From the NCBI GenBank assembly GCA_013361335.1, contig JABFYH010000056.1, forward strand, positions 1 through 48,703: DNA of 48,703 nt, written 5' to 3'. Shown one piece after another: positions 1 through 48,703 of the stretch. Position 1 is the first letter of the stretch; each line of letters opens with the position of its first letter. The stretch comes from Gemmatimonadaceae bacterium. GTDB taxonomy: Bacteria > Gemmatimonadota > Gemmatimonadetes > Gemmatimonadales > Gemmatimonadaceae. The translations under genes were made by a program, and so were the position numbers. The notes under the pieces were generated by a model. The model saw only the letters and a list, made by a program, of their open reading frames with translations, searched no databases and was not told the origin of the DNA.

Positions 1-35
1 CCGTGATCCGTGTACGCCTGCAGGATGACGGCTTG

Positions 36-953
36 CTACTCCATCAGCGGCTCCGGCTCCACTGCAGTCGCGCGCGGGAGGCGATTGACCACGTAGATCC
101 CGCCGAGCACCAGCGCCCCGCCGAGCACCTGCTGGGCGGACAATCGCTCCCCGAGCAGGGGCACCGCCAGGATCGCCGTGAGCGGGGCCTGGCCGAGCAG
201 GGCGATCGAGGTGCGCGAGACGGGGAGTCGGCCGAGCGCGTACGCCACCGAGAGATGGCCGACGACCTGGGTGACGAGCGCGAGGCCGATCATCGCCCAC
301 CAGCTCCGCGCCGGGTAGCCGTGCAGCGGCGTGCCGATGATGACGCAGATCAGCAGCAGCGTCGCCGCCGCGGCGACGCCGGAGATGGCGCTGAAGGTGA
401 GGGCGTCGATCTCCTGGCGGCTGCGCCGGACATACAGCAGATAGCCCGCATAGCAGGCCGCGCCGCCGACAGCGAAGGCGTCGCCCAGTCCCAGGTGCGG
501 ATGCCGCACGACGTCGGTGCCCACGATGGCGATCATCCCGACGAAGCTCAGCGCGAAGCCCGCCCAGAACCGGCGCGTCGGTCGGTCGCGGTAGAGGAGC
601 CAGGCGCCGAGCGCGACGAAGATCGGCGCGTTGGTGCCGAGGAGCGTGGCGTTCGCGGCCGAGCTGACCATCACCGCGGTGTTGAACAGCGCGAGGTCGG
701 CGGCGAAGAAGACGCCGGCGACGACGGCATCGCGCGTCGCGGCACGTGATGGGCGCGGCCGTGCGGCCGGCCGCGCCGCCAGCGCCCACGGCACGAAGAC
801 CACCTGCGCCAACGCCATGCGCCAGAAGGCCGAGGTCCAGCCTGGCACCGCCGACCAGCGCACGAAGAGAGCGGACCACCCGATGGCGAACACGCCGAGC
901 GCGAGCACGGCGTACGCCTTTCGTTGGCCGGAAGAGGTGGGGGCCGTCGGCAT
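36..953 (-). CDS. EamA/DMT-family membrane exporter
   Basis: A 305-residue polytopic inner-membrane protein with about ten hydrophobic segments arranged as two EamA repeats, the usual size and design of drug/metabolite transporter exporters. The first repeat opens near residue 14 with a hydrophobic helix followed by an FVRWS stretch. The second starts near residue 150 (GLGDAFAVGGAACYAGYLLY) and ends in a helix before NRLPR. The substrate cannot be read from the sequence; relatives export amino acids, metabolites or drugs. The gene lies 49 bp downstream of the small unknown gene on the same strand, so the two may be cotranscribed. Family assignment is secure, function is not. Bases 1-35 beyond its stop hold nothing I can name. 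Confidence 0.88.
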   Translation of the reverse strand: MPTAPTSSGQRKAYAVLALGVFAIGWSALFVRWSAVPGWTSAFWRMALAQVVFVPWALAARPAARPRPSRAATRDAVVAGVFFAADLALFNTAVMVSSAANATLLGTNAPIFVALGAWLLYRDRPTRRFWAGFALSFVGMIAIVGTDVVRHPHLGLGDAFAVGGAACYAGYLLYVRRSRQEIDALTFSAISGVAAAATLLLICVIIGTPLHGYPARSWWAMIGLALVTQVVGHLSVAYALGRLPVSRTSIALLGQAPLTAILAVPLLGERLSAQQVLGGALVLGGIYVVNRLPRATAVEPEPLME

Positions 954-1002
954 GGCACATAGTAATCGTGTGCGCCACGCCGCTGGCCGGTGGAGCGGAG
1001 GC

Positions 1003-1506
1003 TCAGTGCTGCTCGCGCTGCGGTGGTATGGGGCGGTGCTGCACCGGCTGCGCCGCGTCCCGGAAGCGCCGCAGCGCCTCGTCGGTCACCGTTTGCCACT
1101 CGTCGGGGATGGGGCCGAGGCGGCGCTTTTCCGTGGCCGACTCGAAGCAGAGCCACCCGTTCTGGTACTGCTCGGGGAGCCGCGCCAATCCGCGTGGCTC
1201 GGGGGTGGGCAGCACGGCGAAGGCGTCCCAGGGGACCCCGCGCTCGTCGACGAAGCGCCGGTGCTCCGCGGCGGGGGGCATGTCGGACGGCAGGCCGGGT
1301 CGCGGCCGCTGGCGGGCTCGGCGGCGCAGCTTGACCACTTCCTTCGCCGCGTCGCTGGCGATGGCGAGCACCTCCTCGATGCGCAGCGACTCGCTGGTGT
1401 CCAGCCGCTGCACGTCGGCGGCGCACACCTCTTCGAGGCTGGCCTTCAACGACGCGGTCACGCGCTCCAGCTGTGCGTCCAGCGGACGCGACTCCTCCCG
1501 CTCCAT
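1003..1506 (-). CDS. Conserved-looking hypothetical protein, 167 residues
   Basis: I do not recognise a named family. The product is soluble, charged and without a signal peptide. The N-terminal 60 residues look helical and could be coiled coil (many E, L and R; LRIEEVLAIASDAAKEVVKLRRR). The C-terminal half carries a composition typical of a folded domain (VDERGVPWDAF, QYQNGWLCFES, PDEWQTVTDEALRRF). An AGGGAG run lies about ten bases before the ATG at 1506, which supports this start. Its codon use resembles the neighbours better than any overlapping alternative frame does. It lies between the STAS gene upstream and the EamA gene downstream, all on minus. Function unknown. Confidence 0.6.
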   Translation of the reverse strand: MEREESRPLDAQLERVTASLKASLEEVCAADVQRLDTSESLRIEEVLAIASDAAKEVVKLRRRARQRPRPGLPSDMPPAAEHRRFVDERGVPWDAFAVLPTPEPRGLARLPEQYQNGWLCFESATEKRRLGPIPDEWQTVTDEALRRFRDAAQPVQHRPIPPQREQH

Positions 1507-1605
1507 GTGCTGTCGCTCCCTGATGCGTTCCCGCCACAGTTCGGACCTGGCGGCACACCCGAGCGCGCAACTGTCGTGCCCTTCTCCGTCGGCGCGCGAC
1601 GACCG

Positions 1606-1995
1606 TTACGGTCGGGGTCGATCCTCGGCGTCGCGCGGCGGGGTGGCTGGCCGTGGCGGGGCGGCCGCGCGCATGAGCGGGCTGTCGTCGTTCCGCTCGA
1701 TGACGAAGAGGGAGTCCAGCTTCGTCAGCGTGAACAGCATGCGCAGGTCGTCGTTCAGGTTCGCCAGCGTCACCTCGGCGGTGTGCTCGCGCGCCAGCCG
1801 CGAGAGCGACACGAGGAGCCCGAGTCCCGCGCCGTCGATGTAACCGGTGCGGCCGAAGTCGAATCGCACCGTGTGCGCGCCGTCGGCCAGCTCACCCAGC
1901 ACCGCTCGCCGCAGCTCGGGGCGATCCTCTGCCACCAGCTCCTCGACGATCTGGATGGTGCTGATGTCGGCCGAGCGCTCGATGGAGAAGCTCAT
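1606..1995 (-). CDS. STAS-domain protein (anti-sigma factor antagonist-like)
   Basis: A 129-residue protein with one STAS domain spanning about residues 5-110. The segment RFDFGRTGYIDGAGLGLLVS matches the hallmark loop of SpoIIAA/RsbV-type antagonists, where a Ser or Thr is phosphorylated by a partner kinase. Here the site reads Y-I-D-G-A-G, with Gly-Ala where many members have D-S/T-S/A-G. The usual phospho-acceptor may therefore be missing, and the protein could be a non-phosphorylated variant. A strong ribosome site (GGGAGGAAAACGGCA before ATG) fixes the start. No anti-sigma kinase gene is adjacent. The C-terminal 20 residues are low-complexity Pro/Ala/Arg. Confidence 0.8.
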   Translation of the reverse strand: MSFSIERSADISTIQIVEELVAEDRPELRRAVLGELADGAHTVRFDFGRTGYIDGAGLGLLVSLSRLAREHTAEVTLANLNDDLRMLFTLTKLDSLFVIERNDDSPLMRAAAPPRPATPPRDAEDRPRP

Positions 1996-2288
1996 TGCCG
2001 TTTTCCTCCCGGCGGTGTGCCCGCCTGAAGGAACATTGGATGGCGGGCCGCGATGGCGCTAGGCGGGCAGCGGCATCCGCCGATTCGCGCATGAGGCCCC
2101 GCTCTGCAGGTCGCCGGCCGTGGCGGGGCTCGACATCCGGGGGTCCATCGGCCAGCGTCAACACCCACGCGGGCTCCCCCCCGGCGGCGAAACCGACGGG
2201 AAGCCGATGCGTACGCCTCGGCTCCAACGGTATCCTGTGCCCCCAGTGTCAAACCGTGGACCCATTCTCCCTTCCGGAGCGCGCTCTC
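1996..2288. other. Divergent intergenic region
   Basis: This stretch separates the STAS gene (minus) from the first M16 peptidase (plus). A weak -10-like TATCCT lies at 2231-2236 without a convincing -35 partner. I see no small gene or clear structured element. An in-frame plus-strand extension of the peptidase reaches back to 1995, but its composition is not coding-like and it would bury the signal peptide. Confidence 0.4.
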
Positions 2289-3686
2289 ATGATGTCCCGT
2301 TCACGCACCTGGCTACTCGGCCTGCTCGGCCTCGCTGTGGTGACGACTGCCGGTCCCGTCGCCGCGCAATCGCGCGCGGCGCTCCACGTGCCCATCGAGT
2401 ACTACAAGCTGCCCAACGGCCTGAAGGTCGTGATGTCGCGCGACGCCACGGTGCCGACCGCCGTTGTGGCCGTGTACTACAACATCGGCTTCCGGAACGA
2501 GCCGCGGAGTCGCACCGGCTTCGCGCACCTCTTCGAGCACCTGATGTTCCAGGGCTCGCAGAATCTCGGGAAGATGGAGTTCATCCGCCTCGTCGAGCAG
2601 AACGGCGGGCTCCTCAACGGGTCGACGCGCTTCGACTTCACGAACTACTACCAGGTCGTGCCGTCGCATGCCGTGCGACGCATCCTGTGGGGCGAAGCGG
2701 ACCGCATGCGCGGCCTGGCGATCGACACGGCCAACGTGAACAACCAGCGTGACGTCGTGAAGAACGAGGTGCGCGTCAACGTCATCAATCAGCCGTACGG
2801 CGGCTTCCCCTGGATCGACCTGCCGGTGGCGGCCAACACCAACTGGTACAACGCGCACAACTTCTACGGCGACATGAGCGACCTCGACTCGGCGTCGATG
2901 AAGGACGCGGCGAGCTTCTTCAAGACGTACTACGCGCCGAACAACGCCGTGCTCGTGGTGTCGGGCGACATCGATGTGAACGCGACGAAGGCGTGGGTCG
3001 CCGAATATTTCAGCAAGATCCCGCCGGCCACACTCCCGCCGAAGCCCGATCTCACGGAGCCCCGGCAGACGGCGGAGAAGCGCGTCACGCGCATCGACTC
3101 GCTCGCCACCCGCCCCGCCATCGGGCTCGGGTACCACGTGCCCGAGCGCTTCACGCCGGAGTGGTACGCTTTCGGGCTGCTCGACCAGCTCCTTGCCCAG
3201 GGGCGCGACTCGCGCTTCTACCAGGAGCTCGTGCAGAAGCGTGGGCTCACCGGCGGCATCGACGCCGGCATCAACTTCGGGCTCGGCAGCCAGTTCGACT
3301 ATCAGGGCCCGATGCTCTACGAGATCCAGGCCTTTCACGACGCCGACAAGTCGCAGGAGGCGATGGTGGCCGGCTTCGATGCGGCGATCGAGCCGCTGCG
3401 CACCACCCCGGTGGATCAGGCGACGCTCGACCGCGCGCTCGTCAAGCTGCGCTCGTCGCTCTACGCCGAGATGGAGCAGTTCGCCGGCTTCGGCCGCGCC
3501 AACCTGCTCGCCGCGTTCGCGCTGTTCGACGACGACCCGGAGCGCATCAACCAGCTCGAGCAGGGATTCGCCAAGGTGACGCCGGCGCTGCTGCAGCGTA
3601 CGGCGCAGGAATACCTGCGGCCCACCAACCGCACCATCGTCTTCATCGTGCCGGCGGCGAAGGCCGCGGCGCAGAGCACCCGCTAA
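2289..3686 (+). CDS. M16 zinc metallopeptidase, catalytic-type subunit
   Basis: A 465-residue exported pitrilysin/insulinase-family peptidase. Residues 1-27 form a signal peptide (hydrophobic core, cleavage after VAAQ). The inverted zinc motif is intact: H80-L-F-E83-H84, with the third ligand Glu at E160 in the segment VVKNEVRV, the expected 75-76 residues downstream. The peptidase_M16 N-domain is followed by an M16_C domain from about residue 190. The start chosen is the ATG at 2289, which directly precedes the signal peptide and follows a GGAG; a longer frame upstream looks non-coding. The next gene begins 15 bp after the stop and encodes a motif-less M16 homologue, so the two probably form an envelope heterodimer. 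Confidence 0.93.
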   Translation: MMSRSRTWLLGLLGLAVVTTAGPVAAQSRAALHVPIEYYKLPNGLKVVMSRDATVPTAVVAVYYNIGFRNEPRSRTGFAHLFEHLMFQGSQNLGKMEFIRLVEQNGGLLNGSTRFDFTNYYQVVPSHAVRRILWGEADRMRGLAIDTANVNNQRDVVKNEVRVNVINQPYGGFPWIDLPVAANTNWYNAHNFYGDMSDLDSASMKDAASFFKTYYAPNNAVLVVSGDIDVNATKAWVAEYFSKIPPATLPPKPDLTEPRQTAEKRVTRIDSLATRPAIGLGYHVPERFTPEWYAFGLLDQLLAQGRDSRFYQELVQKRGLTGGIDAGINFGLGSQFDYQGPMLYEIQAFHDADKSQEAMVAGFDAAIEPLRTTPVDQATLDRALVKLRSSLYAEMEQFAGFGRANLLAAFALFDDDPERINQLEQGFAKVTPALLQRTAQEYLRPTNRTIVFIVPAAKAAAQSTR

Positions 3687-3701
3687 CCGCCCCAGACGAC
3701 C

Positions 3702-5105
3702 ATGTGCACACATACCACCCGCCGCCTGGCGCTCGCCGCGGCGACCACGCTCGCGGCGGCCCTTCCCGCCGCCGCGCAGCAGCCCAAGCGCGAGGCCCCG
3801 CCCGCGCTCGGCACCCCGAAGGCCTTCACCCTGCCGCCCAAGCGCGAGTTCACCCTCGCCAACGGCATGAAGGTGACCTTCGTCCCCTTCGGCACGATTC
3901 CCAAGGTGTCGGTCTACACGATGGTCGGCACCGGGCACATCGACGAGGCCAGCAACCAGGTCGCCCTCGCCGACGTGACCGGCGAGATGATGCGCGAGGG
4001 GACGACGACGCGCACCGCCACGCAGATTGCCGAGGCGGTCGCGGGGATGGGGGGCGAGCTGACGGTGTTCGTGGGCGACGACCGCACGCAGGTGGGCGGC
4101 GCCGTCCTCTCCGAGCGCGGCCCCGACATGGTGCGGCTCGAGGCGGACCTGCTGCGCAACCCGGCGTTCCCGCAAGGCGAGCTGGCCCGCATCACGGCCA
4201 ACAAGGCGCGCGACGTCGCCATCGCCAGGAGCCAGCCGCAGGCGCTGGCGCAGGAGCAGTTCGTGAAGACGATCTACGGTGATCATCCGTACGGGCGGCT
4301 CTTCCCGAGCGACACGATGCTGAAGGGCTATACCATCGCCCAGGTGCGCGACTTCCATGCGCGCAACTTCGGCGCGGCCCGCGCGCATCTCTACGTCGTC
4401 GGGCGGTTCGACGCGGCGGCGGTCGAGCGCGCGGTGCGCGAGTCGTTCGAGGGCTGGGCAGCCGGCAGTCCGCCGACCGCCAAGCCGCCGACGCCGCACA
4501 CGGGGCACAGCGTCACGCTGCTCGACCGGCCCAAGGCGGTGCAGTCGACGATCATGGTGGGGCTCCCCGTGCCGGATCCGACGGCCAAGGACTACACGGC
4601 GCTCCAGGTGACCGACGCGCTGCTCGGCGGCACCTTCGGCTCGCGCATCACGACGAACATTCGCGAGCAGAAGGGCTACACGTATTCGCCGTACAGCTAC
4701 GTATCCACACACCGGCACGACGCCTACTGGGTGCAGCAGGCCGACGTCACGACGAAGTTCACCGGCGCCTCGCTGAAGGAGATCTTCGGCGAGATCGACC
4801 GGCTGCAGAAGGAGGCGCCGAGCACGACGGAGCTGAACGGGATCAAGAACAACATGATCGGCATCTTCACCCTCCGGAACGCATCGCGCGGCGGCATCGT
4901 GACGCAGCTCGCCGAGGCGGACCTGCAAGGACTCGGCGACGATTATCTGAGCGGCTACGTGAAGCGCGTGATGGCGGTGTCACCGGCCGAGGTGCAGCGG
5001 ATCACGACGACGTATCTCACGCCGGATCGGATGACGTTGGTGGTCGTGGGCGACAAGGCGACCGTGGCCGATCAGCTGGCGCCGTTCCAGAAACCCATTC
5101 CCTAA
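3702..5105 (+). CDS. M16 peptidase family, non-catalytic partner subunit
   Basis: A 467-residue M16-fold protein with a signal peptide (residues 1-25, cleavage near AAAQQ). The family fold is clear: the LANGMKVTFVP strand that begins M16 domains, then GTGHIDEASNQ. Where HxxEH should stand the sequence reads VTGEMMREG, so zinc ligands are absent. The C-terminal half keeps the substrate-cradle features of M16_C (RITTNIREQKGYTYSPYSY). In bacterial M16 pairs, one subunit carries the zinc site and the other contributes the Arg/Tyr pair; this gene fits the second role. It is almost certainly cotranscribed with the catalytic gene 15 bp upstream. Confidence 0.9.
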   Translation: MCTHTTRRLALAAATTLAAALPAAAQQPKREAPPALGTPKAFTLPPKREFTLANGMKVTFVPFGTIPKVSVYTMVGTGHIDEASNQVALADVTGEMMREGTTTRTATQIAEAVAGMGGELTVFVGDDRTQVGGAVLSERGPDMVRLEADLLRNPAFPQGELARITANKARDVAIARSQPQALAQEQFVKTIYGDHPYGRLFPSDTMLKGYTIAQVRDFHARNFGAARAHLYVVGRFDAAAVERAVRESFEGWAAGSPPTAKPPTPHTGHSVTLLDRPKAVQSTIMVGLPVPDPTAKDYTALQVTDALLGGTFGSRITTNIREQKGYTYSPYSYVSTHRHDAYWVQQADVTTKFTGASLKEIFGEIDRLQKEAPSTTELNGIKNNMIGIFTLRNASRGGIVTQLAEADLQGLGDDYLSGYVKRVMAVSPAEVQRITTTYLTPDRMTLVVVGDKATVADQLAPFQKPIP

Positions 5106-5461
5106 GGCGCGCCCGGGCGAGGCCGGCCCCGTGACCAGCACAGCTCAACCGCTTGTTTGCCACCGAGGACACAGGCACACAGAGCACTACCAAAGCCGTT
5201 CTCGGTGTCCTCTGTGTCCTCGGTGGCAACAAGCAAAGTTCTTCGACGCTGCAGGGATGGATCGACTCGCCGAAGGATGTTCCGAGACCGTCGTGCGGCA
5301 GCGTCCGGCCGGCCGGCCTGTTGTCCATCCTCCCGCTGTTCGAACCCCGGTGCAACGCGACCCGACCGGAAAAGTGGAACTTTCGGATCGCGCCGCGACT
5401 TACCTCGCGCCGGATGCACGGAACCTGCGGGATGATCGTCGGCTACGAACGGGAGGGTGAC
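5106..5461. other. Intergenic region holding an imperfect inverted repeat
   Basis: About 356 bp between the M16 pair and msrA. The only structure I find is the inverted repeat at 5151-5234 described separately. The rest has no convincing small gene. The region just before msrA ends in a strong GGGAGGGTGAC ribosome site (from 5451). A reading frame runs in from 5153 in phase with msrA, but its translation does not look like protein. Confidence 0.5.
5151..5234. repeat. REP/MITE-like inverted repeat with GCCACCGAGGACACAG arms
   Basis: Two 34-nt arms, 5151-5184 and 5201-5234, are imperfect reverse complements and share the core GCTTG-TTGCCACCGAGGACACAG, separated by a 16-nt loop. A few mismatches and one-base gaps lie mainly toward the loop. 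Transcribed RNA would fold into a long hairpin after the M16 operon, but there is no T-run, so a standard terminator is not shown. As I recall, short GGACACAG-type repeats are scattered between genes in many environmental bacterial genomes; only one copy is present in this window. Confidence 0.6.
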
Positions 5462-6004
5462 ATGGACGCGAGCATGGAAGGACGGGGCGGCGGCGCGGCC
5501 GTCGCGGCGGGGAAGCAGACCGAGGTGGCCGTTCTCGCGGGCGGATGCTTCTGGGGGGTTGAGGAGATTCTGCGCACGGTGCCCGGCGTGCTGGACACCG
5601 ACGTCGGCTACACCGGCGGCTGGCTCGAGAACCCGACCTACCACGACACCCACGACAGCAAGTCCGGCCACGCCGAGGCGATCCGCATCACCTTCGACCC
5701 GTCGGTGCTCAGCTACGAGGCGCTGCTCGAGCAGTGGTTCTTCAAGCTGCACGATCCCACCACGCTCAACCGCCAGGGGAACGACATCGGGACGCAGTAC
5801 CGGTCGGCGATCTTTCCGCAGACGCCCGAGCAGCGGGAGATCGCCGAGCGGGTGAAGGCGCGTGTCGACGCGTCGGGGAAGTGGAGGCGCCCCGTCAGCA
5901 CCTCCATCGAGCCGGCTGGCGTCTGGTACAGCGCGGAGAAGTACCACCAGGATTACCTGCAGAAGAATCCTGGCGGCTACACCTGCCACTTCATGCGCGA
6001 CTGA
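5462..6004 (+). CDS. msrA: Peptide methionine-S-sulfoxide reductase MsrA
   Basis: A 180-residue cytosolic enzyme that reduces methionine S-sulfoxide in proteins. The catalytic motif GGCFWG is intact, with C29. The family blocks VGYTGG, YHDTHDSKSGHAEAI, DIGTQYRSAIF and EKYHQDYL follow in order. A single C-terminal Cys (C175, in YTCHF) is placed to act as the resolving cysteine. The start at 5462 follows GGGAGGG and gives a short 18-residue tail before the fold. The stop TGA shares its last base with the ATG of the DUF72 gene, so the two are translationally coupled. Confidence 0.95.
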   Translation: MDASMEGRGGGAAVAAGKQTEVAVLAGGCFWGVEEILRTVPGVLDTDVGYTGGWLENPTYHDTHDSKSGHAEAIRITFDPSVLSYEALLEQWFFKLHDPTTLNRQGNDIGTQYRSAIFPQTPEQREIAERVKARVDASGKWRRPVSTSIEPAGVWYSAEKYHQDYLQKNPGGYTCHFMRD

Positions 6005-6843
6005 TGCCCGCGCGCGACGGCACGCGACCGTCGCGCGCCTTCATCGGCATCAGCGGCTACGATTACCAGCCCTGGCGCGGGCGGTTCTATCCGGAGGATC
6101 TCCCGCGCCGCCGCTGGCTGGAGTACGCGAGCCGGAGCTTCAACAGCGTCGAGCTGAACGGCACCTTCTACAGCCTCAAGTCGCCGCCGGTGTTCGCGCG
6201 GTGGGTGAGCGAGGTGGCGTCGAAGGACTTCGTGTTCGCCGTGAAGGGCGGACGCTTCATCACCCACAACCTCAAGCTCCGCAACGCCGAGGCGTCGCTC
6301 GGCAACTTCTTCGCGAGCGGCGTGCTGGCGTTGGGGCGCATGACGGGGCCCTTCCTCTGGCAGCTGCCCGCCACCTACCGCTTCGACGCCGAGCGGATGG
6401 ACAGCTTCATGCGCCTGCTGCCCCGCACCTCGCGCGAAGCGGAGCAGGTCGCGCTCCAGCACGACGACCGGCTGCGTCGCGGCGCGCTCGTCGATGCGGC
6501 GGCGCGGGTGACGCTGCGCCATGCGTTCGAGGTGCGGCACGAGAGCTACTTCCACGACGAGTTCTACGCGCTCCTCCGCGAGCATCGCTGCGCGTTCGTC
6601 GTCGCCGACACGGCGGGCAAGTTTCCGTACGCCGAGGAGGTGACGGCGGACTTCGTGTACGTGCGGCTGCACGGCTCGCGCGAGCTCTACGCCAGCGGCT
6701 ACACGGACGAGGAGCTCGACGAGTGGGCGCGGAAGATCGCGCGATGGCGGGCCAGACAGCTCGACGTCTACGTCTACTTCGACAACGACGCCAAGGTGCA
6801 TGCGCCGTTCGACGCGAAGCGATTGGCCGAGCGCGTTCCCTGA
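6004..6843 (+). CDS. DUF72 (YecE-like) protein
   Basis: A 279-residue protein of the DUF72 family, predicted TIM-barrel fold and unknown reaction. Diagnostic blocks are IGISGYDYQPWRGRFYPEDL at about residue 16, FNSVELNGTFYSL, FAVKGGRFITHN and, near the C terminus, DFVYVRLHGS followed by DVYVYFDND. The ATG overlaps the msrA stop as TGATG, so the start is firm. There is no signal peptide. The coupling to MsrA suggests a role in stress or repair, but this is context only. Related YecE proteins have no settled function that I can cite. Confidence 0.9.
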   Translation: MPARDGTRPSRAFIGISGYDYQPWRGRFYPEDLPRRRWLEYASRSFNSVELNGTFYSLKSPPVFARWVSEVASKDFVFAVKGGRFITHNLKLRNAEASLGNFFASGVLALGRMTGPFLWQLPATYRFDAERMDSFMRLLPRTSREAEQVALQHDDRLRRGALVDAAARVTLRHAFEVRHESYFHDEFYALLREHRCAFVVADTAGKFPYAEEVTADFVYVRLHGSRELYASGYTDEELDEWARKIARWRARQLDVYVYFDNDAKVHAPFDAKRLAERVP

Positions 6844-6920
6844 GCTGATGAGCTTGCGTGTGGCCCTGCTCCCCGCACGCGTCTTGCCCTTGCCTCCCGG
6901 ACCCAACCCAGGAGACCAGG

Positions 6921-7649
6921 ATGCACGACATTTCGTACCGGCCTTTACGGTTCGTGTTGGCGGCGGGTGCGCTGCTGATCGCCGGATGCACCGTGAGCGA
7001 CGCGAGCAAGCAGCCGGCCGACACCGCGCAGGCGCCGCGTGGCGCAGTGGCCACGCCGCCGCCGCCGATGACGACGGCCACCACCACAACAGCCACGTCC
7101 AACGTCCAGCCCGCCGCACCGGCGGCGGACAGCGCAAGCGCCGGCGCGAGCAAGGGCGCCGCGCAATCGTCGTCGAGCCTGCGCGTGGAAGTCGACCTCG
7201 CCGCGCGGAAGCTCTACCTCTACGAGGGTGGCACCCGGGCCGAGACGCACTCGGTGGCGGTCGGTTCCGAGAAGTGGCCGACGCAGACCGGCGAGTGGAC
7301 GATCAAGCAGGTCGTCTTCAATCCCGAGTGGATCCCGCCCGACGAGACCTGGGCCGAGGAGCGCCAACCCCGGAAGCCCGGTGATCCGAAGAACCCGCTC
7401 GGCCGTGCACAGCTCGTCTACGATCCGCCGCGGACCATTCACGGCACCGACCAGCCGAGCTCCATCGGTAAGAACGTGTCGCACGGCTCGATCCGGATGA
7501 ACAACACGGAGATCGTCGCGCTGGCCAAGCGCATCATGGCGGCGAGCGGCGTGCAGAAGGACAGCGCCTGGTTCGCCCGGGCGGCCACGCAGCGGAGCGA
7601 GAAGCAGGTGGTGGATCTGCCGACGCCGGTGCCTATTACGGTGCACTAG
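6921..7649 (+). CDS. YkuD-domain lipoprotein (L,D-transpeptidase fold) with Cys-to-Ser at the catalytic site
   Basis: A 242-residue exported lipoprotein: a hydrophobic signal ends in the lipobox L-I-A-G-C23. A Pro/Thr/Ala-rich linker reaches about residue 85, then a YkuD domain. The domain keeps LRVEVDLAARKLYLYEGG, the H174-G-T motif and SIGKNVSHG. In the motif that normally reads SHGC(I/V)R, position 190 is Ser (codon TCG, 7488-7490), giving S187-H-G-S-I-R-M. Known L,D-transpeptidases use that Cys as nucleophile for 3-3 peptidoglycan cross-links, so this enzyme is either inactive as a transpeptidase or uses Ser. The start follows CCAGGAGACCAGG. Confidence 0.85.
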   Translation: MHDISYRPLRFVLAAGALLIAGCTVSDASKQPADTAQAPRGAVATPPPPMTTATTTTATSNVQPAAPAADSASAGASKGAAQSSSSLRVEVDLAARKLYLYEGGTRAETHSVAVGSEKWPTQTGEWTIKQVVFNPEWIPPDETWAEERQPRKPGDPKNPLGRAQLVYDPPRTIHGTDQPSSIGKNVSHGSIRMNNTEIVALAKRIMAASGVQKDSAWFARAATQRSEKQVVDLPTPVPITVH

Positions 7650-7686
7650 CCGGCCGTCGCCGTCATCACCTCTTTCGCTTCGCCCC

Positions 7687-8466
7687 ATGCGCGCCTCACG
7701 AGCCGTCGCCCTCGGACTTCTCGTCGCCTGTCATCCGCAGACGGACCCCACGCCGCTCGGCGTGCCCCAGGATGGCCTCGCCGTGCTGGCGCGCATGCAC
7801 GCGCGGTACTCGGACTCGTGGTACCGCACGCTCACCTTCCGGCAGCGCACCGTGCAGCGCCGGCCCGACGGTACCGAGCAGGTGTCGACCTGGTACGAGG
7901 CCCAGAGCGGCGACCGACTGCGCATCGACATGGGCAACCCCGCGGAGGGCAACGGGGCGCTGTACACGGCCGACTCGCTGTACGTCGTCCGCGGCGGCAA
8001 GGTGGTCCGGGCGATCGCCGACGGAAATCCCTTCCTCCCACTGATCTCGGGAGTGTACCTCCAGCCCCTCGACGTCACGGTGCGGCAGCTCGCGCCGTAC
8101 AAGATCGACCTGAGCTCGGTGTACGTGCGTGACTGGGAGGGGCGGCGCACCTTCGTCGTCGGGGCGACGTCGGCGGCCGACTCCGCCTCCCCACAGGTGT
8201 GGGTCGACGCGGGGCGCCTCATCGTGACGCGCTTCATCATGCCTCTCTTCCCCTCACCGGAGAAGCGGAACCAGGACGTCCGGCTGGAGAACAACGTCGA
8301 GGTCGGCGGCGGCTGGCTCGCGACGAGGATCCGCATGCTCGACAAGGGGGTGCCCGTGCAGACGGAGGAGTACTCCGACTGGCGCACCGATGTGACCCTG
8401 CCGGCCTCGTTCTTCCAGGCGGAGAAGTGGACGCAGGACCCGCACTGGTTCAAGCCGGTGCCGTAG
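7687..8466 (+). CDS. Exported lipoprotein, possible LolA/RseB-like fold
   Basis: A 259-residue protein with a short signal ending in L-L-V-A-C15, consistent with lipidation. After a short linker the body begins with LARMHARYSDSWYRTLTFRQ and continues as alternating strands (STWYEAQSGDRLRIDM, DSLYVVRGGKVVRAI, WLATRIRMLDKG, TEEYSDWRTDVTLP, ending DPHWFKPVP). This pattern resembles outer-membrane lipoprotein-sorting-like proteins with an open beta half-barrel. I infer that from pattern only, and no motif proves it. It lies 37 bp after the YkuD gene and 22 bp before the YetF-like gene, so the three may form an envelope operon. Confidence 0.7.
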   Translation: MRASRAVALGLLVACHPQTDPTPLGVPQDGLAVLARMHARYSDSWYRTLTFRQRTVQRRPDGTEQVSTWYEAQSGDRLRIDMGNPAEGNGALYTADSLYVVRGGKVVRAIADGNPFLPLISGVYLQPLDVTVRQLAPYKIDLSSVYVRDWEGRRTFVVGATSAADSASPQVWVDAGRLIVTRFIMPLFPSPEKRNQDVRLENNVEVGGGWLATRIRMLDKGVPVQTEEYSDWRTDVTLPASFFQAEKWTQDPHWFKPVP

Positions 8467-8488
8467 AATCGACGCCGTCCCAGCCGCG

Positions 8489-9076
8489 ATGAACACCCTC
8501 TTTCATTCCTGGTCGGACATCGGTCGGACCGTCGCCGTCTCGGCGATGGCCTTCGTGCTCATCGTCGCGCTGCTCCGGATCGTGGGGCCGCAGTCGCTCG
8601 CCAAGATGTCGGGGTTCGACGTCGTCTTCACGGTGACGATGGGATCGGTGATCGCCACCGTCGCCGTCTCGCGCGACGTCACGCTGGCGCAGGGGATCGC
8701 CGCGCTGGTGACGATGCTCGCCCTGCAGGAGATCATCCGTCGGATCCAGTCGCGCTTCCTTCCGGTGCACCATCTGGTGCGCCAGGCGCCGCGCGTGCTG
8801 CTGTGGGATGGCACGCTGCTCGAGGACCGGCTGCAGGGGAGCGGCGTGAGCGCGGACGAGATTCGCGCCGCGGTGCGCAAGGCGGGGCTGCGGTCGCTGG
8901 ACGACGCGCAGATCGTGGTGCTGGAGAATGACGGCGAGTGGTCCGTGATCGCGAAGTCGTCACAGCGGAGCGACGAGTCGGCGCTGTTCGGTCTGCCCAT
9001 TCCTGGGCGCCCGGGGCAGAGTCCCGCCGCCGGGAGCGCGACGGCCACGCCCGCGCCGGTGAACCGGCTCCCCTGA
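8489..9076 (+). CDS. YetF/DUF421 membrane protein
   Basis: A 195-residue protein with three N-terminal membrane helices (about residues 10-95) and a cytosolic DUF421 domain. The family's GSVIATVAVSRDVTL loop lies between helices. The soluble part carries RVLLWDGTLLEDRLQGSGVSADEIRAAVRKAGL and AQIVVLENDGEWSVI, which are typical of YetF-type proteins. The C-terminal 40 residues are Pro/Ala-rich and not conserved-looking. DUF421 proteins are found in envelope and sporulation contexts, with no known catalytic activity. The gene converges with mgtE, with five bases between the stops. Confidence 0.87.
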   Translation: MNTLFHSWSDIGRTVAVSAMAFVLIVALLRIVGPQSLAKMSGFDVVFTVTMGSVIATVAVSRDVTLAQGIAALVTMLALQEIIRRIQSRFLPVHHLVRQAPRVLLWDGTLLEDRLQGSGVSADEIRAAVRKAGLRSLDDAQIVVLENDGEWSVIAKSSQRSDESALFGLPIPGRPGQSPAAGSATATPAPVNRLP

Positions 9077-9081
9077 CCTCG

Positions 9082-10491
9082 TCAGAGCAGCGTACCGCGC
9101 AGGATGGCGAAGGCGACGCTGAAGTAGATGACGAGCCCCGTCACGTCGACGAGGGTGGCGACGAAGGGAGCCGACGCGCTCGCCGGGTCGAAGCCGAGCC
9201 GCTTGAGCAGGAAGGGGAGCATCGAGCCGGCGAGCGATCCGAAGGTCACGACGCCGACGAGCGCGCCTCCGACGGTGCCGGCGACGAGCGCCCAGTGCGT
9301 GCCGTAGTCGTACCAGCCGAGCTTCTGCCAGACGACGATGCGGACGATGCCGATGGCGCCGAGGATGAGCCCGAGCGCCAGCCCGGCCGGGAGCTCGCGC
9401 ATCGCGATGCGCCACCAGTCGCCCAGCCGCACCTCGCGCAGCGCCAGCGCGCGGATGATGAGCGAGGTCGCCTGCGAGCCCGAGTTGCCGCCGGAGCTGA
9501 TGATCAGCGGGATGAAGAGCGACAGCACGACCGCCTTGGCGATCTCGCCCTCGAAGTGGCCCATCGCCGTGGCGGTGAGCATCTCGCCCAGGAAGAGGGC
9601 GCAGAGCCACCCCGCGCGCTTGCGGATCATGCGGCCGAAGGTGATCTCGGTGTACGGCTCGTCGAGCGCCTCCATGCCGCCGAACTTCTGCACGTCCTCC
9701 GTCTGCTCGCGCACGATGGCGTCGATGACGTCATCGACCGTCACGATGCCGAGCACCCGACCGGTATCGTCGACGACGGGGACGGCGAGGAGGTTGTACT
9801 TGGAGATGAGCCGCGCGACATCTTCGCGGTCGGTGAGTGGCGTGACCCGCAACGGTACCCGCTTGTTGCCGACCTCGCTCACCGGTTGCGAGCGGTCGGC
9901 CGCGAGCATCAGGTCGCGCAGCGAGACCACCTGGAGGAGCCGACCGTCCGCCGGGTCGAGCAGGTAGATGGCGTAGACCGTCTCCTTGGCACGCCCGACT
10001 TCGCTGATGTACTTCAGCGCCCGGTCGACCGTCCAGGTCGTGGGCATCGAGACGAACTCCGTCGTCATGATGCCGGCCGCCGTCTCCGGCGGATAGGCGA
10101 GCAGCAGCCGCAGCGCCTCGCGTGTCGGCGCGGCGAGCAGCTTGAGGAATCGCGCCCGGTTGGCTTCGGGCAGCTCGCGGAAGAGATCGGCCTGCTGGTC
10201 GGACGACATCGCCTCGATCAGCGGGCCGGCGGCCTGATCGTTCATCTGCTGGACGATCGCGCAGCGATGTCCCTCGAGCTCCGGCTCGTCGAAGACCTGC
10301 ACGGCGAGGTCGAAGGGGAGCGCGGCCATCACCTTCGAGGCCCCGTCGGGATGCAGATCGCGCAGCGCTTCGGCGACGTCGGCGGCGCGCATTCCGCTCA
10401 GCGCCTCCGCGAGATCGACCGGATCGCCGTGCAGGAGATAAAGCAGCTCGGGCGCCGCGTTGGGCGATGGGGGCGGGTGCACGGAAGGCAT
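9082..10491 (-). CDS. mgtE: Magnesium transporter MgtE
   Basis: A 469-residue inner-membrane Mg2+ channel. Domains in order: the MgtE_N helical domain (about residues 15-125), two CBS domains (about 130-255; MTTEFVSMPTTWTVDRAL and VVDDTGRVLGIVTVDDVIDAI), the connecting helix, and five transmembrane helices from about residue 285. The pore-lining signature PFVATLVDVTGLVIYF contains the conserved Asp that coordinates Mg2+, and IISSGGNSGSQATSLIIRAL is the other family hallmark. By family knowledge, Mg2+ bound at the MgtE_N/CBS interface closes the pore. I chose the ATG at 10491; upstream sequence in frame is arginine-rich noise. Confidence 0.95.
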   Translation of the reverse strand: MPSVHPPPSPNAAPELLYLLHGDPVDLAEALSGMRAADVAEALRDLHPDGASKVMAALPFDLAVQVFDEPELEGHRCAIVQQMNDQAAGPLIEAMSSDQQADLFRELPEANRARFLKLLAAPTREALRLLLAYPPETAAGIMTTEFVSMPTTWTVDRALKYISEVGRAKETVYAIYLLDPADGRLLQVVSLRDLMLAADRSQPVSEVGNKRVPLRVTPLTDREDVARLISKYNLLAVPVVDDTGRVLGIVTVDDVIDAIVREQTEDVQKFGGMEALDEPYTEITFGRMIRKRAGWLCALFLGEMLTATAMGHFEGEIAKAVVLSLFIPLIISSGGNSGSQATSLIIRALALREVRLGDWWRIAMRELPAGLALGLILGAIGIVRIVVWQKLGWYDYGTHWALVAGTVGGALVGVVTFGSLAGSMLPFLLKRLGFDPASASAPFVATLVDVTGLVIYFSVAFAILRGTLL

Positions 10492-10551
10492 GCTGCCAGG
10501 ATATCCCGTCGACCTGACGGCAGCATGACACCGCGGTCGGAACGCGGCCGA

Positions 10552-10587
10552 CGCGGGCAGCGATCGCGCGCGCGATCGCTGCCCGCG
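10552..10587. terminator. Perfect 36-bp loopless palindrome after the DUF4142 gene
   Basis: The centre is CGATCGCGCGCGCGATCG (10561-10578), and nine further pairs extend it on each side, giving two 18-nt arms with no mismatch. It begins eight bases beyond the stop codon of the DUF4142 gene, where a hairpin terminator would stand. No T-run follows on the minus strand, so it may be a Rho-type or processing hairpin, or a protein-binding site. Confidence 0.5.
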
Positions 10588-10594
10588 CTCGTGC

Positions 10595-11128
10595 CTACTT
10601 CGCGAGCTTCTGCTGGACCGCCTTCCCCGCCGCCAGATGGGCCTGGAAGTTCGGCGCCACCTTTTCCTCGAGCGCGCGCACCTCGGCGTTCTTCGTCGCC
10701 GGAAGGAGCTGGGTCGACACGGCATCGATCACCGCCTGGTGGTAGGTCACCTCGTGGTCGATGTAGGCGTGATCGAAGGCATGTCCCTTGGCGCCGCGCA
10801 GCGTCTTCATGATCGACGCATGGTCCTTGGCCAGTGCGAAGTCCTTGCCCGGCGGGGTCGGGGTGACATGGAGCTTGTGCGCCAGATCGCGCCCCATCTG
10901 CCGCACGGCGCGATGGTCGTTCACCATCATGGTCGCGAAGCGCCGCACCTCGGGGTTCCGGCTCTTCTTCAGGGCGAGCTGGCTGGTCTCGATGTCCCAG
11001 CTGTTCGCGGCGTCGAAGATGGCGACGATGGTCGGATCATCGAGGCCGGCGGCCTGCGCGTGCGCGGCGGGAGCGGCGAGGGGAACGGTGACGGTGGCCA
11101 GGAGCAGCAGGACCGTGGACGTCTTCAT
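10595..11128 (-). CDS. DUF4142 periplasmic protein
   Basis: A 177-residue exported protein. A signal peptide ends near AHAQA (residue 26). The remainder is a helical, ferritin-like DUF4142 domain: FDAANSWDIETSQLALKKS, FATMMVNDHRAV, DFALAKDHASIMKTL, HAFDHAYIDHEVTYHQAVIDA. Its spaced His and Asp/Glu residues are what this family shows, although a metal site has not been proven for it. The ATG follows GAGG at a good distance. The gene lies upstream of mgtE on the same strand but is separated from it by a strong palindrome, so separate transcription is likely. Confidence 0.9.
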   Translation of the reverse strand: MKTSTVLLLLATVTVPLAAPAAHAQAAGLDDPTIVAIFDAANSWDIETSQLALKKSRNPEVRRFATMMVNDHRAVRQMGRDLAHKLHVTPTPPGKDFALAKDHASIMKTLRGAKGHAFDHAYIDHEVTYHQAVIDAVSTQLLPATKNAEVRALEEKVAPNFQAHLAAGKAVQQKLAK

Positions 11129-11218
11129 GGCGGACCTCGGTGAGATGGTGAGTCGGCGGCGAAGGGCTGGCCGAAGTGGCGAGCCCGACCCGCCTTCAAC
11201 GTGGAAGGGGGGATGGAA

Positions 11219-11262
11219 TAAGTCAAGAAATTTGTTGACTTAATATTTCTGGTGAGTATACT
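11219..11262 (+). promoter_or_regulatory. Sigma70-type promoter overlapped by a 24-bp dyad
   Basis: A -35 TTGACT (11235-11240) and a -10 TATACT (11257-11262) are 16 bp apart, the best promoter match in the window, in an AT-rich patch. The -35 is the right arm of an interrupted palindrome: TAAGTCAA (11219-11226), a central AAATTT flanked by G on each side, and TTGACTTA (11235-11242). A regulator bound there would block RNA polymerase. The start codon of the regulator gene is at 11291, so autorepression is the natural inference. Confidence 0.7.
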
Positions 11263-11290
11263 TCAGCACCCCGACGAAGGGAGAGATCCG

Positions 11291-11917
11291 ATGGCATGGT
11301 GGCAGCGGCTGGTGGGCGCATCGTCCCGCGGGCGCGTGGTCGCGCTGCTGCGACGCGGCGATCGCAGCGTCGAGGAGCTGGCGCGGGCGCTCGGTCTCAC
11401 CGACAACGCGGTGCGCGCGCAGCTCGCCCTGCTCGAGCGGGACGGTGTCGTGCGCGCCACCGGCATCCGGCGCGAGGGCGCCGTCGGCAAGCCCGCCACG
11501 CTCTACGGGCTCGGCCGGGGTACCTCGTCATTGTTCTCCACGGCGTATGCGCCGCTCCTCTCCGCCGTGCTGGCCGAGCTGGGCGAGCGGCTACCGACGC
11601 GCCAGGTCGACGCCGTGCTGCGCGGCGCGGGGCGCCGGCTGGCGCTGGAGGTTCCCGCGAGCGCGACCTTCGATGATCGCGCGGCCGCGGCGGCGGGGCT
11701 TCTCGTCGACATGGGAGCGGAGGCCGACCTCACGCGCACGGACGAGGGCTATGAGATCCGCGGCCATGGCTGCATCGTCGCCGACGCGGTGAGCGCCTGC
11801 CCCGCGACCTGTCGCGCCGTCGAGGAGCTGCTCTCCGAGGTGACGGGGACGCGGGTGCGCGAGCACTGCGATCGTGCGGGGCCGCCGAGCTGTCGGTTCT
11901 CGGTCCCGCGAGAGTAG
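11291..11917 (+). CDS. SufR-like winged-helix regulator with a C-terminal cysteine cluster
   Basis: A 208-residue transcription factor. Residues about 12-75 form a winged helix-turn-helix (SVEELARALGLTDNAVRAQLALLERDG, then a GKPATLYGL wing). The C-terminal domain ends with five cysteines, C161, C170, C174, C193 and C201, the last two as C-x7-C in EHCDRAGPPSCRF. That layout resembles SufR-type repressors, which bind an Fe-S cluster and sense iron or redox state. The match is by pattern, and the metal or cluster here is unproven. The ATG at 11291 follows GAAGGGAGAG; a GTG 39 bp earlier lies at the -10 and is rejected. No suf genes are adjacent. Confidence 0.75.
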   Translation: MAWWQRLVGASSRGRVVALLRRGDRSVEELARALGLTDNAVRAQLALLERDGVVRATGIRREGAVGKPATLYGLGRGTSSLFSTAYAPLLSAVLAELGERLPTRQVDAVLRGAGRRLALEVPASATFDDRAAAAAGLLVDMGAEADLTRTDEGYEIRGHGCIVADAVSACPATCRAVEELLSEVTGTRVREHCDRAGPPSCRFSVPRE

Positions 11918-11924
11918 GCGGGAT

Positions 11925-11944
11925 CGGCGCCGGACGAGGCGCCG
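11925..11944. terminator. Small hairpin between convergent genes
   Basis: CGGCGCC (11925-11931) and GGCGCCG (11938-11944) form a seven-pair stem around a six-base loop, between the stop of the SufR-like gene and the stop of the CDF gene. There is no T-run, so it is a weak terminator candidate. Confidence 0.3.
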
Positions 11945-11961
11945 CGCGGCGGCCGGTCGTC

Positions 11962-12861
11962 TCATGGACGACGCGCCCCGTGATACGGCTCCATGTGCAC
12001 GAGCACGTAGTTCACCCGCGGCGAGCCGGCACAGATGGCGTGCTTCACTCGACCCCCGAGGCTATGCGCCTCCTCGAGCGACATCGCGCCGTCGGCCTGG
12101 ACGTGCACCGTCACGCGGTAGGCCGTGCCCGCCTTCCGCACGTGCAGCTTCTCGATCGCGGCCACGCCCGGCACATTGAGCGCGGTGGTCCGGATCGGAC
12201 CGACGACGTCGGTGCCGGGCATCCGGTCCATGAGGTCGTGCGTCGCCGCGCGCAGCATCGAGACGCCGTTGAAGGCGATCACGGCCGAGGCGAGGAGCGC
12301 CGCCCAGTCGTCGGCGGCGGCCCAGCCGCCGCCGCCCCACAGGCGGCTGCCGACCAGCGCGAGGGAGATACCCACGAACGCCGCGGCCGAGGTGATGGCA
12401 TCGCTCAGGTGATGCTGCGCGTCGGCCTTCACGGCGGTGCTGCCCACCTCGCTTCCGACGGCGTGCACCCGACGCGAGAGCGTCCACTTCACGGCCATGA
12501 CGGCGACGAGCACGGCGAGCGTCCACGGCGCGGGCACCGTGTGCGGCGTGCGGATCTCGCGCACCGCTTCGACAGCGATCCCGGCCGCGGCGGCGAGGAG
12601 CATGATGGACACCGCGGCTGCCGCGAGGGCCTCTGCCTTGCCGTGGCCGTACGGATGGTCCTCGTCCGCCGGCTGCGCGGCGAGTGCCAGTCCACCCCAC
12701 ACGAGCAGCGAGGCAAGGACGTCCGCGCCCGACTCCACCGCGTCGGCGACGAGCGCATAGGTGTTGCCGACGAGCCCCGCGACGAGCTTCACGCCGGCGA
12801 GCGCCGCGTTGACGACCATCCCGGTCTGCGCCGCGCGAATGCCTCTCTGGTGCTCACTCAT
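11962..12861 (-). CDS. Cation diffusion facilitator (CDF) metal transporter
   Basis: A 299-residue inner-membrane divalent-metal/proton antiporter of the YiiP/FieF type. Six membrane helices occupy about residues 10-215. Helix 2 carries ALVADAVESGADVLAS and helix 5 carries QHHLSDAITS, supplying the Asp/His ligands of the transport site. A short DHPYGHGKAEALAA loop follows helix 2. The cytosolic C-terminal domain (VPGVAAIEKLHVRKAG to VNYVLVHMEPYH) has the ferredoxin-like pattern of CDF proteins. The substrate (Zn, Fe, Mn, Cd) is not decided by sequence. The ATG at 12861 gives a normal-length protein. It converges with the SufR-like regulator. Confidence 0.92.
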   Translation of the reverse strand: MSEHQRGIRAAQTGMVVNAALAGVKLVAGLVGNTYALVADAVESGADVLASLLVWGGLALAAQPADEDHPYGHGKAEALAAAAVSIMLLAAAAGIAVEAVREIRTPHTVPAPWTLAVLVAVMAVKWTLSRRVHAVGSEVGSTAVKADAQHHLSDAITSAAAFVGISLALVGSRLWGGGGWAAADDWAALLASAVIAFNGVSMLRAATHDLMDRMPGTDVVGPIRTTALNVPGVAAIEKLHVRKAGTAYRVTVHVQADGAMSLEEAHSLGGRVKHAICAGSPRVNYVLVHMEPYHGARRP

Positions 12862-12943
12862 GCCGGAATATACGGGCGCAGCCTCGCTGTTTAGCGAGCG
12901 CGAGCAGCCGCACGCAACACGCGCAACGTGGCGCGAGACACAT

Positions 12944-12975
12944 GGAACATTGGAACCCTGGAACACCGGAACATT
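12944..12975. repeat. Four tandem 8-bp units GGAACNNN
   Basis: GGAACATT, GGAACCCT, GGAACACC and GGAACATT follow each other without gaps. They lie in the 175-bp region between the CDF gene (minus) and the small unknown gene (plus). No coding role is apparent. Confidence 0.65.
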
Positions 12976-13036
12976 CGTCTCCGGCCAGCGTATGCGACCC
13001 GTCCTGCACGGATGCATTCCACCGAGGGGTCATGTC

Positions 13037-13387
13037 ATGAGCTCGCTCGCGATCGAAGGGTTCTACACGCTCTGTCTGCGGGACGCCATGCGGCCAGAGC
13101 ACGGCAGCCTGCCGGCGCTCGCCCGCGCCGCGTCGGATCTGGTCGCGTATGCCAGGGCACGGTCGATCGACCAGAGCGTGCTGCTCGCCGAGCTCGATCG
13201 GGCGTCGCGGTCGGTCGAGTGGGTCACGTCGTTCGAGATCGCGGTGCACACCGAAGCGGTGGCCCTTGGCCGCACGGCGATCCAGCAGGCATTCGCCCTG
13301 CCCGATCTCCTCGGCGCGCCGGGGCCCGGGGCATCCCCGAACCAGCAGTCGACGCGCGCTGTCCGATCGGACGACCTCCTCCGATGA
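13037..13387 (+). CDS. Small hypothetical protein, 116 residues
   Basis: I do not recognise this protein. It begins MSSLAIEGFYTLCLRDAM and continues as what looks like three or four amphipathic helices up to about residue 90, then a disordered tail rich in Gly, Pro and Ser. A GAGGGG lies about ten bases before the ATG. It has no signal peptide or membrane helix. It precedes the ClC gene by 80 bp on the same strand. The predicted helical content and the ribosome site favour a real gene, but confidence is moderate. Confidence 0.5.
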   Translation: MSSLAIEGFYTLCLRDAMRPEHGSLPALARAASDLVAYARARSIDQSVLLAELDRASRSVEWVTSFEIAVHTEAVALGRTAIQQAFALPDLLGAPGPGASPNQQSTRAVRSDDLLR

Positions 13388-13467
13388 ACTGCATGCGCTG
13401 ACGGCGCGGGGCGTGTGCCCCGGCTCCGGCGCGCTGGCGGGCGCTCTCGAGCGCCCATCCGTCCGCT

Positions 13468-15234
13468 ATGTTCATCTCCATGCATCCGCCGCGACTCTGG
13501 GAGCGGATCGTGGCGTGGGTGCACGAACGCGACCTCGACGAGGGCGCCCCGCTCATGATCGTTGGGGCTGTCATCGGAGCGGTCGCCGGCCTTGGCATCG
13601 TCGGGTTCTACGGACTGATCGACGTCGCCTACGCGCTCCTCTCGGCGTTTCCCCGGCGCCACGTGCCCTGGTTTGGTCAGGCGATCCTCCAGGTCGTCCT
13701 CACGGCGTTCGGCGTATGGCTGGCCTGGTTCATCGTGCGCCGCGCGCGCGCCGGCGCGGGGCAGAACGTGCCGGACGTGCAGCTCGCCGTCGCGAAGCGT
13801 GGCGGCGTGATCGCCGGGCGACCGGTCGCGGCCCGCACGCTCGCTTCGGCGGTGACCCTCGGCTCCGGCGGGTCGGTCGGAAGCGAGGGACCGGTGGCCG
13901 TGCTGGGTGCGGCCGTCGGCTCCCTGCTCGGGCGCCGGCTCCGCTTCCAGGCGCGGCATCTCAAGATCCTCGTCGGGTGCGGTGCCGCAGCCGGCATCGC
14001 CGGCGCATTCAACGCGCCCTTCGCCGGCGCCTTCTTCGCGCTGGAGGAGATTCTCGGCTCGTTCTCCGTCGGCGCGTTCAGTCCGGTCGTCATCGCGAGC
14101 GTCGTCGGCGCGCTCACCGTGCGCTCCTTCCTCGGCACGCATCCGGCATTTCACCTGCCGCAGATCGCCGACGTCCACCCCATCGAGAACGCGCTCCTCT
14201 ATCCGCTGCTCGGCGTGGCGTGCGGGCTCGCGTCGGCGCTGTACTCGCGGCTCGACGCCATGGCCCCCCGCGTGATGCGGAAGACGCCCGGCCCCGACTG
14301 GGTGCGCCCGCTCGTCGGCGGGGCGATCGTCGGTGGGATCGTCGTGTCGTCGGGTGGCTTCCTGTCGGGCAACGGACACCTGGCCATTCCGCGCGAGGTG
14401 TTCGGCGAGATGCCCTGGCACCTGCTCGTCGCGCTCGCGCTCGCGAAGATCCTCGCCACGGTGATCACCCTCGGGTCCGGCGGCTCGGGCGGGGTGTTCA
14501 CGCCGGCGCTGTTCATCGGGGCCTCGCTCGGCGGCGGGCTCGGGACGCTGGTGTCGAAGGCGTTCACCAACCACCTCGTGCATCCCGCGGCCTGGGCCCT
14601 CGTCGGCATGGCGGGACTCGTGAGTGGCGCGACGCGAGCGCCGCTGACGGCGATCTTCATCGTGTACGAGATGACGAACGACTCTGCCTACGTCGTGCCG
14701 CTCATGATCGTCTCCGTCGTCTCGTACGTGACGGCCAGGCGCTTCGCGCCATACGGGTTGTACGACGGCTGGCTCGCGGCGCGGGGTGAGCATCTGGCGC
14801 ACGGCGTCGATCAGTCGGTGATGGAGCATATCCGGGTGCGCGACGTGCTGGACGCGGACGTGCCGCGCGCCGCGCCGGCGATGCGCGTCGACGAGGTCGC
14901 GCGACTGATGCGCGATGCGCGCCTCGGGACGGTGGCGGTCGTCGACGAGGATGGGGCGCTGGTGGGCGCGATCGGCCACCTCGCGCTGCACGATGCGCTG
15001 CTTCAACCGGTCGAGACGCGACAGCTCGTGATCGCCGAGGACCTCGTGGAGCGGCTGGAAGCGGTGCGGCCCGCGCAGTCGCTGCGTGCCGCGCTCGCGG
15101 TGATGAACGCGCGCGGACGTGATGCGATCCCTGTCGTCGAGGCGACGGACGGTGGACGCGAGCGATTCGTCGGGGTCGTCTCCCGCGCGGCCGCGTTCGC
15201 CGCGTACGACCGCGCCATCGAGCATGCCGTGTAG
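13468..15234 (+). CDS. ClC-family chloride channel/exchanger with C-terminal CBS domains
   Basis: A 588-residue membrane protein. The ClC core (about residues 25-435) contains GSGGSVGSEGP, the position of GREGP: the gating Glu is kept, but the preceding Arg is Ser. FNAPFAGAFFALEEI retains the two acidic residues where exchangers hold the internal proton Glu, and GSGGSGGVFTPALF is the GxFxP anion site. Two CBS domains (about 455-585) end the protein and may bind nucleotides. Both key Glu positions are present, so a Cl-/H+ antiporter is possible as well as a channel. The start is ATG 13468 or the in-frame ATG at 13480. Confidence 0.93.
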   Translation: MFISMHPPRLWERIVAWVHERDLDEGAPLMIVGAVIGAVAGLGIVGFYGLIDVAYALLSAFPRRHVPWFGQAILQVVLTAFGVWLAWFIVRRARAGAGQNVPDVQLAVAKRGGVIAGRPVAARTLASAVTLGSGGSVGSEGPVAVLGAAVGSLLGRRLRFQARHLKILVGCGAAAGIAGAFNAPFAGAFFALEEILGSFSVGAFSPVVIASVVGALTVRSFLGTHPAFHLPQIADVHPIENALLYPLLGVACGLASALYSRLDAMAPRVMRKTPGPDWVRPLVGGAIVGGIVVSSGGFLSGNGHLAIPREVFGEMPWHLLVALALAKILATVITLGSGGSGGVFTPALFIGASLGGGLGTLVSKAFTNHLVHPAAWALVGMAGLVSGATRAPLTAIFIVYEMTNDSAYVVPLMIVSVVSYVTARRFAPYGLYDGWLAARGEHLAHGVDQSVMEHIRVRDVLDADVPRAAPAMRVDEVARLMRDARLGTVAVVDEDGALVGAIGHLALHDALLQPVETRQLVIAEDLVERLEAVRPAQSLRAALAVMNARGRDAIPVVEATDGGRERFVGVVSRAAAFAAYDRAIEHAV

Positions 15235-15238
15235 CCGG

Positions 15239-17332
15239 CTATGACGGCCTGGCCGTGCGTGCTCGCTGCGCGGCCCGGAGCACCAGCGCGGCGACGTCCG
15301 CCAGCCGGTGCTCCCCCTTCTGGAGCACCCGCACCGCCGTACGGGTGAGGAACTGCCGCTCGGCGTCGGTCAGCGTCTTCGCCGTGAGCACGACGACGGG
15401 GATGGTCGCGAGCAGCGGATCGGAGCGCATCGCCGCAAGGACGCCGAAGCCGTCGAGCACCGGCATCATCAGGTCGAGCACGGCGACGTCGGGGGGACGC
15501 AGACGCATCTCGACCAGCCCGCTCTCGCCGTCCACGCACTCGCGCACGCGGATCCCCTTCTCACGGAGCACCCGGCTGGCGATCCGCCGCGAATCCTCGT
15601 CGTCGTCGATGACGAGCACCTCGTACGCGTCGCCGTGGGCGTCGCCCTCGCCCGGCGCGCCCTGCCGTCCGGCGGCGGTGGTGACCGCCCGCTCGAGCTG
15701 GTCCGACGTGAAGGGCTTCGGCACCAGCGCGACCCAGCCGAGGTCCACCCCCGACATGGCAGGGGCCACGTCGCCGACGGCGATGATCTCGGGCAGCAGC
15801 AGGACCGCGGGCTGAACCTCCGTCTTCATGTCGGAGATCGCATGCGCCACCCGCCATGCGACACCGTTGCGGCTGCCGATGTCGAGGATGACCAGCGAGG
15901 CGTCCTCGCGCGCCGCCACCTCGGGCACGTCGGCGGCGACGGTAGTCCAGGTGAGCCGCACCGTGGGCGCGACCTTTTTGGCCAACGCCTCGAGTCCCGC
16001 GGCGTCGTCACCGAACGCCACCACCGACACCGGCTCCACGCGCGGCGGCAGCGCGCCGGTGGACTCCTCGTGCCGAGCCATGCGCGCGTCGTGGCGCTCG
16101 GTGTCCTGCGCGCGCACCACGCTTCCCTCGAGCGCCGTCGGCAGGAGCAGCGTGAAGGTCGACCCGTGATCGAGTGTGCTCTCGACGGTGATCTCCCCCT
16201 CCATCGCGCGCGCCAGGCGCTGCGAGATCGCCAGCCCCAGACCGCTCCCGCCGTAGACCCGCGTCAGCGCATTGTCCGCCTGGAAGAACTCGCTGAACAC
16301 CTCGCCGAGCACGGCGGGCTCGATCCCGATGCCGGTGTCGGTGACCGCGATGGCGACGCGCTCGCCCCCGGCCACCGTATGGGCGGCGATGGTGATCGAG
16401 CCGCGATCGGTGAACTTGATCGCGTTGCCGACGAGGTTGGTCAGGATCTGGCGCAGGCGTTGGAGATCGGCCAGGACGAGCGGCAGCTTCGCGTCGAGCC
16501 GGCTGACGAGGGTGATGCCTTTCTTCGCCGCCTGGTTCTCCAGCAGGGCGGCGATCTCCTCGATCACCGCGGAGGCGTCGACCGGGCGCAGGTCGAGCTC
16601 CAGCTTCCGTGCATCGGCGCGCGCCAGGTCCAGCACGTCGTTGATCAGGTCGAGCAGGTGCCGGCTGCCGACGCGAATGCGGTCGAGGTTGCGGCGCTGC
16701 CCTTCGTTGATGTGCCCCTCGATCTCGAGCTCCAGCAGCTCGGCGTAGCCGAGGATCGCGTTGAGGGGGGTGCGCATCTCGTGCGACATCATCGCGATGA
16801 AGCGATCGCGCGCCTGAGTCGCGGCCGACAGCTCGGCGAGCCTCGCTTCCAGCTCGCCACGCATGCTCTCCAGGCGCTCGTTCCGCACGTCCACGGCGGC
16901 GCGCTGGAGCTCGAGCTGCCGCCGGATCTCGAACCGCTCGATGACGTTCTCGATCGAGCGGACCAGTCCATGCTGCGTGACACCGTCCTTCAACAGGTAG
17001 TCCTCGGCGCCGAGCGCGATCGCGCGCGCCGCGGCCTCGTCGTCGTCGTGGCCGGTGAGCACGCTCACGGCGACGGGGATGCGGCCGGTCGGCTCGCGCA
17101 GCTGCTGCAGCACCTGCTCCGCCGTCATGTCGGGGAGGAACTGGTCGAGCAGCACGCAGTCGACGTCGACGTCGCCGCGCCGGATCTTCGCCAGGGCGTC
17201 GGCGCCGGTCGCGCAGTCGACGATGCGATAGGAGCGCCGATTGTCGCGCAGCATCCGGTGCACGTGCGCGCGGTCGTCGACGTTGTCCTCGACGAGCAGG
17301 ATCGTGCGGGACTCGGGAGTGGAGCTCGTCAT
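15239..17332 (-). CDS. Hybrid sensor histidine kinase/response regulator
   Basis: A 697-residue cytosolic protein with no membrane helix. It has an N-terminal receiver (LLVEDNVDD, acceptor D63 in LLDQFLPDM, K115), a coiled coil (about 135-175) and a HisKA domain with H184 in MMSHEMRTPLNAILGY. The HATPase has an N-box (NLVGNAIKFT), DTGIGI and GGSGLGLAI. A degenerate receiver-like segment (about 445-565) follows, then a C-terminal receiver (VLVIDDDEDS, acceptor Asp in VLDLMMP, Lys in LQKGE). The ATG overlaps the upstream kinase stop as ATGA. As the last gene of the operon it is placed to receive or relay phosphate from the preceding kinase. No DNA-binding output domain is present. Confidence 0.92.
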   Translation of the reverse strand: MTSSTPESRTILLVEDNVDDRAHVHRMLRDNRRSYRIVDCATGADALAKIRRGDVDVDCVLLDQFLPDMTAEQVLQQLREPTGRIPVAVSVLTGHDDDEAAARAIALGAEDYLLKDGVTQHGLVRSIENVIERFEIRRQLELQRAAVDVRNERLESMRGELEARLAELSAATQARDRFIAMMSHEMRTPLNAILGYAELLELEIEGHINEGQRRNLDRIRVGSRHLLDLINDVLDLARADARKLELDLRPVDASAVIEEIAALLENQAAKKGITLVSRLDAKLPLVLADLQRLRQILTNLVGNAIKFTDRGSITIAAHTVAGGERVAIAVTDTGIGIEPAVLGEVFSEFFQADNALTRVYGGSGLGLAISQRLARAMEGEITVESTLDHGSTFTLLLPTALEGSVVRAQDTERHDARMARHEESTGALPPRVEPVSVVAFGDDAAGLEALAKKVAPTVRLTWTTVAADVPEVAAREDASLVILDIGSRNGVAWRVAHAISDMKTEVQPAVLLLPEIIAVGDVAPAMSGVDLGWVALVPKPFTSDQLERAVTTAAGRQGAPGEGDAHGDAYEVLVIDDDEDSRRIASRVLREKGIRVRECVDGESGLVEMRLRPPDVAVLDLMMPVLDGFGVLAAMRSDPLLATIPVVVLTAKTLTDAERQFLTRTAVRVLQKGEHRLADVAALVLRAAQRARTARPS

Positions 17333-18462
17333 CGCTCGAGCGAGCCGCCGGTCGCCCGCGCGGGGTGCTTGGGCCAGTAGACGTGGAAGGCGGCGCCCGA
17401 ACCGGCGGTGGATCGCAGCTCGATCTCGCCACCATGCGACTCGACGATGCGCTTCACGAGCGCGAGGCCCAGCCCGGTGCCGTCGCCCGGTCGAGAGGTG
17501 TGAAAGAGGCGCCACACCTGCTGCTGCTGTGATTCGGGGATGCCCGGACCGTTGTCGGCCACGACGAGCTCCCAGCGAGCGCCGGCATCGGCCGCGGTGA
17601 CGGCGATTCGCGCAGCCGTCTCGCGTCGATAAGTGATGGCGTTGGAGAGGAGGTTGCGGAACACCTGCTCGAACGGGACGCGCTCGGTCTCGATCGTGGG
17701 CAGATCCGGTGCGAGGTCGACGGTCACCTCCGCCGGCGGTGCAAGGTAGTCGACGACGTCCCGCAGCAGCGCGCCAATATCGATCGCCTCGATCCGGTCG
17801 GAGACGCGGCCGGCCCGGGCGTAGGCGAGTGCCGCGTCGATCATCTGACGCATGCGTTCCGCCAGCTCGCGCGTCCGCGTCAGATCGGCGGCGCGCCGGT
17901 CCGGTTCGGACGCGGCGGGGTCCAGCAGCGCGTCGACACGCTGGCGGATGCCACGCAGCGGGGCCTTGAGGTCATGCGAGACGGCATGCGCGAACTCGTC
18001 GAGTGCGGCGTTGCTGCGCTCGAGCTCCCGCAGCGCATGCGCCAGGCGCCCCTGCTCCACCACCAGGCGCCGCTGCGTCGCGGCGAGCTCGGTGTTGATC
18101 GTCGTCACCTCCCCGGCGAGCGCGGTGAGACGCCGGGGCGTCGGATGCTCCACGAGCCAGAAGCCATCGCCCTCGCTCGCCGGGATGGCCGAATACGCGC
18201 CGGTCTCGAGGAGGGCCTCTCCGGTCCCGAAGATCAGCTCCCACGCCGGACGAGTGGCTCCACCGACGATGCGGCGCCACTTCGCAGCCGAGGAATCGGC
18301 GTCGAGGAGATCGAGCACCGGTCGTCCGATCACGGGGGCACCGAGTCGCGCCTCGAGCTGGCCGTTGCTCGCGCTGACCTTCCCGGCGGCATCGATGTGG
18401 AGCACGACGCCGGGCCACGCGGCGAGATCGACCGCGAGCGTCGGTGAGAGCGCCACCGTCAC
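17329..18462 (-). CDS. Sensor histidine kinase with PAS-like input, phytochrome-type HisKA
   Basis: A 377-residue soluble kinase. Residues about 10-110 look like a PAS fold (GVVLHIDAAGKVSASNGQLEARLG). A short coiled coil leads to HisKA with H163 in EFAHAVSHDLKAPLRGI, the form common in bacteriophytochromes. The HATPase carries NLLSNAITYRR, DNGPGI and GTGLGLALVKRI. It starts with GTG at 18462, overlapping the B12 gene stop as GTGA, and its own stop overlaps the next gene as ATGA. I see no chromophore- or heme-binding motif in the PAS region. The inferred signal comes from the B12 protein encoded just upstream. Confidence 0.9.
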   Translation of the reverse strand: MTVALSPTLAVDLAAWPGVVLHIDAAGKVSASNGQLEARLGAPVIGRPVLDLLDADSSAAKWRRIVGGATRPAWELIFGTGEALLETGAYSAIPASEGDGFWLVEHPTPRRLTALAGEVTTINTELAATQRRLVVEQGRLAHALRELERSNAALDEFAHAVSHDLKAPLRGIRQRVDALLDPAASEPDRRAADLTRTRELAERMRQMIDAALAYARAGRVSDRIEAIDIGALLRDVVDYLAPPAEVTVDLAPDLPTIETERVPFEQVFRNLLSNAITYRRETAARIAVTAADAGARWELVVADNGPGIPESQQQQVWRLFHTSRPGDGTGLGLALVKRIVESHGGEIELRSTAGSGAAFHVYWPKHPARATGGSLER

Positions 18463-19121
18463 GCGGCGCGCGGGTCTCGCCGCACGCGCTTCTCGAACAG
18501 CCGCACCGCCTCCGCCGCATCGGCCGCGGTGAAGTCGGCGCCGACGCGCTCGGCGAGCGGTGGATCGTTCAGGAAGACGCGTCCACCCACGGCGATCACC
18601 GGCTGGCTGGGGAGCGGAGCCGAGCGGATCGCGCGGATCGCATCGCGAACGCGCGGCACGTGCGGCGCGATCGTGGCGGAGATGGCCACCGCAGCCGGCT
18701 GATGCTTGCGGACGAGATCGACCAGGCTCTCGATCGGAACCGAGGCGCCGAGGTAGGTCGTCTCCCATCCCGCGAGCTCGAGGAGGTCGCAGAGCATGCG
18801 CAGTCCCATCTGATGGCGCTCCTCTTCGGCGCACGCGGCGAGCAGGCGCGGAGTACGCAGGTCGCGCCAGACGAAGACCCGCTCGAACATGCGGCTCATC
18901 GCCGACTCGGTGATGGCGGTGGCGAGATGCTCTTCGGCGACGGTCAGCTCGTCCTCCTGCCAGAGGCGGCCGATCTCGCGCATCGCGGGCTGCACGACGT
19001 CGAGGTAGACCTGGCCGAGCTCGCGTCCATCGTCGAGCGCGGCATCGAGGGCGCGATAGGCGGCGTGCCGGTCGCCGGCGCGGAGGGCGGCGAGGTAGGC
19101 GTCGTGCGTGGCGATCGTCAT
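18459..19121 (-). CDS. Stand-alone B12-binding protein related to CarH/LitR photoreceptor domains
   Basis: A 220-residue soluble protein made of a helical B12-binding_2 domain (about 5-85) and a Rossmann cobalamin domain (about 90-205). It carries the W-x9-EH signature of adenosylcobalamin photoreceptor domains (W54, E64-H65) and E101-x-H103-x2-G106, where H103 would be the lower cobalt ligand. No DNA-binding domain is present, unlike CarH. The residue after W54 is Gln, where CarH has the His that captures cobalt after light exposure, as I recall that structure. It overlaps both neighbours by four bases. It probably senses cobalamin, or light through cobalamin, for the kinases downstream; this is inference from motif and operon. 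Confidence 0.87.
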   Translation of the reverse strand: MTIATHDAYLAALRAGDRHAAYRALDAALDDGRELGQVYLDVVQPAMREIGRLWQEDELTVAEEHLATAITESAMSRMFERVFVWRDLRTPRLLAACAEEERHQMGLRMLCDLLELAGWETTYLGASVPIESLVDLVRKHQPAAVAISATIAPHVPRVRDAIRAIRSAPLPSQPVIAVGGRVFLNDPPLAERVGADFTAADAAEAVRLFEKRVRRDPRAA

Positions 19122-19507
19122 GCTCTTACTACGCCGAGCCCCGCGTCGATGATGTCGCCGATCGCGCCCGACTCGGCCGAGGGATAGCGGGCCGTGCAGC
19201 GGTCGCGGAGGAGCTCGAGGCAGCGGACGACGTCGCGCGTGGCGACGTGGCGTGCGCGGAGCAGTCCGTCGAGCCATTCGACGTAGCGGGCGAACATGGC
19301 GCCGTCGGCGAGGTCGACCGCGGGGATGAGATGATCGATGTTGTAGCGCATGTCCTGGAGGCACTTCTCGCGGCCGCGCTCGCCGTGCTTCTCCATGAGC
19401 GTCGGCGACTCGGCGTAGAGCGCCGCGGTCACCTCGTACGCGAGGGCGTCGCGGTCGCGCATGAGGAGCGCGGCAGCGTCGCTCGAGGGTGTGGGCTCCG
19501 GCGTCAT
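19118..19507 (-). CDS. Helical protein of unknown function, B12-sensor operon
   Basis: A 129-residue soluble, mostly helical protein. After a short disordered N terminus come LMRDRDALAYEVTAALYAE, then KHGERGREKCLQDMRYNIDH, LADGAMFARYVEWLDGLLRARHV and DVVRCLELLRDR. I have the impression that similar segments precede sensor domains in other soil bacteria, but I cannot name the family. The gene starts at ATG 19507, overlapping the upstream stop, and its own stop overlaps the B12 gene start, both as ATGA. Such coupling suggests that it works stoichiometrically with the B12 protein, perhaps as its partner or light-state reader. Confidence 0.75.
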   Translation of the reverse strand: MTPEPTPSSDAAALLMRDRDALAYEVTAALYAESPTLMEKHGERGREKCLQDMRYNIDHLIPAVDLADGAMFARYVEWLDGLLRARHVATRDVVRCLELLRDRCTARYPSAESGAIGDIIDAGLGVVRA

Positions 19508-19842
19508 CGGGCGGGCGCCTCGGCCAGCCATTCCCGCGGCTGGCGCGAGTCCATCAACACCTCGAAGGCCTCATGGCGGACGGCCGTGCGCGCCATGATG
19601 TCGGCCGGCTCGCGGGAGTGCGAGAGCTGGTGCTCGGTGCTCCGCATGTAGGCGCTGAACGCCTGCCGCGACTCCCAGGCCGTCAGGAAGGTATGAGTGG
19701 CATCTCCCCCCTGCGGCGCGAGCAGCTGGAGGTAGAGAAAGCCGGGGAAGGCGTCGACGAGGTGCGATCGGTCGCGAAAGTGGCGCTCGATCGCGGCGCA
19801 GTCGTCAGCCGGGACCGTGAGATGCGAGATGAAGAGGAACAT
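19504..19842 (-). CDS. ABM/IsdG-like heme-monooxygenase-fold protein
   Basis: A 112-residue protein of the dimeric alpha/beta-barrel (antibiotic biosynthesis monooxygenase) type. Strand one is MFLFISHLTVP, followed by the helix AIERHFRDRSHLVDAFPGF, the strand YLQLLAP, then FLTAWESRQAFSAYMRSTEHQLSH. The W and H in this last block lie where IsdG-type heme-degrading enzymes place theirs, but the family also includes quinol monooxygenases, so heme cleavage is a guess. It is the first gene of the five-gene operon; the start ATG at 19842 is the only one that keeps the first strand. The ribosome site is weak. Confidence 0.78.
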   Translation of the reverse strand: MFLFISHLTVPADDCAAIERHFRDRSHLVDAFPGFLYLQLLAPQGGDATHTFLTAWESRQAFSAYMRSTEHQLSHSREPADIMARTAVRHEAFEVLMDSRQPREWLAEAPAR

Positions 19843-20004
19843 GGGGAGTGGAGGCGGGCGCCGAGCCGAGCCGCGCCGACAGGAGCAACGCCCGTGCCGG
19901 ATACGGCTGGTCGGCGCTCGCCGCCCGCCGCCGGCCAGCGATTCGACCGCCTGCGGCGTATCTTCACGCAGCTGACTTCGCTCCAAAATCCAGGGGAGGT
20001 TCCC

Positions 20005-20643
20005 GTGAAGCATCGACGGGTTGGCAGGATGTCGACCGCGCTGGGGCTGCGCGCGCTGTTCCTCGTCACGGCCGGCGCCGCCTCGGTCGCGGCGCAGACG
20101 CCGCTCGCCGTGCGCGTCGGGTCGCCGCGCTACACCGCGGCCGACGTGCAGTTCATGCAGGGGATGATCGGACATCACGCGCAGGCCGTCGTGATGGCCA
20201 CCATGGCGCCGACGCATGGCGCGAGCGCCCAGGTCGCGCTGTTCGCGCGGAAGATCATCAACTCGCAGAACGACGAGATCGAGCTGATGCAGGGGTGGCT
20301 GCGGGATCGCGGGGAGGGGGCGCCCGATCCCAAGGATCCGCACGCGGGGATGGACATGAGCATGCCGGGCCACGAGATGCTGATGCCGGGCATGCTGACG
20401 GCGGAGCAGCTCGCGGCGCTCGACTCCGCGCGGGGCGTCGACTTCGACCGCCTCTTCCTCACCGGCATGATCCAGCACCACCAGGGGGCGCTCACGATGG
20501 TGGCGACCCTGTTCGACTCACCCGGCGCCGGACAGACGCCGGAGATCTTCGGGTTCGCGACCGGCGTGGACGCCGATCAGCGGGCGGAGATCGCGCGCAT
20601 GCAGGCCATGCTGGCAACCATCACCAGGAGTACGTCGAAATGA
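20005..20643 (+). CDS. DUF305 exported protein
   Basis: A 212-residue secreted protein that starts with GTG at 20005 after an excellent GGGGAGG. A signal peptide ends near SVAAQ (about residue 31). The DUF305 domain, of ferritin-like type, has its two His pairs: FMQGMIGHHAQAVVMA near the start and FLTGMIQHHQGALTM near residue 155, with IINSQNDEIELM between. A Met/His-rich linker (GMDMSMPGHEMLMPGM) suggests copper or another soft metal. The family has no established reaction. The stop overlaps the next gene as ATGA, so the two proteins are probably made together. Confidence 0.9.
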   Translation: MKHRRVGRMSTALGLRALFLVTAGAASVAAQTPLAVRVGSPRYTAADVQFMQGMIGHHAQAVVMATMAPTHGASAQVALFARKIINSQNDEIELMQGWLRDRGEGAPDPKDPHAGMDMSMPGHEMLMPGMLTAEQLAALDSARGVDFDRLFLTGMIQHHQGALTMVATLFDSPGAGQTPEIFGFATGVDADQRAEIARMQAMLATITRSTSK

Positions 20644-22490
20644 AGAGTGTGCGTAATGCGTGGCCGCTGACGCTGGCGGCCGCCCTGCTGTCGTCCGTGT
20701 CGTGCGCGTCGTCGATGTCGGGAGGAAGCGCCGTCGACGGCGTCCGGCCGGTGTCGCCGCCGCCGATCGCGACTGCCGCGTCAACGACCGATCCCCGCGT
20801 CGGGCTGAAGGCGGGGCTGACGGACGCCGGTGTGGCGGCGCGCAACATCCGCCTCGTCTCGCACTCGCCCAAGTCGAACATCTTCGAGGGTGATGGCGGC
20901 CCGCGTGGGCTCACCTACGCCAACTCCGATCTCGCGTTCGCGGGGAACTTCGTCTACCAGGGGAACTTCAGCGGCTTCCAGATCTGGGACATCGCCAACC
21001 CGGCAGCACCGGTGCTACGCAAGGCGGTGCTCTGCGCCACCGGTCAGGGCGACCCGTCGATCTACGGCAACCTGCTCTTCCTCTCCTCGGAGAGCACCGG
21101 CAACCGCACCGATTGCGGCACGGGCGGCGTGGCGGATCGGGTGAGCCCGGACCGCATGGTCGGCGTGCGCATCTACGACATCACCGACAAGGCGAACCCG
21201 CGCAAGGTCGTGGACGTGCAGACCTGCCGCGGCTCGCACACCCATACGCTCGTCCCCGATCCGACGGACAGGAGCATCGTCTACGTGTACGTCGCCGGCT
21301 CGGCCGGGGTGCGCCCGGGCGAGGAGCTCGCCGGCTGCGTGGACGCGCCGATCGACTCGGCGAACACGTCGCGCTTCCGCGTCGAGGTGATCCGCGTGCC
21401 GCTCGCGCATCCGGAGGAGGCGAAGATCGTGAGCTATGCGCGCATCTTCAACGACCTCGCGGCGGCGCATGCGCACGGCATCGCGCCCGGTGACAGTGGG
21501 GCGCCGGCGCGCGCGCCGCGCGCCAATCCGGCGGGCGGGCCGCCCGCACCGCGCACGGGTCCCAACCAGTGCCACGACATCACCGTCTATCCCGCCATCG
21601 GCTACGCCGCGGGCGCGTGCGGCGGTTACGGGCTGCTGCTCGACATCCGCGATCCGGTCAACCCGAAGCGTCTGCAGGCGGTCGGCGACACGAACTTCGC
21701 CTTCTGGCACTCGGCGACGTTCAACAACGACGGCACGAAGCTGCTCTTCACGGACGAGTGGGGCGGTGGCACGCAGCCCAAGTGTCGCTTCGACGATCCG
21801 ATCGACTGGGGCGGCGACGCGATCTTCACCCTGCAGAACGGCCACCTCACCCAGGGGGCCTACTTCAAGATGCCGGCCGCGCAGAGCAAGCAGGAGAACT
21901 GCGTCGCGCACAACGGCTCGCTCGTCCCGGTGCCCGGCCGCGACATCATGGTGCAGGGCTGGTATCAGGGCGGGATCGACGTGATCGACTTCACCGATGC
22001 CAATCATCCGTACGAGATCGCGTACTTCGACCGCGGCCCGGTGGACTCGACGAAGATGGTGACGGCGGGCTACTGGGCGGGCTACTGGTACAACGGCCAC
22101 ATCGTCGCGTCGGAGATGGCGCGTGGGCTGGACGTGTTCGAGCTCGTGCCGAGCGAGTACCTGTCGCAGAACGAGATCGACGCGGCGAAGCTGGTGCACT
22201 TCGACACCTTCAATCCGCAGATGCAGCCGAAGGTAATGTGGCCGGCGGCCTTCCCCGTGGTGCGGTCGTACCTCGACCAGCTCGTGCGTGGTCAAGGCCT
22301 CGCGTCGTCGCGGACGTCGGCGATCGCCGCACAGCTCACCGCCGCGGAGCAGGCCAGCGGCGCGGCACGCCGGAGCGCGCTCACGACGTTGGCCGGGCAG
22401 CTCGACGCCGACGTCGCCGGCGCGCGGGATGGGGCACGCGTCCAGGCGATGGCCGCGGCAGTGCGGGATCTCGCGAACGCGCCGATGTAG
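20640..22490 (+). CDS. LVIVD-type beta-propeller lipoprotein
   Basis: A 616-residue exported protein with a lipoprotein signal (SSVSC23). The body, about residues 70-520, is a predicted beta-propeller of LVIVD-like repeats: GFQIWDIANPAAPVLRKAV, GVRIYDITDKANPRKVVDV, GLLLDIRDPVNPKRLQAV and GIDVIDFTDANHPYEIAYF. Each couples a named state to a balance-like phrase, the usual look of this family. Cys pairs (CATGQG, NRTDCGTGG) may form disulfides. The C-terminal 90 residues are helical and Ala-rich. Its role is unknown; such proteins are cell-surface or periplasmic. It is coupled to the DUF305 gene by ATGA. Confidence 0.85.
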   Translation: MKSVRNAWPLTLAAALLSSVSCASSMSGGSAVDGVRPVSPPPIATAASTTDPRVGLKAGLTDAGVAARNIRLVSHSPKSNIFEGDGGPRGLTYANSDLAFAGNFVYQGNFSGFQIWDIANPAAPVLRKAVLCATGQGDPSIYGNLLFLSSESTGNRTDCGTGGVADRVSPDRMVGVRIYDITDKANPRKVVDVQTCRGSHTHTLVPDPTDRSIVYVYVAGSAGVRPGEELAGCVDAPIDSANTSRFRVEVIRVPLAHPEEAKIVSYARIFNDLAAAHAHGIAPGDSGAPARAPRANPAGGPPAPRTGPNQCHDITVYPAIGYAAGACGGYGLLLDIRDPVNPKRLQAVGDTNFAFWHSATFNNDGTKLLFTDEWGGGTQPKCRFDDPIDWGGDAIFTLQNGHLTQGAYFKMPAAQSKQENCVAHNGSLVPVPGRDIMVQGWYQGGIDVIDFTDANHPYEIAYFDRGPVDSTKMVTAGYWAGYWYNGHIVASEMARGLDVFELVPSEYLSQNEIDAAKLVHFDTFNPQMQPKVMWPAAFPVVRSYLDQLVRGQGLASSRTSAIAAQLTAAEQASGAARRSALTTLAGQLDADVAGARDGARVQAMAAAVRDLANAPM

Positions 22491-22500
22491 GATGAGTCGA

Positions 22501-22544
22501 TGCATGTGGGGAGCGGCTCCATCGCGAGTCGCTTCCCACATGCA
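22501..22544. terminator. Hairpin between the propeller and PQQ genes
   Basis: TGCATGTGGGGAGC (22501-22514) and GCTTCCCACATGCA (22531-22544) pair over 14 positions with one G-U, around a 16-base loop. It begins ten bases after a stop codon and 38 bases before the next start. Without a T-run it may be a Rho-assisted terminator or a stability element that sets the output of the downstream gene. Confidence 0.5.
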
Positions 22545-22581
22545 CTTGCGGCGCGTGCATCCGCCGGCGCAGTATCGCGGC

Positions 22582-24684
22582 ATGCCGGCACGATTCGTCC
22601 GTCTCAACACGCTCGCCCTCCTGCTCGCCGCGCCCCTTCCGGTGGCGCGCGCCCAGCATACCGTCGACTGGCCGGTGTATGGCGGCAGCGACGACCACAC
22701 CCACTACACGACGCTCGGCCAGATCTCACCGGCCAACGTGAAGCAGCTCAAGGTGGCGTGGACGTACGCCACCCACGACGAGTTCTCCGGCTCGGAGATG
22801 CAGACCAATCCGGTCGTCGTGGACGGCGTCCTGTACGGCACGTCACCCAAGCTCCGGGTGTTCGCCCTCGACGCGGCAAGCGGCAGGGAGCTGTGGAGCT
22901 TCGATCCCCAGAACGGTGCGCCGCCCACGTCGCGCATCCGGCACCGCGGTGTCGTCGTCACCGGCGACCGCGTCCTCTTCAACTACCGCAATCGTCTGTA
23001 CGCGCTCGACCGGCGCACCGGACGCCCCATCCGCACCTTCGGCGACAGCGGCTGGGTGGATCTGCGCGCGGGACTCGGTCGCCCTGTCCAGGGGTTGTCG
23101 GTCACCGCGAGCTCGCCCGGCGTGGTGTTCGAGGGGCTCCTCATCATGGGGAGTACGGTGCCCGAAGCGCTGCCGAGCGCGCCGGGTGACATCAGAGCCT
23201 ACGATGTGCTGTCGGGCCGACTGCAGTGGTCGTTCCATACGATTCCGCATCCGGGGGAGCCCGGCTACGAGACCTGGCCGCCCGACGCGTGGAAGATCGC
23301 CGGAGGTGCCAACGCCTGGTCCGGCGTCACGCTGGACGCGAAGCGCGCGATGGTGTTCGTCGCCACCGGGTCGGCGTCGTACGACTTCTACGGCGGCAAC
23401 CGCGTGGGGGACGACCTGTACGCGAACAGCGTGATCGCGCTCGACGCGCGTACCGGCAGACACGTCTGGCACTATCAGGTGCTGCGCCACGATCTGTGGG
23501 ACCGCGACCTCCCGGCCGCGCCGGTGCTGGTGACGGTCACCCACGGTGGCAAGGCGATCGACGCCGTCGCGCAGATCACCAAGACCGGCCACGTCTTCGT
23601 GCTCGATCGCGCGACCGGAGCGCCGCTCTTCCCGGTGGAGGAGCACGCGATGCCGGCGACCACGTTGGCGGGGGACCGCGCGTCGCCGACGCAGCACTTT
23701 CCCCTCTTCCCGCCTCCCTTCACGCGCCAGCAGCTCACGCGTGCCGAGCTCACCACGCGCACTCCGGCGGCGCACGCCGCCGCCCTCAAGCTGTTCGAGC
23801 AGTACGGTACGAAGGACCCGTTCGATCCGCCGAACGAGAAGGGCACGATCATCTTTCCCGGCGTGGACGGTGGCGGCGAATGGGGCGGACCAGCCTTCGA
23901 TCCGGCGACCGGCCTCCTGTACGTGAACGCGAACGAGATGGCGTGGCTGCTCAAGCTGGTGCCGCGCAGCGACCGGTCGCTCTATGCCGCCAACTGTGCG
24001 AGCTGCCATGGCGACACCCGCGCCGGCTCCGCCATGGCGCCGTCGCTGCTCGGCATCGCCGAACGCCGCACACCTCAACAGGTCGCGCAGATCATCCGCG
24101 AGGGCACGGGCCGGATGCCGGCCTTCGGCAGCGCGCTCGAGGGACGCGCCGTGACGGACCTCGTGAACTTCCTCTTCACGGGACACGACTCGTCGGCGGC
24201 AGCGGGGCCCGATCCCTTCGGCGTGCCGTATCGCAACGCGTACTTCGACATCTTCGTCGACCACGAGGGCTATCCGGGCATCAAGCCGCCGTGGGGCACG
24301 CTGAACGCGATCGATCTGAACGCGGGCCGCATCGCCTGGTCGGTGCCGCTGGGGGAATATCCGAAGCTCGCCGCGCGCGGCATTCGCGACACGGGTACCG
24401 ACAACTACGGCGGCGCGATCGTGACGGAGAACGGCCTGCTGTTCATCGCCGCCACGACCTACGACAACCGGATCCGCGCCTTCGACAAGCGGACGGGCCG
24501 TCTGCTGTGGAGCGCGGCACTGCCGGCGGCGGGCAACGCGACGCCGTCCACCTACATGGTGAACGGCGTGCAGTATCTCGTGATCGCCTGCGGCGGCGGC
24601 AAGAACGGCGCGAAGAGCGGCGGCACCTACGTGGCGTTCGCCCTCCCCTCCCGCCAGTCATCGCGATCCGCCGCGCGGCGATAG
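22582..24684 (+). CDS. PQQ-dependent dehydrogenase with embedded cytochrome c domain
   Basis: A 700-residue periplasmic enzyme. A signal peptide ends near ARAQ (residue 25). The N-terminal part forms PQQ propeller blades: DWPVYGGSDDHTHYT, then LRVFALDAASGRELWSFDP. A cytochrome c insert around residues 466-540 contains NCASCH for covalent heme and GRMPAFG with the likely axial Met. Further blades follow (GTLNAIDLNAGRIAWSVPLG, IRAFDKRTGRLLW). Relatives oxidise alcohols, aldehydes or sugars and pass electrons through the heme to the respiratory chain. The substrate is not evident. No pqq biosynthesis genes are nearby. Confidence 0.9.
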   Translation: MPARFVRLNTLALLLAAPLPVARAQHTVDWPVYGGSDDHTHYTTLGQISPANVKQLKVAWTYATHDEFSGSEMQTNPVVVDGVLYGTSPKLRVFALDAASGRELWSFDPQNGAPPTSRIRHRGVVVTGDRVLFNYRNRLYALDRRTGRPIRTFGDSGWVDLRAGLGRPVQGLSVTASSPGVVFEGLLIMGSTVPEALPSAPGDIRAYDVLSGRLQWSFHTIPHPGEPGYETWPPDAWKIAGGANAWSGVTLDAKRAMVFVATGSASYDFYGGNRVGDDLYANSVIALDARTGRHVWHYQVLRHDLWDRDLPAAPVLVTVTHGGKAIDAVAQITKTGHVFVLDRATGAPLFPVEEHAMPATTLAGDRASPTQHFPLFPPPFTRQQLTRAELTTRTPAAHAAALKLFEQYGTKDPFDPPNEKGTIIFPGVDGGGEWGGPAFDPATGLLYVNANEMAWLLKLVPRSDRSLYAANCASCHGDTRAGSAMAPSLLGIAERRTPQQVAQIIREGTGRMPAFGSALEGRAVTDLVNFLFTGHDSSAAAGPDPFGVPYRNAYFDIFVDHEGYPGIKPPWGTLNAIDLNAGRIAWSVPLGEYPKLAARGIRDTGTDNYGGAIVTENGLLFIAATTYDNRIRAFDKRTGRLLWSAALPAAGNATPSTYMVNGVQYLVIACGGGKNGAKSGGTYVAFALPSRQSSRSAARR

Positions 24685-24723
24685 GCGGACACGCCGACGA
24701 ACGACCTGCGGGTATTGTTGAGC

Positions 24724-25818
24724 ATGGACCAGCGCCTGCTGCTCGCCTGGCTGCACCTGCTGGCTCTCGCCGTCGGCCTCGCCGGGGTGTGGGCTCGTGC
24801 GCGGGCGCTCCGCGATTCGCTGCGGGATCCGGAGGACCGCGGCGCCCTGCGCCGAGCGTTCGTCGGTGACAGCTGGTGGGGGGTGGCGGCGGCTGTCTGG
24901 GTGATCACCGGACTCTGGCGGCTGCTCGCCGGCACGGAGAAGAGCACTGCGTACTACCTGGCCAATCACGTCTTCTACCTGAAGATGACGCTGTTCGTCG
25001 CCATCCTGGCGCTCGAGGTGTGGCCGATGACGACGCTCCTTCGGTGGCGGACGAAGCGGGCCGCGCCCAACCCGCGCGACGCGGGGCGGATCGAGGTGAT
25101 CAGCTACGTCGAGTGTGCGCTCGTCGTCGCCATGGTGGCGGCGGCGGTCTCGATGGCGCGCGGCTATGGGATCCGGCCCGCCGACGCCCCGGTCGTGCCC
25201 GCCGGCGCCACGTCGCCCGCGCCGACGTCCGACGCATCGCCCATCCCGACCGACGGTGCCGCGATCGTCGCCGCGGTGAAGCCGAGCGGCACCGAGGTGG
25301 TGACGGCCGACGACGTGGCGCTGCTGACGCGGGAGATCGCCATGCCCCTCGACGGTGTGAACCCCTCCACACTGCACAGCAACTTCGACGAGCGGCGCGG
25401 CGGTGGCACGCGGGCGCACGAGGCGCTCGACATCATGGCCGCACGTCGCACGCCGATCCGATCGGCGGCGGCGGGACGCGTGCTGAAGCTCTTCACGAGC
25501 GCGGCGGGCGGGCTGATGGTCTATGCAGCCGACTCCTCCGAGCGCTTCGTGCTCATGTACGCGCACCTCGACGGCTACGCGCCCGGGCTCCGCGACGGCG
25601 CACGGCTCGCGCGTGGCGAGGTGATCGGCTATGTCGGCTCGACGGGCAATGCGTCGCCCGATGCGCCGCACCTGCACTTCGCCATCGCCCGCAGCGCGGA
25701 CGTGAAGCGGTGGTCGCGGGGCAAGCCGATCGATCCGCTGCCGGTGCTGGTCGCGTCTACGACCCGCAGCGACGCCGAGGGTGCCGCGCGTCGCGTTCAG
25801 GAGCCTTCACCCCGATAG
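24724..25818 (+). CDS. DUF2214 membrane domain fused to an M23 peptidase domain
   Basis: A 364-residue protein. Residues 1-150 hold four membrane helices with the DUF2214 pattern: LLLAWLHLLALAVGLAG, WWGVAAAVWVITGLWRLL, STAYYLANHVFYLKMTLFV and a last helix with VECALVVAMVAAAVSMARG. A Pro/Ala linker leads to an M23/LytM domain (about 205-345). Its zinc ligands appear intact: HEALD (H-x3-D) and HLHFAI, with the glycine-rich YVGSTGNASPDAPH loop. M23 enzymes cut peptidoglycan cross-bridges or act as envelope regulators. The fusion would tether such a domain to the inner membrane. The start at ATG 24724 lacks a good ribosome site; a TTG nine bases upstream is possible. Confidence 0.82.
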   Translation: MDQRLLLAWLHLLALAVGLAGVWARARALRDSLRDPEDRGALRRAFVGDSWWGVAAAVWVITGLWRLLAGTEKSTAYYLANHVFYLKMTLFVAILALEVWPMTTLLRWRTKRAAPNPRDAGRIEVISYVECALVVAMVAAAVSMARGYGIRPADAPVVPAGATSPAPTSDASPIPTDGAAIVAAVKPSGTEVVTADDVALLTREIAMPLDGVNPSTLHSNFDERRGGGTRAHEALDIMAARRTPIRSAAAGRVLKLFTSAAGGLMVYAADSSERFVLMYAHLDGYAPGLRDGARLARGEVIGYVGSTGNASPDAPHLHFAIARSADVKRWSRGKPIDPLPVLVASTTRSDAEGAARRVQEPSPR

Positions 25819-26124
25819 CGGACCCGCTGAGCGGAGATGCCTCGTCCGCAACGACGTCACGATCTCCAGGTGCGGCACCGCAACCGATGCTGTTCGCGCC
25901 CATGGGTTCAGGTGCATCGCCGCGTTACATGACTGCATCGGCACGATACGGATCCGGCGCTGGCGTTCGAGACGCCACATGGGCCACTGACATGCAGCCA
26001 CTGGTGTTAGCGCGGTCCCGTCCGCTGTCCGAGGCATAGCCTGGCGCTTGCGTGCGAGGCGCGCGCGCGACGGCCCATCGCGCGTCGCCGCGCGGAGGTC
26101 CACCCACCACGCCAGGGGGAGATC
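25819..26124. other. Intergenic region without recognised features
   Basis: About 306 bp between the M23 fusion and the cupredoxin gene. I find no promoter I trust, no gene and no strong hairpin. A GC-rich partially self-complementary stretch lies at about 26065-26097, and a good AGGGGGAG ribosome site precedes the next ATG. Its composition is slightly less GC-rich around 25870-26010. Confidence 0.4.
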
Positions 26125-26748
26125 ATGACCAGGAGCCAGGCCGGACGCATCGCCGCACTGACGCTCGCGTTCACGGCGGCATGCGGGAAGGATCCGGTGA
26201 GCATCGCCGGACGAGACGCCTCCACCATCACCGCGAACGGAGCAGCGACGACGAGCCGAGCGGGGAACGACGACGACGAGCACGGAGCCCCGACGATCGC
26301 CATGCGCGACGACTGCGATCCGACGGATCCCGCCTGGGCGCCGACGGGGGGTTGTCTGCTCAGGCGAGGCAATGTCAGACAGGCCGAGTTCAACCTCGAG
26401 CTGACGTCGCCGTTGATCACGTCGACGGTCGGGCACATGGCATGGCGGATGGACCCGACCTACCTCGTCGTGCAGGCGGGCCGCACCGTGCGCGTCACCA
26501 ACGAGGGCGGACGCGCGCACACCTTCACGGAGGTGCGCCAGTTCGGCGGCGGCAAGGTCCCGCCGCTCAATCGCGGGATGGCGGTGGCGCCGGAGTGCCC
26601 CGGGTCAGTGAACGTCGCGCCCGGCGCGACCGTGGAGGTGGACGGGCTCGCCGTCGGGAACCACCACTTCCAGTGCTGCATCCACCCCTGGATGCGCGAG
26701 CTGATCAAGGTGCAGGAACGAGATCAGAACTCCAGCGCCGCGATGTAG
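26125..26748 (+). CDS. Cupredoxin-like exported protein with type-1 copper ligands
   Basis: A 207-residue protein with an N-terminal signal ending in FTAAC20, probably lipidated. Residues about 30-85 are disordered. A cupredoxin fold follows: VVQAGRTVRVTNEGGRAHTF supplies the first ligand, H132. The C-terminal loop HHFQCCIHPWM supplies Cys (C184 or C185), H187 and M190, which together fit a plastocyanin-like His-Cys-His-Met copper site. C184 to H187 and M190 has the usual spacing; the double Cys is unusual. It probably carries electrons on the outer face of the membrane. A strong ribosome site fixes the start. Its 3' end overlaps the convergent neighbour by 25 bp. Confidence 0.85.
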   Translation: MTRSQAGRIAALTLAFTAACGKDPVSIAGRDASTITANGAATTSRAGNDDDEHGAPTIAMRDDCDPTDPAWAPTGGCLLRRGNVRQAEFNLELTSPLITSTVGHMAWRMDPTYLVVQAGRTVRVTNEGGRAHTFTEVRQFGGGKVPPLNRGMAVAPECPGSVNVAPGATVEVDGLAVGNHHFQCCIHPWMRELIKVQERDQNSSAAM

Positions 26749-27590
26749 TCGTGATCGCGGCGGACGCTGTCCAGCGGCGCGCCGGGATATGACTCCTGTT
26801 CGACGAACAGGTGCTTCCGGTCGATGTCGTCGATGCTCGCCAGCAGCCGCCGAAAATCGATGATGCCCTTCCCCAGCTCGGTGTCGTGCTCGGCCCCGAG
26901 CTGGGGCACGTCCTTGATGTGGAAGGACCAGTAGCGCGACCCGTACCGCCGCATGTACTCGAGCGGGTCGACGCCGCCCATGGCGGCATTGCCCGTGTCG
27001 AACTGGAGTCGCACGACCGATGGGTCGGTGCGCTCCACGAGCACGTCATACGGCACCAGTCCGTCGATGCGCGGGAAGTCGTACGGCTCGTCGTGGAATG
27101 CCATCCACACGTTTCGCGCCCGCGTCCGCCGGCCGGCCTCGTTGAGCCGGTCGGCCCACCGGCGGTAGTCGTCCAGCGTCCGCTTGCCGGAGATCGGCAG
27201 GCTGGCGATGACGAGCTGTTCGTGCCCGAGGATCTGGGCGTCGTCGAGGTTTCGATCGAGATCGTCCACCACGCGGCCATCGACATGGGTGGACGGGGCG
27301 CGCAGCCCCACGCGATCGAGCACCGCACGCAGCTGCTTCGGCGGCATGCCGAAGTTGTTCATCGAGCCGAGGAGCTCGACGTCGTTGTATCCGGCGGCGG
27401 CGATGTCGGCGAGCGTGCGCGCGAGGTCGCGCTTCGCGTCGTCCCGCAGGGTGTAGAGCTGAATGCCCACACGGCGAAGGCGGCGCGGCGAGGTGCTGCC
27501 GGCGCGCACCGCCGGGGCACAGGCCAGCGACGTGGCGCCGACGCCGAGGGCGGCGAGGAAGGTCCGGCGGGTGATGACGCGATCGGTCAC
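26724..27590 (-). CDS. Tat-exported xylose-isomerase-like TIM barrel (sugar phosphate isomerase/epimerase family)
   Basis: A 288-residue protein beginning with GTG at 27590 behind a clean GGAGG; upstream residues are rejected. The N terminus reads ITRRTFLAALGVGATSLA, a twin-arginine signal, so export in folded form is expected. The AP_endonuc_2 barrel follows: VGIQLYTLRDDAKRDLARTL, IAAAGYNDVELLGS, VRLQFDTGNAAMGG, SFHIKDV and LFVEQES. The metal-binding Glu, Asp and His positions of the family (HDEPYDF, QFDTGN, HIKDV, VEQE) are present. The family includes epimerases, isomerases and 3-dehydroshikimate-type enzymes; the substrate is unknown. It converges with the cupredoxin gene, overlapping by 25 bp. 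Confidence 0.88.
   Translation of the reverse strand: MTDRVITRRTFLAALGVGATSLACAPAVRAGSTSPRRLRRVGIQLYTLRDDAKRDLARTLADIAAAGYNDVELLGSMNNFGMPPKQLRAVLDRVGLRAPSTHVDGRVVDDLDRNLDDAQILGHEQLVIASLPISGKRTLDDYRRWADRLNEAGRRTRARNVWMAFHDEPYDFPRIDGLVPYDVLVERTDPSVVRLQFDTGNAAMGGVDPLEYMRRYGSRYWSFHIKDVPQLGAEHDTELGKGIIDFRRLLASIDDIDRKHLFVEQESYPGAPLDSVRRDHDYIAALEF
26736..26762. terminator. Hairpin across the convergent gene ends
   Basis: CGCCGCGAT (26736-26744) and ATCGCGGCG (26754-26762) form a nine-pair stem around a nine-base loop that contains the cupredoxin stop codon TAG. It can serve both strands as a terminator. No T-run follows. Confidence 0.4.
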
Positions 27591-27735
27591 GGAAATCCTC
27601 CAGGATGCTGGCGGTGAGGCCGAATGTGGCACCCACCATCGGACGTCGCAATGCCGTGTGGGTCCGCTCTCGCGGATGCCGCGTCACGACACTAACCTCC
27701 CCGAGTCGACGCAACGCCCTCCCTCCCGATCTCGC

Positions 27736-30700
27736 ATGCTCCCCGCACTCCGGCGACGACTCGCCGCCCCCATCCTGGCCGCCGTGCTCGCGGCGACGCT
27801 GACCGGATGTCGCAAGGACAAGCCGGCCTCGGTGGAGGAGCTGTTCACCACGCGCACCCTGGCCACGCAGCTCCTGCAGCGCGGCCAGCTGCCGGAGGCG
27901 GAGGTGCAGTTCAAGAAGCTGATCGAGCTCGCCCCAGACGATCCGCTGGGCTACGCGAACCTCGGCCTGACGTATCTTCAGCTGGGGCGGTACGCGGACG
28001 CGGAGAAGCAGCTGGTGCGCGCGCAGAAGCTGGATCCGGCGAGCAGCGACGTCGCCCTGATGCTGGCCAAGCTCTACGCGCTCACCGGCCGGCCGGCCGA
28101 CGCGCGGGCGACGCTCGAGGCGCTGCGCCGCGCCGATCCGCGCAACGCCCACGCGTTGTATGCGCTCGCTCAGCTCGACACGTCGGCCGCCGACGCGGCG
28201 GCGCTCGCACGGCGGCAGGCGCGGTTGGAGGAGCTGCTCGGGGTCGCGCCGGCGAACCTCGCGGTGCGGCTCGACCTGATCGATCTCTTCGTGCGTCGCG
28301 GCCAGACCGACAGCGCGGTCCGACATCTCGAGGAGGTGCGACGCATCCCTCCAGAGCCGCCGGCCGAGTCACGGGCGGAGCTGGAGCGGGTCATCCAGCT
28401 CCTCCGCGCGGGCGACACGACCCAGGCACGCGCGGCGCTCGGCACCCTGCTCCGCGGCATGCAGCTCACCTCTCCGTATCAGGCGTCGCTCGAGGCGGTG
28501 CGCTGGGTGGAAGGGCCGATCGTCGGCACGCCGCTCCTCAGCTATGCACCCGCCGATCTCGTCTCGCTGCGGGCGCAGCGCGTGCCCGTCGCCGCCGACT
28601 CGCTGCGGTTCGTGGACGTGACCGACGTCTCCGGCCTCGACGTGCGCCGAGCGGGTGCGCCGGCGGGCAAGGACACGACGGCGACCGCCGTCGCCGTCGC
28701 CGCGGGCGACGTGCGCGGCGACGGGCACGAGCAGCTCTTCGTCGCCTCGGCGGGCGGCGGAGGGCAGAGCGCCTTCGCCCGGCTGTTGGCGGTCCAGGGC
28801 GGCTTCGCCAACGACGTGACGGCGCGCGCCGGTCTCGCGCTCGCCGCCGGGGCGAGCTTCGCCACCTTCGCCGACGTGGACAACGACGGCTGGCTCGATC
28901 TGTTCGCGATCGGCGGCGATGGGCGGGGCCACCTGCTCCGCAATCGGGGCGACGGAACCTTCGAGGACCTGTCGGCGAAGGCCGGCATCACCGACGTCGG
29001 CGGCGCGCGCAAGGCGCTGTTCGTCGATCTCGATCACGACGGCGATCTCGACCTCCTGCTCGTCGGCGGGAGCGGGCGTCGGGTGTATCGCAACAACCTC
29101 GACGGCACCTTCACCGAGGCGACGGCGGCGTTCGGCCTCGGGAGCGGCGCGACGTACGACGTCGGGTTCGGGGACCTCGACGGCGACGGTCGCATCGATC
29201 TCGTGACGACCGGCGCGAGTGGTGTGACGATCTGGCACAACGGCGGAGCCCAGCGCTTCAGCGACGTCACCGCCGCGAGCGGCGTCACGTCGAGCGGCGG
29301 GACCGGCGCGGTCGCGGTGGGGGACTACGACAACGACGGCCGGCTCGACCTCTTCGTCGGCAGCGCGACCGGGGGCGCACCGACACTCTGGCGCAACAAG
29401 GGCGACGGCACCTTCAGCCGGGACGAGCGTGGCTCGGACGCGCTGCGCCGGCTTGCCGGCGTGTCCGTTCTGGCGGCGGAGCTGGTCGATTACGACAACG
29501 ACGGCCGCCTCGATCTGGTCGTGGCCGGCAAGCCGCGCGCGAGCGGCGCACGGGGCGTGTTCCTGCTGCACAACGAGGGCGATGGGCGCTTCAGCGACCG
29601 CTCGGCGCTGCTGCCGGCGTCGCTCATGGGGGGGACGGCGATCACCGTGGTCGACGTCGACCAGGACGGCGACGAGGATCTGGTGATCGCCGATCCGGGT
29701 GGGGCGCTGCATCTGCTCCGGAACGACGGCGGCAACCGCCGCATGGCGGTTCGTGTGCAGCTCAAGGGGCTGCGCACCGGGAGCGGCAAGAACAACGACT
29801 TCGGCGTCGGTGCGCGGCTCGAGCTCCGGGCGGGCGACATCTACCAGACGCGCGTCGCGACCGGTCGGCCGACGCATTTCGGGCTCGGTCCGCACCTCAA
29901 GGCCGATGTGCTGCGCGTCGAGTGGCCGAACGGGGTGCCGCAGATGGTCTATCTTCCCGGGACCGACGCCGACGTCGTGGAGCTCGAGACGTTGAAGGGC
30001 TCGTGCGCCTTCGCGTACACCTGGGACGGCACGCGCTTCCAGTTCGTGACCGACGTGATGTGGCGGAGCGCGCTCGGCATGCCGATGGGGCTGATGGCCG
30101 GCGGTGCGTCGACGGCGTTCGCGCCCGCCGGCGCGTCGCAGGAATACCTGCGCATTCCCGGCAGCGCGCTCAAGCCCAAGGACGGCCGGTATCTTCTCCA
30201 GCTCACGGAAGAGCTGTGGGAGACCGCGTACGCGGACGAGGTCAAGCTGATCGCGGTGGATCATCCGGACTCCGTGGAGGTGTTCGTCGACGAGCGCTTC
30301 GTGCCGCCGGGACCGGTGACGATGCGCCTGTTCCAGGTCGCGCGACCGCAGCTGCCGCAGTCGGCGGTGGACGAGCGGGGCGCCGACCTCCGGCCGGCCC
30401 TTCGCGCGACCGACGACATCTACGTGTCGAACCTCACGCCGACGCGCTACCAGGGCGTCGTCGAGCCGCACGATCTCGTGATGGACCTCGGCGAGCAGGC
30501 GGGGCAGCCGGGGACGTACCTGTTCCTGCGCGGCTGGATCTATCCCACCGATGCGAGCATCAACGTCGCGCTGTCGCAGCAGTCGGCGCTCAGGGTGTCG
30601 CCGCCCTCGCTCGAGGTGCGCGACGCGAGCGGCCGGTGGACGACGGCCGTGGCCAGCCTCGGCTTTCCATCGGGGAAGAACAAGACGATGGTGATCGATC

Positions 30701-31278
30701 TCGCGGGCAAGTTTCCGACGAAGGATCACCATGTGCGCATCCGGACGAACATGCAGATCTACTGGGATCAGGCCTTCGTCGCCGGCGACGTGGCGGGGAG
30801 TCCCGTGAAGGTGACCACCCTCGCTCCGCTCCGCGCCGACCTCCACGCGCGCGGGTACTCGCGGATGTACCGCAAGGGCGGCCGCTACGGCCCGTACTGG
30901 TTCGCCTACGACGACGTCAGCACGACCTCGCCCTGGCGCGGCATCGAGGGTGCGTTCACCCGCTTCGGCGACGTGCGCGCCCTGCTCGAGCGCGCCGACG
31001 ACATGTACGTCATCATGGCTCCAGGCGACGAGACCACGCTGGCCTTCGACGCGAGCTCAGCGACCGCGCTACCGGCTGGTTGGCGGCGCGACTTCCTGCT
31101 CTACACCGACGGCTGGATCAAGGACTCGGATCTCAACACCGCGTTCGGCACCACGGTCGGGCCCCTGCCCTTCCACGGCGCCAAGTCGTACCCGTACGCA
31201 CCAGGCGATTCCTATCCGACCGACGCGGCACATCAGCGATATCAGCGCGAGTACAACACGCGAGCGCTGCGGCGCTGA
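27736..31278 (+). CDS. Large lipoprotein: TPR domain, FG-GAP/VCBS repeats and ASPIC/UnbV-like domain
   Basis: An 1180-residue exported lipoprotein (signal ends LTGC near residue 22). Residues about 35-230 are TPR repeats (AEVQFKKLIELAPDDPLGYANLGLTYLQLG). From about 290 to 680 come FG-GAP-like repeats with calcium-type loops (DVDNDGWLDLF, DLDHDGDLDLL, DLDGDGRIDLV, DYDNDGRLDLF). An ASPIC/UnbV-like segment follows (GVGARLELRAGDIYQTRVATG, HFGLGPHLKADVLRVEWPNG). The last 400 residues form a further domain that I cannot name (FQFVTDVMWRSALGMPMG, WFAYDDVSTTSPWRG). Such proteins bind or present ligands at the surface. It is long for the family because of its TPR head and unknown tail. Confidence 0.87.
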   Translation: MLPALRRRLAAPILAAVLAATLTGCRKDKPASVEELFTTRTLATQLLQRGQLPEAEVQFKKLIELAPDDPLGYANLGLTYLQLGRYADAEKQLVRAQKLDPASSDVALMLAKLYALTGRPADARATLEALRRADPRNAHALYALAQLDTSAADAAALARRQARLEELLGVAPANLAVRLDLIDLFVRRGQTDSAVRHLEEVRRIPPEPPAESRAELERVIQLLRAGDTTQARAALGTLLRGMQLTSPYQASLEAVRWVEGPIVGTPLLSYAPADLVSLRAQRVPVAADSLRFVDVTDVSGLDVRRAGAPAGKDTTATAVAVAAGDVRGDGHEQLFVASAGGGGQSAFARLLAVQGGFANDVTARAGLALAAGASFATFADVDNDGWLDLFAIGGDGRGHLLRNRGDGTFEDLSAKAGITDVGGARKALFVDLDHDGDLDLLLVGGSGRRVYRNNLDGTFTEATAAFGLGSGATYDVGFGDLDGDGRIDLVTTGASGVTIWHNGGAQRFSDVTAASGVTSSGGTGAVAVGDYDNDGRLDLFVGSATGGAPTLWRNKGDGTFSRDERGSDALRRLAGVSVLAAELVDYDNDGRLDLVVAGKPRASGARGVFLLHNEGDGRFSDRSALLPASLMGGTAITVVDVDQDGDEDLVIADPGGALHLLRNDGGNRRMAVRVQLKGLRTGSGKNNDFGVGARLELRAGDIYQTRVATGRPTHFGLGPHLKADVLRVEWPNGVPQMVYLPGTDADVVELETLKGSCAFAYTWDGTRFQFVTDVMWRSALGMPMGLMAGGASTAFAPAGASQEYLRIPGSALKPKDGRYLLQLTEELWETAYADEVKLIAVDHPDSVEVFVDERFVPPGPVTMRLFQVARPQLPQSAVDERGADLRPALRATDDIYVSNLTPTRYQGVVEPHDLVMDLGEQAGQPGTYLFLRGWIYPTDASINVALSQQSALRVSPPSLEVRDASGRWTTAVASLGFPSGKNKTMVIDLAGKFPTKDHHVRIRTNMQIYWDQAFVAGDVAGSPVKVTTLAPLRADLHARGYSRMYRKGGRYGPYWFAYDDVSTTSPWRGIEGAFTRFGDVRALLERADDMYVIMAPGDETTLAFDASSATALPAGWRRDFLLYTDGWIKDSDLNTAFGTTVGPLPFHGAKSYPYAPGDSYPTDAAHQRYQREYNTRALRR

Positions 31279-31281
31279 CGG

Positions 31282-32151
31282 TCAATGCTGCTGGTACACG
31301 CGCACGTAGTCGACGAGCATCTGCTGCGGGAAGACGGTGGTCGAGTCCGGGTCGCCCGGCCAGGCGCCGCCCACCGCGACATTGAGCAGCAGGAAGAACG
31401 GCCGGTCGAATACCCATGTTCCGCCGGCGGGCAGATCGGCGAGGGTCGCCCGCCGGTACTCCCGGTCGTCGACGAGCCACCGGACCTGCCCGGGCGTCCA
31501 CTCCACCGCGAAGACGTGATAGTCGTCGGCGAAGGCGGCGGTCGCCAGCGCATAGCTTCCACCGATGCCGCCGCCCCCCGAATAGCCCGGGCCATGCATC
31601 GTCCCGTGGACGATCCCGGGCTCGCGGCCGATGTTCTCCATCACGTCGATCTCCCCCGACGCCGGCCAGCCGACCTCACCGATGTTGGAGCCCAGCATCC
31701 AGAATGCGGGCCAGAGCCCCTGCCCTCGGGGGATGCGGATGCGCGCCTCGAAGCGGCCGTACGTCGCCTCGAAGCGACCACGCGTCTCCATGCGCGCCGA
31801 GGTGTACCGACAGACGCCGTACCAGCACTGGCGGGGAGCGTCTGCCCGCTCGGCGCGCGCCGTGATGACGAGGTGGCCGGCGCCGTCGAGCGCGGCGTTC
31901 TCGATACCGGGCGTGTAGTACTCACGCTCACGGTTTCCCCAGCCCCCGCCGCCGGTGTCCGCGACCCACTTCGTGCCGTCCACCGGTGCGCCGGCCGCGC
32001 CGTCGAACTCGTCGCTCCAGACGAGCGTCCAGGTCGCGGGCTGAGGCGCCGGGGGGGTAGGCGCGGGGGCCGAGGTCTCGGGCGGCGCACCGCCGCACCC
32101 CGCGAGGGTGACCGCGAGGATGGCGAGCGCGGGGAGTCGGCGATGGCGCAT
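31282..32151 (-). CDS. Glycoside hydrolase family 16 lipoprotein (beta-glucanase-like)
   Basis: A 289-residue secreted enzyme with signal and lipobox LAGC19, then a Pro-rich linker to about residue 40. The GH16 jelly roll starts with LVWSDEFDG. The catalytic motif is intact: G-E167-I-D169-V-M-E172-N, where the first Glu is the nucleophile and the last the acid/base. WGNREREYYT and WPAFWMLGSN are substrate-cleft blocks, and the body ends FLLLNVAVGGAWPG ... MLVDYVRVYQ. Members cut beta-1,3 or beta-1,3/1,4 glucans such as laminarin or lichenan; which one is not decided. A perfect TATAAT lies 49 bases upstream of the start. Confidence 0.93.
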   Translation of the reverse strand: MRHRRLPALAILAVTLAGCGGAPPETSAPAPTPPAPQPATWTLVWSDEFDGAAGAPVDGTKWVADTGGGGWGNREREYYTPGIENAALDGAGHLVITARAERADAPRQCWYGVCRYTSARMETRGRFEATYGRFEARIRIPRGQGLWPAFWMLGSNIGEVGWPASGEIDVMENIGREPGIVHGTMHGPGYSGGGGIGGSYALATAAFADDYHVFAVEWTPGQVRWLVDDREYRRATLADLPAGGTWVFDRPFFLLLNVAVGGAWPGDPDSTTVFPQQMLVDYVRVYQQH

Positions 32152-32199
32152 GTCGGATGGGGTAGGCCGTACCGGGGGCAATCCTGCGGGACCGGCCCC

Positions 32200-32205
32200 A
32201 TTATA
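32200..32205 (-). promoter_or_regulatory. TATAAT -10 element for the GH16 gene
   Basis: The minus strand reads TATAAT here, in the 59-bp divergent gap between the GH16 gene and the CRTAC1-type gene. It would give a leader of about 40 nt for the GH16 gene. I do not see a good -35 at 16-18 bp, so an extended or alternative-sigma promoter is possible. Confidence 0.4.
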
Positions 32206-32210
32206 TCACC

Positions 32211-33989
32211 ATGACCTCTCCCGCCGCTCACCGAACCGGCCCACGCGTCCGGCGCGCCGTGATGGCCGTGCCCTTCATCGCCTGCCTCGTGCTCGCGGCG
32301 CGGTGGAACCGTGAGCCCCTCGGGACGGCGCCCGATCCGGGACGCCCGGGATTCATGCTGCACGACGAGACGGCCGCGGCGGGCATTCACTTCGTGCACC
32401 ATCGACCGACCTTCGATCCGAAGATCGCCAACGTGGAGCCGCACGTCGCCGCGCTCGGCGCGTCGGTGGCGGTGACGGACTTCGACGGCGACGGATGGCC
32501 CGATCTCTACTTCACGAACAGCCGCTTCGGCGAGCCGAACGCGCTGTATCGGAATCGGGGCGACGGCACCTTCGAGGAGGTCGCCGCGAGCGCGGGGCTG
32601 GCGGACCTCAACCGTCCGGGCGACGGCGTGTCGATGGGCAGCGTCTGGGGCGACTTCGACAACGACGGGCGAGAGGACGTGCTGGTCTACCGCTACGGCC
32701 GGCTCGCGCTCTTTCACAACGTCGACGGCCATCACTTCGAGGAGGTGACCGAGAAGGCGGGGCTGCGGCGATGGGTGAACAGCAACGGCGCCGTCTGGCT
32801 CGACTACGACCGCGACGGGCTGCTCGACCTGTACGTCACGGCGTACTTCCGCGACGACGTCGATCTCTGGCACCTCACGACGACGCGCATCATGCACGAC
32901 AGCTTCGAGTTCGCCACCAACGGCGGGCGCAACCTGCTCTTTCACAATCTCGGCGGCGGCCGGTTCGAGGACGTCACCGATCGGATGGGCGTCGGCAGCA
33001 CGCGGTGGACCCTCGCCGCCGCCTCCGCCGACTTCAACGGCGACGGGTGGCCGGACCTCTACCTCGCCAACGACTACGGGCCCGAGGAGCTGTACCTCAA
33101 CGATCACGGCCGGCGATTCGTGCTCGCGTCGGCGGGTCTCGAGAGCGAATCGAAGAGCGGGATGTCGGTCGCGCTGGGCGATGCCTTCAATCGCGGCCGC
33201 CTCGACGCCTTCGTCACGAACATCTCGGAGCGCGGGTACCTGTTCCAGAACAACAACCTGCGACTGAACGGCATGGCGGAGTCCGGCCGCTTCCGCAACG
33301 TCGCCGACCCGCAGATCGCCGATGCGGGATGGGCGTGGGGGTCGCAGTTCGGAGACCTCAACAACGACGGCCGCAACGAGCTGTTCGTCGCCAACGGCTT
33401 CATCTCGGCGGATCGCGGCACGAGCTACTGGTACTCGATGTCGAAGATCGCCGGCGCGAACGGCCGACTGTTCGAGGACGCCCGGAGCTGGCCGGCGTTC
33501 GGCAACGCGAGCCTGTCCGGCTACGAACGGTCGCGCGTCTACCTGAACCGCGGCCTCGCCGGCTGGGTCGACGTCGCGGCCAAGGTGGGGATCACGGATA
33601 CGTATGACGGACGCGCGGTCGCCTTCGCGGATCTCCGCAATCGCGGCGCGCTCGACGTGATCGTCGCCAACCAGAACCAGCCCGCGGTGCTCTACCGCAA
33701 CTCGCCCGACAGCGCGAACCATTGGCTCGGCCTCGCGCTCGTCGGGACGCGGAGCAACCGCAGCGCGATCGGCGCCGAGGTGGTGCTCGAGGCGAGCGGG
33801 CTGACGCAGCGCCGGATCGTGGATGGCGGCATGGGCTTCGCCAGCCAGAACGATCGTCGCCTGCATTTCGGTGTCGGACCGCGCGAGTGGGTGGACCGGA
33901 TCGTCATCCACTGGCCGTCGGGCACGGAGCAGGTACTGCAGCACCTGTCGGTCGACCGCTTCGTCACGGTCACGGAACCGGAGCGCTGA
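32211..33989 (+). CDS. CRTAC1-type FG-GAP/ASPIC-UnbV protein
   Basis: A 592-residue exported protein. A hydrophobic N-terminal segment (about residues 15-32) acts as signal or anchor. FG-GAP repeats with Asp-rich loops follow: VTDFDGDGWPDLYFTN, DFDNDGREDVLVY, DYDRDGLLDLYV, DFNGDGWPDLYLAND and DLNNDGRNELFVANG. The C terminus is an ASPIC/UnbV domain (NHWLGLALVGTRSNRSAIGAEV, RLHFGVGPREWVDRIVIHWPSG). The repeats form a calcium-loaded propeller in relatives; the function is probably surface binding. The downstream RnfD-like gene starts five bases after its stop, a strong sign of a functional pair. No ribosome site is evident before the ATG. Confidence 0.88.
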   Translation: MTSPAAHRTGPRVRRAVMAVPFIACLVLAARWNREPLGTAPDPGRPGFMLHDETAAAGIHFVHHRPTFDPKIANVEPHVAALGASVAVTDFDGDGWPDLYFTNSRFGEPNALYRNRGDGTFEEVAASAGLADLNRPGDGVSMGSVWGDFDNDGREDVLVYRYGRLALFHNVDGHHFEEVTEKAGLRRWVNSNGAVWLDYDRDGLLDLYVTAYFRDDVDLWHLTTTRIMHDSFEFATNGGRNLLFHNLGGGRFEDVTDRMGVGSTRWTLAAASADFNGDGWPDLYLANDYGPEELYLNDHGRRFVLASAGLESESKSGMSVALGDAFNRGRLDAFVTNISERGYLFQNNNLRLNGMAESGRFRNVADPQIADAGWAWGSQFGDLNNDGRNELFVANGFISADRGTSYWYSMSKIAGANGRLFEDARSWPAFGNASLSGYERSRVYLNRGLAGWVDVAAKVGITDTYDGRAVAFADLRNRGALDVIVANQNQPAVLYRNSPDSANHWLGLALVGTRSNRSAIGAEVVLEASGLTQRRIVDGGMGFASQNDRRLHFGVGPREWVDRIVIHWPSGTEQVLQHLSVDRFVTVTEPER

Positions 33990-33994
33990 CCCCG

Positions 33995-34852
33995 ATGACC
34001 TTCGCGACGGCGTCCGTGGACACCACCCGACGGCAGTGGGGGCGACAGCTCGATCCGCGCTACCTGATCGCCGGTCTGATCACGCTCGTCCTGGTCACGG
34101 CGCAGCTGCGCTATCACGTCGTGGGCGGATACGAGCGGCTGGCGTTGGCGCTCTTCGTCTGCGTCGCGACGGAGGCGGTGCTGTCGTGGTTCGACCGGGG
34201 GCACGTCGTCAACCTGCTGAGCGCCTACATCAGCGGCATCAGCCTGACGCTGCTCCTCAAGCCGCAGGGGAGCGCGCTCTGGCCCTTCGTGCTCGGCGGC
34301 ATCCTCGCGATCGCGTCGAAGTACGTGCTTCGCCGCGGCGACAACCATCTCTGGAATCCCACCAACTTCGCGATCGTCGCGCTGCTGCTGCTGGCGCCGG
34401 AGCGGGTGTCGGTGCTGAGCCACCAGTGGGGGAACGATCTCCCCACCAACCTGGTCATCTGGTGCTTCGGGCTGGTGATCGCGGCGCGGGTGCGCGTGCT
34501 GCACATCACCCTCGCCTACGTCATCGCCTTCCTGGTGCTCAACGGATTACGGAGCGTCGTGCTCGGCCAGCCGGTGCTCCCCGAGCTCGCGCCGATCACG
34601 GGGCCGATGTATCAGCTCTTCGTCTTCTTCATGATCACCGATCCGCGGACGGTGGTGCGCGGCCGGCGGAAGCAGATCGTCGTCGCCGTCATAGTGGCGC
34701 TCGCGGAGGTGCTCATCCGTCTCGCGGCCGATCGCGGAGTGCCACTACCCGTCGCCTTCACGGCGGCGCCGGCACTGGTGGCGCTGTGGCTCGTCGGTCC
34801 GATCGCGAAGTGGATCGATCTGCGCTCGACGCGCGGGCGCGTCGAGCGCTAG
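33995..34852 (+). CDS. RnfD/NqrB-like polytopic membrane protein
   Basis: A 285-residue inner-membrane protein with about eight helices. KPQGSALWPFVLGGILAIASKYVLR, DNHLWNPTNFAIVALLLLAP and FMITDPRTVVRGRRKQI match the RnfD/NqrB core. In Rnf and Nqr this subunit carries covalent FMN on a Thr in an S/D-G/A-A-T motif; I do not find that motif here, so it may lack flavin. No other rnf or nqr gene is nearby. The gene is five bases after the CRTAC1-type gene, so the two likely act together, the propeller outside and this protein in the membrane. Its stop shares the bases CTAG with the convergent selenoprotein gene. Confidence 0.82.
   Translation: MTFATASVDTTRRQWGRQLDPRYLIAGLITLVLVTAQLRYHVVGGYERLALALFVCVATEAVLSWFDRGHVVNLLSAYISGISLTLLLKPQGSALWPFVLGGILAIASKYVLRRGDNHLWNPTNFAIVALLLLAPERVSVLSHQWGNDLPTNLVIWCFGLVIAARVRVLHITLAYVIAFLVLNGLRSVVLGQPVLPELAPITGPMYQLFVFFMITDPRTVVRGRRKQIVVAVIVALAEVLIRLAADRGVPLPVAFTAAPALVALWLVGPIAKWIDLRSTRGRVER
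34822..34849. terminator. 13-pair hairpin inside the last codons of the RnfD-like gene
   Basis: GCGCTCGACGCGC (34822-34834) pairs perfectly with GCGCGTCGAGCGC (34837-34849), leaving a two-base centre. It codes for the C-terminal RSTRGRVER tail and runs up to the CTAG where both convergent genes stop. It can terminate or stabilise transcripts from either side. Confidence 0.5.
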
Positions 34853-35430
34853 ACCGAGTATCCCTTCTTCAGCAGGAACGCCCCGGACCTGGCGTAGAAG
34901 GCGTCCTCGGGGAGCTCCCAGCCGAGGGTGTCGGCCAGCCGGTCGTAGGTGTTGAAGAGGAACGCGACGTAGAACGCATCGCGGATCGCCTGGCGGGACA
35001 CCCCGGCGTCGAGCACGTCACGCACCTCCGCCGGCCCAAGCTCGTGCGGGCGGAGCGTGAACACGTCGAGCAGGCCGAGCATCGCCCGGAGCTTCTCGTC
35101 GATGGGAGCAGTCCGATAGTCGTCGAGGACCGGCTCCATCATCCCTCTGCCCAGCGCCGCCTCCGCGACCGCGGAGTGGGCGCGGGTTCAGAAGACGCAC
35201 TGGTTGAGGCGGGACACGAAGGCGGCGAAGATCTCGCGCTCCCCCACGGTCCACGGCGACGGCCCGCGCATGACCTGCTGCGTGAGATCCGTCCACGGCC
35301 GCCCGAAGAAGCTCTTCCGGTACATCAACGTGCGGACGACCCCGGGCGCATGTCCCATGACGAGCCGCATCATGACGAGCATGGCCTTGTCGCGCAGCCG
35401 ATGGCCGCGGTGGACCTTCTCGATCCTCAT
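34849..35430 (-). CDS. AhpD/carboxymuconolactone-decarboxylase-like selenoprotein (in-frame UGA at codon 81)
   Basis: A 193-residue frame from ATG 35430 (ATGA overlap with the upstream gene) to TAG at 34849, broken only by TGA at 35188-35190. Residues before it (EREIFAAFVSRLNQCVF) and after it (TRAHSAVAEAALG, VLDDYRTAPIDEKLRAML, FLFNTYDRLADTLGWELP) belong to one AhpD-like domain. The UGA replaces the second Cys of the CxxC motif: C78-V-F-U81-x3-H85. Family members reduce peroxides or disulfides with that pair; Sec there would raise reactivity. A SECIS-like hairpin follows (35149-35181). A plain nonsense mutation is the alternative, but position, coding quality on both sides and the hairpin argue against it. 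sel genes are not in this window. Confidence 0.88.
35149..35181 (-). promoter_or_regulatory. Bacterial SECIS-like hairpin
   Basis: Counting from the base after UGA, bases 12-17 (CUCCGC) pair with 22-27 (GCGGAG) around the tetraloop GGUC at 18-21. Bases 7-11 (GCCCA) pair with 35-39 (UGGGC) as a lower stem, leaving a seven-base bulge on the 3' side. E. coli fdhF, as I recall it, has GGUC at 19-22 within its apical loop, so distance and loop are nearly the same. The loop begins with G, as bacterial SECIS elements require. Bulge and stem details would need folding and testing. Confidence 0.72.
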
Positions 35431-35804
35431 GCCTGGTCCAGCGCCGCGAGGCCAGCGGCGAGTCGGGTACGAGAGGCACCGAGCGCCGCACTGACGACGA
35501 TCTCGAAGAGCTGGTCGTCGTCGTAGGTCGATTTCAGGCGGGCGAGGTCGTCGTCCGTCACCTTGTACGCATGGTGCCGGATCTTGTGCACGAGGCTCTG
35601 CAGCTCGGCGGGCACCTCCGCCCCATCCGCCGCCGCACGCCGCAGTGCCGGTTCGGTCTGCCCGGGACCATCCAGCACGCTCGCATAGGCGCGGTCGCGG
35701 AGGTCGGCATGCGGGTCGGCGGCCATGGAGGCGAATGTGTACGATCCGTCTCCCGCCGGCAAGTCGGCATCCAGCGCTCGCGGCCGGTGAAGCCATTGCG
35801 CCAC
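35427..35804 (-). CDS. Small carboxymuconolactone-decarboxylase-like protein
   Basis: A 125-residue soluble protein that starts with GTG at 35804 behind GAGG. The core VPAELQSLVHKIRHHAYKVTDDDLARLKSTYDDDQLFEIVVSAALGASRTRLAAGLAAL has the pattern of short CMD-like helical proteins. It contains no Cys, so it cannot carry the AhpD redox pair itself. The stop overlaps the start of the selenoprotein as ATGA, so the two are coupled and are probably partners: this one structural or substrate-binding, the other catalytic. A shorter start at the ATG 35726 is possible. Confidence 0.78.
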   Translation of the reverse strand: MAQWLHRPRALDADLPAGDGSYTFASMAADPHADLRDRAYASVLDGPGQTEPALRRAAADGAEVPAELQSLVHKIRHHAYKVTDDDLARLKSTYDDDQLFEIVVSAALGASRTRLAAGLAALDQA

Positions 35805-35829
35805 GCCGGCCTCAACGACAAAGGGGCAT

Positions 35830-35865
35830 ACGGATGCAACGGATCGAACGGAAGCAACGGAGACT
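35830..35865. repeat. Four tandem 9-bp units ACGGANNNN
   Basis: ACGGATGCA, ACGGATCGA, ACGGAAGCA and ACGGAGACT are adjacent, in the 88-bp gap between the FAD oxidoreductase stop and the CMD-like gene start. The third and fourth units diverge after ACGGA. I see no open frame or hairpin that explains it. Confidence 0.6.
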
Positions 35866-35892
35866 GCCTCGGCGCGAGATGATGGCCGGCCC

Positions 35893-37506
35893 TCAGCCGC
35901 GCGCGAAGGCCGGCTCCGGCCCCAGCCCGCGCAGGCGCGGCAGCGATTCCATCAGCTCCGCTCGACTCAACCCCAGCAGCGCATGCCGGTCGATCAGCGT
36001 GTCGAGATCCACCGGGTACAGGTTGCGGCGCGCCGGATCGGCCAGCCCCACGACGTTGCGCGGTTCGATCGCCGACGCCATCCAGGCGGCGAACTCGGCG
36101 CGCTCACGAGCGCTGCCCGCATCGCCCCGGCCGTGGGTGATACGGCGCAGGCGGCGCAGGCTCTCGTGCGGCAGGGGCTCGAGCACCGGGTCGCCCACGC
36201 CGAGGAAACCGTTCCATGCTGCGGATTCCTCCGGCATCAGCCGTTGACGCAGCTCGGCGAAGGAGACGGTGGCGAAATACAGCATCGCCTGCGCGGCGAA
36301 GAGATCGAAGTGTGCCATCGCCTCGTACGCGCCGGCGACGACGAGATCGATCTGATCCGCCTCGGCCGTCAGCGCAGACTCGTAGCGGGCGAGGAGGGGC
36401 AGCTCGGGCGTGCGACGGGTCGACGCGACCGCCTCGAAGGCCAGGGCGAGGCGCTCGACCGCGCGCAGCCCCCACGCGATGCCGGTGGAGAACAGCGGAT
36501 CGACGAAGGCGAAGGCGTGCGGCATCAACGCCCAGCGCGCGCCGGACGCGCGGGTGAGCCGATGTTGGACGAGCGGGCTGAACGCGATCGGCATCAGCGG
36601 CGTGGCGCCGGCGAACAGGCGGCCGACGGTCGGATACCGCTGCAGCAGCGCGCGCCAGAGCGTCGACGCATCCGCTCCCTCGAGCTGGAGCGACGCCAGC
36701 CCGCGCGGCGTGACTAGAAAGCCCGCGCTCGTCACCCCGTGATCGAAGCGCAGCGAATACATCCATCCTTCGTCGAGCAGATGGTGCACGGCCGCCCAAT
36801 CATCCGGGTACGGACCGGAGGGCAAGCCGGGCGCCTCGTCGGCCATGAGGCGGGCGCCGTCGAAGTGGCCGAACACGAGCGCCGATCGAGTCTCGGTGCG
36901 GTCGAGATCCGAGGGGATGGAGAGTTGGCGCGCGAGAAAGCCGCCGGGCCCGGAGGCGTCGACGACGAAGCCGGCATGCAGCTCGAGCGGCTCTCCCGCG
37001 CGCATCCCGCGAAGGCGGACACCGTCCGACTTCACCTCGGCCCCGGTGAGCTCGACGCGATCGCGATAATCGACCCCTGCCGCGACGGCCTGACGAACGA
37101 AATGGTGGTCCACGTCGGCGCGTAGCCAATGCGTGTCGGCAAGCGCGTCGTCCGGGCTGGCCGCGACGAGCAGCCGCTCGGACTCGACGCCGCGGTCGGC
37201 GAACGACTCTCCCGGATGATGCCGGTAGAAGGTGAAGCCGCGCTTGAGCCCGCGCCGCACCTCGGGATGGTGGGCGAGCCAGCGACCGTGCGTCGCCAGG
37301 CGATGACAGTCCGCCAGCCCGTAGCGCGTCGCCAGCCGCTCGAGCGACAGGTTGGCCAGCGGCGTGGTGGACTCGCCGATCGCGAAGCGTGGATGCGCGC
37401 CGCGCTCCAGCATGACCACGTCGTAGCCGAGCACCGCGAGCACCCGCGCGAGGAGCGAGGCGGTGAAGCCGCTGCCGACGATGGCGACCTCGCACTGCGC
37501 GCTCAC
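35893..37506 (-). CDS. FAD-dependent oxidoreductase of the tryptophan-halogenase-like group
   Basis: A 537-residue flavoprotein starting with GTG at 37506, which overlaps the upstream stop as GTGA. The dinucleotide-binding GSGFTA (residues 11-16) and IGESTTPL (43-50) are hallmarks of flavin-dependent halogenases and related monooxygenases. A second FAD block reads FVVDASGPGGFLAR, and FVDPLFSTGIAWGLRAVERL closes the cofactor site. The WxWxIP motif that halogenases use to keep out monooxygenation is not found; the corresponding region reads GWMYSLRFDHG. Hydroxylation, dehydrogenation or reduction is thus as likely as halogenation. It is the last gene of a tight three-gene operon. Confidence 0.87.
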   Translation of the reverse strand: MSAQCEVAIVGSGFTASLLARVLAVLGYDVVMLERGAHPRFAIGESTTPLANLSLERLATRYGLADCHRLATHGRWLAHHPEVRRGLKRGFTFYRHHPGESFADRGVESERLLVAASPDDALADTHWLRADVDHHFVRQAVAAGVDYRDRVELTGAEVKSDGVRLRGMRAGEPLELHAGFVVDASGPGGFLARQLSIPSDLDRTETRSALVFGHFDGARLMADEAPGLPSGPYPDDWAAVHHLLDEGWMYSLRFDHGVTSAGFLVTPRGLASLQLEGADASTLWRALLQRYPTVGRLFAGATPLMPIAFSPLVQHRLTRASGARWALMPHAFAFVDPLFSTGIAWGLRAVERLALAFEAVASTRRTPELPLLARYESALTAEADQIDLVVAGAYEAMAHFDLFAAQAMLYFATVSFAELRQRLMPEESAAWNGFLGVGDPVLEPLPHESLRRLRRITHGRGDAGSARERAEFAAWMASAIEPRNVVGLADPARRNLYPVDLDTLIDRHALLGLSRAELMESLPRLRGLGPEPAFARG

Positions 37507-38459
37507 GATGCGCCGCACTCGATGCAGCCGACCGGCGGCTCGGCGATACCGCTCTCGTTCAGCCGCCGCAGCCGCGCGACGCGCCGCTCTCGGCAGGCGG
37601 CGCATCCCGGCAGCAGGGCGACGTCCCACAGATCGGCCGTGACCACGGTGCCCGACAGGGCCAGACAGCGATCCAGCGCCTTCTCGAGCTGCGCGAGCGT
37701 CGGCGGCGTGAATGCGCCGAGCTGGGCGAGCCGCTCCATCTCGCCGTTGCCGCCACGCACCGGGATGATCGACACGACGCCCGCGCCGCACTGCACCGCA
37801 TGCTCGACCGTGCGCACCGTCCACTCCACCGATTCGTCGGCGGGGACGTGTGGCGGCCCGAGAAGCACGAACACGCGCAGGTCGATGCCGTTGTCGATGA
37901 GATGCTGCGCCGCCCGCGCGAAGGCGTTCAGCTCGAGCCGCTTGTTGAGCCGAGCCGCTGCTGTCGGGTGAACCGTTTCCAATCCAACGGCAACCTCGAG
38001 GCGGCCGCCGAGCCGGCGCGCGAACTCCAGCGTCGCCGGCCCGACGACGGTGCTCGCGTGCGACTCCACCGTGACGCCCGCGAACGATGCCACGAGCTCG
38101 GCGATGCGCGGGCGATCGACGAGCGGCACCGCGCGCGGATCGAAGAAGTTGCTCGCGTTGTAGAGCTTGATCCGGCCCGGGCGAGGCGGCGATTCGTCGA
38201 GCGATCGGAGCACCGCCGCCAGCTGCGCCGGCAGTGCGCCTGCGGGGGTGGGGCCGTTCGTCGTCCAGCGCCAGAGATCGCAGAACGAACAGGTGAACGG
38301 GCACTCCGCGCCGGCGAGAAAGACGGTGAGCGCCCGTTCCACCGTGCCGTCGGGGCGGCGTTCGTCCTCGACCAGCGACCCGTGAGCCCGATAGGGATCC
38401 ACCGCCGGCTTCGGCGCGCGGAGGCTCCGAATCCGGCGGTCCTCGGCCGTCGGGCTCAC
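37503..38459 (-). CDS. Radical SAM enzyme of the RaSEA-like group
   Basis: A 318-residue enzyme starting with GTG at 38459 (GTGA overlap). The cluster motif C53-x3-C57-x2-C60 (CPFTCSFCDLW) is intact and is preceded by the LTVFLAGAE strand. IKLYNASNFFDPRAVP, VESHAS, VGLETVHPTAAARLNKR and VFVLLGPPHVP match a family that includes the archaeosine enzyme RaSEA and bacterial relatives of unknown role. The C terminus holds two CxxC pairs (PGCAACRE, VGCIECGAS), a likely zinc site. Its neighbours suggest modification of a small molecule or a peptide rather than tRNA, but that is not proven. Confidence 0.85.
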   Translation of the reverse strand: MSPTAEDRRIRSLRAPKPAVDPYRAHGSLVEDERRPDGTVERALTVFLAGAECPFTCSFCDLWRWTTNGPTPAGALPAQLAAVLRSLDESPPRPGRIKLYNASNFFDPRAVPLVDRPRIAELVASFAGVTVESHASTVVGPATLEFARRLGGRLEVAVGLETVHPTAAARLNKRLELNAFARAAQHLIDNGIDLRVFVLLGPPHVPADESVEWTVRTVEHAVQCGAGVVSIIPVRGGNGEMERLAQLGAFTPPTLAQLEKALDRCLALSGTVVTADLWDVALLPGCAACRERRVARLRRLNESGIAEPPVGCIECGAS

Positions 38460-39787
38460 ACGGTCGCGGCGTACAGCGTGTGAAAGTGTCGCCGGTAGCG
38501 GGCTTCGTCCTGGGGAAAGAGACGCGGCGCGTCGCTCGCGGCCACGGCGCCGTGCTGGAAGCGCCGCTTGGGGAACACCGGCATCTCCAGGCCGAGCACG
38601 GAGCGGACACCGCGCGCCACGATGTCGCCCTTCATCGCGTACAGCCGCTCGTGCGAGCCCGCGGCCATCTCGGCGAAGGGGATCGCCTCGGCGACCGCGA
38701 TGACGGAGGGGCGGGTGTACGGGCTGAACCCGACGAAGTCGTACTCGCGGGCGCAGGCGTAGCTCCGCACGCACGCGCGGCTGTAGCCGCCCGAGTAGGT
38801 CAGCGAGTGCTTGATCGACTCGACGCCCCAGCCTTCCTGATAGAGCATGCGGTTGTTGACGACGCTGCGGATCGTCAGCTCGCTGTTCTCCTCGATCGGA
38901 TAGTCCTTGAGGTTCTCGTCGCCGCCGTCGCCGTCGACGAGCAGCCGCCACTCCGGATAGCGGTCGCGGATCCCGGCGAGGAGGCCGAGGTTGACGGCGG
39001 CGCATTCGACGTCGAGCGGCTTGTAGTCCTCGATCACGGCCACGGCGCGCAGCGGATCCAGCGCGCTCGATGCGACGTCGATCGTCTCGCCGAAGATCGT
39101 CAGATCGGTAGCAGATAGAAACTCGCGCGCCTGGCGGGCGTCGTCGCCCTCGCCGTCGACGGTCAGCGTGAACGCCTTCAGCCGCGCCGGCGACTGGCCT
39201 TCGTCGAGCAGCGCCCGATAGAGGCAGAGGAGCACGGCGCCGCTGTCGATGCCGCCCGAGAAGGGCACGCCGATCGGCGCGGCGCGATCCTGCGCGGCGA
39301 GCCAGGACCGGAGCTCGGTGTAGAGCGCTTCGATGTAATGCCGGCCGATGACCTCCGGATCCGGCGGCAGCGTCCCGCGTGGGGGATCGAAGAAGCGGCG
39401 ATGGACGGGATTGGGATCGGGGCAGCCAACGAGGCGCAGCGTCGTCACGTGGTGGGCGGGCACCATCCGCGTGTAGCTCGGATGGAACTGGCCCGCCCAC
39501 CCGCGCTGCTCCAGCTCCGCGGCGATCTCGTCGATGCGCTCGGCGACGATCAGCACCGGGCCGTCGGCGGCCTTGGCGAGGAAGTACCGCAACGGGCGGT
39601 CGAGGCTGCGCGCAAGCACCACGCGCTCACCTTCCTGGGCGATCAGCGCAAAGGAGCCGGCCAGATCGAGCAGGGTCGCCGGATCGGAGTCGAGAAGGCG
39701 TTGCTGGGCGTCGGCCGCGCTGGCGCCGTGCAGGCGCTGCGAATCGGGCGGCACGAGATTGACGATGCGAGCGATGGGGTAGGCCAT
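38456..39787 (-). CDS. Asparagine-synthase-like enzyme without the N-terminal catalytic Cys
   Basis: A 443-residue protein with an Ntn-like N-terminal domain (about 1-130; LDLAGSFALIAQEGERVVLARSLDRPLRY) and an ATP-pyrophosphatase domain. The PP-loop SGGIDS is at 177-182, and DGDGGDEN at 285-292 is the second AsnB-type motif. Residue 2 is Ala, not the Cys that hydrolyses glutamine, as in lasso-peptide cyclases and beta-lactam synthetases. It probably activates a carboxyl with ATP and forms an amide with a nucleophile other than glutamine-derived ammonia. It leads a GTGA-coupled operon with the radical SAM and FAD enzymes. Confidence 0.85.
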   Translation of the reverse strand: MAYPIARIVNLVPPDSQRLHGASAADAQQRLLDSDPATLLDLAGSFALIAQEGERVVLARSLDRPLRYFLAKAADGPVLIVAERIDEIAAELEQRGWAGQFHPSYTRMVPAHHVTTLRLVGCPDPNPVHRRFFDPPRGTLPPDPEVIGRHYIEALYTELRSWLAAQDRAAPIGVPFSGGIDSGAVLLCLYRALLDEGQSPARLKAFTLTVDGEGDDARQAREFLSATDLTIFGETIDVASSALDPLRAVAVIEDYKPLDVECAAVNLGLLAGIRDRYPEWRLLVDGDGGDENLKDYPIEENSELTIRSVVNNRMLYQEGWGVESIKHSLTYSGGYSRACVRSYACAREYDFVGFSPYTRPSVIAVAEAIPFAEMAAGSHERLYAMKGDIVARGVRSVLGLEMPVFPKRRFQHGAVAASDAPRLFPQDEARYRRHFHTLYAATV

Positions 39788-39852
39788 GGGGGCAACAATA
39801 GAAGGCGGGCGCCCGTCGAGCCAGCTCGGACCGACTCCCGTAGCCGCTCGCC

Positions 39853-40182
39853 TTGACAACCCCGTGGAGTGCTGGTAGTTCAGGCAGTCCCAGCCTCCGA
39901 CGACGGGCGCTGGTCCCCTAGCGGCACGCTGAAACGCGCTCCCCGGTTCCCCCCACTGGCGAGGTCGTACGCAGTCGCTCATCAGTTCGGCCCATCGGTT
40001 CGCGGCGCTTTGCTCGCCGCGCTGTCGGCCTGCGCCCGCGCAGGCCGGGACGGTTCGTCGTGTGACCGGCGCGCCGGCCATGGTGCGCCGTACGCCGAGC
40101 GCCGAGTGGCCGAGCCGCCGCCCGAATACCGTCATCGACATTCCCGCCGTCCCGTCGCCCGTCGACGTGGACGGCGTTTTTT
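39853..40182 (+). promoter_or_regulatory. Putative promoter and structured leader upstream of susC
   Basis: TTGACA (39853-39858) is followed 17 bp later by a weak -10, TAGTTC (39876-39881). A leader of about 295 nt would then contain a nine-pair hairpin with a four-base loop (40026-40047) and the intrinsic terminator at 40145-40182. CGACGGGCG at 39901-39909 is complementary to CGCCCGTCG at 40156-40164 inside the terminator, a candidate antiterminator. I find no match to common riboswitch classes by eye. The transcript may be an attenuated susC leader or a separate small RNA. The rest of the 490-bp gap (39788-40276) holds no gene. Confidence 0.5.
40145..40182 (+). terminator. Intrinsic terminator with T6 upstream of susC
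   Basis: CGCCGTCC (40145-40152) pairs with GGACGGCG (40169-40176). An inner CGTCG (40153-40157) pairs with CGACG (40163-40167), with one bulged T at 40168. TTTTTT follows at 40177-40182. The nearest plus-strand gene before it ends at 34852, so it does not terminate a known gene. It lies 94 bases before the susC ATG. Confidence 0.78.
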
Positions 40183-40276
40183 CGTGTTGGAGCACGAGAT
40201 CCATGCGGAGACCAGAGGAGAGGGAGTAGGGCGCATGTTTGCCACCGAGCGATCAACCATCGAGAGGTCAACTACT

Positions 40277-43200
40277 ATGTCGAAGGTGCCACCGGGCAGG
40301 GGCTCGTTGTCGAGCGCCCTCCACCGCGTCCGCGCAGTGGGGATCGGGCTGTTGCTCGCGGCAGGGCTGAGCCGAGCGACGTCGGCGCAGACGCCGCGGA
40401 TCACGATCTCGGGGACCGTGACCAGCCCCGATGGGGTCCCGCTGTCCGGGGTCGCCGTCAACGCGGTGGGCGCGACGGCGCGCGCGGCCACGGGCTCGAA
40501 CGGGCGATACACCATCGCCAACGTCCCGACCAACGCATCGCTGCGCTTCTCCCTCATCGGCTGGCGCGCGGTGACGCAACCGGTCAGCGGGCGCTCGCAG
40601 ATCGACGTGACGCTCGAGCACGTGGCCACCTCGCTCTCCGAGGTGGTGGTGACCGGCTATGCCGAGCAGCGGCGGCAGGACATCACGGGAGCCGTCGCGA
40701 GCGTCGACACCACGGCCCTCAAGCGCGACATCGGGGCGAGCGTCCTGCAGCGGCTCGACGCGGTGGCGCCCGGCGTCACCGTGGCAGCGAGCGGCTCGCC
40801 GGGCTCGCGCAGCACGGTGCGCATTCGCGGCATCAGCTCCTTCCAGAACAACGATCCGCTCTACGTCGTCGACGGCACGCCGGTCCAGGACTCCTACGTC
40901 AACTGGCTCAACCCGGAAGACGTCACCTCGATCCAGGTGCTGAAGGACGCCTCGGCGGCCTCGATCTACGGCTCGCGCGCCAGCAACGGCGTGATCCTCA
41001 TCGAGACGACGCGCCGGAATCTGATCTCGGCGCCGCGCAGCACGCTGACCCTGCGGACCGGCATGTCCTCGCCGGTGCGCGGGTACGACGACTTCCTCCT
41101 CACCGACGCGCTGTCGTACTACCAGGTCGTGCAGCAGAGCTACCTCAACGCCGGCCAGACGCCGCCGACGAACATCTTCGGCAGCGCCACCAACCCGACC
41201 GTTCCGGCCTACACCTGGCCGAACAACTGCGGGCCCAATGGCAAGTCCGGCCCGTGCAGCAGCGTCGATCCGAGCACGTATGCGTATCCGACCAACCTGA
41301 TCATGCCGGGCAGCACGGGTACCGACTGGTGGAAGGCCGTCTTCCACAGCGCGCCCCTCACCGAGGCGAATCTGGCGGTGGCGGGGGGCAGCCCGGAGAA
41401 CACCTACAACGTGTCGTTCAACTACTTCGATCAGAACGGCACCGCGCGGTACAACGACTACCGGCGCGGGACGGTGCGCGCGAACACCGAGTTCCGCCGC
41501 GGCAAGGTGACCTTCGGCGAGAACCTCGGGGTCGGCCTCGATCGGAACTATGGCGGCGTCACCGACGACAGCTATGGCGAGGGGAACATCCTCGGCAAGA
41601 ACATCCTGATGCAGCCCGTGGTGCCCATCTACGACGTCGCTGGCAACTTCGCCTCCGGGAAGGCGCCGAGCCTCGGCAACAACACCAACCCGCTCAAGGT
41701 GGCGTACGAGGGGCGGAACAACATCAGCCAGACCAACCGCGTCTTCGGCAACACCTTCGCCAGCTACCGGCCGATGGAGCCGCTGAACCTGACGAGCCGG
41801 TTCGGCTTCAGCCTCGGGAACCAGCAGTACAACCAGTACAACCCGATCACCCCGGAAAACTCCGAGCCGACGACCAACAACTCCATCTACCAGTTCCAGA
41901 CCAACTTCACCGACTGGACCTGGAGCAACACGGCGCAGTACACGAGATCGCTGGGGCAGAGCATCTTCGACCTCCTGCTCGGCCAGGAGACCAACGGCGG
42001 CAACAATCGGTACGAGGAGTGCCGCGAGGCCAACCTGTTGAACACCGCCGTCGACTCGCGCTACTGCTCGCCGGCACTCGGCGACGCCACGACCATCACG
42101 GCGATCAGCAGCGGCGGCAAGTACGGGCTCCTGTCGTTCTTCGGGCGCGCCGGTGTCACCTTCGCCGATCGCTACGTGGCCACCGCCACCGTGCGCCGCG
42201 ATGGGTCGTCGCGGCTCGGTCAGCAGTGGGGCACCTTCCCCGCCTTCGGCCTTGCCTGGCACGCCACGAACGAGCCCTGGTTCCCGCGCAGCAGCCTGGT
42301 GTCGGACCTCAACATCCGGTACGGCTGGGGGGTGACGGGCAACCAGTCGATCCCGGCGGGCCGCATCGTGTCCCAGTTCGGCGGCAGCACCGGTGAGACC
42401 TTCTACGACATCAACGGGTCCAAGACGAGCACCGTCGCCGGCTACCGGCAGACGTCGATCGGCAACCCGAACTTGAAGTGGGAGGAGAATCGGTCGCAGA
42501 ACATCGGCGCCGACGTCGCCCTGTTCAACAACAACCTGAACTTCGTGGTGGACGTGTACCGCCGCACCACGAACAACCTGCTGTACAACCCGGCGCTTCC
42601 GGCGACCGCGGGCGTCGCGTCGGCGCCGATCGTCAACATCGCCAGCATGCGGAACGACGGGTTCGACTTCTCCCTCGGCCACACCGGGTCGTGGTGGAAC
42701 ATCGCCTTCAACGGCAGCCACTACTCCAACAAGATCCTGAGCATCGCGGAGAACCAGACCTTCTTCTACGGCCCGATCGGCATCCGCTTCGGCAACCCGA
42801 TCATCAATCAGGTGGGCTCGCCGATCAGCTCCTTCTTCGGCTACGTCGCCGACGGCTTCTTCAAGGACGCCGCCGACGTCGCGAGCTCTGCCACGCAGGC
42901 CGGCGCGGCGCCGGGACGCATCAAGTTCCGCGACATCAACGGGGACGGGAAGATCGACCTGAACGACCGCACGGTGATCGGCAGCCCGCACCCGAAGTTC
43001 ACCGCCGGCCTCGATCTCGGCGCACGGTGGCGCAGCTTCGACCTCAGCGGCACCCTCTTCGGCACCTTCGGCAACAAGATCTTCGACGCGCAGAAGCAGT
43101 TCTACGTGTTCCGCAACTTCGACACGAACGTCGTGAGCGACCTCCTCGCGAACTCGTGGACGCCGACCAACCAGAACGCGAAGTATCCGCGCCTCGACGT

Positions 43201-43513
43201 CAGCGACAGCTACAGCTACGCGATGAGCAGCTACTACGTGGAGGACGGCTCGTACGTCCGGATGCGCAACCTCCAGGTCGGCTACCGCATCCCGGAGGGC
43301 GTACCGGGCCTGCGCGCCCTCTCCGGCACCCGCGTCTATCTGCAGGCGGAGAACCTGTTCACGATCACCGGCTACGAAGGTCTCGATCCGGCGCTCCCGG
43401 GGCAGAACGTCGAGCGCGGGGGGAGCGACATCCGCGACCAGTTCCGCGGCGTCGACCAGGGCGTGTACCCGAGCAGCCGCATCTTCAGCATCGGCTTGAC
43501 CACCTCATTCTAG
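40277..43513 (+). CDS. susC: SusC/RagA-type TonB-linked outer membrane receptor
   Basis: A 1078-residue outer-membrane importer. A signal peptide runs to about residue 38 (RATSAQ). A carboxypeptidase-regulatory-like domain (ISGTVTSPDGVPLSGVAV) precedes the SusC signature LSEVVVTGYAEQRRQDITGAV and a plug with STVRIRGISSF and PLYVVDGTPV. The barrel runs to the C-terminal Phe (IGLTTSF). It imports an oligosaccharide or similar ligand together with SusD, energised by TonB. An in-frame ATG at 40235 with a purine-rich ribosome site (AGGAGAGGGAG) is an alternative start. The upstream terminator implies controlled expression. Confidence 0.92.
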   Translation: MSKVPPGRGSLSSALHRVRAVGIGLLLAAGLSRATSAQTPRITISGTVTSPDGVPLSGVAVNAVGATARAATGSNGRYTIANVPTNASLRFSLIGWRAVTQPVSGRSQIDVTLEHVATSLSEVVVTGYAEQRRQDITGAVASVDTTALKRDIGASVLQRLDAVAPGVTVAASGSPGSRSTVRIRGISSFQNNDPLYVVDGTPVQDSYVNWLNPEDVTSIQVLKDASAASIYGSRASNGVILIETTRRNLISAPRSTLTLRTGMSSPVRGYDDFLLTDALSYYQVVQQSYLNAGQTPPTNIFGSATNPTVPAYTWPNNCGPNGKSGPCSSVDPSTYAYPTNLIMPGSTGTDWWKAVFHSAPLTEANLAVAGGSPENTYNVSFNYFDQNGTARYNDYRRGTVRANTEFRRGKVTFGENLGVGLDRNYGGVTDDSYGEGNILGKNILMQPVVPIYDVAGNFASGKAPSLGNNTNPLKVAYEGRNNISQTNRVFGNTFASYRPMEPLNLTSRFGFSLGNQQYNQYNPITPENSEPTTNNSIYQFQTNFTDWTWSNTAQYTRSLGQSIFDLLLGQETNGGNNRYEECREANLLNTAVDSRYCSPALGDATTITAISSGGKYGLLSFFGRAGVTFADRYVATATVRRDGSSRLGQQWGTFPAFGLAWHATNEPWFPRSSLVSDLNIRYGWGVTGNQSIPAGRIVSQFGGSTGETFYDINGSKTSTVAGYRQTSIGNPNLKWEENRSQNIGADVALFNNNLNFVVDVYRRTTNNLLYNPALPATAGVASAPIVNIASMRNDGFDFSLGHTGSWWNIAFNGSHYSNKILSIAENQTFFYGPIGIRFGNPIINQVGSPISSFFGYVADGFFKDAADVASSATQAGAAPGRIKFRDINGDGKIDLNDRTVIGSPHPKFTAGLDLGARWRSFDLSGTLFGTFGNKIFDAQKQFYVFRNFDTNVVSDLLANSWTPTNQNAKYPRLDVSDSYSYAMSSYYVEDGSYVRMRNLQVGYRIPEGVPGLRALSGTRVYLQAENLFTITGYEGLDPALPGQNVERGGSDIRDQFRGVDQGVYPSSRIFSIGLTTSF

Positions 43514-43525
43514 GACGCCGACACG

Positions 43526-45316
43526 ATGACGCTCATCACGAAATTCCGACTGCTGGCGGGTGCTGGCGCCCTCCTCTCAGTCGCGGCGGCTTATGGCTGC
43601 AAGGACTTCCTGACCAACAACGCGACCCCGCAAGGGACGCTCAATGACGTGACGCTCACCACCAAGACGGGCGTCGAGGGCACGTTGATCGCCGCCTATC
43701 GGGCGCTCGACTGCAACTACCAGACGACGGCCAACTGGGGCTGCGCCGTCAGCAACTGGGTGTTCGGCAGCGTGGCGAGCGACGACGCCTACGAAGGCTC
43801 GCAGGCCGGTGACCAGCCGGGGATCGAGCAGGTCGAGCTGATGCACTGGAGCGCGCCGGACGCCGAGGGCTACATCAACACCAAGTGGAGAGCCGTGTAC
43901 GACGGCGTCGCGCGCTCGAACGCGACGCTGCGGCTGCTCAAGAGCGTGCAGGCGTCCAATCCGGGCGCGCTCACCGCTGCGGACGCCGCCGGCATCCGGG
44001 GCGAGGCGATGTTCCTGCGCGCCCACTACCACTTCGAGGCGTACCGGATGTGGGGGAACGTCCCCTACTACCGCGAGGACGACAACGACTTCCGGAAGGC
44101 CAACGAGACGAAGGCGCAGGTCGTCACCGACCTGCTCCGCGACCTCGACTCGGCAGCCGCGCTGCTGCCGACGACGCCGCGCAACGGCCAGGTCGGCCGC
44201 GTCACCAAGTGGACCGCGCTCGCCTACAAGGGCCGCGTGCAGGTCTACGCCGGCGACTACGCGGGCGCGCTCACGACGCTGCGCAACGTGCAGGCGAGCG
44301 GCCCCTACAAGCTGCAGCCGAGCTTCGACCAGGTGTGGACCGGCTTCAAGCAGTATCAGAACGGACCGGAGACGATCTTCGCCTACCAGGCCTCGATCAA
44401 CGACGGCAACGGCGACGGTGAGAACTCGAACTACGGCGAGCGCCTGAACTTCCCGAGCGCCGGCAGCCCCTTCGGCTGCTGCGGCTTCCACCAGCCGTCG
44501 CAGAACCTCGTGAACTACTTCAGGGTCGACGCGACCGGCCTGCCGCTCGCCCTCTCCGACCCGGCCAACTGGAACGCGAACAACGCCGAGTTCTCGGCGG
44601 CCCAGAACACCGTGCCCGTCGATCCGCGCCTCGATTGGACCGTCGGCCGCTCCGGCGTGCCGTTCAAGGACTGGGGCCCGGTCGGCGCCGGCTGGGTGCG
44701 GTCGCCCGAGCACGGTGGGCCCTACACGCCGAAGAAGAACGTGCATGAGAAGTCGAGCAACGCCCAGAGCAACGTCGGCTGGACGAACACGCAGCTCAAC
44801 TCGGTGAACATCCACGTCTTCCGGTACGCCGACCTGCTGCTGCTCCTGGCGGAAGCGGAGGTCGAGGCGGGGTCGCTGGAGAACGCGCGGACCATCGTGA
44901 ACCAGATCCGCACCCGTGCCGGGCAGAAGGCGCAGGGGCCCGGGACCAGCGCGACGGACATCGCCGTGCCGATCAACGATCCGTCGATCACCTGGGCCAC
45001 CTATCGGGTCGGGCTGTACAACGCTCCATTCGCCAGCCAGGCGGCGGCGCGGGCCGCGGTGCGGGCCGAGCGTCGGGTCGAGCTGGCGATGGAAGGACAG
45101 CGCTTCTTCGACGTCCGCCGCTGGGGCGTCGCCGACGCGGTGATCAACGGGTACTTCAACGGGATCGGCGGCGGGTCGGAGAAGTCCCGCCTCGCGCAGT
45201 TCAACAGCGCCGAGGCCTTCACTACCAAGCACTACCTGTATCCGATCCCCGACCAACAGATCCAGCTGAGCAGCGTGAGCGGAACGTCGACGCTGACTCA
45301 GAACACGGGCTGGTGA
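43526..45316 (+). CDS. susD: RagB/SusD-family outer-membrane lipoprotein
   Basis: A 596-residue surface lipoprotein. A signal peptide precedes a Cys in AAAYGC, matching SusD lipidation. TPR-type helices bind SusC: GEAMFLRAHYHFEAYRMWGN is the classic SusD block, followed by VTKWTALAYKGRVQVYAGDYAGAL. The C-terminal RAERRVELAMEGQRFFDVRRWG and HYLYPIPDQQIQ close the family pattern. It captures the ligand above the SusC barrel. The start is 12 bp after the susC stop, a clear operon. The substrate cannot be told; the GH16 gene 11 kb away is only a distant hint. Confidence 0.94.
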   Translation: MTLITKFRLLAGAGALLSVAAAYGCKDFLTNNATPQGTLNDVTLTTKTGVEGTLIAAYRALDCNYQTTANWGCAVSNWVFGSVASDDAYEGSQAGDQPGIEQVELMHWSAPDAEGYINTKWRAVYDGVARSNATLRLLKSVQASNPGALTAADAAGIRGEAMFLRAHYHFEAYRMWGNVPYYREDDNDFRKANETKAQVVTDLLRDLDSAAALLPTTPRNGQVGRVTKWTALAYKGRVQVYAGDYAGALTTLRNVQASGPYKLQPSFDQVWTGFKQYQNGPETIFAYQASINDGNGDGENSNYGERLNFPSAGSPFGCCGFHQPSQNLVNYFRVDATGLPLALSDPANWNANNAEFSAAQNTVPVDPRLDWTVGRSGVPFKDWGPVGAGWVRSPEHGGPYTPKKNVHEKSSNAQSNVGWTNTQLNSVNIHVFRYADLLLLLAEAEVEAGSLENARTIVNQIRTRAGQKAQGPGTSATDIAVPINDPSITWATYRVGLYNAPFASQAAARAAVRAERRVELAMEGQRFFDVRRWGVADAVINGYFNGIGGGSEKSRLAQFNSAEAFTTKHYLYPIPDQQIQLSSVSGTSTLTQNTGW

Positions 45317-45322
45317 GCACCG

Positions 45323-45350
45323 GCGGCGCGGGATCGCGATCCCGCGCCGC
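45323..45350. terminator. Perfect 28-bp palindrome between convergent genes
   Basis: The sequence reads GCGGGATCGCGATCCCGC at its centre (45328-45345) with five further pairs outside on each side, no loop and no mismatch. It starts seven bases beyond the susD stop and ends five bases before the convergent gene's stop, so it can terminate both. No T-run flanks it. Confidence 0.6.
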
Positions 45351-45355
45351 ACCCG

Positions 45356-48300
45356 TCACCGCTTGATGACGAAGGACTGCAGCGAGTCACCGGCGTTCGC
45401 GACCACCACGCGAACGCCGGTTGACGTTTTGACCAACGCCACTCCGGTGGCGTCGAGCGGCGCCAGGAAGCCGCTCTCGTGCGGCGGCACCGCCGCGAAG
45501 TGTCCGTGGCCGTCGCCCCTGAGCCAGAGCCCGGTGCCGGCGTCGAGGCGGGGCGTGTTCGGCTCGGTCTCGTAGAGATTTCCCACGAGAATCAGGTCGA
45601 GGTTCCCGTCGCCGTCCACGTCGCGCACGGCGATGCCGCGTACGGGCGCGGTCTGCGCGCGCATCGGCAGCGGCGCCATGGTGAAGCCTCCACGGCCGTC
45701 GTTGTGAAGGACGACGCTCGCGAAGGTGTCGACCTGATAGTGCAGCGCCTTCCGGAGCGCGGCGGCACCGAAGAGCTGCTCCATCGACGTGCTCGCGAAG
45801 GAGCCGTACGTCGGAAACTTCAGCGCGAGCTGATAGAGAGTCCGGCCGAGCGGTGCGAAGCCCGCGATCGGGTACTCGACGCCGCCGATGGTGCGCGTGA
45901 GCACGACGTCGGTGGTGCGGTTGCCGGTGAAATCCGCGGCGTAGACGCCGAAGGTGCTGTCCTTCGAGGTGGAGGCGTAGTTCAGGCCGACGTTGCCGGC
46001 GACGAGATCGGGATGCCCATCGTGATCGAAGTCGCCGACGGCGAGACTGTACCACCAGCCGCGCGTCGACGGCAGGTGCATCGTCGCCGTCACGTCGCGC
46101 AGCCGCGTGCCGTCGTTGTGGTAGAAGTGGAGCGGCATCCACTCTCCCGCCGTGACGAGATCCAGACGTCCGTCCCCATCGAAGTCCACCCATACCGCCG
46201 CGGTGATCATCCCGCCCGGATCGATCAGCTCGGGCGCCATCTGCGCGGTGACGTCCGTGAAGTGGTCGCCGTCGTTCCGCAGCAGGTAGCTTCTCGTCGG
46301 ATACGGGTACCTGCCGGGCGTCAGTCGTCCGCCGACGAACAGGTCGAGGCGGCCGTCGCCGTTGAAGTCTCCCGCGCTCACCGCCGCCGTGCTGGTGCGC
46401 ATCTCCGGCAGCGCCGTGGCGGCGCGGACGAACGCGCCGCCCCCCTGGTTGATGTACAGCCGATCCTGCAGCGTCGGGGAGCCGGGCACCGTCTGATAGC
46501 CCCCGCTCGCGACGTAGAGATCGGGTCGTCCGTCGCCGTTGGCGTCGAAGAAGACGGCTCCCCAATCGCTGGACGCCGAATCGGCGGCCCAGGGCTGCCC
46601 ACGCGTCGACTCGACGAAGGTGCCGTCCGTTCGCTGGAGGAACAGCTTCCCCGCGCTCCCGGCGCCGCCCCCGACGTAGAGGTCCTCCAACCCGTCGCCG
46701 TCCACGTCGGCGACGGCGAGCGGAGGCCCCTGCCGCGAGAGCTGGTACGGCAGGAGCGGCTGCAGGAGGTAGTCCGGGGCGCTCGGCACGCGCTGCCGGT
46801 ACGCCGGCCCGCTGCGCGGATCCGCCGGCTGAAAGAGCGTGTGCGCGGCGGGGATGGTCGCGCGCGTCGCTTTCGTCGCGTCGGCCTGCTTGACGACGAG
46901 GATCCGATCCACGGCGAGGCCGGTCAGCGTCTGCGACCGTCCGTCCGGCCAGCGGATCTCGAGCGTATCCACGCGAGTGGCGCTGCCGAGCCCGAAGTGC
47001 GGACGGTCGTCCACCGTCGACATGTAGCCGCGGTACGGCGCCTGGTAGAGGTACTGCGTCCGCCCCCCGGCGGTGAGGATCAGGGTGGCGCCGAGGCCAC
47101 GTCGGTTGGGTGAGTCGCCATCGAGGCGGATCGTGAGCCAGTGGTGGGCGTCGTCGTGCGGCTGGACGTTGTGATAGACGAACGCCGGCGCATCGATGTT
47201 GTTCACGACGAGGTCGAGCCGACCGTCGTTGTCGAGGTCCACGTAGGCCGCTCCATACGAGAACGCGGCCCGCCCCAGCCCCCACTGCCGCGACACGTCG
47301 GCGAAGCGCAGGTCGCCCAGGTTGCGAAAGACGTAGCTCGTTTCAGCGTACGCCGGGAGCTGATCGAGCAGCCGCCAGGCCGCGCGCGGCGAGCCGGTGG
47401 TGCCCGCGCGCTGCCGCGCGGCGACGAGAGCGTTGACGTAATCGAGGTCGTTGACCGCCTTGGGGTAGCCGTTGCCGATGAAGATGTCCTTGCGGCCATC
47501 GTTGTCGAAGTCGGCGAAGAGCGCGCTCCAGCTCCAATCGGTGTGCGAGACACCGGCCAGGCGTCCGATCTCGCTGAAGGTCACGTCGGTGCCCGCCGTC
47601 GTCCCGTTGTTGAGCTGGAGCGAGTTCGTGGAGTAGTCGTCACGCAGGCCGCGGCTGCGGCCCTCCAGCCGCGCGAGATAGGTCTCGTAGCCGCTCACCC
47701 GCTTGCGGCGCTCGAGCGAGCGCGGCGACATGTCGACCTGGAGGATGTCGGGCCAGCCGTCGTCGTCGAAGTCCGCGGCGTCGACGCCCATCCCGGCGTA
47801 GCTCGCGTGCCGGAGCCACCGGCTCGCCTGGTTGGTGAAGGTGCCGTCGCCATTGTTGACGTAGAGCACGTCGTTGGGCGCGGCATCGTTGGAGACATAG
47901 ATGTCCGGCCTGCCGTCGCGGTTGAAGTCGGCCACCACGACACCGAGCCCGTAGCCCGGCTCATGAAGGATCCCCGCCCGCTCGGAGACGTTGACGAACT
48001 TTCCGTGACAGTCGTTCCGGTAGAGCTGGTTGTAGCTCCCGGGGGTCCGGCCATGGTTCCCGGTGAAGGCGCCGACGTCGGTCCGCGTGAAGTCGGCCGG
48101 CGAGTTCTCGAGCAGAAACAGGTCGACGCATCCGTCGCCGTCGTAGTCCAGCGCCGCCGCGTGCGTCGTGAACCCGACGTCGGCCAGCCCGTACTGTGCG
48201 GCCGATTCGGTGAAGGTGCCGTTGCCGTTGTTGACGAAGAGCAGGTTCGCGCGCTCGGCGGGGGTTGACCATTCCGGGCCCGAGACCGAGACGTAGATGT

Positions 48301-48697
48301 CGAGGTAGCCGTCGTCGTTGACGTCGAGCATGGTGACGCCGGTGGCTCGGCCGTGCGTGGTCACCCCCGCCTTCGCGGTGATGTCCTCGAACTGCATGTT
48401 GCCCTTGTTCCGGTACAGCCGGCTGGAGACCATGTTGCCGGCGAAGAACAGGTCGGGCAGGCCGTCGTTGTCGATGTCCCCGACCGCGACCCCGGCGCCG
48501 TTGTAGAGATAGACGTCCCGCTGCTCGTTCACCGAGTCGCGCGCGGTGATGGTGTTGGCGAAGGTGACGCCGGTCTGCTCGGGGCGCAGCAGCTCGAACA
48601 GCGGCCGCTCGCCGCACCCACAGCCGGCGGCGAGAGCGAGCAGCGCGATGAAGGGGACGACCTGGACTGACGAGCGGCCAGGGGCGGACGTCGGCAT
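45356..48697 (-). CDS. Large FG-GAP/ASPIC-UnbV lipoprotein (CRTAC1-type)
   Basis: A 1113-residue exported lipoprotein; the signal ends with a Cys in ALAAGCGCGE near residue 26. The first half (about 45-490) has FG-GAP repeats with Asp-rich loops (GDIDNDGLPDLFFAGN, DVNDDGYLDIYVSV, DFNRDGRPDIYVSNDA, DFDNDGRKDIFIGNG). An ASPIC/UnbV segment follows around 510-600 (HHWLTIRLDGDSPNRRGLG, RPHFGLGSATRVDTLEIRWPDG). A second set of repeats (about 650-1080) is unusual and nearly doubles the protein. Such genes often lie beside SusC/SusD pairs in this phylum, and a role in ligand handling at the surface is inferred. Start ATG and stop are both inside the window. Confidence 0.9.
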   Translation of the reverse strand: MPTSAPGRSSVQVVPFIALLALAAGCGCGERPLFELLRPEQTGVTFANTITARDSVNEQRDVYLYNGAGVAVGDIDNDGLPDLFFAGNMVSSRLYRNKGNMQFEDITAKAGVTTHGRATGVTMLDVNDDGYLDIYVSVSGPEWSTPAERANLLFVNNGNGTFTESAAQYGLADVGFTTHAAALDYDGDGCVDLFLLENSPADFTRTDVGAFTGNHGRTPGSYNQLYRNDCHGKFVNVSERAGILHEPGYGLGVVVADFNRDGRPDIYVSNDAAPNDVLYVNNGDGTFTNQASRWLRHASYAGMGVDAADFDDDGWPDILQVDMSPRSLERRKRVSGYETYLARLEGRSRGLRDDYSTNSLQLNNGTTAGTDVTFSEIGRLAGVSHTDWSWSALFADFDNDGRKDIFIGNGYPKAVNDLDYVNALVAARQRAGTTGSPRAAWRLLDQLPAYAETSYVFRNLGDLRFADVSRQWGLGRAAFSYGAAYVDLDNDGRLDLVVNNIDAPAFVYHNVQPHDDAHHWLTIRLDGDSPNRRGLGATLILTAGGRTQYLYQAPYRGYMSTVDDRPHFGLGSATRVDTLEIRWPDGRSQTLTGLAVDRILVVKQADATKATRATIPAAHTLFQPADPRSGPAYRQRVPSAPDYLLQPLLPYQLSRQGPPLAVADVDGDGLEDLYVGGGAGSAGKLFLQRTDGTFVESTRGQPWAADSASSDWGAVFFDANGDGRPDLYVASGGYQTVPGSPTLQDRLYINQGGGAFVRAATALPEMRTSTAAVSAGDFNGDGRLDLFVGGRLTPGRYPYPTRSYLLRNDGDHFTDVTAQMAPELIDPGGMITAAVWVDFDGDGRLDLVTAGEWMPLHFYHNDGTRLRDVTATMHLPSTRGWWYSLAVGDFDHDGHPDLVAGNVGLNYASTSKDSTFGVYAADFTGNRTTDVVLTRTIGGVEYPIAGFAPLGRTLYQLALKFPTYGSFASTSMEQLFGAAALRKALHYQVDTFASVVLHNDGRGGFTMAPLPMRAQTAPVRGIAVRDVDGDGNLDLILVGNLYETEPNTPRLDAGTGLWLRGDGHGHFAAVPPHESGFLAPLDATGVALVKTSTGVRVVVANAGDSLQSFVIKR

Positions 48698-48703
48698 GGA
48701 GGG

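Follow-up and report, generated by a model that had tools for sequence, protein, structure and literature searches.

The window, a stretch of 48,703 nucleotides from a Gemmatimonadaceae genome, carries on its minus strand a gene for an AhpD-like protein (34849..35430; ATG 35430-35428, TAG 34851-34849), which comprises 193 residues if the single in-frame TGA between ATG and TAG is read as selenocysteine (Sec). This UGA (35188..35190, minus strand) is codon 81, counting the initial Met as 1, and takes the second position of a CxxC/CxxU motif, C78-V-F-U81-T-R-A-H85. A preliminary description of this DNA had placed the codon at the second Cys of a CxxC within one AhpD-like frame, followed by His85, and this assignment holds. 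On the same strand, the codon for Cys78, the first position of CxxU, lies at 35197..35199, that for His85, which corresponds to the catalytic His of AhpD (M. tuberculosis His137), at 35176..35178, and that for Glu66 at 35233..35235, 12 residues before Cys78 (compare Glu118 and Cys130 in M. tuberculosis AhpD). The catalytic Glu, CxxU and His of the CMD/AhpD-like superfamily are all present (E66, C78, U81, H85). Glu66, Cys78 and His85 were invariant in a protein alignment of 37 rows (A1), composed of 22 of 73 database proteins (full-length, with Cys) and 15 loci, with locus L090 left out; residue 81 is invariant there by choice of rows. Alignment A4 comprised 30 of 120 proteins listed.

Directly upstream on the minus strand lies a partner gene (35427..35726) encoding 99 residues without Cys, whose TGA stop overlaps the ATG of the selenoprotein gene in an ATGA at 35430-35427, an overlap already noted in the preliminary description. 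A gene for a halogenase-like flavoprotein follows upstream of the pair (35893..37509, minus strand, frame as queried). On the plus strand, the stop of an NQR2/RnfD/RnfE-family gene (33995-34852) overlaps that of the selenoprotein gene, and a gene for an FG-GAP/ASPIC-UnbV protein (32211..33989) lies convergent downstream.

Both sides of the UGA read as one family in one frame, as had been proposed. The protein scored 30.4 bits against PF02627 (cut-off 23), while its alignment to TIGR01926 over residues 19-171 reached 70.9 bits, under the cut-off of 81.8. A relative from the same clade (L081) scored 116.9 bits against TIGR01926, over that cut-off, and the clade of the window is therefore best described as a subfamily at the edge of the known kind. 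The model NF041238 AhpD_rel_CFYUT is also one of AhpD-related (seleno)proteins, but it is 357 positions long; residues 66-175 aligned to it with 40.8 bits, well under its cut-off of 175.

Conservation of the UGA codon and Sec/Cys exchange

Codon 81 was compared in 70 distinct loci, a set left after removal of duplicates, defined by identity over the 120 bases surrounding the codon, and of one secondary match not extending to codon 81. The aligned codon was TGA in 60 loci and TGC in 10, and the first Cys of the motif was kept in all 70. The Sec/Cys exchange that had been suspected from the window is thus seen among its homologues. All 38 loci with at least 47% identity (window included, hereafter the window clade) had TGA at this position, as had all 16 named relatives, of which 15 are titled Gemmatimonadetes, Gemmatimonadales, Gemmatimonadaceae, Gemmatimonas or unidentified bacterium and one Acidobacteria. 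Among 179 genomes of the family, 54 had an AhpD-type match, 48 of them with exactly one internal TGA and six solely with uninterrupted matches. In a sample of 395 Gemmatimonadota genomes, 109 had a match at E <= 1e-10, with the best 8 first-look candidates scored in the larger genomes. TGA was the only stop inside the matches listed for both the family genomes and the phylum sample.

In a tree of 86 rows (midpoint-rooted, with 16 further Cys proteins of our choosing and a program warning of long branches), the branch containing the window protein held 38 Sec and 17 Cys rows with a support of 100/100. Over the whole tree, well-supported branches force at least three changes between Sec and Cys. 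Because TGA is found in all 38 loci of the window clade and the tree has Cys forms scattered through it, the UGA is not an error, which the preliminary description had named as a possible refutation.

A true stop, whether in a pseudogene, in a split gene or through a sequencing error, would fit with the fragments into which a mechanical listing of open reading frames breaks the gene, and with the many database proteins of about 111 residues (e.g. P0007 and P0009) that start just after the UGA. Ordinary gene calling cuts the gene at this codon, so that the subfamily is stored largely as fragments or with W in place of Sec. The conserved protein on both sides of a TGA shared by the entire window clade and the lack of any other kind of stop in the matches listed, together with the hairpin with compensatory changes and the sel genes described below, make a true stop scarcely credible. 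Equally hard to credit is a reading of the UGA as Trp or another residue. It would account for three close relatives in the protein database (P0002-P0004), whose translations print W at residue 81, but the overlapping partner gene uses UGA as its stop, the other homologues show Cys rather than Trp, and tRNA-Sec and SelA are present; the W probably stems from the translation setting of the source.

Further variants were found among the matches. The database protein P0025 has Gly at residue 81; it was seen as a protein sequence, as were P0002-P0005. P0042 combines a partner-like start with the C-terminal half of the selenoprotein and is missing the CxxU region, being either a fusion by deletion or an artefact of assembly. 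Locus L105 (genome G385) holds an AhpD-like match with two internal TGA codons, one of them at CxxU. The second copy in genome G332 (L090) has UGA and hairpin, with Ser for the catalytic His and the partner absent upstream. The genome of the window itself contains a second AhpD-like gene (L109 2906-3511) with a UGA in CxxU and the same GGUC hairpin, without a partner.

A hairpin downstream of the UGA and the machinery for Sec

A predicted bacterial SECIS hairpin, which the preliminary description did not mention, lies on the minus strand at 35161..35176. With the U of the UGA taken as nucleotide 1, it spans nucleotides 15-30 and has a 6-bp stem (CUCCGC/GCGGAG) and the loop GGUC (35167-35170), 17 nt from the UGA. 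The apical loop of the E. coli fdhF SECIS is likewise GGUC at nearly the same distance from its UGA, the loop in the window being one nucleotide closer; the stem sequences of the two hairpins differ. A published bSECIS model, as far as given in the available text (PMC13188914), asks for a loop of 3-9 nt, an upper stem of 4-16 bp, a distance of 16-37 nt from the UGA, G in the first two loop positions and a minimum free energy of at most -7.5 kcal/mol, and the hairpin falls within these ranges with its loop GGUC, 6 bp, 17 nt and -18.1 kcal/mol. The latter value, obtained by folding 36 nt of this single sequence, corresponds to a z-score of -1.39, which is not significant. A search of Rfam around the selenoprotein gene gave no meaningful match, the two miRNA families returned being far below gathering.

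The GGUC hairpin was found in 54 of the 60 Sec loci, comprising all 38 of the window clade and all 16 of a neighbouring clade B; the six Sec loci without GGUC at this place (L105, L110-L114) form a third group. All six stem pairs were kept in 52 of the 54 loci and five in the other two. Three stem types occur, CUCCGC/GCGGAG, CGCCGC/GCGGCG and CGGCGC/GCGUCG, with residues 86 and 90 being S-E (16 loci), A-A (24) and G-S (14), respectively. These two residues covary because the pairing of the SECIS stem is kept, so that an RNA signal constrains the protein to three combinations among the 54 Sec loci. Among 48 distinct rows, pair 16-29 was G-C in 32 and U-A in 16, and pair 17-28 was C-G in 37 and G-U in 11. 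Covariation scored 0.278, as compared with a mean of 0.063 for shuffled alignments; this value was not attained in any of 500 shuffles, and slid controls gave at most 0.074. Such scores are inflated by relatedness among the loci. Neither double-sided pair changes nor additional pair types were more numerous than in shuffles.

These 54 loci had been selected for TGA and for GGTC at the loop, a choice that fixes codon 88 as well as the third position of codon 87; the occurrence of GGUC in all 38 and all 16 Sec loci of the two clades, with the other six in a third group, is free of this selection. The codons of the Ala-Val-Ala segment were GCG-GTC-GCG in 54/54, of which the GTC and the final G of the first GCG follow from the selection and the last GCG does not; elsewhere in the genes, GCG makes up 55% of Ala codons and GTC 42% of Val codons. 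The ten Cys loci, nine of them 30-36% identical and one (L046) 43%, kept 1 to 4 of the pairs, and GGUC in none. In the database protein P0005, which is 72% identical, Cys replaces Sec and the residues following His85 are F-A-I-A-E rather than S-A-V-A-E, a pattern that loss of the SECIS constraint along with Sec would be expected to produce. In the third group, L110-L113 share the motif CxYU.xHHGAGLR, and by eye their hairpin seems to lie in another register, with CGGAG/CUCCG or similar around a GGG loop.

The genes that the preliminary description had named as a check on Sec decoding were found in the genome of the window, a draft assembly (3.75 Mb, 230 contigs, 84% complete). The gene for tRNA-Sec scored 74.1 bits (gathering 47), with ARAGORN in agreement (anticodon tca); since the model also scores ordinary tRNAs, this 74-bit match was the sole one accepted. 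SelA scored 537 bits, an earlier broad search for aminotransferases not being counted as evidence, SelB 310 bits, the selB gene being cut by a contig end, and SelD 365 bits. The selD gene (L115 8385-9308) adjoins that for tRNA-Sec and itself contains one in-frame TGA (RCAG-U-AAK).

SelA was matched in 109 of the 179 family genomes, in 105 of them above the cut-off. Counting all 109, it was present in 15 of 16 genomes of the window clade, the exception being G010, which is 81% complete. On the same count, 43 of the 48 genomes having any TGA-interrupted match contained SelA, as against 66 of the 131 others. In genome G013 (L106 8004-13901), the pair of partner and selenoprotein genes is followed by a selD-like gene and then by selB and selA on the opposite strand, and a further UGA-containing AhpD-like gene adjoins selA.

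We conclude that the UGA at 35188-35190 is almost certainly decoded as Sec. This prediction is based on the alignment of the UGA with Cys or UGA of relatives and on the conserved GGUC hairpin. All three grounds on which the preliminary description would have been refuted, a genome without sel genes, homologues lacking Cys at residue 81 and a sequencing error, fell away.

The Cys-less partner gene

The partner was found directly upstream in 35 of 36 window-clade loci with uncut flank, two loci cut by contig ends (L042 and L045) being set aside. In the phylum sample, with the best 12 first-look candidates per genome scored, it occurred in 32 of 395 genomes, and all 32 strong matches lay directly upstream of this AhpD type, 31 with Sec and one with Cys. 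The coupled Cys-less partner of the preliminary description is thus both real and constant.

The window's partner, having no Cys at all, is missing the CxxC motif. Its structural model had a pLDDT of 94.6, and the first 22 Foldseek rows were AhpD-like; the VIA list for the partner was a second look at these rows, in which the absence of a family is no exclusion. Judging from the model, the partner likely shares the AhpD fold, and it seems to have kept the outer helices without the Cys-bearing active-site helix. Comparison of the two proteins by profile gave a weak match, and their global alignment found no sensible register (P 0.094).

On a Rhodococcus plasmid (L117 2500-3137), an unannotated partner frame overlaps an AhpD gene of the Cys type, the frame of which terminates prematurely. 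The database protein P0012 matched 131 plasmid records, all with less than 60% identity, and in the one record inspected, from Sphingopyxis, another gene is annotated directly upstream.

As to the role of the partner, the chances that it forms a heteromer with the selenoprotein appear about even. The selenoprotein might instead act alone as a homo-oligomer, the upstream gene encoding a separate regulator or chaperone. This would agree with AhpD-like proteins being homo-oligomeric with structurally independent active sites, as stated in the portion of PMC3141380 available to us, and with the weak sequence homology between partner and AhpD. We consider it rather unlikely in view of the constant adjacency in the Gemmatimonadota sample, the same gene order on the Rhodococcus plasmid and the AhpD-like structures at the top of the partner's fold list. 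A heteromer of a Sec enzyme and a likely catalytically empty paralogue would offer a testable case of a pseudo-subunit aiding a selenoenzyme.

Fold, predicted function and relation to known systems

The model of the selenoprotein, built with Cys at residue 81, had a pLDDT of 91.9. Its best matches in the PDB were the AhpD-like structures 6k40 (TMq 0.74), 3c1l and 2prr. In AhpD, the C-terminal Cys of the CxxC is the attacking residue. Residues E66, C78, 81 and H85 are spaced as in the proton relay of M. tuberculosis AhpD, given as Glu118, Cys130, Cys133 and His137 in the part of PMC3141380 consulted. By analogy, an AhpD-type redox function of the selenoprotein is reasonably likely.

SelB would bind the hairpin and bring Sec-tRNA to the UGA. 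By comparison with AhpD, the selenolate at residue 81 would attack the substrate, aided by Glu66 and His85, Cys78 would resolve the selenenic acid to an Se-S bond, and a thiol donor would reduce this bond. The partner might pack onto the selenoprotein where a second identical subunit would otherwise sit, and might shape the active site or dock the reductant. Taken as a whole, we hold it probable that the UGA encodes Sec in a CxxU enzyme which likely reduces hydroperoxides or disulfides and is probably complexed with its likely AhpD-like partner. Read from the sequence in this account are where the UGA lies, the presence of sel genes, a hairpin whose changes are compensatory, the exchange between Sec and Cys among relatives and the constant occurrence of the two genes as a unit.

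AhpD-like, CMD-like and related CxxU selenoproteins have already been published, as the accessible parts of four papers attest (PMC1088965, PMC2398784, PMC9312934, PMC13188914), the AhpD-like ones having been in print since 2005. That such proteins are known had been stated beforehand and is borne out by the families listed in PMC1088965, PMC2398784 and PMC13188914, as far as available. Known AhpD-like CxxU selenoproteins of the TIGR01926 / COG2128 YciW type share the domain, the CxxU at the AhpD CxxC and a bacterial SECIS after the UGA, by the same partial texts; they differ from the window protein in that the latter is just under the TIGR01926 cut-off and belongs to a clade with a constant Cys-less partner, of which these texts of the four papers make no mention. 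Nor did a literature search at the level of titles and abstract starts find work dealing with an AhpD selenoprotein that has a partner, or with the selenoproteome of Gemmatimonadota. What is novel is the subfamily with its partner rather than a selenium AhpD in itself, since AhpD-like CxxU families are already listed. New here are the partnered subfamily, conserved across Gemmatimonadota, its companion and the RNA-driven covariation of residues.

Among solved structures, the highest-ranking match both in fold and in sequence is DR1765 of Deinococcus radiodurans, which we infer from title and organism to be 6k40. According to a review (PMC8945050, seen in part), the CxxC of this protein is important for resistance to H2O2; DR1765 has Cys only, and that part of the review does not mention a partner.

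Besides the window, six loci (L060, L061, L062, L065, L075 and L108; 68-75% identity) have the halogenase-like gene upstream on the same strand, in a comparison of neighbours that covered 22 loci, several with short flanks. The selenoenzyme could accordingly be imagined as a reductive dehalogenase of the Bmp8 or deiodinase kind, rather than a peroxidase, in a pathway with this flavoprotein. Bmp8 and deiodinase share a strategy, and the structures of the tetrabromopyrrole debrominase Bmp8 (6ohi and 6ohj) match the selenoprotein model with a TMq of 0.68-0.69. They rank lower than the AhpD-like, peroxidase-related structures, however, and their identity is 12-13%; the resemblance to Bmp8 is one of fold. 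Moreover, the neighbour matches Trp_halogenase weakly, with 31 bits for the window and 44 for L061, and the gene was not found in clade loci such as L063, L069 and L106, which have at least 4 kb upstream. Such a dehalogenating role is improbable as compared with the AhpD-type redox function.

A bolder version of the preferred reading, which we offer tentatively, would make the pair an obligate heteromer, with the CxxU subunit active solely together with a pseudo-AhpD whose redox helix was deleted. It would represent an old module in which Cys and Sec are exchanged from phylum to phylum, with Cys in Rhodococcus and Sec in Gemmatimonadota, and may serve dehalogenation beside the halogenase-like flavoprotein. 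The FG-GAP/ASPIC-UnbV gene is convergent downstream in L060, L061, L069, L075 and L108 as well (78-88% identity), and the shared neighbours may reflect inherited gene order or a functional link.
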